Source: a virus
Length of the DNA: 42,573 nt
IMG/VR virus record: IMGVR_UViG_3300025112_000043
Span: 1-42,573 of that record
Reading direction: 5' to 3' (one strand)
Below are positions 1-42,573 of this stretch, piece after piece. The notes below the pieces were generated by a model, which saw only the letters and a list, made by a program, of their open reading frames with translations, ran no database searches and was not told where the DNA came from. The position numbers and the translations under genes were made by a program. Position 1 is the first letter of the stretch. Every line of letters begins with the position of its first letter.

Positions 1-1
1 G

Positions 2-418
2 TATCTACTAGCCAATACTCCCCATCCTGGAACCCATCCCTCAAAGGCGAATCAACTAAGGCAAATAAAAAATGCTTTAGAGGAGTATATAAGTGTTGCC
101 GAAAAAACGCTCCCTACAGGTGAAGGGTCTGTGTTTAGTTTTTGGACTGCAATAAACGAGGAGAGCTACCAAAAATTCTTTTTTGATACTTTTACAAATC
201 TCCAGCAAACTACAGATAACATGTTAGCCCAAGGATTTAAGTGGACAGAGGATGCAGCCCTTCTATTTCAGGCACTTCTTCGAAATATGACAGCAGAATT
301 TAGATCAGGATATAAAGATTCGAACATTATATCATTCGAGCAAGATATTTCAAAATATATTCTAGCTAATATATACAGAATATCTAAATCATCAGCATTA
401 AAAGATTTATTGGAGTAA
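2..418 (+). CDS. Left-truncated protein of unknown function
   Basis: The reading frame is open from base 2 to the TAA at 416-418 without any ATG in the first 130 bases, so the real start lies left of the window and about 138 residues are visible. A GTG at 131 is in frame but has no reason to be the start. The visible part is mostly helical in appearance, with charged and aromatic residues and no membrane segment. Near its left end it reads PHPGTHPSKANQL, which faintly recalls the 'THPs..eRi' segment of M48 metallopeptidases; the rest does not follow that family, so I do not assign it. It sits two bases upstream of a possible baseplate hub gene and probably belongs to the same late operon. Function unknown. 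Confidence 0.7.
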   Translation, partial: YLLANTPHPGTHPSKANQLRQIKNALEEYISVAEKTLPTGEGSVFSFWTAINEESYQKFFFDTFTNLQQTTDNMLAQGFKWTEDAALLFQALLRNMTAEFRSGYKDSNIISFEQDISKYILANIYRISKSSALKDLLE

Positions 419-420
419 TA

Positions 421-1062
421 ATGCCAACATTAGTAAACAAATCCAGACAAGACCCAATAATAGCTTCTGACATAGTTGAGCAGTTAGCTAAGAGCGAAGC
501 GGGAGCATGGCAGTTAGCAAAAGTGTACGCTTTTGTGTACCCTAACATTAAATCTTTTCAGAGAAGTAGTCATGCTGGTGCCATAATACAGAAAATGAAA
601 GTCTCTTTAGATGCAGCGGTAGCTGCTGGCATTCTACCTTCTACTTGGGTAGGGGAGGTACGGGGGTGGGAATCTGAAGAAGCCGCTATTCGATACTTTT
701 CTCTTTTGATTGAGCTATTGAAGGCCCCTATCGTGCTAAAAATTACCACCCCTCCTATGTATAACTTAAGCCAAGCTAGTTTATTTCTTAAAAAGGCAGT
801 CGTTCTTATAAATTCCCAGTCGTTAATAAAAGGAGGTAGTAAACATAAGAGATCTAAAGCTTTCGATAGGGTGTTATCTGGAGTGTATGTTATAACTGGA
901 TACAAGCATACTATTTCTAAATCAAAGGCTGTATCCCAATTTGTTATGTATCGAGATCCGTTCGATTTTATACATTTTTTACAAGATGACACCGATTCAT
1001 ATGCTTCGGATATTGATATGCATATAGAAGCCGATAGCTTTAGGATAGATAATTTCGCATGA
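421..1062 (+). CDS. Possible baseplate hub-related protein
   Basis: A 213-residue protein whose ATG lies two bases after the previous stop; its TGA overlaps the next start (ATGA at 1059-1062). The C-terminal third has the pattern LSGVYVITGYKHTISKSKA followed by a Q-F-x-M-Y-R-D strand. Tail hub proteins of the gp27/gpD type often end with a comparable 'sG.Y.I....H.i......l.Rd' hairpin, so a hub role is plausible. The position directly before the spike gene fits, because hub and spike genes are commonly adjacent in contractile phages. The protein is about half the length of T4 gp27, so it could be only one hub domain or an unrelated chaperone-like baseplate protein. The family assignment is inference; that it is a real gene is well supported by the coupled overlaps. 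Confidence 0.72.
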   Translation: MPTLVNKSRQDPIIASDIVEQLAKSEAGAWQLAKVYAFVYPNIKSFQRSSHAGAIIQKMKVSLDAAVAAGILPSTWVGEVRGWESEEAAIRYFSLLIELLKAPIVLKITTPPMYNLSQASLFLKKAVVLINSQSLIKGGSKHKRSKAFDRVLSGVYVITGYKHTISKSKAVSQFVMYRDPFDFIHFLQDDTDSYASDIDMHIEADSFRIDNFA

Positions 1063-2204
1063 AAACTTTACTAGGAAGAATAATGAGGACAGCCTCCACT
1101 ATGGGAGACGGAACTATGTCTTTTGTAGAAGATTCGGTATACTCTTTATGGCTTGCCAATAATGCTTATAATTGGATGGCCTTTCAATATACTGTAAACT
1201 ATATGGCTCCTGTAGGGATGAACCAATATTATGGGTTTTGGGCAATACCAGAAAAGTATGCAAGAGCCGTGATAGGCCAACCTGATAATGCAAATGAGAG
1301 TTTTTGGGTTTACCTGGGCTCAGTGTATGAAACAGGGGGCATAGTAGATCCTGATCAAAAACACCCTATAGATTTTTACGGGAAGGGTATCAAGGGTATA
1401 GCTCCCCCTATACGGGAAGCTTACTCAACTGGACCTACATCCAATGCATACGGACTATGCACAAAGCAACGAAATCGGATTGTTTTATCTGATGTAGCTG
1501 CTAGTGAACCCACGGGAACTAGTAATAAAGGAGTTTTTCTAACTTCTAACGATAATAAATCTATACGCCTTCAATCTTATAACCCTAATAATACTAATGA
1601 CGCTATTATTATTTCTAATGAAACCAATCAAGATAATATTACTCTTACTGGTAGTAATAGTACACGCCCTATAGGACCTAGGGGGGCCACTGTAGATACG
1701 GGAGGAAATGTGGCAGTAAAATCAAGAGCGGCAAACCTGCGTGTTCAAGTAGGGTTACGAGGAAGCCCACAAGAAGCTGCGGCAAACGGTAGAAAATTAG
1801 TTATACAGAACTGCTCTTTGGCTGAAGGACCTTTTTCTCAAAATTCTCTAGGGGTAGGGAAGTTCGAAGGTAATGGGTCCATAACTATTCAGTCTGATCA
1901 TAATGATATTGAGATCCTTTCATTAGAGGGAAGGCTTCTTATTAAGACAAGCCAGCCGTGCCAAATTGAAAGCGACAGTCATGTGAATGTATTAGCGACT
2001 GGTGACATAAACCTTCAAAGTAGGGAAGGCGACATTAATTTAAAGGCTTTAACTGGAGGGGTAAATATAGAGTCAGGCCAAAAAGATATAGCCTTACAGT
2101 CTGGAGGGGGTGGCGTTATCCACCTAAATAAGATAATTCCAGGAAGCTTCTCAAGCCTACCTGTTGTTAAAGAGTTTTTTAATGACATTCTCATGAATCA
2201 GTAA
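1059..2204 (+). CDS. Baseplate central spike, beta-helix tipped (gp5/gpV-like)
   Basis: A 381-residue protein. Residues about 40-110 are rich in aromatic and beta-strand segments and may be the OB-fold of gp5/gpV-type spikes, though I cannot show this. From about residue 275 to 355 the sequence becomes a regular series of short alternating strands separated by G or D turns (for example DINLQSREGDINLKALTGG and VNIESGQKDIALQSGGGG). This is the texture of the intertwined trimeric beta-helix that forms the needle of T4 gp5 and P2 gpV. No lysozyme domain with the T4 gp5 E-D-T motif is visible, so this spike is probably non-enzymatic. The needle would be capped by the PAAR protein encoded at 29012-29320. 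Start ATG overlaps the upstream stop. It is followed closely by the LamG protein gene and then gp25 and gp6. Confidence 0.7.
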   Translation: MKTLLGRIMRTASTMGDGTMSFVEDSVYSLWLANNAYNWMAFQYTVNYMAPVGMNQYYGFWAIPEKYARAVIGQPDNANESFWVYLGSVYETGGIVDPDQKHPIDFYGKGIKGIAPPIREAYSTGPTSNAYGLCTKQRNRIVLSDVAASEPTGTSNKGVFLTSNDNKSIRLQSYNPNNTNDAIIISNETNQDNITLTGSNSTRPIGPRGATVDTGGNVAVKSRAANLRVQVGLRGSPQEAAANGRKLVIQNCSLAEGPFSQNSLGVGKFEGNGSITIQSDHNDIEILSLEGRLLIKTSQPCQIESDSHVNVLATGDINLQSREGDINLKALTGGVNIESGQKDIALQSGGGGVIHLNKIIPGSFSSLPVVKEFFNDILMNQ

Positions 2205-2213
2205 TTTTTAGAT

Positions 2214-4997
2214 ATGCCTACATTTGATCCCGACAATATTTTTAGTTATAATGTTTCCACTATTGCGGACTCTCCGCTTACAGTGGCAACCAAATTTGGA
2301 ATGCCTGAATGTATCCTACAGTGGGAGAAAACTGTTATGGCTTTGCTTCCTAGCGATTTGCTGTTAGGGCTTAACTCAGGGCTAGAGCAGGGGGTCGGGG
2401 ATGCTCGCGCATTTATTGCTGACATATTAAATGCGTTACTTGAGAAGTGGGGTATTAAAATTTTTGATGAGCAATCGGGCCTTTTTGTTTTACAAAGTGA
2501 ACTACAGAGAAAATTTGGAGCAGCAGGAGCGGCTGGGCTTTTAGGGGAGCTTGGGAATGCCTTAGGAGCAATAATGGGTGCAGGTGCTACGCTTTATGAA
2601 AATTACCAGATAATGACGGAGACCTGGGATAAGCTAGAAGCATGTTGGGATGAGTTTGAGGAGTGGATAGAGGATGATGATGACTCATGTGAAGGTGTTG
2701 TGTGCCCCGATGGGTATGTATGTGAGAATGGTGTTTGCGTACTTCCTTTTTCCTCTGGAGATAATCCTTATGTAGGTGCTGCGGAGCGAGCAGTAAAAGA
2801 TTCCAGAGAGTGGATCGAGCAAGCTCAAAACTTACAAAATATAATTGCAGAGGTTTTAAACGAAAGGCTGCATGACCCGTCCTTAATTCCTAGACTGGTA
2901 GACGCAAGCGCAGTATCGGAAGCCCCAATCTTTGATTTAGTGTATGGTCCTCCTGTAATGAAAAAGGGGCAACTTCTATACTCTACTGACGGGCTTTATT
3001 ATAACTCACAAACTGCGGATTACGGGGGGCATCCTGTTCCTCAGGCTTCCGACATTGGCTTTGTCCCAGACCCTGAGAAGTGGAAACTTAATCACTTCGC
3101 TAGTTTGGGTGGAAGAGGGGAATCCTATTCTATCACTGAATTAGGTGAATATGTAGATACCCTATTTGACCCCGATCAAGTTTACAACGGGAAGGATATC
3201 CTCCCTTATTATGACGCTGATCACTTCCTGAATGTTTTAATAAATCAAAAAACAAAAGATGTTTATGATGTTTCTTCGCAGATAAATGATTTAGTTGTTT
3301 CGGGATATACCACAGACTCCGCTATGGTGGTAAACCTAAGACAATCTTTATACTCTACGATAAGTAATCATAATATTAAAATTAATAAACGCAAAAAACA
3401 ATTAGAGGTAGCAGCAAAAGCTCCTGATTTGTTTGGGAGTGAGTCTTTTGAGCCAGGGAAGGTTCCTATCAATGATTTTAGCTTCTTAAAAAATATAAAT
3501 TTAGCTGTTGATATTAAAAAACAGAGAAAACTTACCTTTGTGCAAGGGGAAGTTAGTTCGGTGGTCCTTCCCCTAAACCCTAAATTTGTACGAGCCGTTG
3601 ATTCTGAGTCCCAGCCCTTGGTAAGCCACCTAACTGTCCCTAGGGTTGGTAAAGGGGCTATAACTTACAGAAATTCATCTACCAACCCTGAGGCGAGTTC
3701 TACAGTAGAGGTAGTCTCTATCACGGATAATATAGCCAGCAATGGATTGTTTGCTGTTTATAACTTCTTAGACGGGAAGGTTGCAACTCCCGAGTCCTCC
3801 TTATACCAAGTTCTTAATTGTGCTACCCCTGATAATTACAATAACTGTCAGCTAGTGTCTGTAAGTGCTCAAGACATATTCAGAAAGGGGGTAGGCATTC
3901 CCTTCTTACGAGGTATCCCTCAAGTAGGGTTTAATCCTATAAGTAGGACTCCCAGTATTTCCAGCACAGGAAACTACTTAAAGATGCCCTCTACCCCTGA
4001 GTTCCAGAATTTATTTTATAATCAGGCAGGAGCCTCTATAGATTTATGGTTACACTTGCCTAACTTTAATGAATTAGTTCTACCTTATTCCCTTAATTCA
4101 GCGGTAACGGATAGTGGGGACGGAAAGTACTCTACTTTCCAATACCATAAACTTTTATTAGCTTGTGAGAATACTGGTGGTGATGATTTAGATCAGGTAT
4201 CCACTGAGATAACGGCTATTAAAGGGTCTCAAACGGTAAGAGGGTTGGTTATTGGGTTTAGTAGGGAAAAACAACTATACAGACCAGGGTTAGAGTTCGC
4301 TCCGATAGAGGATTTTGATGAAAATGAGGCTGTTTCTACGGGAGAGGGCGCAAGCAAAAAAGCTCTTTCCGTATTTTACATAGCTCCTACCCAATCCGTC
4401 AATACCAAAGATGTTGAGTTCCTTAACAGAGGAGAATGTTACAATCCTGATGAGGGTCAAAACATTTTTGCTATAGAAACTGCTGAGGAGATAAATGGAG
4501 TGAAATTCGATGACGCTAAAACTTCTTTTATACACCTAAATATCTCTTTTGATATAGAAAAGGACCTCATTAGTGTCTACTTGGATGGAAAACTTCATTC
4601 TACCGCTAGAGTAACGGCTACCTTTGGGAGCGAAGTAGGTAAACCTATTCAACTTCCTACTTTTTATGCCCCATCCTCAGTTACAACGAGTAGTTTCCAG
4701 TACGCGAAAGACACTGTGACCCAAGAAGGAACCCATAGTTTCGACCAGGGACCCCTTATAGGTGGTCATTTCACTCCTTGGATAGTAGGAGGGGGTTGGA
4801 CAGACGGTATTCCCAAAGCATACAACTCTAGATTTACTTCTACAGAGGGAGGATTTATGTCCTCTAACCACGGGTTACGGTCAGGGTTGGATGGCTATAT
4901 CGGAAGTCTTAAATTCTACTCTCGTCCCCTAAATATAAATGAGGTTAAACAAAATTATAACACTCAAAAAGATTTTTTCAAGAATATTAAACTATAA
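2214..4997 (+). CDS. LamG/concanavalin-like domain virion protein
   Basis: A 927-residue protein with three visible parts. Residues about 85-130 are Gly/Ala-rich and probably helical (GAAGAAGLLGELGNALGAIM). Residues 159-177 form a small cysteine cluster with the pattern CPDGYVCENGVCV, preceded by an acidic run (EEWIEDDDD). Residues about 590-920 look like a LamG/concanavalin-A-type jelly roll: ASIDLWLHLPN, a long central stretch, ISVYLDGKLHSTA, and the typical ending GLDGYIGSLKFYSRPLN plus a short helix. Such domains bind glycans or proteins, so the C-terminus is a likely surface-binding part. The stop codon is immediately followed by the gp25 start with no spacer, so translation is probably coupled. 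It lies between spike and wedge genes, which suggests a baseplate-attached protein; the attachment site is not known. Confidence 0.75.
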   Translation: MPTFDPDNIFSYNVSTIADSPLTVATKFGMPECILQWEKTVMALLPSDLLLGLNSGLEQGVGDARAFIADILNALLEKWGIKIFDEQSGLFVLQSELQRKFGAAGAAGLLGELGNALGAIMGAGATLYENYQIMTETWDKLEACWDEFEEWIEDDDDSCEGVVCPDGYVCENGVCVLPFSSGDNPYVGAAERAVKDSREWIEQAQNLQNIIAEVLNERLHDPSLIPRLVDASAVSEAPIFDLVYGPPVMKKGQLLYSTDGLYYNSQTADYGGHPVPQASDIGFVPDPEKWKLNHFASLGGRGESYSITELGEYVDTLFDPDQVYNGKDILPYYDADHFLNVLINQKTKDVYDVSSQINDLVVSGYTTDSAMVVNLRQSLYSTISNHNIKINKRKKQLEVAAKAPDLFGSESFEPGKVPINDFSFLKNINLAVDIKKQRKLTFVQGEVSSVVLPLNPKFVRAVDSESQPLVSHLTVPRVGKGAITYRNSSTNPEASSTVEVVSITDNIASNGLFAVYNFLDGKVATPESSLYQVLNCATPDNYNNCQLVSVSAQDIFRKGVGIPFLRGIPQVGFNPISRTPSISSTGNYLKMPSTPEFQNLFYNQAGASIDLWLHLPNFNELVLPYSLNSAVTDSGDGKYSTFQYHKLLLACENTGGDDLDQVSTEITAIKGSQTVRGLVIGFSREKQLYRPGLEFAPIEDFDENEAVSTGEGASKKALSVFYIAPTQSVNTKDVEFLNRGECYNPDEGQNIFAIETAEEINGVKFDDAKTSFIHLNISFDIEKDLISVYLDGKLHSTARVTATFGSEVGKPIQLPTFYAPSSVTTSSFQYAKDTVTQEGTHSFDQGPLIGGHFTPWIVGGGWTDGIPKAYNSRFTSTEGGFMSSNHGLRSGLDGYIGSLKFYSRPLNINEVKQNYNTQKDFFKNIKL

Positions 4998-5483
4998 ATG
5001 AGCACCACCAATATTTATGGGTTGATCCCCACCAAAACATCAACTGTAGAAGTTCTACAAGCCCCCTTTACTACAGTGAAGGGTACAAACCATTGGCCTG
5101 GAGAATCTGTGGGGGATAATCAACAAAATGCTTTTTTTAATTCTCAAAGCGGTCGAATTCTTGTTGAAAAGGGTATTAAAGATGTCTTGTCTACATCACC
5201 AGGAGAAAGATTAATGCTTATGGATTATGGGGTAGATTTGATTCCTTATCTTTTTGAGCCGTTAGATGATACTACTGCGTATGAGATGAGAGAAGCGGTA
5301 ATTACTGCTATAAGTAGTTATTTTGGAGAGGTAGTAAAAATAATGGATGTTAAAATTGAGTTTAGTGATAAAACTAAATACCAAGGGGTTCCTGGGATTG
5401 TGATAAGTCTTCTACTAAAAATCTTAGATCCTGACCCTAACTTAAATATAAGCGATATGTTTGTAACAACGGTGGAGCTATAA
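4998..5483 (+). CDS. gp25: Baseplate wedge subunit gp25 (GPW/gp25 family)
   Basis: A 161-residue protein, close to the usual length for gp25/gpW. Residues about 50-90 carry the family signature: an 'I..GIKDVLSTSPGER' segment, then a 'DYGVDLIPYLFEPLDD' segment. The conserved E-R and the F-E-P turn are both present. This protein sits in the inner baseplate wedge, contacts gp6 and nucleates sheath assembly. The start ATG follows the upstream TAA directly and has no clear ribosome binding site, so it probably relies on coupling. It is followed by the gp6 gene after one base, the conserved W-J order of contractile tails. Confidence 0.92.
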   Translation: MSTTNIYGLIPTKTSTVEVLQAPFTTVKGTNHWPGESVGDNQQNAFFNSQSGRILVEKGIKDVLSTSPGERLMLMDYGVDLIPYLFEPLDDTTAYEMREAVITAISSYFGEVVKIMDVKIEFSDKTKYQGVPGIVISLLLKILDPDPNLNISDMFVTTVEL

Positions 5484-5484
5484 A

Positions 5485-7125
5485 ATGGCATATGAAGGTA
5501 CAACGGGACTAGGATCAAATATAGAGATCCCCTTTACTACAGCAGCGTCTGATTTTGTAAAATTAGCTACTCTTTCTGATAATAGAAAGCTACAGGAGAT
5601 AGATTACGGAGCTACTGATTTTATTACGCTTAAGGAATCTTTAATTAACTATATTAAGGTGGTTTATCCCACAGAATTTACAAATTTTAACGAATCTGAC
5701 CTCTCAATTATGTTGATAGAGGTTGTAGCCTACATGGGAGCCGTCTTATCTATGAAAGCTGACATGTTAGCTAACGAAAGCTTCTTAGCTACTGCCAAAA
5801 ATAGAAATAATGTAGCAAAAATACTGAATTTGATCGGTGTATCCATGAAAGGTCCTATTTCTTCAGCGGCAAATGCAGAACTTACACTATTTACCGATCT
5901 TATTTATCCTGATTCAGGTTTAGTAATTGAACCAAGAAATAGGATAGTGGGGATTGTTTCTCCCGAAGACAATTTACCTTTAACATTTACTCTAAGTAAG
6001 GTGTCTAACGGTGTTTTAGAAAATATGTCGCCTGATGGGTCCATCCATCTTGAAAATGCTGAAGCTACCCCTACTGGTGGGGGAGAACGGGTCTGGAATA
6101 ATCTTATTTTGTTAGAGGGTGCGTTAGTTACCCAACAGGGGACTTTTTTAAATAGTGATGGGATAAAAACAATCGAATTGGACGAAAATCCTGTAGTACA
6201 GGGAAGTATTGAGGTTTTTGTGGATAGCGCGGACCCTACAGCGTCTGGGGTTTATAGTGAAGTAGAGAACCTTTTTATGGCTTCCTCTTTAGATGCTAAA
6301 ATTTTTGAAGTTCTACCTTCTTTAGATGGGGGTGGCACTATTATTTTCGGGGACGGCACTAACGGAGTTTCCCCACCCGCACAGTCAGACTACTTTTTAG
6401 CTTATAGAGTAGGGGGTGGGACTAGGGGGAACCTACCCGAGCAAGCTATTAACACCTTATTTCAGGCAACAGGGGATTCTGGAACACCCTACAAAGGAAG
6501 ACTAACCAATACTAGCCTAGCAACTGGGGGTGCAAATGCTGAAACGGTTGGCGAAGCCAAAGCTACTGCCCCCCAAACCTTCAGGAGGCAAGATAGAATT
6601 GTTACCTTGGATGATTATGTAGCATTTGTAATGGCTTATGTTGGACCTTTCGGTAAAGTAGGAAAGGGTATAGCTGCTACTAGACAATCGTACTCCTCTG
6701 CGAATATTATTGATATTTATGTACTAGAGGTGGCAAGTCCTTATCAATTACAGAAGGCTACTTTGAGTTATAAGAATTCTTTATTACATGCTATGAAGCC
6801 CAAAAAGATGATTACTGACGAAGTTGTAATTAATGATGGGTATATTGCTTCCTTAGATTTAGTAGTTACGATTAGATTAGACACTATTAACAAAACTAGA
6901 GAAGGGGCTATTAAAGGAAAAGTTCAGAATATCATTACTCAGTACTTCGCTGCGGTCAATAGGGGGTTTGGGGAGCCTTTTATCCCTTCTGATTTGTTGC
7001 AGCAATTATACAACTTAAGAGAAATTCGTTTCTCTACTGTAGATAACCTATCCGATACGGTACAAGTAGATTTTAATGCAATAATTCAATTAAATAACTT
7101 GGTAATCAATGTAGCTTATATTTAA
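5485..7125 (+). CDS. gp6: Baseplate wedge protein gp6 / baseplate J
   Basis: A 546-residue protein of the gp6/gpJ type. The N-terminal part has the typical 'LKESLINYIKVVYPTEF' and 'ESDLSIMLIEVVAYMGAVLS' helices, followed by 'NRNNVAKILNLIGV' and a beta-rich middle. The C-terminal half carries 'RRQDRIVTLDDYVAFVMAY', a ferredoxin-like repeat region, and the final 'NRGFGEPFIPSDLLQQLYNL' block seen in this family. gp6 forms the dimeric ring that joins baseplate wedges around the hub and pairs with gp25. A good ribosome binding site (GGTGGAG at about 5471-5477) precedes the ATG. The stop is followed at once by the ATG of the gpI-like gene, completing the conserved W-J-I order. Confidence 0.92.
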   Translation: MAYEGTTGLGSNIEIPFTTAASDFVKLATLSDNRKLQEIDYGATDFITLKESLINYIKVVYPTEFTNFNESDLSIMLIEVVAYMGAVLSMKADMLANESFLATAKNRNNVAKILNLIGVSMKGPISSAANAELTLFTDLIYPDSGLVIEPRNRIVGIVSPEDNLPLTFTLSKVSNGVLENMSPDGSIHLENAEATPTGGGERVWNNLILLEGALVTQQGTFLNSDGIKTIELDENPVVQGSIEVFVDSADPTASGVYSEVENLFMASSLDAKIFEVLPSLDGGGTIIFGDGTNGVSPPAQSDYFLAYRVGGGTRGNLPEQAINTLFQATGDSGTPYKGRLTNTSLATGGANAETVGEAKATAPQTFRRQDRIVTLDDYVAFVMAYVGPFGKVGKGIAATRQSYSSANIIDIYVLEVASPYQLQKATLSYKNSLLHAMKPKKMITDEVVINDGYIASLDLVVTIRLDTINKTREGAIKGKVQNIITQYFAAVNRGFGEPFIPSDLLQQLYNLREIRFSTVDNLSDTVQVDFNAIIQLNNLVINVAYI

Positions 7126-10100
7126 ATGACACAAAACAAGCAACAATTTTTTAAGCGAAATTATGTAGACGCTATGGAGCCTCTGATTCCTAGCGTCCAT
7201 AAGAACCGAGACGATGAAGTAGTAACCCAAGAAACAAGCATCGAATCAGATATCATAAATTCGCACCTTAATCTTATGCAAGATTTTGTTAAATTGGTTG
7301 GTCCTACATCTGCCATCGACAACACAATAGCGCAGGATATTAATGATCCTGAGTCTTTATCGAAGTTTTTCGTTAAGCAGAATAATCTTACTAAAATTAC
7401 CCCCCATTCTTTTGAGTACAACATTCTTAAGCCTTTAGGGTTAGAGTATGTTGATTTTAGTACTTCCGCAGACTTTAAATACTACTTAGAGGAAACTCTT
7501 CTACCTGCTTTATCTGTTAGCTCGATGGGTTTTCCTGGGGCTTACTACGAAACATATACTCACCCCAGACGGAAGCTTCTGTATCAGTATGGAAACACCT
7601 GCTCTAGTGTGCATCTTCACTTGATGGAAAATTTAGGTCTCTTTTATATGCTTAATAGAGGATACCCACCCCCACTTAACCATATTTTAGACCAACGCTT
7701 TTGGGGTACTAATATTAATTTCCAGCAAAACCAAGAGTGGGGTCCAGGTGAAGGTCCACCTAAATTTGGCATACCTGATACCATAGAATATAATAATCCT
7801 ATGCGATTTAATTGGGATAATGATTCCTCTACTATTAGCAAGTACACTTCTGGTATCGGCCCTGACCCCTTTGGGGAGAATAATGCGACTAGGTGTAAGT
7901 TACAAACTCCTACAGAGGAGAGTTGGCCTGTTATCCCCGATAAAACTGGAGCCACCATTAGGCTTAGGGTAAAGAATGCTGGGTTCGGCACCTCAGGTAA
8001 CATTTATTGGTCCTTTTGGGTTAGAGCTAAAAAGTTTACAGGGAGCATGGACTACACAAACCCTGCTTTAACGGGTAAATGGGTAAGGACTACTCACATG
8101 GGGCACGGTCATGCAGGACCTAATAGAATTTATCCCGTTACCTCGCATTGGCAACAATGCATTTTACGCGCAGCGGAACAGTACACCCAAGCAGAGTATG
8201 AGCTACTAAACAACAAGAGGTTTATTAAATACTACATTAAACCTAAATGGTCTGCCGTAGGGCACGGACATCCTGATGTAGGGTGGTGGCAGGGTCCCGC
8301 TTGGCCTGAGTATTGGCAAGATGGAGATGAAATCGAGTACGCCTATCCTGCGATTTACATTGATACATGTGAGCATGGTATAGGAGCTAGATCCTATAGC
8401 AGCCCTACAGTAGGTAAGCAGAAACTGGCTCCTGATATTTCCCCTGAAGACTATCTTAAATGCTCTCCAAGTGGTGGGTATAATGCCGCTCAAGGGTATG
8501 CTGATTCGATAAAGCCTTTAGTAATTCATGGGGGAGCTAATACTCCTGATGCTTGGAGGTTTGTAGACTTTCTAACCTGGAAAGATACTGAGATGGGGTG
8601 GTATGAGTCCGTAGAAACAGAAGAAGGATTCTACACCTTGGTCGATGCTGTTAAAGCTTTTTGGGTAGGCTCTCACTTTAATTATCGCTTCTCCTTATCC
8701 GAATATACTCTGCCAGCATGTGCTGGGAACGCTCAGTTTATCACAGGTACAGGGGGGAACGCTACCGACCCTGAGTTATTACTAGGAGGGACCGCTGCTT
8801 CTGTAACTAAAATACATAATTCCAATGAGTTTTCTATGGGGGGAGTCACTCATCACCTAGCCTTAGAATCTAAGAAGAGCTATAAATTTACGGTGTACAT
8901 TGCCAAGCAAGGGGATCGCATAGTGAATCAAGGGTTTGAGGATGAAACCGCTGATGTCGTTTCTTTAATAGAGTTTGCTTATTGTGGCGATTACCCTACA
9001 TCTCCTGCAAGCATTATAGATTGTGGAGAAGCTTACTGTTTCGATCCCAATGGAAATACTATTATTCCTGATAACTTCTCTTATCATAGATTATGGTTAA
9101 ACTGGAGTAAAGACGCTAATACAGTAAGTAGCGTGTACAGCGATTTCGGTAATACCCCAGACCATTCTTATGAAGTAGAAGATATTGGAGTTACAGGGTG
9201 GTATAAAGTTTCTCTTAATTTAACTATCGACCCTTCAGGTACGCATGATAAAAACGCCCTTAATTCCCAAGGTGTACCAATGGGGGATCCCTACGGCATC
9301 CTTACAATATACCCAACGAGGCATTATAAGCCTGGGATGAACTTCTCTAGATCTCCTCAGGACCCTATTACGACCCCTACCGTGCCAAATGCCCTTATGG
9401 GGCTTGGTAGAACCTATGTAACAGACGCAAGTTACACTTTACCTGATGATTTTTCCGCTTCTGGGGAGGTTTTTACCTTCTCTATGGCTAAAAGAAATGT
9501 GTCCTATAAGGAGTGGGAAGGACCGTACATCTCCCGCTTCGGCGCGGACCCAAGTGCGGGAGTTGTAAGTAATTTGCTAAAGTTATATCACGGAGAAACC
9601 ATAAATACTAATGACGCTGTTAATGCGTATCAGGAATACATCTGGGATAATTATTATGGATCTCACAGTATGTATAATCAGGATCCAGTAGGTAATAACC
9701 CTTATGCTGTCGATCCTAACTATGGTGTTAATAGAGGTCTTTCCTCAATCAATGATGATTATCTACCTAAGAAGTTCTTACGGGAAAACAGCTTGTATGC
9801 GTCAGGTAATCAAAATCTATCTAAGCTGTATACCTTAAACGATATAATGTACTCTCCTCTTTACGCGGATAGAGATGATCTTCGCGTTAAACAAGCTATA
9901 AATAATTACTTCGTATTGGGTAAGTATGTTACTGATAAAAAGCAGTTAGGTCCATTGTTTAAACTTCTTCAGGCTATCGGATATATAACATTTGATATCA
10001 ATGATCAAGTAGAAAGACTACAGCAGTTAATAAGTATTAAGGATTGCCCTGATGAACTGCTGCCTTACCTTGCAGACATTATTGGGTGGAAACTATATGG

Positions 10101-10281
10101 GTATAATGTTAACTCATGGAGAAGACAACTTTGGAATGCGGTAGCTCTTTATAACGCAAAAGGCTCCGTGTATGGGCTCGAAAAAGCACTTGAGGTTGTG
10201 CTCCCTAATCACCCACTTCTCGTAAATGGGGAGTTTTTTGAGGACGAAAGCGCAGTAAATCTGCTAGGAGATGGCGAATGA
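7126..10281 (+). CDS. gpI/gp7-like baseplate wedge protein with lectin-like insertion
   Basis: A 1051-residue protein. Its last 130 residues carry the tail-protein-I signature: CPDELLPYLADIIGW near residue 972, then SWRRQLWNAVALYNAKGSV and a Gly-Leu-rich helix. P2 gpI corresponds to T4 gp7, the third wedge component next to gp6 and gp25, and the position right after gp25 and gp6 agrees. The N-terminal 200 residues look like a conserved wedge region (for example LLYQYGNTCSSVHLHLMENL). Between them lies a long beta-rich insertion, about residues 230-800, with jelly-roll-type strands such as IYWSFWVRAKKF and YKFTVYIAKQGD, each followed by a W/YYKV-type strand. Two GHGH motifs occur in the insertion. 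This is far longer than P2 gpI and similar in length to T4 gp7. The end overlaps the next start (ATGA). The wedge call is good; the lectin-like insertion is inferred from strand pattern. Confidence 0.75.
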   Translation: MTQNKQQFFKRNYVDAMEPLIPSVHKNRDDEVVTQETSIESDIINSHLNLMQDFVKLVGPTSAIDNTIAQDINDPESLSKFFVKQNNLTKITPHSFEYNILKPLGLEYVDFSTSADFKYYLEETLLPALSVSSMGFPGAYYETYTHPRRKLLYQYGNTCSSVHLHLMENLGLFYMLNRGYPPPLNHILDQRFWGTNINFQQNQEWGPGEGPPKFGIPDTIEYNNPMRFNWDNDSSTISKYTSGIGPDPFGENNATRCKLQTPTEESWPVIPDKTGATIRLRVKNAGFGTSGNIYWSFWVRAKKFTGSMDYTNPALTGKWVRTTHMGHGHAGPNRIYPVTSHWQQCILRAAEQYTQAEYELLNNKRFIKYYIKPKWSAVGHGHPDVGWWQGPAWPEYWQDGDEIEYAYPAIYIDTCEHGIGARSYSSPTVGKQKLAPDISPEDYLKCSPSGGYNAAQGYADSIKPLVIHGGANTPDAWRFVDFLTWKDTEMGWYESVETEEGFYTLVDAVKAFWVGSHFNYRFSLSEYTLPACAGNAQFITGTGGNATDPELLLGGTAASVTKIHNSNEFSMGGVTHHLALESKKSYKFTVYIAKQGDRIVNQGFEDETADVVSLIEFAYCGDYPTSPASIIDCGEAYCFDPNGNTIIPDNFSYHRLWLNWSKDANTVSSVYSDFGNTPDHSYEVEDIGVTGWYKVSLNLTIDPSGTHDKNALNSQGVPMGDPYGILTIYPTRHYKPGMNFSRSPQDPITTPTVPNALMGLGRTYVTDASYTLPDDFSASGEVFTFSMAKRNVSYKEWEGPYISRFGADPSAGVVSNLLKLYHGETINTNDAVNAYQEYIWDNYYGSHSMYNQDPVGNNPYAVDPNYGVNRGLSSINDDYLPKKFLRENSLYASGNQNLSKLYTLNDIMYSPLYADRDDLRVKQAINNYFVLGKYVTDKKQLGPLFKLLQAIGYITFDINDQVERLQQLISIKDCPDELLPYLADIIGWKLYGYNVNSWRRQLWNAVALYNAKGSVYGLEKALEVVLPNHPLLVNGEFFEDESAVNLLGDGE

Positions 10282-13200
10282 CCCCCACCCCTGGATCCTT
10301 ATACAGCCCCCACTGCTGGAACGGGCTCAATTCCCCCGTCACGCGCAGTTGGCACTCTCTAAATAATTCGTTAAAGATATTAGACGATCCCACCACCGCG
10401 CCTGATGGAAGTTTGGTTCCTAGCTATTTCGCAAAAGAGGAGTTCTCTTATAATGCTAATACCCCTGGGGATAGTGCGGTCATCCTTCAAAATATTGCCT
10501 TAAAGAATAGAGAAACCTATACCTTTAGCGTGTATGTAAAATGGAGTGATGCGATGGTAGATGCTATTGCGGCATCCCCATTGGATTATACACAAACCAC
10601 CACGGTAAAGATTAGGTTCCCTGCTGTAAACGGTATTTATCACGACCAAGTACATTTAGGGGTTAAGTGGGCTTTGCCTGATCCCAACTCTACCTTAAAC
10701 GCTGGGGATGTTTCTGGGGTGTGGGTAGATACCGATCCTTATCAAGGGTATCAGAGTAGCCCAGGCTTATTTACCGATCAAGGGTATAGTAGGGATAAGG
10801 ATGACTGGTGGCGTGTCTGGGTTACTATGAACTTTAACCCTCTAGGGGTACAAGGAGAGCAGAGGTTAGCGACCGTGATGATTCGCCCAGGAGGAGTAGA
10901 AGGACCTGGAGCTTTACCTAGCGTGGATCAGTGCCCTGCTGGGCAGGGGGGAGCGGGAGATGGAGATGGCAACGGTGGTGGAGAGGGTGAATGTAATCAA
11001 GACACGGACTGCCCTACAGGGTGGGTGTGTGCTGATGGAGTTTGTGTAGACCCTGGAGGGGGTGGCGACGGCTCAGTGTACGGCTGCACCAATTCAACCG
11101 CATGTAATTATAACCCTGATGCTACAATAGATGATGGCAGTTGTGAGCTTGGAAGCTGGGAGACTTGCTGGGGTTGCATGGATGACGGAGAGCAACTGTG
11201 GAGTCCTCACCCTGGGCAACCAGCATGTAATTATGATTTAAATGCAGTTTGGCCTCCTAATGCTGCTACAGGTAGATGTGAGTATGCAGGATACGGGGAT
11301 CTAATTAATAGAGATTGTGAAGGCAACTGCGTTAATGATTTTAATGGAGATGGTATTTGTGACGAAGAAGATGTATATGGATGCGCTGATCCTTATGCAT
11401 GTAACTATAAACCTGCTGTCACGGTAGATGATGGAAGTTGTTGGTATGCCCCAGAAGAGACTGGGGACTGTGGGGACTTTGTTGGGTGTATGGACCCCAC
11501 CTGCCATTCGTATGAACCTAACGCTACTATCCCATGTGAGGACTGCTGCTTCGGATGTGATGATACTGGAGGTGGTGGTGGAAACACCTGGATAGAAGGG
11601 TGTATGGATGAGGATGCTACCAACTTTGACCCACTAGCAACTAAGACCTGTCCTATTATTTTTGGATTTAACTGTTGTGAGTATATATGTGAAATTGGTG
11701 GAGACGCAAATGTTTGGATAGATATTGAAGGTCCTTACATTGATCCCGTTTTTGGAGGGAGCAACTTCCCTGATCATCCCTTTACGCCTAGTCTGAGAAA
11801 TATATATCTAGAATCAGATACCCCACATTCTGACCCCCAGGCGGGTACTTACCATGTTGATTGGGAGTCTGAGGGAAGTAACCTTTATGGGGCAGGTCAG
11901 GGCGATTACGATAGGTGGCACAGTCTCAGTATCGCTAAAGGGCAGTTACCTTGGATGTCTAGAGAGCATAATGTTGATGCTAGTGCGTTATCTTGGATGG
12001 CAGAGACTATAAGAGGTGGGAACCAGTTCGCGGAGTTTGACAGGACTATGCTTACTGGAGGGTTTGGTTTCTTATCTGACCCCGTTGGGAATTCTTGGAG
12101 CAACGAAACCTGGGATATGGACACCCGCATAAACGGAGGTTTCCACAGTAAGCAGGGTGGACGAGTAACCCATTACTGGAAAGACGGTATAGATATAAAC
12201 AATATTTTCCATCCTTGTCCTGAAATTCAAAAAATGGAAACAGAGTATCTATTTAATGAACCCGCTAGAGGATTGCCTATCTTTATGCCTAGAACGACTG
12301 AATATGTTGTGGGCATTGCGCAGGAGTGGGATCCTTATGGGGATTGGACTCCTGAATATAAAGTTGTTCCTACTATTACGCATCTATACAGAGATCCTAC
12401 TGTGAATCAACACTCAGGTGCTTCTACAGACCCACCCCTTCCCGAATGGGACTCTCAGCAATTGGATAGAAAACAGCAGTGGAGTTTTTACTTAAAGCCT
12501 TTCTCACACAGTACGCTTTTTGGTCAAGGGCGAAGGACTATATGGCCTGGGGGCGTTGGCACCCCATATGAGCGTTGGACAGAAAACAAATGGGGTGGGG
12601 CACTTATTGGGGGTACGAATGATGAGATGTGGATGGATCCTGATAATGTTTTCGGCACTGGGAACCAGCAAGGCTGGACCTTAACGAATATTGCTGGGGA
12701 TTCAGAAGTGGATAGCATGATTAGAATTTTTAGAGCTACTATTTCTAATAGATCTGCTTATCTTCAAAACAATGATCCTCAAGGCTTTGTTAGTCCTGAA
12801 CACTACCCCACCGACACAGACGAAGCCGTTGTAACTAATCATGCCCAGCTTCAATTATACATAATTTACGAAAAACCTGAGCAGCCTTACTTACATCCAC
12901 GATTAAAAGCTATTATCCCCTCTACTCATAATTGGGATTATGATGCAGCCACTACTTTATTACAGAATGGGGCTCTATCTCAGAGCGAACTACCACCAAA
13001 CACAGGTAAAATAGGAACCTTCCATGATTGGGGGTATACCGTAGAAAGAGGTGGATGGATACGAGTCTGGTTATCCGTAGGTCCCGAAGACACTGAGTAC
13101 GAGTTGCCTAATAATACGAATGGAGTATGGCAAGAAGAACATGAAGATGTTGTACCTGGGGCAAACGCTGGCTGGAATTACAAGACATCCGACCTCGGAG

Positions 13201-16200
13201 AAAGATTATACTTTACTACTTTAGAAGCTCTTGATAATGTGTTGGATGCAAGCGGTATTCATATTGATGGTTTGCTACCCACCCATCCTGATTATCGGTG
13301 CGGTTTCTTGACGGATGAGGGCTTTTTACGGTGCGATATCGCGAGGACGGATGGACCACTCCCAAACTATGTCCACGATGATCGCCTTGTGGCTGGCGAT
13401 TTCTCCATGTTTGGTGCTTTACATCAAAGCCGATCTTCTTCATGGGGAGGAGGACCCCCTGGAGACCTTACGGAGATCCTGCCTAGCACAGAAGGTATTG
13501 TAAACCTAAACTCTTTCCCACCCAGAGGAGAAATAGGCGCAGCTTATGTATGGAATCCAGTAGTTAATGAGGGGAATACCCCTGCGTCTTTAGATGATTT
13601 AAATCCTGAGGTTAAAAGCCCTATTCAAGAATATTATGAATCATATATACCTCGGCTAATTTATTATATGCTCTTAACATCTAGTAAATTCTTCACCGAA
13701 GAAGGGGACTGGGACTCGACTATAGCAAGTAAATTAAATATAGATAATTTTAGCGTAGATGAGAAAGAGACAAATGTAAAATACATTGTAGATCACATAC
13801 TAGCACAAACAGTAGCTAGATTCCCTGATTACTTCTACATGGGGAGTTATAAGTTTGATGTGAGTATTACTGAGGATAATAATTTATATTTGGGACCCGC
13901 CCATCAAATGCGAAATGGGGAGTGGATGACAGGAGTGGAGCATACCTCTCATGGAGTTTATCTTAAGAGGTTAGCTAATACTTCTTATGTTAATGAGGAG
14001 GATGTGTTGGTGTATGGAATGTCCTTCAACTATAGAGGACGAAATTACCCAATCCCCCCATGGGATGAAGAGAAGTTTTTCGTGAACTGTGATGTCTCGG
14101 AGGATTTAATAGATTTCCTTGCGGAGCAGCTTAGAACTTTCGGTGTGCCAGAAACCCTCTCTCAACAGTTTGAGAGTTATATCCTAGATAACACTTTACG
14201 GTTAAGCGGAGATTCAAAGATTTATAATAACTCTTTCCTTTTCTTAACTTCTTCTCTTGAAGTACCTCCAAACTATGAGGAGATTATTTCTACTTTTGAG
14301 AAAGACAGTTTTGATTACTTAAGCTTATGGAGCGGTAAATCTTCTATCTTTAATTTGGATGTCTCTTCGGGACCATTTGACGGATCATTCTTTAGGGATC
14401 AACCTTATCACGCAGATGATTTCTTTGATTCCTTACAGGTTGTACCTGATTTCTCTCCCGCTAAGAGTGACCCTAGAGTAAATGTGCAAATGTCAGATAC
14501 GGATGAAGCAGTGGGCTTAGACACCCCAGGTATAAAGATATCTTATGCTAATCAGGATCTTATCCACGATCTCTCTAGTGGATTAGGGGGGTACAGTATC
14601 TCCGCAGCAGATATGCGTGTTTCTTCTCTTGGAGGTATTGGTGGAGTTATTGATCCTACCTTTGATTTTGAGGGCTATGGAGGTCGAAACAATCACAGGC
14701 TTCTACCAGTATTCAATAGAGATCAAGTAAGTAGATTAGAAGACTCTTTAATCCAAGGGACAAGTGCGCTGTACCAACCCAACTATAGTGTGTCTTCAGG
14801 ACCCATTCCTAAAACAAAAGACTCATTTGGATTATCTTCGTTAACTAATACCTCTGGAGCGTCAGCAATAGATGTAAAAAGGAACTCTTTTAGACGAAGG
14901 AACTACTCTAATATTATCCCTACGGATAGCTGGTATAGACGAAACGGCTTTGATATGCCTAGCTTCTTAAATGCTAGTGATACTGCCTTTAATGTTTTGG
15001 GGTATGTCGCTTCGTCTCAAGAGTACCAAGACATTAGCGCCTTACATACTTATCACGATGTTTGGGGTTCGTGCCAAACCGCAGAATCCACTGATATCTT
15101 CTTCGGGATAAAAACGAATAACTGTTTCCCTTGTAGGGGAACACAAGAGTTGGTTTACGGTTTAATGAGTTACTACCAAAGTAGAAATTTACTCCCTGAG
15201 TACCTCCAGACTATAGCCAGTCTTATAGAGAAGAAGAAGAATCTAGAGGCTACGACCGCAGTACTTAGAAATAAGCCTAACTTTGATATGTCTGGGTCTT
15301 ATATGAGTGCTTCAGCTATCGCTAAAGGATCATTAACTTATGGAGAATCCATAGTAGACTACACTAACTTCGCATTTAGTGATGAATTCCATAGGCTATA
15401 TAGAGACTATGTAACCAAGTTTGAGAAGCACGGATTAGGTCAGTACTTAGCTACTGAGTATTCGGATGGGGGACCCAATATCTTATCTTTAATTTACGGA
15501 CCCACTTATTTTAATGCCAATCTTTCTTATAATGGTAGTGCTGTTGATGTAACAAACCCCTCTCTAGTAGCATCTTCGTTTGACACGGAGTATACTATTA
15601 ACTTTAATGCTAGTGCAAAAGATATAGATGTTGAGTTAAATGAATCTCCTATTGGAACTTATGTGGCTAGTGACACAACCTCTCTCTATGTACAAGGGCG
15701 AGAATTCCGTAACCCCTACATCATAAGCGCAGTAGAGCTTGTAGATACTTCGGGGGCGTACTTCCCCATAGGAGGCGAAAACGAATTCTCGCTTTTCAAG
15801 TTAAATAAAAATAGTTCTAAAAAATACGGTAATCAATTCTACAACCTTAATACGGTTCTTAAGCAAAAAAGCCGAGGAGGATTACCGAGGGTTAGATTTA
15901 GTTTAAAGGATTACGACCAAACCAAAGACGCTGAGAATAAGAAGGGACTATTAGTGCCTGATCATGATTACATGCTATCTGTAGAGACTTTGTTTGGGAG
16001 AGAAAAGCTTAACCAGTTTGGAGGAGGTAAAGTAGGTATATGGATTCATACCAAAGCAGAGTATAACCACCATAATGAGCTTGTTTTCTGGAACTGGTCT
16101 AGGGAGGGTAAATGGGAACACAATAAAGTCTCTGAGGTAACAGGTCCAAAAGGCGTATTTAAGGTTAGAGATACCTACTCTCACATCATAGATTTTAAGG

Positions 16201-17111
16201 AGGTTTATTCTCTCGATAATCACCCTGAGCCCCAAAATTCTTATGACGATACGGCTGCATACCTTATGTCTATCTTAAAGAAGGAGGATTTCAATACTAC
16301 TAAAATACCTTTTAATACTTTAAATAGGGATATAAAAGTGCCGTTTGAATATTATGAGGCGCATAATCAGGTCCACCGAACTGATCAGGATTATATTATT
16401 GAGGTATTCTCTTTCCCAAGCAAGCAGTTAGATAAGTATATGCTTTTAGATGGTATCTCCGTGGTTGATTTGATCGAAAATGAGAGAGTAAATATCCCAT
16501 ACTCTTTCTCAGTTCCAGATTTCTCACCCTCTTTTACTAACAGTAAAAAGTACTCTTTTTACGACAGTACGGGGGAGGAGCTTCCCTACGGTACTCCCTT
16601 TATAGTAGACACCAGCGGGGTTGTAACTAATGAAGATATAGGTGCCATTACAGTAGGTATAGGGAAACCTCAAGGGGTTGAGCAGGGTATGTATACGCAG
16701 GTTTCATCCTACCAGATGTCAGGTTATTATAATGACGCATCTTCAGCCCCTCAATTAGGGTTCCCGCAGGGGTGGTTTATGCAAGAAGATCAAAGTACCC
16801 TTACCCCTTCCTCTATAGCTTTAATAGGGTTAACGCATGGAACCCATATTAAGAAGAATTATCTTTCCTCAATACAAGTAGATCCTGGTGAGTTACTAAA
16901 TATATTTAGATACTTTAATTCAATAGCCGAAGGGAAAGCGTCCCGTGTAGCTACGGATACTAGTGGATGGAACCCCCGTCAGTTGCAGAATGGAACTTCG
17001 TTTGAATTCTCTGGTGGAAGTAGAGAAAGCTATAGAACGCATCCTTTCTGGGATGGTAGTGGTATAATAGTAGAGACGGATCAATACACTTCGATAGATA
17101 TAAATAATTAA
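10278..17111 (+). CDS. Giant modular baseplate/adhesion protein with cysteine-rich repeats
   Basis: A 2277-residue protein starting at an ATGA overlap with the gpI-like gene. It begins with a carbohydrate-binding-like jelly-roll module (YTFSVYVKWSD near residue 80, WWRVWVTMNF near 175). A Gly/Asp linker and a cysteine-rich stretch follow (residues about 218-474, listed separately). Further jelly-roll-type strands follow (QQWSFYLKPF near residue 733; GGWIRVWLSVG near 925). The C-terminal half lacks obvious repeats; it contains RRRNYSNIIPTDSWYRRNGF and GSCQTAESTDIFFGIKTNN, which look like a structured virion protein but which I cannot name. There is no signal peptide or membrane segment. Translational coupling to a wedge protein suggests it is attached to the baseplate edge. 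The function is probably surface recognition combined with structure; no enzymatic motif was seen. Confidence 0.75.
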   Translation: MTPTPGSLYSPHCWNGLNSPVTRSWHSLNNSLKILDDPTTAPDGSLVPSYFAKEEFSYNANTPGDSAVILQNIALKNRETYTFSVYVKWSDAMVDAIAASPLDYTQTTTVKIRFPAVNGIYHDQVHLGVKWALPDPNSTLNAGDVSGVWVDTDPYQGYQSSPGLFTDQGYSRDKDDWWRVWVTMNFNPLGVQGEQRLATVMIRPGGVEGPGALPSVDQCPAGQGGAGDGDGNGGGEGECNQDTDCPTGWVCADGVCVDPGGGGDGSVYGCTNSTACNYNPDATIDDGSCELGSWETCWGCMDDGEQLWSPHPGQPACNYDLNAVWPPNAATGRCEYAGYGDLINRDCEGNCVNDFNGDGICDEEDVYGCADPYACNYKPAVTVDDGSCWYAPEETGDCGDFVGCMDPTCHSYEPNATIPCEDCCFGCDDTGGGGGNTWIEGCMDEDATNFDPLATKTCPIIFGFNCCEYICEIGGDANVWIDIEGPYIDPVFGGSNFPDHPFTPSLRNIYLESDTPHSDPQAGTYHVDWESEGSNLYGAGQGDYDRWHSLSIAKGQLPWMSREHNVDASALSWMAETIRGGNQFAEFDRTMLTGGFGFLSDPVGNSWSNETWDMDTRINGGFHSKQGGRVTHYWKDGIDINNIFHPCPEIQKMETEYLFNEPARGLPIFMPRTTEYVVGIAQEWDPYGDWTPEYKVVPTITHLYRDPTVNQHSGASTDPPLPEWDSQQLDRKQQWSFYLKPFSHSTLFGQGRRTIWPGGVGTPYERWTENKWGGALIGGTNDEMWMDPDNVFGTGNQQGWTLTNIAGDSEVDSMIRIFRATISNRSAYLQNNDPQGFVSPEHYPTDTDEAVVTNHAQLQLYIIYEKPEQPYLHPRLKAIIPSTHNWDYDAATTLLQNGALSQSELPPNTGKIGTFHDWGYTVERGGWIRVWLSVGPEDTEYELPNNTNGVWQEEHEDVVPGANAGWNYKTSDLGERLYFTTLEALDNVLDASGIHIDGLLPTHPDYRCGFLTDEGFLRCDIARTDGPLPNYVHDDRLVAGDFSMFGALHQSRSSSWGGGPPGDLTEILPSTEGIVNLNSFPPRGEIGAAYVWNPVVNEGNTPASLDDLNPEVKSPIQEYYESYIPRLIYYMLLTSSKFFTEEGDWDSTIASKLNIDNFSVDEKETNVKYIVDHILAQTVARFPDYFYMGSYKFDVSITEDNNLYLGPAHQMRNGEWMTGVEHTSHGVYLKRLANTSYVNEEDVLVYGMSFNYRGRNYPIPPWDEEKFFVNCDVSEDLIDFLAEQLRTFGVPETLSQQFESYILDNTLRLSGDSKIYNNSFLFLTSSLEVPPNYEEIISTFEKDSFDYLSLWSGKSSIFNLDVSSGPFDGSFFRDQPYHADDFFDSLQVVPDFSPAKSDPRVNVQMSDTDEAVGLDTPGIKISYANQDLIHDLSSGLGGYSISAADMRVSSLGGIGGVIDPTFDFEGYGGRNNHRLLPVFNRDQVSRLEDSLIQGTSALYQPNYSVSSGPIPKTKDSFGLSSLTNTSGASAIDVKRNSFRRRNYSNIIPTDSWYRRNGFDMPSFLNASDTAFNVLGYVASSQEYQDISALHTYHDVWGSCQTAESTDIFFGIKTNNCFPCRGTQELVYGLMSYYQSRNLLPEYLQTIASLIEKKKNLEATTAVLRNKPNFDMSGSYMSASAIAKGSLTYGESIVDYTNFAFSDEFHRLYRDYVTKFEKHGLGQYLATEYSDGGPNILSLIYGPTYFNANLSYNGSAVDVTNPSLVASSFDTEYTINFNASAKDIDVELNESPIGTYVASDTTSLYVQGREFRNPYIISAVELVDTSGAYFPIGGENEFSLFKLNKNSSKKYGNQFYNLNTVLKQKSRGGLPRVRFSLKDYDQTKDAENKKGLLVPDHDYMLSVETLFGREKLNQFGGGKVGIWIHTKAEYNHHNELVFWNWSREGKWEHNKVSEVTGPKGVFKVRDTYSHIIDFKEVYSLDNHPEPQNSYDDTAAYLMSILKKEDFNTTKIPFNTLNRDIKVPFEYYEAHNQVHRTDQDYIIEVFSFPSKQLDKYMLLDGISVVDLIENERVNIPYSFSVPDFSPSFTNSKKYSFYDSTGEELPYGTPFIVDTSGVVTNEDIGAITVGIGKPQGVEQGMYTQVSSYQMSGYYNDASSAPQLGFPQGWFMQEDQSTLTPSSIALIGLTHGTHIKKNYLSSIQVDPGELLNIFRYFNSIAEGKASRVATDTSGWNPRQLQNGTSFEFSGGSRESYRTHPFWDGSGIIVETDQYTSIDINN
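11079..11700 (+). repeat. Cysteine-rich 'DDGSC' repeat region inside the giant protein
   Basis: Residues about 268-474 of the 2277-residue protein. Two well-formed copies carry ACNYNPDATIDDGSC and ACNYKPAVTVDDGSC, each preceded by Y-G-C-[TA]. Two or three degenerate copies follow or interrupt them: a GCMDPTCHSYEPNATIPC block, a GCMDEDATNFDPLATKTC block, and an interrupted GCMDD...ACNYDLNA block. Just before the second good copy is NDFNGDGICDEED, which looks like a calcium-binding EF-hand or dockerin-like loop. The cysteines are probably disulphide-bonded after release from the cell. Repeats of this form are common in secreted adhesins and sorted proteins of marine Bacteroidetes. Confidence 0.8.
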
Positions 17112-17112
17112 T

Positions 17113-20100
17113 ATGAAAGGTAAGTTAGAAGTTTACAAAAACTACGGTTCTCCTGAGGAAGAGTTAATCTTAGAAGAGAATAATTTAGTCGTAGATTCTG
17201 CGGCTGAAATGTTCGTAGACTTACTTACTACTCCATCAGGTACGCGAGTTTATAGTCCTACTCAGAGCACTAATCCAGCAAATACCCTATATGATGCTTC
17301 CAACTATCGAGTGCAAGCACTGTCTTTCGGTAAGGCTAAACCCCAATACCAATTAAATGCGTACAAATTCCCAATAAAGCCTAAGAACCTACTGAGTAAC
17401 TCTAACAATTTTGTGGATGAAGGTGTAGATTTAGTAGAGTGGAACAGGAATTTATTATCTAGAAATGTAAATCCTATATCAGGAGAGGCCTCTGGGGCTG
17501 CTTACTTTAATGAAACTAGTGGAGGGTGGTTAGTATCTAAGGGAGTAAGTTCCTATGCAAGTGGAGCCACGGACCCTGCGGGTCAGTATGAAGGAAACAC
17601 TTTGTATATGATTCCTAATGAGCAGCCTAATGTTCTTGTAGAGGGGACCAGTGCAGACGGAGGGCATGAATATATGGGCCATAATTCTGTTTGTGCTACA
17701 GATTTTCATGCTTGGAAAGTTACCGCAGGAAAAGTTCTTACTTCTCAACACGAAGACTATAAAGCGGGTTACGCTGCTCAGGCACTCTTTAGCACAGCTA
17801 ATACTTACAACGCAACTCCTCGCGCCACCGCGACTACTAATACTCTTCAAGCAAAAGGTAATTACAGAACTGGGCCAAACGCTGGAGATGCTTATATAAC
17901 TGCGTCTGGATTTTTCCTTTCTGGTATACAATCTCGGAAATTAGGCAAGGAAAAGACTGCCACTTTTAGTGTATATTATAATATAAGTGCCCTAAATGAT
18001 GGATACCCTGCCGATATAACAGCGGGTCCTGAGTTTTCTGCTGTTGCTCCAGCTAGGATCGCCTTAGCAATGGATGCTTCTTCGTTCTTTAATCCTGAAG
18101 CATATTTAAACCTATACAACACACAATACGCTACTTCACCTAATAATTTTTCACCCTGGACATCAGACGGAGCTTCAATAACAGGGGCTGCGTCTAGCTC
18201 CCCATGGGGTCCCAACACTGCTACCGAAATGAAAGTTACAGGTGGTAATAGACTAGCTTATATAGATTTTATTAATTCTGATCTGGGTTTGGTGGAGGGT
18301 GATTTTTATGGCATGAGTATGTACATTAAAAAATCTTTATCCACCCCTCCTGCTTCCAACTATAGTGATATACAGATTCGTAATGCTAAGGCTGCTGGCA
18401 ATAAAGAGGGTGCTGGTATTAAAATTCGCTTTACTTGGGACGGAAGCACTATGACCAATTATACCCTTGCTGCTCCTGGGGGTACAGGTAGCAACTTAGA
18501 GGGTTTCGCAAAAGTAAGCGAATCAGTTGGTGGGTGGTATCAAATAGCCTTAGTTATACCTAGAAAAAACTCCTCTACTTACCGAGATGTTAAAGTTGTT
18601 GTAGAGCCTCAGCCAGGAGGCAACGGTGCTCTGTATGTAGTAAATTTTGATATGTATGCTATTAGTAGGGCGCAATATTCCCCTGCTGGTATAAGTGTAC
18701 CTCGCACTTACGGAGATACTTATGAGAGCCATTTCATTCAAAATACAGGGGAAAGACTTACTTTCGATAATCAAATACGCAATATCGCGCCAGTATCAGG
18801 GGTTGAGGACGCAAGTTCGTGGAGACGGATTTCCCATGAATCCACCTTCTCCTCCACACCAGATCTATTTAAGGCTTATATAGGGACTGGTTATACAGAG
18901 GCTATGACAAGCGTAGTTCTTTCTCATCCTCAAATAGAAAAAGGATCCCCCGCTTCTTTGTGGAGTGATAGCAGCACTATTTGTGTTTATAAAGGTATAG
19001 ATGAGGATGGATTAGGTCTTACTCCAGATGCCTTACCTACAGATATAGAAAACGGGTTAGGTGTTTTAGATAAAAATTTAACCTATAGTATTTATGCTAA
19101 TCCCAGTGGTCTGTATGGAGCAAGTTCGGCTGGAACCACCTTTAGGTTTATGGATATTGGAAATGCTTTAGCAACACCTAACACTACTCTTGTCTCCATG
19201 GGCACTCCAGGCGTTGATTCTTATACTAGGCAGACCGCTTCTCCTAACTTTAGTTCATATGAATCCACCCATATAGGTATTGCTATGGAGATGTCAGGTG
19301 TTAGTGCAGGTAATCACTGCCACCTTGCTCATGCACAACTAGAGTATGACGGTAACTTTAAATTACCTGAAGCACATGATCCCCATTACACTTCTACTCC
19401 TACACCTTGGGTGAGTAGTATAGGTGTTAGTTCCGTTTCGTCTTGGAATAGTGGTAATGTACTTCACGGAATTAGTACCGCAGTTTCTACAGTATACTCT
19501 GATAGTATAGATGGTCCTTTTCCTGGTACTAAAGGAACCTTAATTTTAAACGATAGTGATGTGAGCACTTTAAGTCTACAGCAAAGAATTGTGGGCCGAA
19601 ATTTAAAGGCAGGAGTTAACACTTACTCTACTACTCCTTTTTATAATAGGAAAATGACGGCTTCTGTTTACTTAAAGTATCCCTTTACTAACCCCCCTGG
19701 GGTATCCCCAGACGCTTCAGGTTCTACTACAGGATTAGCCAGAAGAAGTGAGATCGCATTGTATCCTGGCATTGCTACTTATGGAGTAACTTCATTAAAT
19801 TCAGAAGGGGGCTACGATAAGGGGGGAAGACTGATTCTGCGATGGACGGATGTAGATGGTGCTCAGAGTCCAGGAGCAGGTAGTGCTACGATAGATAATA
19901 AAATTGCAGCAGGAAGACGCGCCGATGGGACACTAGAATACATACGAAATGGGTGGTACAGGGCTTCGGTAACTAACACCTTAGATGGTTTTACTGTTGC
20001 AAATACTAGCTCGGTAGTCTTTTCTGTTTACCCTGTGGCTAGGCACTATCCTGATATGGGTGGATCTCCTAATGCCGCTTCAGGTGGTCTTTATGTTTAT

Positions 20101-21690
20101 GGGGCTCAATTAGAATTAGGGGATCTTGCTACCTCTTATCAAGACACGGATGATTTCTTTAGTACTCCCAGTTATACGGAGATAAGCGGGACCACCTTGG
20201 ACGCTTATAAACCCAGGGATGATTTTGATTGGAGCGGTACTTTAGCTACAAGTACTATCTATGCTGAACAGCCTTATGCTAGAAAGAACTCCGAGAAGCC
20301 TCCTGTGGCAGCTAATGTTCTTAAGAGTTACTACCAGCTTTCCTCTGAGGATTGGGTTGTCCCTGCTGATTCTACTTATTTAGCTACCGCGCAAACTACT
20401 TCAGTAGTGCCTAATACCGAACCTACAGCGCAGGTTTTTTACTCTTATAATACAGGTCTAGGGGCCATATATCAAATAGTTGATGCGAGTGCATTGGAGC
20501 ATGGTAAAACATACGCTTACACCCTTTACTTAAGAAGGAGGGGAGCAGCCATACCCGCTAATGGGAAAGTGTTCAGGATGAACATTAGAAATGTAAACGG
20601 CACTAGAGAAAGTGTTCTTCATTTTGATTGGGCGACCAGTTCCGCTTCTGGTGGACCTCTTGACAGTGGCTTCCAACGAGTGGGAAGTTTCTCACGCCAG
20701 CAGTATCGAACGGTCGGTAAAAATACTAATATGCCGTGGTGGAAATTAACCTGTGTCTTCCCTTACGACAAAAATGATGGAAATGGGAATTTAAAATGTG
20801 AGATAGTTCCCTTAACTAGAATTCCTACCTCTAACACTTACGCAGGATGGGTCGCGTACCCCTCGTTACAGCCTGTAGATACTTCTTGTTATACGCCTAA
20901 CCCTATTCTTCCTGATTATCCCACCCCCTATGACACTTCCTTGGTGGATGATTATATGAGCCCTATGGCTCAATCGTTAGAGTTAAGTACGGGGTTCAAC
21001 CAAAATATGAACTTCATAGGTTATAAGGATACCTCAACGGTAAATATTAATCAGTTTAAAGCTGTCGAGATTCTTCCTCATAATACTCTTTCTGAGGATC
21101 CTAGCAACGATCTTTCAGGAGCCTTCGGATTAAACTCTTATTACTTGGGGAGTTTCCCCCCAGGAAGTGCTTCGCCCATTAGCTATGCCATTGTTTCATC
21201 CTTAGATACTTCTGAAGGACTTACCTATCCTACTGTAGAAGGTACTTACGGAGGGTACTTTAACCAAGTGAAATCTATGGATCCTTCAGGTTTCTTAAGA
21301 GCGTATCACCCTTCTTCGGTTGATTATGGGGGGATAGAGACCACTTCAGGATTAGTTACCTCATCTAACCCAGACTTTAGTAGCACTGGGGAGGTTAGTT
21401 ATATAACTACTGTGGCTTCGGGTGATTTAGGATTAGCTAATTTATATGGAGGTATTACCCAGTTAGGCTTGTGGGGATTTGATGTTCCTAGGATGGTTAA
21501 GGAAGGACGCTTGCCTCCTTATTATTTTGATGCTCAAGATGCTAATGACGCAGTAGGTAATAATCTTGCATATAGATTAATATGTAAGAAAGTTCTTAAC
21601 CAAAATATTACAAATATATTAGATGGATCAGGACCAGGAGCCCATCGTTATAACGATCTAACTTTAGTGTGGAGGTTAAATTTCTTATGA
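17113..21690 (+). CDS. Tandem carbohydrate-binding-like module tail fibre/adhesin
   Basis: A 1525-residue protein. The first ~50 residues (MKGKLEVYKNYGSPEEEL, EENNLVVDSAAEMFVDLLTT) match in pattern the N-termini of the next two genes and are probably a virion-docking module. The rest reads as about five jelly-roll modules of 150-220 residues. They typically open with a 'NLLSNSNNF..W' or 'LYNTQYATSPNNFSPW' segment, have a central strand such as TATFSVYYN, YGMSMYIKK, LTYSIYANP, MTASVYLKY or YAYTLYLRR, and a 'GWYR' or 'GWYQ' strand. One ends with YVYGAQLELGDLATSY near residue 994, the classic close of phage carbohydrate-binding-like modules. Probable role: glycan or envelope recognition. The end overlaps the next start (ATGA at 21687-21690). 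No Shine-Dalgarno site is visible before its own ATG. Confidence 0.75.
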   Translation: MKGKLEVYKNYGSPEEELILEENNLVVDSAAEMFVDLLTTPSGTRVYSPTQSTNPANTLYDASNYRVQALSFGKAKPQYQLNAYKFPIKPKNLLSNSNNFVDEGVDLVEWNRNLLSRNVNPISGEASGAAYFNETSGGWLVSKGVSSYASGATDPAGQYEGNTLYMIPNEQPNVLVEGTSADGGHEYMGHNSVCATDFHAWKVTAGKVLTSQHEDYKAGYAAQALFSTANTYNATPRATATTNTLQAKGNYRTGPNAGDAYITASGFFLSGIQSRKLGKEKTATFSVYYNISALNDGYPADITAGPEFSAVAPARIALAMDASSFFNPEAYLNLYNTQYATSPNNFSPWTSDGASITGAASSSPWGPNTATEMKVTGGNRLAYIDFINSDLGLVEGDFYGMSMYIKKSLSTPPASNYSDIQIRNAKAAGNKEGAGIKIRFTWDGSTMTNYTLAAPGGTGSNLEGFAKVSESVGGWYQIALVIPRKNSSTYRDVKVVVEPQPGGNGALYVVNFDMYAISRAQYSPAGISVPRTYGDTYESHFIQNTGERLTFDNQIRNIAPVSGVEDASSWRRISHESTFSSTPDLFKAYIGTGYTEAMTSVVLSHPQIEKGSPASLWSDSSTICVYKGIDEDGLGLTPDALPTDIENGLGVLDKNLTYSIYANPSGLYGASSAGTTFRFMDIGNALATPNTTLVSMGTPGVDSYTRQTASPNFSSYESTHIGIAMEMSGVSAGNHCHLAHAQLEYDGNFKLPEAHDPHYTSTPTPWVSSIGVSSVSSWNSGNVLHGISTAVSTVYSDSIDGPFPGTKGTLILNDSDVSTLSLQQRIVGRNLKAGVNTYSTTPFYNRKMTASVYLKYPFTNPPGVSPDASGSTTGLARRSEIALYPGIATYGVTSLNSEGGYDKGGRLILRWTDVDGAQSPGAGSATIDNKIAAGRRADGTLEYIRNGWYRASVTNTLDGFTVANTSSVVFSVYPVARHYPDMGGSPNAASGGLYVYGAQLELGDLATSYQDTDDFFSTPSYTEISGTTLDAYKPRDDFDWSGTLATSTIYAEQPYARKNSEKPPVAANVLKSYYQLSSEDWVVPADSTYLATAQTTSVVPNTEPTAQVFYSYNTGLGAIYQIVDASALEHGKTYAYTLYLRRRGAAIPANGKVFRMNIRNVNGTRESVLHFDWATSSASGGPLDSGFQRVGSFSRQQYRTVGKNTNMPWWKLTCVFPYDKNDGNGNLKCEIVPLTRIPTSNTYAGWVAYPSLQPVDTSCYTPNPILPDYPTPYDTSLVDDYMSPMAQSLELSTGFNQNMNFIGYKDTSTVNINQFKAVEILPHNTLSEDPSNDLSGAFGLNSYYLGSFPPGSASPISYAIVSSLDTSEGLTYPTVEGTYGGYFNQVKSMDPSGFLRAYHPSSVDYGGIETTSGLVTSSNPDFSSTGEVSYITTVASGDLGLANLYGGITQLGLWGFDVPRMVKEGRLPPYYFDAQDANDAVGNNLAYRLICKKVLNQNITNILDGSGPGAHRYNDLTLVWRLNFL
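21671..21675 (+). promoter_or_regulatory. Ribosome binding site GGAGG that sets the start at 21687
   Basis: GGAGG lies 11 bases before the ATG at 21687, which overlaps the upstream stop as ATGA. The alternative upstream GTG at 21669 in the same frame would place this site inside the coding region and has no site of its own. I therefore choose 21687. Confidence 0.6.
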
Positions 21691-22316
21691 TCCATGGGAA
21701 AATAACAGCCACCAAAATCTATAAAACGGGAATTACGGAAAAGGTTTTTGAAGAATCCAACTTTACTTTGCGCGGCTTTGGTTATACGATTGCAAGTATT
21801 CTTGCGGGTGACCCCAACAGTGATCGCAATAATTACTTCTGTCGCTACTTCCAATTAGGTAAAGGTAACGCCCTTTCTTCCGTCCCAGGAGATGATAGGC
21901 TAGGGATATGGGGGTTAGCTAATCCGTTAGATAAGTCTGAGTATGGAGCATCACCTACAATTCCTGTGGTTAGATTATACCCTATTAGTGGTACTCCTAC
22001 TGGGGCAGCTATTAAGAATACCTCCTTTAGCACTAGTACTTCTCAATATTTTGGGGATATCACGGGGGATTCTATTACTAAACTAACAGCTAACTCGATT
22101 CATCATCAAATAATGCTAGATGAGACTGTAGCCAATGGTATTGCTATAAATGAGATAGGGCTCTTCGCGTGTAATCCTAACACTTCACCCACTAAGGATA
22201 ACCCTATCTTAGTGGCTTATAAAAAATTTCCTCCCGCTGGTATAATAAATAAGAATGCGGAATTCACTTTTATTTTAGATTGGGAAATCACGATAGACGA
22301 TATAAGTAGTATATAA
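21687..22316 (+). CDS. Small tail/fibre-attachment protein, paralogue A
   Basis: A 209-residue protein when started at the ATG that overlaps the upstream TGA. The N-terminus (GKITATKIYKTGITEKVFEE, then N-F-T-L-R-G-F-G and an A-S-I-L-A-G turn) follows the same pattern as the start of the 1525-residue protein and of the next gene. The C-terminus has NEIGLFACNP, ILVAYKKFPP and FTFILDWEI, a strand set repeated in the next gene. Such proteins are beta-rich, with no cysteine clusters or membrane helix. Because all three neighbours share the N-terminal pattern, they may occupy equivalent sites on one virion structure, for example a baseplate rim or fibre base. The function itself is unknown. The next start follows nine bases after the stop. 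Confidence 0.75.
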   Translation: MIHGKITATKIYKTGITEKVFEESNFTLRGFGYTIASILAGDPNSDRNNYFCRYFQLGKGNALSSVPGDDRLGIWGLANPLDKSEYGASPTIPVVRLYPISGTPTGAAIKNTSFSTSTSQYFGDITGDSITKLTANSIHHQIMLDETVANGIAINEIGLFACNPNTSPTKDNPILVAYKKFPPAGIINKNAEFTFILDWEITIDDISSI

Positions 22317-22325
22317 TTAGTAGGT

Positions 22326-22949
22326 ATGATAAAAAACAAAGACACTTTTAATCCTGTAGGTGAAATTGAGGTATGGAAGATGTACGAAGATGGGCGAGAG
22401 CCAGAGCTTCATTTTTCGGATCACAATGTTATTACCTCTGGGATGGGGGTAGCTCTTGCTTCCCTTTACTCTGGATCAGGGTCTCAGACTATCTCCGATT
22501 ACCAGATTCTCAGCTACCAATTAGGTTATAGTGGAGCTATAACTAACCCATATTCGTATGGGACCTCCTCTACACAACTTATAAATCCCTTAAAGACTTC
22601 TCAGTATGTAACTGCGGGATCTCAGTTAGTGGTGGAGGAGAGAAATATTTTGATTAATGGTGTGAGTACGGCACAACAGCAAGTTGGCTTTGTGTCCATA
22701 CCGTATAGTAATATACAACGAGTAACCCCTACTTCAGTAAGATATACTTTAGTGATAGATAAAAATAGCTGTCTAGGGTTAACGGATACGGAAGGACTTA
22801 AAGCTGAACTGAATGAGGTTGGTTTATTAATGTATAACCCTTTAAATATTAACCCTACAACTTCGGTGCTGGTAGCTTATAGACCGTTCACTCCTATATA
22901 CAAAACGGGAAGTTTTGCTTTAGTTATTAAATGGACCCTAACATTCTGA
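22326..22949 (+). CDS. Small tail/fibre-attachment protein, paralogue B
   Basis: A 207-residue protein. N-terminus GEIEVWKMYEDGREPELHF with D-H-N-V-I-T-S-G-M-G-V-A-L-A-S-L matches the pattern of the upstream paralogue and of the 1525-residue protein's start. C-terminus LNEVGLLMYNP, SVLVAYRPFTPI and FALVIKWTLTF matches the upstream gene's C-terminus strand for strand. The pair therefore looks like a tandem duplication that has diverged strongly. A TAGGT just before the ATG is a weak ribosome binding site. The next gene begins one base after the stop. Likely a structural attachment or chaperone-like tail component; the specific role is not known. Confidence 0.75.
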   Translation: MIKNKDTFNPVGEIEVWKMYEDGREPELHFSDHNVITSGMGVALASLYSGSGSQTISDYQILSYQLGYSGAITNPYSYGTSSTQLINPLKTSQYVTAGSQLVVEERNILINGVSTAQQQVGFVSIPYSNIQRVTPTSVRYTLVIDKNSCLGLTDTEGLKAELNEVGLLMYNPLNINPTTSVLVAYRPFTPIYKTGSFALVIKWTLTF

Positions 22950-22950
22950 C

Positions 22951-25900
22951 ATGCCTTTTTACCCAAATGATTATTATACTGTAAGTGGAGGAATTAATTG
23001 TAACACTTTATGGACTCCTTTTGTAACCAAATTTGATACAAGTTCGTTCTATAACTGGGAGCAAGACAATCTTCCTATATACGATCTAGATGAGAGGACT
23101 GAGTATCTCTGGTCTAAGACGGGATACCCCACTTCTTCGGTAGCAGGAATGGCTCTTGTAGTGTCCTCTACTAATTATTTCTCTGCTAAAAATGTATTTT
23201 CTGATGTAGGCTCTGCTATTAAGGCATTACCTAATCCCATTAGCTTCCCCATAATGATTGAGCTTGCAACCTCAGGAGATTTAGGTCATTTATCTTTAGA
23301 GAATATTAAAATAGAAGATGGAGGCGCATTGGAGATTGTTAACCGAGTTTTTGCTAAAAACTATGCAGGGGTGGAGACTGCGAGTTCTGTTACACAAACT
23401 TATGATGCTATAAGAACAAGACAAGTTGCTACCTTCTCTTCTTTAGATTTATCTAATACCATGGCCGAGACTTCTGCGTTGTCCGTGAGCACAGCCACTG
23501 TTGATCTGTGGGGTAGCACAGGGGCCGCAGGAGGTAATCAAATTAGGGCTTTCTTTGGCGTTAGAACCGATCAAGATCAGCGATATGAAACTGACCTTTT
23601 AAGTACAGATTTTAGAAATAATTCGGGAAACTTTAGGACAACAAATTCAAATGTGTTTGCTCTTCAAAATTATGAGGCTACATCTACTGGTCAAATAAAG
23701 GATCAAACCACTTCGTCTATTTATACCGCAGGTTATACTCCTAGTGGTTTAGATGTAAGTACCTTCCACCAAACTTTGTTTGTGAAAGGGTTAAACGCAG
23801 ATGGGTCTCTTAGAACCCCATTAAAGGATATTGATTTATATAGAACCGTCCCTGGGCTAGTGTCCAAACCTAGTTTAGTAGGTTTAGCTTATGGTAATAG
23901 ATTTAAATCTGTAAAAGTAAGTAACTGCACAGGTCCTATTTATCTTAGAGGGCTTTGCGTAGACGGTGATACTGGAGCCGCAGCAAACACGATGGGGAGT
24001 TATGTAACCAATAACGGCTTCGATATTATAAATTCAAATGTAGTGGTAGAAAATTGCGCGGCTACCAGATGCCCTGATTCAGGGTTCAATTTCCAGGACT
24101 CTAAGGTAAACATTAGTCGGGGAATTATTGCCTTTAGAAATTATGAAATACTCAACAATACAGCTACACTTCCTCGTTTAGCGAGGAAAAAGGGTAGTGC
24201 GGGAATTAGGGCTGTTAATAGTGAGTTAACGGTAAGCTCTTCCTCTTATGCTAGTGGGGTGGATTTCTTGTTCTGGTCCACTAGAAACCCTGTAGGGATG
24301 GATTTACTGAACTCTACCCTTCAGGGTGGAGACGCCAGGATTAAAGAAGCTAACCCGCCTTTCGCAGATGCTTCGGCCCCTACTTTTGTAAGCCTTTTTT
24401 ATAACAGTGAGCACGGTCTTAAAGCAGTTAACTCTACAGTTGATCTGGATGGGCGTTTAGATTGTTATAATAATGAAATAGGTATTGGCTTGGATAGCTC
24501 TAAGCTTTTGGTAGATGAACTCACTGTAGAGTACTCTAACTCTACAGGGTTAGACGCTTACAACTCTCATATTAAATACAATAAAAACTCTATTAGGACA
24601 GATCAAGCAAGTGGAGCTTATTACGAAACTTTCCTACAAAAAGGAAGAAAGAAACGGCAATTCGAATTCTACAAAAACGCTCAACACATGGTTTTAAATA
24701 ATTCTGTATTGGATTTCAAGCATGAGCCTGATGTATACACTAAGTTTGGAACTATCGGAATATACTATAACCACGGGGTTAACTTTAAAATCCCTACGAA
24801 CAATCGTAAGACAACCTTACCTGGGGTGGAGGTTTTAAATAATTCAAAAGCTAACTTCCTCAACACACGAATAGAAGCGGGGAAGCAGCGAGTGGCCTCT
24901 ATTACTAACCCCACTAGAAATCCTAATGAGTTGTACGGTGAAGCATCTTTCCAATCGACGCAGGGGTGTTACGGAGCAGCAGTTAAGGTTTCTGATAACT
25001 CCGAAGCAACTTTCCACGGTACGACATCAGGTATTACTACCATTACAGGACCCGTAGATTTCACTCAGCAAAGAAAAGCGGCAGGGGTGTATGCAGGAGA
25101 TAATTCTAAAGTAAACTTCCAAGGTCCAACAAGAATTGTTGGTTATGGTATTGATGTTTTAGCTGAGAACAATTCAGAAATGAACTTCACTCCTCATCTT
25201 ACGGGAGGCAAGCTGTTAGATATAAGTGGGTTTAACTTAACCGATTCAGAGAATCACACTGCTGTAGAGCTTCATTCTTTACGAGCATGTTTGGTAGCTA
25301 GTAAACATTCTACTATTAATATGAAGGATTTGGGGGACTACCATTCTACATGGACAAGGACTGCGGCAGGAAACAACTTCTTAGCAGCAGATTACCAAAC
25401 TGGTGACGATAATGTGTTTGCTTTACAAGATACCGCTTTTAGAGGGACTGGTTATAATACCTCCGCAGACTATAAGAATATAGGTTTAGGTACTTCTGGG
25501 TATCACAAAGCAGGGTCTATCATGTTCCTTCCTAATCCTGATGATAATAACATGCATTTGGAATCCCAAAATCAATACACTGCTAAATGGGATCAGACTA
25601 TGATTACTGCTGATAACCCTGGTATTTATACCTTAGCGTCAGGTCCATTAGCATGTGAGATGAATACTATGCTATCCTTACAACCATGGCATACTTACGG
25701 AGATCTAGGTGGTGGTGATGGGGGAGGAGCTTCAGCCGTTTCTTATTTCCGTGCCAACTATAGTAAGGGTGGGCAATGCGTTCGGGTTCTAGATCAGAGT
25801 GAATGCAATGTGAAGAATGTACACTTCCTTACAGCCTCTATAAACACTTCAGGTGCTCACTACGATGCTAGTGTAACTAGGGGAACTACGGGAAGGGGTG

Positions 25901-26877
25901 ATCATGACCTTAAAATATGGAATGTTAATAGGGACTCTAAGTTAAACGCAACTTACTGCTCTGTAAGTGCGGTTTATCCAGGAGAGTTAACTAACCTGCA
26001 CGGTCCTAGTTCTGTGTTTGCGTCAGGAAACTCTGACGTAGGGGGGACCGCTGCAAACGCCTTTGTATCTTTACTTGAAGGAGGGGACACGGAAAAGTAT
26101 AGCAGTGTTACGGGTTACTTAAGTCTGTTAGATAATTTCGGTAAACACACTGGGGCTACTGATACGATTACTTATGGTATAAACAAAGGAAACGAAAACT
26201 ATGGACACACTCTTCTTCAATGGTTAAGGGGGTACAGAGACTATAATACTATGACCGCTGGAACACCCACTTTTGAAAACCGTGGGCCTTTCAGGCTTTA
26301 CTTTGATCCTAACCCCTTAGCTAAGTCCTTAAGCTATCTATCTGGTACTAGCCCACATACTACGCCTCCTAATCAAAACAGTGATCATGTAGGTAACTGG
26401 ATAATTGAAGACAATACTCCTTACCAGCATGTGGCTCAAGGGTATAACATGTCAGGAGCAGCTTCTGCTGTAAATAACTTTAGCTCCATTGATCCAGGGA
26501 AGTATTTATCCTATACCACCTCTAGCGCAGTTGCCCCCGTTACATTCAGTGGAGTCTTCTTCCAAACTGAATTATATGATTTAGGCAACTCCCCAGCCAA
26601 TAGAGGGGGTCCTTCTCAAACCGCAATATGCGTGAAAGCTGATGAATCAGCTTTAAACACTTTTGCAAATGCTAAACATAATGCTGTGGGCATGCGAAAT
26701 ACTTACATTAGTAGTGAAGTTAATTATGTAACTGATCAGGTTCAATTCGTAAATATAGTACAACCTACAATAAGTCCTGGAGGGGATGGGGCAAAAATAA
26801 TAGATAATGATACTTTGTATCTTCCAGGAAGAGGATTTAAACCTACTACAGGGTTCGATTTAAGGAGTGAAAACTAA
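22951..26877 (+). CDS. Right-handed beta-helix tail protein
   Basis: A 1308-residue protein. The N-terminal block (residues about 30-55) has NWEQDNLPIYDLDERTEYLW, a motif echoed in the next gene and likely a docking segment. From about residue 325 to 770 the sequence shows repeating rungs of the form N-S-x-[VKA]-x-F/L, such as NSNVVVENC, NSTVDLDGR, NNSVLDFKHE, NNSKANFLN, DNSEATFHG, DNSKVNFQG and NNSEMNFTPH. They sit some 20-40 residues apart, with an Asn or Ser at the turn. This is the texture of a parallel beta-helix (pectate-lyase-like fold), common in tail spikes. No catalytic acid pair can be named with confidence. A Gly-rich hinge (GGGDGGGAS) follows near residue 925. It may be a trimeric spike with or without depolymerase activity. 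The stop overlaps the next ATG as TAATG. Confidence 0.75.
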   Translation: MPFYPNDYYTVSGGINCNTLWTPFVTKFDTSSFYNWEQDNLPIYDLDERTEYLWSKTGYPTSSVAGMALVVSSTNYFSAKNVFSDVGSAIKALPNPISFPIMIELATSGDLGHLSLENIKIEDGGALEIVNRVFAKNYAGVETASSVTQTYDAIRTRQVATFSSLDLSNTMAETSALSVSTATVDLWGSTGAAGGNQIRAFFGVRTDQDQRYETDLLSTDFRNNSGNFRTTNSNVFALQNYEATSTGQIKDQTTSSIYTAGYTPSGLDVSTFHQTLFVKGLNADGSLRTPLKDIDLYRTVPGLVSKPSLVGLAYGNRFKSVKVSNCTGPIYLRGLCVDGDTGAAANTMGSYVTNNGFDIINSNVVVENCAATRCPDSGFNFQDSKVNISRGIIAFRNYEILNNTATLPRLARKKGSAGIRAVNSELTVSSSSYASGVDFLFWSTRNPVGMDLLNSTLQGGDARIKEANPPFADASAPTFVSLFYNSEHGLKAVNSTVDLDGRLDCYNNEIGIGLDSSKLLVDELTVEYSNSTGLDAYNSHIKYNKNSIRTDQASGAYYETFLQKGRKKRQFEFYKNAQHMVLNNSVLDFKHEPDVYTKFGTIGIYYNHGVNFKIPTNNRKTTLPGVEVLNNSKANFLNTRIEAGKQRVASITNPTRNPNELYGEASFQSTQGCYGAAVKVSDNSEATFHGTTSGITTITGPVDFTQQRKAAGVYAGDNSKVNFQGPTRIVGYGIDVLAENNSEMNFTPHLTGGKLLDISGFNLTDSENHTAVELHSLRACLVASKHSTINMKDLGDYHSTWTRTAAGNNFLAADYQTGDDNVFALQDTAFRGTGYNTSADYKNIGLGTSGYHKAGSIMFLPNPDDNNMHLESQNQYTAKWDQTMITADNPGIYTLASGPLACEMNTMLSLQPWHTYGDLGGGDGGGASAVSYFRANYSKGGQCVRVLDQSECNVKNVHFLTASINTSGAHYDASVTRGTTGRGDHDLKIWNVNRDSKLNATYCSVSAVYPGELTNLHGPSSVFASGNSDVGGTAANAFVSLLEGGDTEKYSSVTGYLSLLDNFGKHTGATDTITYGINKGNENYGHTLLQWLRGYRDYNTMTAGTPTFENRGPFRLYFDPNPLAKSLSYLSGTSPHTTPPNQNSDHVGNWIIEDNTPYQHVAQGYNMSGAASAVNNFSSIDPGKYLSYTTSSAVAPVTFSGVFFQTELYDLGNSPANRGGPSQTAICVKADESALNTFANAKHNAVGMRNTYISSEVNYVTDQVQFVNIVQPTISPGGDGAKIIDNDTLYLPGRGFKPTTGFDLRSEN

Positions 26878-29009
26878 TGTCTTATCATGATACAGCAGCA
26901 GGGGCTGGTGGTGGTTCTAATGGTAACGGTGCTGCTGATAATACTGGCGCATCCTACGGAGGTGCCACCGTTAGACCCTTTACGAAATTTGCAGAGAGTC
27001 CTTTCCAGTGGACTGACCCTCCTCGTTGGTTTAAAGCTAATGATCCATACTGGTATAAGATTGATAACCTCCCTCTTAAACAAATTCATGAAAACTGCCA
27101 ATGGCTTAAAGATCAATTACAGGTAGCCCTCCTAGCTTCTGGGGTTGATAGGGTAGATTTTAATGAACTAAAACCTTATGCGGTAGGGTCAGATAGAAAG
27201 GTTCGGGTTCTTCCTGGGAACTATTTGGGTAGAGTTAATGATGCATATGGAAAAGGTATCACTACTTATAATGAACTAAGAGCCGCGTCCATTGATGTAT
27301 CTCCTGAATATTTAAATGTTATCCTTCAACGAGAGGTGGGGAGGTTCCCGTTAAGAGATAAGGTACTAGCTTCTTTGGTAGGGTATGATGTTCAAGCTTC
27401 TTCCTCTTTTCCTTCTAATGGATTATATGATTATCTCCAACATCATCAAGTAACGAGGGTGCCACAGGAAGGATTAGATTATTTACTAGGTTGGAAGGCA
27501 GGACAATCCGAAACCAACCCTAATAATAAAACAGGTATGGCTAATATACCTAAAATTAAATTAGCAATATGGAGGAGGAGTGCCCGATCTTGGGCTGGAG
27601 AGTGGGGAGATCTTCAGCAGAGGGCTATGTATTTTACTCGGAAATGGGGAGGAGTATCCCGAACCTCAATGGTGAACATTCCCGAGCCTATAGCTGTTCA
27701 AGTCCCCGCTTTTAATTCTGATGATTACATTAATTCCTCTGATTATATTCCTCATGTTAGAATTGATTTAGTCTTTATTTATACCCACCCCGTAGACGCT
27801 AAAAAAACAACTTTAGCTGCTGCTGATGGTAATAGCCCTGTCACAATAACTAGTCCCACTTTAGGTATTGTAAAAGGGGCAGGAATCATTAACCTTAAAA
27901 ACCAAGGCACTTTCCCTGATTCCCAGGTAGACATTCAGGCCAACCCCGCTCTCACAGATTCCGATACTTGGATAGCGGATAGTGCCAGCCGTGATGTGTG
28001 GTATGATTCGGATGGGCAACCAGGGTACAGCGAAGACGAATCCGCTTGGCAAATAAGGTCCCCACTTTCCGATCAGATTCAAGAAATCACAGGGTTAGAG
28101 GGTAGAAATATCCACACCTCTTTCCCTTCTCCCGATGATTTACTTAACTTAGCCCCATTAATTCAGAATGATTTAGAAGAAGAAGACCTTGCTTTAATTG
28201 GGCAGAGTATTCTACCTGTCGCTTATGTTTTAGTAAGAAAGGATGCGGCGTTAGTTGATCCTTCGGATGTAATTGATATTAGACCGTTCTTTAGGACTGC
28301 CGAGCTTACTTACAATGAGAGGGCTGGAGTTGCAGCCGCTATGCCCCCACTTTCTTTAGGTAACCCTGCTGTGGGAAAAATAGAATTAGATACTACTTTA
28401 GATACTTTCGGTAGGGCTGTTGGGAAGCTAGTAAGCGATGTGTCTAGTTTAGGGGATGAGCTTGGAGACCTGGAAGACACGATTTCTGACCTCTCTACAT
28501 CCTCTCTTACCAATGCCTTTGTATTTGGTAATGTAAGCTTTGGTCCCGCTAGTTGGGAGTTTCAAAAACGCAGAGGGGGAGGAGGTTCGACATTCGGTTA
28601 TAACAAATATATGAAACTCTCTGTGGATGTACCAAATAAAAATGCGGTAGGGGCTCAAGTGGTAATCACACAGAAGGCTCCCAACAATCAGCATCACCAT
28701 CATGATAATGATGGTGACCAAAGGTATAAAGCCAGTTTACAGTTACGGGAGGGTTCTCAGGTAGTGAAACAAATAAACTCTTCGGATAGTGCCACCATGG
28801 GGCACGGGCATAATGGAGACACATGGACCTTAAATATATCTCCTATTCGTATTCCTGATCGCGTAAATAATGTCCGCTTAAGAATTTCTCATACTTCAAA
28901 TTTGGATGGGGATAATGAGAATGAGGATACCGTTGCTGGCGATGTCGAAGCCTGGATAATTCTCAACAATGCTATCCATATTGAAAGCAATGATGTGGAG
29001 GGAAGTTAA
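26877..29009 (+). CDS. Fibre-like protein with coiled coil and His-rich C-terminal domain
   Basis: A 710-residue protein starting at a TAATG overlap. It begins with a Gly-rich tail (GGSNGNGAADNTGASYGGA), then YKIDNLPLKQIHENCQWLKD near residue 63, matching the docking motif of the preceding protein. The middle (about 90-480) is a mixed fold with VDFNELKPYAVG and DVIDIRPFFRTAELT. The latter resembles the 'v.DiRP' ending of other phage base proteins. Residues about 513-548 (AVGKLVSDVSSLGDELGDLE) form a short likely coiled coil, suggesting trimerisation. The C-terminal beta domain holds HHHH at about 606-609 and GHGH near 642, possible metal ligands. Likely a short fibre or a fibre base near the baseplate or neck; the target is not known. 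Confidence 0.72.
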   Translation: MSYHDTAAGAGGGSNGNGAADNTGASYGGATVRPFTKFAESPFQWTDPPRWFKANDPYWYKIDNLPLKQIHENCQWLKDQLQVALLASGVDRVDFNELKPYAVGSDRKVRVLPGNYLGRVNDAYGKGITTYNELRAASIDVSPEYLNVILQREVGRFPLRDKVLASLVGYDVQASSSFPSNGLYDYLQHHQVTRVPQEGLDYLLGWKAGQSETNPNNKTGMANIPKIKLAIWRRSARSWAGEWGDLQQRAMYFTRKWGGVSRTSMVNIPEPIAVQVPAFNSDDYINSSDYIPHVRIDLVFIYTHPVDAKKTTLAAADGNSPVTITSPTLGIVKGAGIINLKNQGTFPDSQVDIQANPALTDSDTWIADSASRDVWYDSDGQPGYSEDESAWQIRSPLSDQIQEITGLEGRNIHTSFPSPDDLLNLAPLIQNDLEEEDLALIGQSILPVAYVLVRKDAALVDPSDVIDIRPFFRTAELTYNERAGVAAAMPPLSLGNPAVGKIELDTTLDTFGRAVGKLVSDVSSLGDELGDLEDTISDLSTSSLTNAFVFGNVSFGPASWEFQKRRGGGGSTFGYNKYMKLSVDVPNKNAVGAQVVITQKAPNNQHHHHDNDGDQRYKASLQLREGSQVVKQINSSDSATMGHGHNGDTWTLNISPIRIPDRVNNVRLRISHTSNLDGDNENEDTVAGDVEAWIILNNAIHIESNDVEGS

Positions 29010-29011
29010 TT

Positions 29012-29320
29012 ATGTTGTTAGTTGCTAGAGGCTCAGTGCAAGATGTTGTAACCACTAACGAGGGGTGCCAACCTATTACTACTACCCAAGGATGCTCTAC
29101 TGATGTATTTGTTAGGGGTTTTGGGGTACACAGGATAGGGGACTCGAATACTCCCCATACTTTTGGTCCACCCGCATGCCCTACCCACCAAACCTATCTA
29201 TCAACTGGATCGGCAACGGTATTTGCTAATAGTAAAGGAGTAGGCAGGTATCTGGATATGTATGTAGCTGAAATTATTACAACTGTAACACAAGCCAGCG
29301 TTTTCGCTGGAGACTTTTGA
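29012..29320 (+). CDS. PAAR-motif spike tip protein
   Basis: A 102-residue protein with the PAAR layout: VHRIGDSNTPHTFGPPACP, then STGSATVFANSKGVGRYLD and a final D-M-Y-V. The H-R-I-G-D, the cysteine/histidine-rich turn and the S-T-G-S...V-F-A-N-x-K-x-x-x-R strand are all recognisable. In T4 (gp5.4) and in type VI secretion such proteins form the sharp metal-binding cone on the spike needle. It therefore pairs with the beta-helical spike encoded at 1059-2204, although the two genes lie about 27 kb apart. A GGAGGG ribosome binding site at about 28996-29001 supports the ATG. The 3' end carries a small hairpin and the gene closes the adhesion cluster. Confidence 0.85.
   Translation: MLLVARGSVQDVVTTNEGCQPITTTQGCSTDVFVRGFGVHRIGDSNTPHTFGPPACPTHQTYLSTGSATVFANSKGVGRYLDMYVAEIITTVTQASVFAGDF
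29295..29310 (+). terminator. Small hairpin at the end of the PAAR gene, possible weak terminator
   Basis: CCAGCG-TTTT-CGCTGG is a perfect six-base-pair stem with a four-base loop, overlapping the last codons. It is followed by AGACTTTTGA rather than a long T run, so termination would be weak; it may instead protect the mRNA 3' end. It marks the boundary between the fibre cluster and the head unit. Confidence 0.35.
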
Positions 29321-29338
29321 ACAAAATTTAAAAATTTA

Positions 29339-29346
29339 TATAAACA
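29339..29346 (+). promoter_or_regulatory. Candidate T4-type late promoter for the head unit
   Basis: TATAAACA matches seven of eight positions of the T4 late promoter box TATAAATA and sits in the 82-base gap before the acidic core protein gene, inside an AT-rich stretch. Start of transcription would fall near 29352, leaving a leader of about 50 bases that holds two hairpins. Confidence 0.4.
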
Positions 29347-29347
29347 A

Positions 29348-29388
29348 GGCTAGTGATAGCCTACATAAAATAAGAGATACACTATCTC
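29348..29388 (+). other. Two leader hairpins before the head-assembly genes
   Basis: GGCTA-GTGA-TAGCC (29348-29361) and GAGATA-CAC-TATCTC (29374-29388) are two perfect short inverted repeats. The second ends five bases before the GGA of the ribosome binding site for the gene starting at 29403. They could stabilise the 5' end of the late transcript or modulate access of ribosomes. Their role is inferred only from position. Confidence 0.5.
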
Positions 29389-29402
29389 AAAAAGGATTAA
29401 TT

Positions 29403-29825
29403 ATGAAATCACCCCTGAATATTACTGATGATATGATGCAGCAGATCCTAGCAAGTAGTGATTGGACTACGGCTGGTGTTACTGTTGTTACTGAAGAGCT
29501 TGACGCTGATAGCGATGAGCGTGTAGATGAGCGTAAAGCAGTCGCAGAAGAAGAGGTTGAAGTAGACGAGGGTATTGAAGACGAAGAAGACTTTAATGCT
29601 ATCGAAATGCTTCACGCTCTCCTTGACGAGCTTAGTGATGACGAGCTTTTAGAGCATGCCGCATCTATGCTTGAGGTTTTTGATGCAGCAGCCGAAGAGC
29701 TTGACCTTCTCTCAGAAGAGGAAGACGAGGAAGAAGAAGAGGACCCATCTGATGATATCAATAACATGTCTCCAGCACTCATGAGAGCCGTACTTAAGGC
29801 GCAGAGGAACGAAGGACTGCTGTGA
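29403..29825 (+). CDS. Highly acidic small head protein, possible prohead core (gp67-like position)
   Basis: A 140-residue, strongly acidic protein. Residues about 40-70 and 105-120 are almost continuous Glu/Asp (for example EEEDEEEEEDPSDD), and the central FNAIEMLHALLDELSDDELL forms a likely amphipathic helix. T4 encodes small acidic or charged prohead core proteins (gp67, gp68) upstream of the gene 21 protease, and this gene lies three genes before a gp21-like protease. That is why I suggest a core or internal-scaffold role; sequence similarity itself was not established. AAAGGA precedes the ATG, and the end overlaps the next start as GTGA at 29822-29825. Acidic proteins of this type could also counter positive charge in the head before packaging. 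Confidence 0.7.
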   Translation: MKSPLNITDDMMQQILASSDWTTAGVTVVTEELDADSDERVDERKAVAEEEVEVDEGIEDEEDFNAIEMLHALLDELSDDELLEHAASMLEVFDAAAEELDLLSEEEDEEEEEDPSDDINNMSPALMRAVLKAQRNEGLL

Positions 29826-30226
29826 ACATTGGAGACTTTGCAGAGTCTCTAATTAACGCAGAGGTCGGTGATATAAAATCAGGTAAGCGACAGGTTTCTC
29901 ATACGGTAGATAACACCTGGAAAGATCCTAGCCAACCTGACATCACCAGCGTTGCTGTACCTGAGGCATTTTCCGCTAAGGTTCTTTCTGAATCTTTTAA
30001 TATTGCGCCTAAAGAACCTCTGGTTGAGCAAGAGACTCCTCAAAAAGACCCTCAAGACAATCGTTTAGAGAGGTTGTCTCAGATTATGTCTGAGGCCCAA
30101 CAAATTCTAGAGAGTTTAAGTACTACTGTAGGAATGCTTGGTGCAGGGCCAATGTTAGGGGGTCAGAAAAAGAAAAAAGACTACCGCAATAGCTTGGAAA
30201 AGCTTAGACGGAGACGAAGAAGATGA
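29822..30226 (+). CDS. Small head-region protein with polyarginine tail
   Basis: A 134-residue protein starting at a GTG that overlaps the previous TGA. The middle has TSVAVPEAFSAKVLSESF followed by a Pro/Glu/Gln-rich linker and a helical segment LERLSQIMSEAQQILESLST. The C-terminus is strongly basic (GGQKKKKDYRNSLEKL and then six arginines). It lies between an acidic protein and a basic protein just upstream of the protease, the place where T4 carries small prohead core genes such as 68. A core or DNA-contact role is possible but only inferred. Its stop overlaps the next ATG (ATGA). GTG start chosen because it gives the coupled overlap typical of the block. Confidence 0.7.
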   Translation: MNIGDFAESLINAEVGDIKSGKRQVSHTVDNTWKDPSQPDITSVAVPEAFSAKVLSESFNIAPKEPLVEQETPQKDPQDNRLERLSQIMSEAQQILESLSTTVGMLGAGPMLGGQKKKKDYRNSLEKLRRRRRR

Positions 30227-30585
30227 ATATATTTGAGACAATCAGAGAATCAAATGCTCACCCTTCAGACCGTCCAGATTACGGGAAGAGAAATAAAACT
30301 TTGGCTAAGAAATCAAGAGTAAAGGTGTACGATACAATAAAGCAAGCACTAAACAGGGGTTATGTCGGACAAATTTTCTCAACTAAAAACGCTGGTAGGT
30401 TATATGTGACGAGTAAAGCTGGGTGGGGGAAGAAGAGTACAGGTAGAATAGCTAAGGGCTTTACCTCAGGGTCTTCTACTCCTTCTTCTGATTGGAAAAG
30501 CGTAAAGGGGCATTCAGTCCGCACAATGAAAAAACACGGGAAGCAACGCTCTCGCAAATTTGAAAAATATAAGGTAGATAAATAA
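30223..30585 (+). CDS. Small basic protein of unknown function next to the prohead protease
   Basis: A 120-residue protein very rich in Lys and Arg throughout (KRNKTLAKKSRVKVYDTI; KKHGKQRSRKFEKYKVDK) with a possible small beta domain in the middle (GYVGQIFSTKNAGRLYVTSK). It starts at an ATGA overlap, and its stop TAA shares a base with the ATG of the protease gene (TAATG). The high charge and head-gene neighbourhood suggest a nucleic-acid-contacting or core protein of the prohead. I do not recognise the family. The first residues MNIFETIRES resemble the short amphipathic leaders of head-targeted proteins, but this is weak. Confidence 0.7.
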   Translation: MNIFETIRESNAHPSDRPDYGKRNKTLAKKSRVKVYDTIKQALNRGYVGQIFSTKNAGRLYVTSKAGWGKKSTGRIAKGFTSGSSTPSSDWKSVKGHSVRTMKKHGKQRSRKFEKYKVDK

Positions 30586-31412
30586 TGTTATTAACGGATA
30601 CTTTCATTTTAGAGAACCTAGAGGTTATCGAAGAATCAAAAAGCAAAGGCACCATGAAAATTAGAGGGTGTTTTCAACGGGCTGATGAGGCTAATAACAA
30701 TAAGCGTGTCTACACTAAAGTCTTGTTAGAGCGTGAGCTTGTAAAGCTAGATGAAGCAGTAAAAGAAAGACGCTTGCTTGGGGAGTTAGACCACCCCAGC
30801 CATGACGCAGTTAAACTTTCTAATGTCTCTCATCTAGTAACAGGATTAAAGATGGTTGGAAAAGAGGTTGTAGGGGAGGCAGAGATACTAAACACACCTG
30901 CTGGTAAGGTAGCTCAGGCTCTTATTAATGACGGTGTAAAGATTGGTATTTCCTCTAGAGGGATGGGAACACTTTCAGATGGCCTCACGAATGGTTGCAA
31001 GCAGGTTAATGAGGACTTCAAGCTGATTACTTTTGATTTAGTCGCTGATCCCTCTACTAGGGGTGCTTTCCCTCAGCTTTCTGAGTCTACTTCTCACAGA
31101 ACGCAGGAGATTGTAGAGTCTACCTTTAAGAAGGCTAGTAAAGAGAAGTATTTCCTTACATTACTTAAGAAGAAGTTGTACGAGACTGTGGGTAAGGACC
31201 CCCATGAGGGTGAGCCTGAGCATTTAGCAGCGATTAGACGAGCTAATATGGTTAGCTCTGATATTAAGTCTGGGGCCAAGCCAGCAGAAGCGGGGGAGCG
31301 AGGTAAGCCTGTCAAGAAGAAGGTAGTTAAGAAGCCTGGGAAGAGGCAAGATTCTGGGACTTCTTACGGGGAAACTTTAGTCCGTAAAGTTCTTGAAGGA
31401 AGAAGAAGGTAA
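30585..31412 (+). CDS. gp21: Prohead core protease gp21-like
   Basis: A 275-residue protein with the features of the T4 gp21/herpes-assemblin-type protease. LLGELDHP places the catalytic His at residue 70, GISSRGMG holds the catalytic Ser at 123 or 124, and FDLVADPSTRGAF near 150-161 is the usual following strand. It cleaves scaffold, core and capsid proteins after L/I-x-E sites during head maturation. About 100 residues beyond the protease core form a basic C-terminal extension (KKKVVKKPGKRQ...LEGRRR), which may be removed by self-cleavage. It follows the small core-like genes and precedes scaffold and major capsid protein, the order found in T4. TAATG overlap fixes the start. Confidence 0.92.
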   Translation: MLLTDTFILENLEVIEESKSKGTMKIRGCFQRADEANNNKRVYTKVLLERELVKLDEAVKERRLLGELDHPSHDAVKLSNVSHLVTGLKMVGKEVVGEAEILNTPAGKVAQALINDGVKIGISSRGMGTLSDGLTNGCKQVNEDFKLITFDLVADPSTRGAFPQLSESTSHRTQEIVESTFKKASKEKYFLTLLKKKLYETVGKDPHEGEPEHLAAIRRANMVSSDIKSGAKPAEAGERGKPVKKKVVKKPGKRQDSGTSYGETLVRKVLEGRRR

Positions 31413-31413
31413 C

Positions 31414-31452
31414 AAAAAAAAATAAAAAAATACCCTAAGTATCTTAAGGGTA
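31414..31452 (-). terminator. Hairpin with A-tract: terminator-like on the - strand
   Basis: TACCCTAAG-TAT-CTTAAGGGTA (31431-31452) forms a nine-pair stem with one bulged A. On the + strand it is preceded by a nearly pure A run (31414-31430) and has no T run after it. Read on the - strand the same DNA is a stem followed by about 17 T-rich bases, the layout of an intrinsic terminator. It lies between the protease and scaffold genes. On the + strand it may act instead as an mRNA processing or stability hairpin. Confidence 0.5.
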
Positions 31453-31479
31453 TACATATAGTTAGAATCGGAGCAATTT

Positions 31480-32112
31480 ATGAAAAAAAATAAAATGGAT
31501 AGCATGGCTGAACTCTTACCCGAAGGCTTGGGTGAGGATACCATCACCGAAATTTGTGGCTTAGTGGACGAAGTTATAACTGAACAAGTTGATAGTCGTA
31601 TGAGACATTTAGAGGCTAAAGTTCAGGGCTATCTTCGCCTGAAAATGGACTCCATCAAAGAACACGCTATTAAAGAATTAGAAACAGAGAATGAAACTTA
31701 CAGAAATGCTAAGATCTTTGAGTCTTTAAAAACTTTAATGGCACTTGAGCTTTCTCCTAAAGACGAAGAGAATGCAATTAACAATAGTGTCGAAGAGAGC
31801 ACCCAGATTCAAGAGGAAAATAATGTCTTAGTCTCTGAACTTAATAGTGCCCTTGTAGAGAATAGCAAGTTAGAAAATGTTATTCAAGCTTTATCAAAAG
31901 AAATGAACACTTTGGAAGAGCGCAACGACTATCTTCACGGGGAAGTTCAAACCTTAGAAGAAAGCAACCAGAAACCCTTTCGGTCATCCGAGATGGCTGT
32001 AGTAATTACCGAAAATGTTGATGAGGAGAGTTCGGTTTCTCCCGCCCAAGCCACTGGGAATGAGTGGTTAACCAAAGATGTCATGGCATTTATGCCTTTC
32101 AATGATAACTAG
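31480..32112 (+). CDS. gp22: Prohead scaffolding core protein gp22-like
   Basis: A 210-residue, acidic and largely helical protein. Long coiled-coil-like stretches run from about residue 30 to 160 (ITEQVDSRMRHLEAKVQGYL; NNVLVSELNSALVENSKLEN), followed by a short tail that ends in VMAFMPFNDN. Scaffold proteins of the gp22 type are helical and are cleaved to small peptides by gp21. The location between protease and major capsid protein is diagnostic. CGGAG before the ATG is an acceptable ribosome binding site. The upstream gap with hairpin may let this gene be expressed at a different level from the protease. The C-terminal hydrophobic tip could contact the capsid shell. Confidence 0.85.
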   Translation: MKKNKMDSMAELLPEGLGEDTITEICGLVDEVITEQVDSRMRHLEAKVQGYLRLKMDSIKEHAIKELETENETYRNAKIFESLKTLMALELSPKDEENAINNSVEESTQIQEENNVLVSELNSALVENSKLENVIQALSKEMNTLEERNDYLHGEVQTLEESNQKPFRSSEMAVVITENVDEESSVSPAQATGNEWLTKDVMAFMPFNDN

Positions 32113-32121
32113 AGGACCCCT

Positions 32122-33729
32122 ATGAAAAGTAAAGATATACAATTAGTATCTAATGAAATAGTAGAGAAGTGGTCTCCAGTATTGGAAGGGATTAAATCCG
32201 ATTACGACAAGCGGGTTACCGCGCAGCTTCTAGAGAACCAAGCAAAATCATTTGTTGCTGAAAGACTTGACGAAGAAGCCCCATTTAGTGTGCCTAACTC
32301 TGTTAACACAGTTGGGCAACTGGGAACTTTCCAAAAGTTTGCATTCCCCCTCGTTCGTCGGGTTTATCCCCAACTGATCGCCAACAATATTGTCGGTGTT
32401 CAGCCCATGCAAGGACCTGTATCTCAAATATTCTATCTTGGTAACTCAAGACACTCCAAGCAAGCTAACATTAACCAGACGGTTTATAGTAAGTACAATC
32501 TGACCTACGCGGGTCTTACTACAAGCTCAATTTTCCCATCAGGAAACATTGATCTTGACCTTTGTACTGCTCCTGCGATTCAGGATATCATCGGTTCTGG
32601 TACGAACATCGATCTTCTACCAAACACCCAAGATACCTTTGCAGGAAGACCTCAGTTCCCCTCAGGTACTATCGGTGGTCAAATCGCTGCTTGGCCTGAG
32701 AGAAACAAGATGTTCGGCTTCAATGTTTCGGCTGGTGAAAGACTCGCCGCAGGTGATATCCCAGAAATCACCTTCCACATTGAGCAACAGCCAGTAGCCG
32801 CAAGAACCCGTAAGATGAGGGCTCTGTGGACTATGGAAGCCTCTCAGGACTTGAGGGCTTATCACGGACTTGATCTTGAGCGTGAGCTTAGTGAGCTTTT
32901 AAGCAACGAGCTTCGCCTTGAAATCGACCGTGAGCTTGTTGAGGATATTAGGATGCTCGCTTATGACATCGCCCCTGGTGATACAGACACCTTCGGTGGT
33001 TTCAGTAGGTCTATGTTGGATCAAGCAAACTCCAACAACTTCACCTTCAACCCTGATATGCAGTTTGCTAACCAGTTTACCTATGACCAGTCAAGCATGG
33101 CAAGCAACCCCGCTGGAACTCTCACAAATGTTTTCTTCTGTGATTTCAGCGCATCTGCTTCCTTGTTTGCACCACAGCATGTGGGTCATATGTACTCTAA
33201 CCTTCTTGCTACTATTAACTTTGCAAGCCAGGACATTTATAAGTCTACATGGCGAGGCCCAGGTAACTGGATTCTTTGCGCTCCCATTGTAGGTTCTATG
33301 CTTGAGTCTGCTGCTAAGTTAGAGGGTGGTTTACCTGCTGATGCTGGTCCTACTAACATGGGTCAGAACATTCAGTTCAAAGGTAAGTTTGCTGGTAAGT
33401 ACGATCTCTATATTGATCCTATGTACCCAGAAGATGAAATCCTTGTTGGTTACAAGGGTGCGAACGCTATGGATTCGGGTTTCGTGTATGCTCCATACAT
33501 CCCACTCCAGCAGCTTCCCACCATTGTTGATCCTGCATCCTTCCAACCCAGGAAGGGTATCATGACTCGCTACGGAAAGGTTGCAATCTCTCCTGAGTCT
33601 AGATTCTACAGGATCGTCAGGCTTGTTGGACCTACGGCTAACTTCTTGAATGTACCATTCTCGAAACTTGCCGCTCCAAGAACTGATACTACTACAAACT
33701 GGAGTGCTCCTGCGGATCCAGGTGCTTGA
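32122..33729 (+). CDS. gp23: Major capsid protein gp23-like
   Basis: A 535-residue protein, similar in length to T4 gp23. The N-terminal 50 residues are a charged helical delta-like segment, ending in AERLDEEAPF. The L-D-E there (49-51) is a candidate gp21 cleavage site. After it come QKFAFPLVRRVYPQLIANNI and GVQPMQGPVSQIFYL, well known gp23-type blocks, and later MRALWTMEASQDLRAYHGLD. It forms the head shell. Strong ribosome binding site AGAGGA before ATG. Codon choice in this gene is visibly richer in C-ending codons than the fibre genes, as expected of a very highly expressed gene. A strong terminator follows 20 bases after the stop. Confidence 0.95.
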   Translation: MKSKDIQLVSNEIVEKWSPVLEGIKSDYDKRVTAQLLENQAKSFVAERLDEEAPFSVPNSVNTVGQLGTFQKFAFPLVRRVYPQLIANNIVGVQPMQGPVSQIFYLGNSRHSKQANINQTVYSKYNLTYAGLTTSSIFPSGNIDLDLCTAPAIQDIIGSGTNIDLLPNTQDTFAGRPQFPSGTIGGQIAAWPERNKMFGFNVSAGERLAAGDIPEITFHIEQQPVAARTRKMRALWTMEASQDLRAYHGLDLERELSELLSNELRLEIDRELVEDIRMLAYDIAPGDTDTFGGFSRSMLDQANSNNFTFNPDMQFANQFTYDQSSMASNPAGTLTNVFFCDFSASASLFAPQHVGHMYSNLLATINFASQDIYKSTWRGPGNWILCAPIVGSMLESAAKLEGGLPADAGPTNMGQNIQFKGKFAGKYDLYIDPMYPEDEILVGYKGANAMDSGFVYAPYIPLQQLPTIVDPASFQPRKGIMTRYGKVAISPESRFYRIVRLVGPTANFLNVPFSKLAAPRTDTTTNWSAPADPGA

Positions 33730-33749
33730 GTTAGTTAGATAATTAAAAA

Positions 33750-33786
33750 AAAGAAAGGGTTGAGTTCTCCTCAACCCTTTCTTTTT
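33750..33786 (+). terminator. Strong intrinsic terminator after the major capsid gene (bidirectional)
   Basis: AAAGAAAGGGTTGAG and CTCAACCCTTTCTTT form a perfect 15-base-pair stem with a TTCTC loop, continued by TT. On the other strand the stem is followed by a T run from the A run at 33745-33752, so it should stop both directions. It separates the head unit from the neck/tail unit. Confidence 0.9.
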
Positions 33787-33807
33787 GCCTATATATAAGT
33801 GACCATG

Positions 33808-33815
33808 TATAAATA
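33808..33815 (+). promoter_or_regulatory. T4-type late promoter box TATAAATA
   Basis: A perfect match to the eight-base T4 late promoter box, 22 bases after the terminator and in the only gap before the neck genes. T4 late transcription begins about six bases after the box, here near 33821. This would drive the neck, sheath and tube genes. Confidence 0.6.
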
Positions 33816-33837
33816 TAAGAGTATCTGTCGATTCAAT

Positions 33838-34038
33838 ATGCTTCTGCATCTAGAAAATAGGATAGTAGAAGTTCGTCCCAACCAAATAATAGAGAGTGCT
33901 ACAGAACTTTCTTTTGAGAATCTACAACTAATAGAGTCTCCTCCTGCACCAAAAGAGGTAAAAAATGACAGCAGCAAGACCCAAAATACTGGGGTACGGA
34001 AACAGCTTCGGAGTAAGCCACCAAAAGGTACTGAGTGA
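33838..34038 (+). CDS. Small ORF between capsid and neck genes, uncertain
   Basis: A 66-residue reading frame (MLLHLENRIVEVRPNQIIES at the start) that overlaps the neck gene by 74 bases in another frame. An in-frame GTG at 33799 and an ATG at 33805 exist but lie upstream of or inside the TATAAATA box, so I choose the ATG at 33838. The first 45 residues look like a small beta/helix protein; the Lys/Ser-rich end is probably only a by-product of the overlap. No clear ribosome binding site is visible, so this may equally be an untranslated leader. Function unknown. Confidence 0.4.
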   Translation: MLLHLENRIVEVRPNQIIESATELSFENLQLIESPPAPKEVKNDSSKTQNTGVRKQLRSKPPKGTE

Positions 34039-34828
34039 CTATGAGCCAGCGGGAGACATAAATCCTGACGAGCTTAACACCACTCTACTTACTGATGGGG
34101 TGGAGTTTAATCTTTTTGAGCAAAGCATTAGAGATTTTGTTTTAGCTCGCTTAGGTCACCCCGTTGTTAGGGTAGAGCTTACAGGTTATCAGATAAAAAC
34201 CTGCATAGATGAGGCTATTACTAAGCTAGACTACCATGCTCCCTTGTGGACTATGCAGTTTGCTTCCTTTATGGCTCTAGGAGGGGTAAATGTATACGAA
34301 CTTCCTAGGTATATCTTAAACAATCTAGAGTATGTGGTTTATAAAAAGACCCTGCTTACTATACAGTCGCAAGCTGGAACCTTGGAGTTTGATTTCTTTA
34401 TTAAGTATTTCCAGGACAACTACCTATTTACTGATTTTAGTGTGGGGGATTTCTACTTACTGCAACAAAACCTAGAGATGATGAGAAAGGTTCTTAGCCA
34501 GGAGGGGTCTTTTAATGTGCTGGATAACCGCATTCTTCAGATTTATCCCGTACCTGCCGTTAATCAAGAGGTTATTGTGGAGTACAGGGCATTGAACTCT
34601 AATACTATCCAGCCAGCCTACAGAAATTGGATACAGAAATTTGCTTTAGCTGTTTGTAAAACTGTTCTTGGGCAGATTCGTGGTAAGTATACTAACCTCC
34701 CATCTCCAGGAGGAGGTGCCACTTTGAATGGGGCCGCTCTTATCGCAGAGGGAGAAAAAGAAATGGAGAGACTGGAGAAGGAACTTCTAGATCAAATTGA
34801 AGAACCACCTACCTTTACTTGTTACTAA
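33965..34828 (+). CDS. gp13: Neck protein gp13-like
   Basis: A 287-residue protein (T4 gp13 is about 309). It has a helical bundle start (FEQSIRDFVLARLGHPVVRV; IKTCIDEAITKLDYHAP), a beta-rich middle (VNVYELPRYILNNLEYVVYK; ILQIYPVPAVNQEVIVEYRA) and the characteristic ending KFALAVCKTVLGQIRGKYTN followed by SPGGGATLNGAALIAEGEKE. gp13 with gp14 forms the neck ring that closes the filled head and receives the tail. AGAGG precedes the ATG. The stop overlaps the next ATG (TAATG), and gp14 and gp15-like genes follow in T4 order. Confidence 0.85.
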   Translation: MTAARPKILGYGNSFGVSHQKVLSDYEPAGDINPDELNTTLLTDGVEFNLFEQSIRDFVLARLGHPVVRVELTGYQIKTCIDEAITKLDYHAPLWTMQFASFMALGGVNVYELPRYILNNLEYVVYKKTLLTIQSQAGTLEFDFFIKYFQDNYLFTDFSVGDFYLLQQNLEMMRKVLSQEGSFNVLDNRILQIYPVPAVNQEVIVEYRALNSNTIQPAYRNWIQKFALAVCKTVLGQIRGKYTNLPSPGGGATLNGAALIAEGEKEMERLEKELLDQIEEPPTFTCY

Positions 34829-35397
34829 TGGGTACAGAGTTTAATACATATAAGGTTACGACACCTGTTCCTCCTCTTCCTGAGGTGGATGGGGAGAGTG
34901 TATTAAATCTTTTTGATCAAAATAATCCTGATATAAACTTATTTAATATAGTGGATGATGAGCTTATCAGGTTGTCAGGATCTCAGATGTATTATTATAA
35001 ATTCTTTCGAGGACCTCAGGATTATGATGAAGTGTATGGGGAACAGACCACTAAAGCTATAACGGCAGACCCTATTCTTGTACACGGGCATTATGAGCCT
35101 AGAGTGCTAGAGGAGAACTTAACTGAGTTCGGGATTGAGCTAATGAATGAGCAGCTTTTTGTATTTAATAAAAGTTACATTGAGCAAATCTTAGCTCGTA
35201 TTCCTATCCCAGGGGATGTGCTTCTTCCCAAATTTCAGAATCAAAAGTATGAAATATATCAGGTTCAGGAGGATAGCTTCGAAGCATATGGAGTTTACCA
35301 TATGGTTTGTTCGGCCAAACTCCTCAGGGATAATGATGCGGTACAGGATACACCTTTAGTGGATGATAACCCAGATATAGGGGTATACAGTGGCTAA
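34828..35397 (+). CDS. gp14: Neck protein gp14-like
   Basis: A 189-residue protein. A TTG nine bases upstream would extend the frame, but the ATG at 34828 overlaps the previous TAA as TAATG, the pattern used throughout the block, so I choose it. Segments such as YYYKFFRGPQDYDEVYGEQ, then ELMNEQLFVFNKSYIEQILA and IPIPGDVLLPKF followed by YEIYQVQEDSFEAYGVYHM, match what is expected of a gp14-type neck ring protein. T4 gp14 is about 256 residues, so this is a shorter form. Together with gp13 it would complete the head. It overlaps the next gene by eight bases. Confidence 0.8.
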   Translation: MGTEFNTYKVTTPVPPLPEVDGESVLNLFDQNNPDINLFNIVDDELIRLSGSQMYYYKFFRGPQDYDEVYGEQTTKAITADPILVHGHYEPRVLEENLTEFGIELMNEQLFVFNKSYIEQILARIPIPGDVLLPKFQNQKYEIYQVQEDSFEAYGVYHMVCSAKLLRDNDAVQDTPLVDDNPDIGVYSG

Positions 35398-36127
35398 TTT
35401 CTTTAATTCTAAAGGTGGGTCCTTCCTAGGGGAGGTGGACCCTAGTAGTATTACGCCAGCGAGGACCGCTAGAGACTTGTACATACACACTCTTACTGAG
35501 ATGTCTAAGGATCCTAGTATTATGCCTCTTAGCACTTACAAAGAAATTCTTAGATATTTAATAGCTAAATTTGGGACCTTTGTAGTCTTAGATTCTCAAA
35601 ATAAGTTGATAAATGTAAAGTGTATTCATGCTCGCCCAGAAAGAGCTATTGCTAAGATGACACAGACTACTAATATCATTCTTCCTACATGTAGCGTAGC
35701 TCAAATAGCTATACAGGAAGCTGAAAATAGAAGACGCATACACTCAATGCTTATGCATGAGACTGGATGGGATGAAAAAAAGCAGAGGGCTGTGAGAATT
35801 CTAAGATTTGCTGATCGACCAGTTACGCTAACTTATTCTCTAAATTTTTGGGCGAAATACATTTCCCACATAGATCAGTTATCGGAGCAGGTTCGTCTTA
35901 TGTTTAACCCTACCCTTTCTATTAATACTCCTCTAGAGTCGGGTACACCTGCATTTTTAGAGAGAGAGTCTGATGATTCTAAAGTAGTTCTATCTGACAG
36001 AGAGGATAGAATTATTAAAAAATCATTCAACATTCGTATCGAAACTTATATCAAAAGTCCTAGATTTCTTGTCACATCTACAGGGAAAATCACTGTATTA
36101 AATAGTGATACTGGTATAATTACTTGA
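35390..36127 (+). CDS. gp15: Tail terminator / tail completion protein, gp15-like
   Basis: A 245-residue protein (T4 gp15 is 272). It starts at a GTG preceded by AGGGG and overlaps the gp14 end by eight bases. The pattern VTLTYSLNFWAKYISHIDQL followed by S-E-Q-V-R-L-M-F-N-P-T is like the 'P...sY.l..w......l.eqi...F.P' core of tail sheath stabiliser/terminator proteins, and the C-terminal strand FNIRIETYIKSPRF fits a hexameric ring protein. The position after gp13 and gp14 and before the sheath is the strongest argument. This ring would cap the top of the sheath and tube and dock to the neck. Confidence 0.7.
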   Translation: MANFFNSKGGSFLGEVDPSSITPARTARDLYIHTLTEMSKDPSIMPLSTYKEILRYLIAKFGTFVVLDSQNKLINVKCIHARPERAIAKMTQTTNIILPTCSVAQIAIQEAENRRRIHSMLMHETGWDEKKQRAVRILRFADRPVTLTYSLNFWAKYISHIDQLSEQVRLMFNPTLSINTPLESGTPAFLERESDDSKVVLSDREDRIIKKSFNIRIETYIKSPRFLVTSTGKITVLNSDTGIIT

Positions 36128-36190
36128 TTATGAATTTTTTTATCTAAACTAAGGCGGGAAGGTAGTAAATATAGAAGGAGAACAGTAATC

Positions 36191-36367
36191 ATGAAACTCA
36201 TCACTAATGATAGTCTACAATCTTTTGAGGTATTTTTAAGAACACCTTCTGGTGCAAAATCCGTGTGGTTAGCACCCAAGAAATCCATAGTCGTACCAGG
36301 AGGCTACATTAGCGAACAGATAATGACAATGATTAATAGAAGATTACTCTCTCTTCGAAATGCATAG
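36191..36367 (+). CDS. 58-residue protein just before the tail sheath gene
   Basis: A short open frame with a very good ribosome binding site, AAGGAG at 36175-36180, ten bases before the ATG. The protein begins MKLITNDSLQSFEVFLRTPS, continues with a strand GAKSVWLAPKKSIVVPGGYI and ends with a basic helix. It is a compact beta-plus-helix design. The stop overlaps the ribosome binding site of the sheath gene, so the two are probably translated in tandem. The function is unknown; the pattern 'W..P..siVVP' suggests a small structural or assembly protein. It is below usual length thresholds and easily missed. Confidence 0.75.
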   Translation: MKLITNDSLQSFEVFLRTPSGAKSVWLAPKKSIVVPGGYISEQIMTMINRRLLSLRNA

Positions 36368-36377
36368 GAGTATTTAA

Positions 36378-38648
36378 ATGCCTAATTATGTGAGCCCAGG
36401 AGTCTATACAGTTGAAAAAGATATTAGCGAGTATAGTCCATCTATTAACCCATCTGTAGTAGGTATCGTAGGTTTTGCGAGTCGAGGACCTACCAATAAA
36501 GCTACTTTAATAACAAGCCAAAACCAACTAGCAACCATTTTCGGAGAACCTCATGAAAATATTTATGGGCAAGGCTTAGAGGGTGCGTTAAAAATTCTAG
36601 ACCAAACTAACAGCATGTACTTTGTTCGTGCGGCTACCAATGACACCTCTGCTGCTTCTGCGGCAGTGCCCTTCGGGGGGTGTCCTGCTGTAGCAGTTAG
36701 CTCAAATGGTTTTGGTTTAAATAATGCTCTTTACCTTAGAGTTCAAGCCTCTAACGGTACGGGAACTTCCGCTTTTGAAACTCACCCGTTAGGCAAAACC
36801 TTTAGTATCCCTACGAACACTATACCCTCTGGGGACGCAGGTTCAACCCAAGCAAAAGCCCTTAAAACTATTTTACATGGTGGAGGTGAAAGTGATGCTG
36901 TAGGGTGTTTCTTTAGTGAGGATGATTGGTCAGGATCTCAACTAAGCGGTGTTATAGCATCTAAATGGGCAGGATCAGGAGCTTGGATGACAGTAGAAGC
37001 CTTTAGCTCGTTAGATTCTAATGGGGGTTTAGGGCAGGGAGCTTCCGTCCTTAGACCCTTGGATGGGTCTGGAAACCTATCTGGGTATGGAGAAAACTCC
37101 AAGTTCGCTGGACCTGCTGACGGAATTAATAGTCCAGGCTTCGCTTCTTCAATTAAAATTTGGGGTACGCAACTTTCAGGGCTTAAGAACTTCACAGGGC
37201 AAGCAAATAACCTTTCGGGTCTTAACTATTTAGTAGAAAGTGTGTACGCTGGTGATGGATATAACGAAGGGGCAACTCCTACGGGAGGGACTAGCGGTGT
37301 TTCTGTGAAATACGAAGCCTTAGGAGGGGAAGGACTAGGAAACCTAATAGTTTATAGTGATGGGCAAGCTGAGGAAACTTTTCTTGTAAGTCTGGTGGCC
37401 TCTGGGGGATCCTTCTGGGAGGATGTAATTAACACAGGTTCTACAGACCTTAAATCTGATTACATTAAAGGTAACATGGTTTCATCGAATGTTACTTTTG
37501 GTGTGTCGGCTCTTAATAACTTTATCCGTAAAGCTACAGACTTAGGTACAGAAGGCTCCGCTTTTGGTGGTATCGCACCTAGGTTCCTCTCAGGGGAAGG
37601 TGGAAATTTTGCTCGTAACTCTGACAGTACTGCATATGATCTGTTGGGAGATTCTAAAGTTGATGTTGGGTTAGCACCTAGATTCCCTAAAGCCGTGGAA
37701 GGAACTTATAGTTTGGCTTACGGAGTTGGTGATACACAAGATACTGACACCTTGGCTACAGCCTTAATCGGAAGTAATTCAGTTGACCCCAAGACGGGCA
37801 TGCAAGCTTTAGATGATGATTCTTTAAACATCTCTATAGCCGCAGTGCCTGGAGTTCACATTCAATCAGTACAGAATAATCTTATTACCTTAGCTGAAAA
37901 TACTCAGAACTTTATTGCTGTGGTGTCACCACCTTATGCTATAGGCACTGTTCAAAATGCTATCGAGTGGACTAACGGTCAAACCACCTCTCGTACAGCT
38001 TCCATTAACAGTTCCTACGCTGCTATGTATTGGCCTTGGGTCCAAACTTTCAGCGTAGCTGATGGTAAGAACAGGTGGTTTGACCCAGCTATTTACGGTG
38101 TAATGAGCATGTGTAATACAGATGATGTAGCAGACCCTTGGTTTGCCCCTGCTGGTCAAGCGAGAGCACTCATTGGTAACATGGGAGCAGAGAATGTAGA
38201 AGTCAAATTGAACCAAGGGGATAGAAATACTATGTATTCCGCAGGTAACGCTTTGAATCCTATTGTAAACTTTGTTCCTCAAGGGATAATGATATTCGGT
38301 CAGCGCACTGCTCAACGCAAGCCTACCGCATTAGATAGAATCAATGTTAGAAGACTTATGATTTACATTAGAAAGGTGATCTTAGAAACTACCCGTCAGT
38401 TTATCTTTGAGCCTAATGATGGATTTACATGGGAAAGAATTTCAAATGTTATCAACCCCTTCCTTAATGACATCAAACAGCGGCGAGGTATAACAGAGTT
38501 CAGAGTTGTCTGCGACGAAACAGTTAACACCCCTGTTAGAATTGATCGTAACGAGATGTGGTGTAAGGTATTAGTGAAGCCAACCAAAACTGCTGAGATG
38601 GTGGTCTTCGAACTAAATGTAACTAATCAATCAGCAGATTTAGGATAG
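36378..38648 (+). CDS. gp18: Contractile tail sheath protein gp18-like
   Basis: A 756-residue protein, slightly longer than T4 gp18 (659). The N-terminus (YVSPGVYTVEKDISEYSPSI then VVGIVGFASRGPTNKATLIT) is the classic sheath start, and 'FGEPHENIYGQGLEGALKIL' follows. The C-terminus has DRINVRRLMIYIRKVILETT, FEPNDGFTWERISNVINPFL and RVVCDETVNTPVRIDRNEM, the conserved sheath core. The central 450 residues are a Gly/Ser-rich beta-type insertion, presumably the surface-exposed domains that vary among sheaths. AGGAG at 36366-36370 precedes the ATG. The tube gene follows ten bases after the stop. Confidence 0.95.
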   Translation: MPNYVSPGVYTVEKDISEYSPSINPSVVGIVGFASRGPTNKATLITSQNQLATIFGEPHENIYGQGLEGALKILDQTNSMYFVRAATNDTSAASAAVPFGGCPAVAVSSNGFGLNNALYLRVQASNGTGTSAFETHPLGKTFSIPTNTIPSGDAGSTQAKALKTILHGGGESDAVGCFFSEDDWSGSQLSGVIASKWAGSGAWMTVEAFSSLDSNGGLGQGASVLRPLDGSGNLSGYGENSKFAGPADGINSPGFASSIKIWGTQLSGLKNFTGQANNLSGLNYLVESVYAGDGYNEGATPTGGTSGVSVKYEALGGEGLGNLIVYSDGQAEETFLVSLVASGGSFWEDVINTGSTDLKSDYIKGNMVSSNVTFGVSALNNFIRKATDLGTEGSAFGGIAPRFLSGEGGNFARNSDSTAYDLLGDSKVDVGLAPRFPKAVEGTYSLAYGVGDTQDTDTLATALIGSNSVDPKTGMQALDDDSLNISIAAVPGVHIQSVQNNLITLAENTQNFIAVVSPPYAIGTVQNAIEWTNGQTTSRTASINSSYAAMYWPWVQTFSVADGKNRWFDPAIYGVMSMCNTDDVADPWFAPAGQARALIGNMGAENVEVKLNQGDRNTMYSAGNALNPIVNFVPQGIMIFGQRTAQRKPTALDRINVRRLMIYIRKVILETTRQFIFEPNDGFTWERISNVINPFLNDIKQRRGITEFRVVCDETVNTPVRIDRNEMWCKVLVKPTKTAEMVVFELNVTNQSADLG

Positions 38649-38658
38649 GAGAAAAACA

Positions 38659-39210
38659 ATGGCAGACGCATATTATGACGCTAATCGAACAATAGATGGG
38701 TTAAATGCCCCTCTGATATCTAATGAGTTAGATTCTGTTCGTGCATACCAATGGGAAGTAACTTTTGGTTTTGAGACTGGTGCGAATTTTGAAACACTAG
38801 CAGCTAAACAAGTTAACGGTATCGGTTATCAAGTAGAGGATATCGAAGTTAACAGAGTGAATGATAAGGTTTACTACCCAGGAAAACCAAGCATGGATGA
38901 ATGCGTAATAACCTTTGATAACATTCGAGAAAAGAAAATAAGTGAGATGCTTTTTAAGGTGTTTAAAGTAGTTTATGATCCTCTTACTGGGGACTTTGCA
39001 AACATGCAATCAGCTACAACTAAAAGTGCTATTAAGCTAACTCAACTGAAGCCTGATATGACAGTCTTCAATCAGATAGGTCTGGTAGGGGCTTATCCTA
39101 AGAAGTGGACCTGTGCTGAATATAACTACTCCACTAATGATTTCCATACTGTAGAGATGACCTTCCGTTATGATTTCATTAATCATACGAGTACAGGTGT
39201 GTTCTCATAA
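38659..39210 (+). CDS. gp19: Tail tube protein gp19-like
   Basis: A 183-residue protein (T4 gp19 is 163). It includes YQWEVTFGFETG, then a loop and IGYQVEDIEVNRVNDKVYYP, followed by ECVITFDNI, and near the end WTCAEYNYSTNDFHTVEMTF then R-Y-D-F-I. This is the tube fold with stacked strands, and the spacing matches gp19-type proteins. It forms hexameric rings inside the sheath. AGGAG at 38647-38651 overlaps the sheath stop and precedes the ATG. A strong hairpin sits in the following gap. Confidence 0.92.
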   Translation: MADAYYDANRTIDGLNAPLISNELDSVRAYQWEVTFGFETGANFETLAAKQVNGIGYQVEDIEVNRVNDKVYYPGKPSMDECVITFDNIREKKISEMLFKVFKVVYDPLTGDFANMQSATTKSAIKLTQLKPDMTVFNQIGLVGAYPKKWTCAEYNYSTNDFHTVEMTFRYDFINHTSTGVFS

Positions 39211-39232
39211 GATAGTGGCTTGTATTACATAA

Positions 39233-39261
39233 AGTCCAGTCCATTTGCCGTGGACTGGACT
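39233..39261 (+). other. Strong perfect hairpin after the tail tube gene
   Basis: AGTCCAGTCCA-TTTGCCG-TGGACTGGACT is a perfect 11-pair stem with a seven-base loop. There is no T run after it (CTCCCATCT), so it is not a standard intrinsic terminator. It could stabilise the 3' end of sheath and tube mRNA or partially attenuate read-through. The next gene begins 20 bases later. Confidence 0.6.
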
Positions 39262-39280
39262 CTCCCATCTATAATAAGTT

Positions 39281-41887
39281 ATGAACTATTTTGAAGAACT
39301 GCTGGAAAGTTACTCCCAATTAAAAAAAAGAAAGCTAGTTATTCGAATAGATGAGAGGGGAGAATTTCAGGAACTTCAACGCCAGAACCCAGAAAAGGCT
39401 CAACAGATAGAGGTAAAGCTTCAACAAGAGTTTGAGGGGTATAGTGGTGGCGTAGTTAAGTCTGGGGAGCAGATAAAGGCGGGGTCTCTTAATGCGGTTG
39501 AGGTTCCAGAAGGGCAGAACGCAGCCAATATGGCACTCCCTGTTGAGAATCAGGCTTATGTTGTAAACATTCAACCCAAGGAAGTAGGGGGCGAAGTTGG
39601 TGCGGCTGTTTATTTTAGAGCCCCAGGTCAGACAACCAACACAATGATTATTTCCGCTGCTGGGAATGTAAACCCTAAAGCATTCGGGCAATACAAAAAT
39701 GCTTTAGCTCAGGTAGAAGAAGGTCTCCCTATGCTTGATGGGGATGTGGATACTTCCCTTATGAATGCTGGTAATTTGCTAGGAGTAGAAAACACCTCTC
39801 TTGTCAAGCAGTCCCTCCAAAACCTAGTAGGTCTCATTCGGAATGCTGCGGATCAACCTGACGCTGCTGATGAGGGGTGGGCTAGGACGGAGGGGGTTGG
39901 TGTTCAAGGTCCCGCTTCCTATATCACAGGCAACAGGCAACAGTCTTTAGAAAGAAAACTAAGTAGGTTACAGTTTGTAAAGATAAACCCAGCAACAGAG
40001 GGATTAGAAGTTGCTGAAGTCCTCCCTCAAGTTAAGGCTAACCTATTAGAGAGTGCTCTTCAATCCATGGAGAATTTGTACAGTTTTGGTAGTAATTTTA
40101 ACTCCAAAGCTGCTAAAGATAAAGCTTGTACTCTTTTGTCTAACTCTATTAAGAGGGATGTGGGGGGAAAAATAGTAGCTTTAACGGGTGAAGATAATTC
40201 CGAAGGAATTCGTTTCACTCCTAGCCCTGCTGATAGGTGGTTCATGAAAAGGGCAGAGCAAATTTGTGATACAGCAATAGCCGATGCTCCTAGGGGTAAG
40301 GTTGATCAACATAGTATTAATGATTATATAGGGAAAACTAGTGAGTCTGCGGGAGTTGCTTTAGTAGCTCTAGGGGTAATACATGAGCTAATGGATGGTA
40401 ATGAAGACGCACTCAATAAACTATCAGAGTATGTTCGAAAGACTGTTATTAAAGATATTAACTTGTTTAGGGCTTCTTTCGGCAAGTGGATCTCTTCTGT
40501 AAAGACGGGTTCAACTGACGAGGAAGGCGCAGCGGTAGCCTATGTCGCTGATAAACTAAGTGATTATATTGGTATTGATTCAAGTGAAGTTATGGGTTTC
40601 TTTTCGAGGTTAGGTCGCTTGCAAGAGCCATTAACTAAGGCTTTAGACCCTGATATAGTTGTAAATGTAGGCAAGGAGAAGGGCCAAGGATTCGCAGCGG
40701 ATAATAATTTTATTTTTATGTCTTCTAAAGGAGGTAAATCTGCGGAGGAGCGAGCTAAACAAGCTCATGCTAATGCGGGAGTGAAGTGGAACGCTAAAAA
40801 AAACAAAGCTACTTTACGAGATCTACTAAAGAATGCAGACTCTAAGAAACTGTGGATGGATATTCATAGTCTAAGTGATGATGATCTAAACCAAGAAGTA
40901 TATTTTTTGGGAGACGGATTAAAAACTAAAGCTGTCCCATATACTGAGAGCACCTTAGGTGAAAGTGATAGGTTGGATGATGTTGTAGATGGTATAGCTG
41001 ACACGGAGGTTAAGGAAGGTTATGATGCTACAGTGCGTAAGAGATTAGGTATAAGTGAAGCTGAGGAACAGGGAGTTAGAGATTACAATAGTGAGCTTAA
41101 AGATATTAAAGCTGACATAGATACTCTATTCCCTCAAGGGGGGCTGGAAGTATTCGATCCAGAAAAAGGTAATATAACCTCTAGTGACGGCAAGGCTCAG
41201 ATGGGTATTATTAAAGATATTATAACTAAAAGCTCTACTTTCGAAGACATAGAGCACGGACCTATTCTCCGACTGTTTAAGGATCAAAAAGGCAGGGAAC
41301 TAGATCTTTCTGATCCTGTTAACATGGCTAAAGTTAATGAAGGTTTGAAAAGATACCTAACTGCTTTAAGGGTTACACAAGATTCAAACGATAGAAATAA
41401 GAAGGGTGAGTTAACAGCTAAAGCTGCTCAATCTAGACTGTGGGTGATGTATGCTGCTCAATTTGTGGGGGGTGTGGATCATGAAGAAGCCTCAACTGTA
41501 CAAGACCTTCCTTCTATGAGAACAATGACAGGTCCACACATGGGAACTCTTAATGATGCCACAAAAGGGATCCTAAATGATACTTGGGATGTAGAAATGC
41601 CATCCCCAAGAGGAGAACATGGTCATCCAGGGGCTGCGTTACTTCTTTCTAACAGAGAAGACGCAGCAGATAGATTAAGCTTTAGACAAAGTAGAACATG
41701 GGGGGCAGGTGGGAAGGCAAATACAAGGTGGAGTCTGGTGCAGCCTAAGTATTCTTTTGAAAAACGAGCTAAAATTAACGAAGTCGTAGGGGAGGCATCT
41801 AGGGAGGATGCAAGTATCTTATACCAGTATATTAATAATCAAGGTAAACTCCTTGAACAACTGGTGGGACTAATTAAAACCACTTAG
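39281..41887 (+). CDS. Large unrecognised protein, possible internal head protein
   Basis: An 868-residue protein I do not recognise. It begins MNYFEELLESYSQLKKRKL, a short amphipathic acidic helix followed by basic residues, and contains L-L-E (7-9), a possible L-x-E cleavage site. Such leaders resemble the capsid-targeting peptides of T4 internal head proteins, which suggests, but does not show, packaging into the prohead and trimming by the gp21-like protease. The rest is mixed helix/sheet and soluble, with helical stretches such as GVIHELMDGNEDALNKLSEY and a possible small globular domain at the end (PSPRGEHGHPGAALLLSNRE). There is no tape-measure-like repeat or membrane segment. The weak leader and absence of a ribosome binding site leave expression unclear. 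It ends overlapping a convergent - strand gene by 14 bases. Confidence 0.75.
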   Translation: MNYFEELLESYSQLKKRKLVIRIDERGEFQELQRQNPEKAQQIEVKLQQEFEGYSGGVVKSGEQIKAGSLNAVEVPEGQNAANMALPVENQAYVVNIQPKEVGGEVGAAVYFRAPGQTTNTMIISAAGNVNPKAFGQYKNALAQVEEGLPMLDGDVDTSLMNAGNLLGVENTSLVKQSLQNLVGLIRNAADQPDAADEGWARTEGVGVQGPASYITGNRQQSLERKLSRLQFVKINPATEGLEVAEVLPQVKANLLESALQSMENLYSFGSNFNSKAAKDKACTLLSNSIKRDVGGKIVALTGEDNSEGIRFTPSPADRWFMKRAEQICDTAIADAPRGKVDQHSINDYIGKTSESAGVALVALGVIHELMDGNEDALNKLSEYVRKTVIKDINLFRASFGKWISSVKTGSTDEEGAAVAYVADKLSDYIGIDSSEVMGFFSRLGRLQEPLTKALDPDIVVNVGKEKGQGFAADNNFIFMSSKGGKSAEERAKQAHANAGVKWNAKKNKATLRDLLKNADSKKLWMDIHSLSDDDLNQEVYFLGDGLKTKAVPYTESTLGESDRLDDVVDGIADTEVKEGYDATVRKRLGISEAEEQGVRDYNSELKDIKADIDTLFPQGGLEVFDPEKGNITSSDGKAQMGIIKDIITKSSTFEDIEHGPILRLFKDQKGRELDLSDPVNMAKVNEGLKRYLTALRVTQDSNDRNKKGELTAKAAQSRLWVMYAAQFVGGVDHEEASTVQDLPSMRTMTGPHMGTLNDATKGILNDTWDVEMPSPRGEHGHPGAALLLSNREDAADRLSFRQSRTWGAGGKANTRWSLVQPKYSFEKRAKINEVVGEASREDASILYQYINNQGKLLEQLVGLIKTT

Positions 41888-42380
41888 CTTGATTAGATGC
41901 TAGTAGATCATCTAATTTGTAGATAGCGTACTCTATTCCAGACCCAATTGTTATGTGGGGGATGTATGCATCAAAAATATTTCCCCAAGTAATAGCTAAG
42001 ATAGGTCTACGGTCCTGCTGGAACAGTACTAAAGGTAGCTTGTCGCATTTTTGTGAATCTTTTTCACATTGATTAATAAAACCCCACAAGGCAGAGCTAT
42101 TATCTAATAAGCTATAAATATTCTCTTTGTTATACCCTTTTTTACATTCAATACAGAACTTAAAGCTTTGCGGTGTTATTAAATCTCCGTATATATGTAA
42201 GTGCTTAGGTAGTTTATGAGTTGTAGCAAATGCTCCTGACCCAGGTGATCTACTAAATTCTTTAGTATCAAACTGTTCATTAAGTAGCTTTGCTATTTTT
42301 CTTTCAAATGAACTTCCTTTAGTTCTACTATTAATTCTTTTTTTTTCTTTTAATTTTGATAAATCGTATTCATCTTTCAT
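41874..42380 (-). CDS. PDDEXK nuclease, Holliday-junction-resolvase-like
   Basis: A 168-residue protein and the only real gene on the - strand. Residues 20-80 have TKGSSFERKIAKLLNE with Glu26, then SRSPGSGAFATT, then YGDLITP with Asp66, and FCIECKKG with Glu78-x-Lys80. The E...D...ExK arrangement with a G-D and I-E-C-K core is that of the PDDEXK fold, most like archaeal Hjc-type resolvases and similar phage endonucleases. It would cut branched DNA before packaging or act as a nuclease in recombination. It ends inside the last codons of the 868-residue gene. Its start is only 13 bases from the divergent start of the next + gene, so its promoter must lie within that gene's 5' region. Confidence 0.75.
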   Translation of the reverse strand: MKDEYDLSKLKEKKRINSRTKGSSFERKIAKLLNEQFDTKEFSRSPGSGAFATTHKLPKHLHIYGDLITPQSFKFCIECKKGYNKENIYSLLDNSSALWGFINQCEKDSQKCDKLPLVLFQQDRRPILAITWGNIFDAYIPHITIGSGIEYAIYKLDDLLASNQAKWF

Positions 42381-42393
42381 ATAATATTATAGT

Positions 42394-42573
42394 ATGGAAA
42401 TCTTTGGCGCAGACAGCAGTGGAATCAATGTAAACTGGGCAGACGCCCCCGTTAAAATCGTAAATAGGAATCGTGACCGAATGAAACTACAAGTAAAACT
42501 CTCAAAAGTGGAGGCTCAAGCCTTCAAAAATTTCATGCAGACCGTTAAGCCTCAAGAGGTTGACGAGTCTCAA
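42394..42573 (+). CDS. Right-truncated small phage protein
   Basis: An open frame from the ATG at 42394 to the window end, 60 codons with no stop. The protein starts MEIFGADSSGINVNWADAPV and continues with a helix-like VKLSKVEAQAFKNFMQTVKP. There is no obvious ribosome binding site (ATATTATAGT just before). The pattern 'K.SK.EA.AFKNF...VKP' looks like a genuine conserved phage protein, but I cannot name it. It could be a structural or packaging-related protein lying upstream of portal or terminase genes, which I did not see here. Confidence 0.6.
   Translation, partial: MEIFGADSSGINVNWADAPVKIVNRNRDRMKLQVKLSKVEAQAFKNFMQTVKPQEVDESQ

Follow-up and report, generated by a model that had tools for sequence, protein, structure and literature searches.

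The window, a virus record of 42,573 bases analysed over its whole length, raises the question of why a phage tail protein should carry cysteine-rich repeats of a bacterial type, and what they might do there. The window recurs, at 99.986% identity over all 42,573 bases, in another IMG/VR record, which is 110,937 bases long (G001, IMGVR_UViG_3300002514_000012). This marine phage is T4-like in the genes for its head, tail, and terminase (TerL, major head protein, head protease, sheath, tube, and gp25-like and gp6-like wedge proteins), and its nearest named phages are distant, with TerL about 34% and MCP about 31% identical among the best matches listed.

A sequence-only reading had described two good and several decayed copies of a cysteine repeat in a 2277-residue protein, together with a linker of the DCEGNC type, and it was correct on both counts and in its coordinates. 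The unit, called DDGSC here, spans 21 residues (GCTDxxACNYDxxATxDDGSC), with the profile pattern GC-x2-4-A-x-N-[YF]-x3-A-x5-G-x-C. Using a profile of 1541 repeat instances against the six frames of the window, we found ORF 10278-17111 to be the sole significant match (E 1.5e-20). As a guard against circularity, the profile was rebuilt with this phage left out and, in a second step, with bacterial instances alone (n = 1316). With the bacteria-only profile the two full copies score 37.3 and 30.2 bits, which makes them members of the DDGSC family, while shuffled versions of residues 218-474 (n = 1000) peak at 5.9 bits. The ORF holds two full DDGSC copies, one partial copy, two degenerate copies, and one TSP3-like linker, arranged as follows.

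10278-17111, + strand: 2277-aa tail/baseplate protein ("the giant"); residues 1-1108 are a lineage-specific insert, 1109-2065 and 2199-2275 conserved backbone
10992-11045, + strand: Cys motif CNQDTDCPTGWVCADGVC, similar to Myxo_Cys_RPT, sub-threshold
11082-11144, + strand: R1, full DDGSC repeat, residues 269-289 (37.3 bits)
11172-11279, + strand: R2, degenerate, with an internal insertion (GCMD...ACNYDLNA...GRC), residues 299-334; by eye, with a partial match of 3.5 bits
11313-11375, + strand: linker DCEGNCVNDFNGDGICDEEDV, residues 346-366, from alignments; TSP3/dockerin-like calcium-loop pattern
11379-11441, + strand: R3, full DDGSC repeat, residues 368-388 (30.2 bits)
11484-11546, + strand: R4, degenerate copy, residues 403-423, from the sequence by eye
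11598-11675, + strand: R5, incomplete; its first 15 residues (441-455) score 19.3 bits

Cysteine accounts for 30 of the 257 residues in 218-474. The linker form DCxGNCxxDxDGDGxCDE precedes a repeat once, at residues 346-366, with its invariant columns retained. The DDGSC repeats in this ORF are real and of bacterial type, which our analysis confirmed. The unit is recognised by no Pfam or NCBIfam model, and a motif-string search of the literature returned nothing relevant to it.

Relatives of the locus were gathered via the gp6-like protein (n = 41, identity up to 52%), and the giant and the gpI-like ORF upstream of it (gpI) were compared with them by blastp and with an ancestral profile HMM built from six of them. 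In the best relatives, gp6 is followed by a single gene, mostly of 1285-1430 aa (1752 aa in one), laid out as an N-terminal part, the Tail_P2_I domain, and a C-terminal part of about 900 aa; it matches, in order, gpI 5-190, gpI 808-1047, and giant 1109-2072 plus the C-terminus. On the ancestral profile, gpI 2-183 falls at positions 9-184, gpI 808-845 at 188-225, gpI 872-1034 at 226-389, giant 1109-2065 at 385-1289, and giant 2199-2275 at 1319-1392. Each of the two inserts thus lies between neighbouring profile positions (184/188 and 389/385) of a backbone that is conserved on both sides. At the level of sequence comparison, these alignments show that two blocks of extra domains were inserted without loss of backbone residues, and that the single gene of the relatives corresponds to two genes here, divided inside the second block.

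4998-7125, + strand: gp25-like and gp6-like baseplate wedge genes, the context of gpI and the giant
7126-10281, + strand: upstream ORF, 1051 aa, gpI-like (Tail_P2_I, E 1.1e-4), N- and C-terminal backbone of the same ancestral protein
7675-9546, + strand: insertion 1, gpI residues 184-807, 624 aa, from the ancestral profile
10265-10281, + strand: gene split inside insertion 2, with an AGGAG ribosome site and an overlapping ATGA stop/start, from the sequence
10278-13601, + strand: insertion 2, made up of giant 1-1108 and of ~17 residues at the end of the upstream ORF, between profile positions 389 and 385
10278-10928, + strand: beta-sandwich, CBM_4_9/phage spike-fibre-like, residues 1-217 of the giant; sub-threshold matches and a low-confidence model
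13602-16472, + strand: conserved backbone, giant 1109-2065, E ~1e-142 to the profile of six relatives
17113-21690, + strand: 1525-aa ORF with NF048003 domains (E 1.6e-10, over cut-off); in the relatives a protein of 345-396 aa, here larger by ~1150 aa
2688-2738, + strand: motif CEGVVCPDGYVCENGVC in a 927-aa baseplate ORF, not in that ORF's relatives

Insertion 2 is about 1125 aa long and holds the DDGSC repeats behind the carbohydrate-binding-like beta-sandwich; about 630 further residues follow the Cys-rich stretch. By blastp and ancestral profile the insertion is not present in the relatives, and a DDGSC repeat was seen in none of the 41, several of which are fragments, so that absence is not proven for each relative singly. 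As queries against viral contigs, insertions 1 and 2 matched only themselves; tblastn with the Cys-rich segment or the whole 2277-aa protein gave no match in named phages, and a sequence search of the PDB gave no relative. The GC3 of the insert is near that of the rest of the phage, and composition alone thus gives no proof of recent transfer. Together with the expanded 1525-aa ORF and the Cys motif of the 927-aa ORF, the insertions in gpI and the giant indicate that very large added domains are general in the tail region of this phage. The 1525-aa ORF is conserved at its ends only, and the lineage-specific Cys motif of the 927-aa ORF resembles CNQDTDCPTGWVCADGVC, which lies beside the DDGSC repeats.

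No family in Pfam, NCBIfam, or PHROG exceeds its cut-off in the insert. The first 217 residues match CBM_4_9 (E 0.046) and the phage head spike fibre domain NF048003 (GTA_spike_fiber; E 0.019), both below cut-off, and have motifs in common with the latter; the motifs YTFSVYVK and WWRVWVT are common to this domain and to paralogous stretches. AlphaFold predicts an eight-stranded beta-sandwich at low confidence (pLDDT 54, pTM 0.57), for which Foldseek returned weak matches, those of best probability including phage tailspikes, fibres, and baseplates, and no PDB match at E<=0.001. Weakly, these matches and the model suggest a carbohydrate-binding-like domain. In the model of the Cys-rich stretch, R1 (pLDDT ~92) and the linker with R3 (88-95) form locally confident beads, with low-confidence or disordered segments between them, and Foldseek found nothing in the PDB similar to the model as a whole. 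The linker DCEGNCVNDFNGDGICDEEDV shows the DxNxDGxxDE calcium-loop pattern of bacterial TSP3 (PF18884), although here it is interleaved with DDGSC units. Linkers of the same type in another locus (L029) match Pfam TSP3_bac over its cut-off (E 2.6e-8), whereas the single linker of the window has no match to PF18884 even at E 10; the earlier proposal of calcium-stabilised beads draws support from L029 and not from the window's own linker. On these predictions, the DDGSC/TSP3-like stretch likely folds in a bead-like manner, and calcium binding is plausible from the sequence pattern; calcium and disulphides would stabilise the beads.

The stretch might instead be a captured, decaying fragment that serves as a flexible linker only, as the degenerate or partial state of R2, R4, and R5 and the predicted disorder between the beads would have it. 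We regard this as unlikely, however, given that R1, the linker, and R3 retain all consensus cysteines and the calcium-loop pattern, that the reading frame of the 2277-aa protein stays open through more than 1100 inserted residues, and that unrelated phages retain similar modules.

Where the repeat occurs in cells bears on its origin. The best 80 genome matches, which are ordered by similarity to the window's unit and so reflect nearest kin and not breadth, are nearly all Bacteroidota by title and mostly Flavobacteriales/Crocinitomicaceae, in keeping with the earlier description of the repeats as Bacteroidetes-type; the other titles are one euryarchaeote MAG (L157) and one 'bacterium' (L151, L178). 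Six genomes that were checked hold between 4 and 156 DDGSC matches each. Marine Flavobacteriales proteins have the same repeat and linker sequence as the 2277-aa protein, 60-86% identical over single units, but their repeat ORFs are mostly secreted and have a median of 9 DDGSC repeats, compared with two intact copies here in a tail protein without a signal peptide. The HMM search and repeat tree that the sequence-only reading had proposed gave a divided answer: the nearest kin are indeed secreted proteins of Flavobacteriales, whereas the tree, over 37 columns, has one well-supported branch and does not place the window's repeat. Our view of the donor therefore rests on nearest identity, by which the window's repeats likely derive from the kind that is common in proteins secreted by marine Bacteroidota. 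A MAG titled Chryseobacterium gleum (L104, L130) has marine-type DDGSC proteins, and its species label may be wrong.

Breadth was sampled in Bacteroidota and in one euryarchaeal phylum. In the latter, 17 of 145 genomes match DDGSC at E<=1e-8, and in an even sample of Bacteroidota 3 of 198 match at 1e-12, two fractions that are not comparable given their different E limits. The L157 euryarchaeote MAG has full-length matches of the Bacteroidota form, which may be contamination; in the remaining 16 genomes the match is mostly confined to the later part of the unit, with a distinct short linker in the examples read. Genomes of this phylum encode membrane or secreted proteins (L226-L232) in which short DxDxDGxxDxxE linkers connect the DDGSC repeats. 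Restriction of DDGSC to Bacteroidota is ruled out by the 17 euryarchaeal-phylum genomes and by several phage groups.

The 74 viral DDGSC loci fall into two kinds. Those of the first kind encode proteins with a signal peptide, 2-23 DDGSC repeats, and a T9SS sorting domain (L032, L035-L040, most of L042-L092, L095-L097, and L099); PF18962 was matched by 34 of the 45 viral DDGSC records tested. At least 34 marine viral records thus encode, usually once each, a signal-peptide DDGSC-array protein with a T9SS type A sorting domain, and some of these records are large and have a terminase (G009, G017, G044). The same sorting domain (Por_Secre_tail, PF18962) has no match in the 110.9-kb record G001. 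Loci of the second kind encode structural or tail proteins without such a sorting domain. In three of them (L031, L041, L101), gp25-gp6 is followed by Cys-rich giants bearing the DDGSC module, and four more are L033, L034, L093, and L098. A marine relative (G002) of the crAss-like phages of the Flavobacteriia Cellulophaga, Flavobacterium, and Maribacter has DDGSC in the C-terminal part of a virion structural protein, as does G005, which is similar by eye; unlike the present phage, the crAss-like DDGSC phages have an unrelated backbone and are poor in Shine-Dalgarno (SD) sequences, and for the latter reason likely have Bacteroidota hosts. The 2064-aa phage protein of L033 (6356-12547) combines DDGSC repeats with what looks by eye like a cupredoxin-like C-terminus.

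That Flavobacteriales genomes hold up to about 150 DDGSC copies, and that phages also encode T9SS-sorted DDGSC proteins bound for the cell surface, would fit a phage that shows its host's own surface repeat, the stretch binding host DDGSC proteins or disguising the virion. We think this improbable, since only two intact copies are present, against typically 5-23 in surface proteins, and since the phage is SD-rich, unlike known Bacteroidota phages. An equally speculative and improbable extension is that marine microbes use DDGSC/TSP3 beads as a module for surface display, which unrelated phages have captured repeatedly, both as virion tail parts and as T9SS-exported coats of the infected host, from which homotypic virion-cell contacts could follow.

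SD usage in this phage (0.45 observed, 0.13 expected) resembles that of marine T4-like phages of other hosts (0.27-0.62) and not the SD-poor state of Flavobacterium, Maribacter, and Rhodothermus phages (0.03-0.06; immuto 0.03, Panino 0.06, RM378 0.06). Bacteroidia ribosomes occlude their anti-SD (PMC9976891). Taken alone, the SD-richness speaks against a Bacteroidota host, and hence, where the sequence-only reading had envisaged such a host with domain transfer, the addition of repeats to a phage tail protein holds and the host is unsupported. Spread into phages of non-Bacteroidetes hosts, which would tell against the proposed Bacteroidetes link, may have occurred in part, to judge from the 16 further euryarchaeal-phylum genomes and from other SD-rich phages (L031, L041, L093, L101). 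As proof of a non-Bacteroidota host, SD usage looked decisive but is weakened by phage loci that encode T9SS-sorted DDGSC proteins and whose hosts are to be expected among Bacteroidota or their allies: the SD usage of these loci is bimodal, most being poor and eight rich (0.33-0.53), so that SD-richness does not exclude a Bacteroidota host. The richness of these eight (L032, L038, L039, L044, L046, L054, L055, L058) is unexpected, because the ribosomes of such hosts ignore SD sequences. Four DDGSC records encode a phage bS21, namely G030 (L260), G017 (L261), G003 (L262), and G009 (L263), with an N-terminal extension in G009 and G017. G003, G009, and G017 are SD-rich; bS21 was rejected as the cause of SD-rich phages of T9SS hosts, as G030 has bS21 yet is SD-poor and G001 is without it.

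On balance, we consider it reasonably probable that the DDGSC stretch is part of a large, lineage-specific, adhesin-type extension of a conserved contractile-tail baseplate protein, and that the insert probably extends and changes the grip of the phage on its host. This adhesin reading draws on the baseplate context, with gp25, gp6, and Tail_P2_I adjoining; on NF048003, over cut-off in the neighbouring ORF and sub-threshold here, with the paralogous motifs and the beta-sandwich model; on similar modules in tail or structural proteins of other phages, one group of them downstream of gp25-gp6; on the separate translation start with its SD, the confident bead predictions, and the TSP3_bac match of L029; on the insertion anatomy relative to the 41 relatives; and on the precedent of Dit insertions in skunaviruses, where carbohydrate-binding modules (CBMs) promote adsorption (PMC10688798). 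Counted against it are the lack of any family over cut-off in the insert, the weak fold matches, the partial or degenerate state of three of the five repeats, and the phage-like GC3. Two extra-domain blocks lie in a conserved gpI-like gene that is split inside the second; the DDGSC/TSP3-like stretch most likely forms a series of small beads, stabilised by disulphides and calcium, which would space the binding domains and present them away from the baseplate, and the phage may thereby gain reach or affinity for cell-surface glycans, as with the CBM insertions of 'evolved Dit'. As in evolved Dit, the inserts are internal to a conserved baseplate protein whose N- and C-terminal parts align with the short form, and where evolved Dit inserts carry carbohydrate-binding-type domains, the one here matches CBM_4_9 and NF048003 below cut-off. 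The differences are a contractile tail, a gpI-like fused protein, a gene split, added Cys-rich beads, and insert sizes of about 624 and 1125 aa versus 168-319 aa.

An assembly chimera of phage and Bacteroidota DNA, which the metagenomic source and the bacterial-type repeats might suggest, is very improbable, as two records agree over the whole window and one reaches 110.9 kb, the inserts are flanked by backbone segments of one protein, GC3 is phage-like, and the flanking insert is in no other viral contig.

Domain insertion in a baseplate protein is a building principle already known from other phages. The repeat inserted here, however, is without a family model and recurs in several unrelated marine phages. 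The locus shows, at residue resolution, how a conserved contractile-tail protein can accommodate over 1700 inserted residues together with a gene split. It also links a widespread, unmodelled surface repeat of bacteria and archaea with the machinery by which marine phages adhere. Many proteins could be annotated with a DDGSC profile, and as phages have DDGSC among their virion proteins as well as in their T9SS cargo, the idea that it acts where phage and host surfaces meet becomes testable. By eye, G001 also has (L010-L015) a long cluster of NAD-dependent epimerase, glycosyltransferase, and aminotransferase-like genes, which suggests surface-glycan remodelling.
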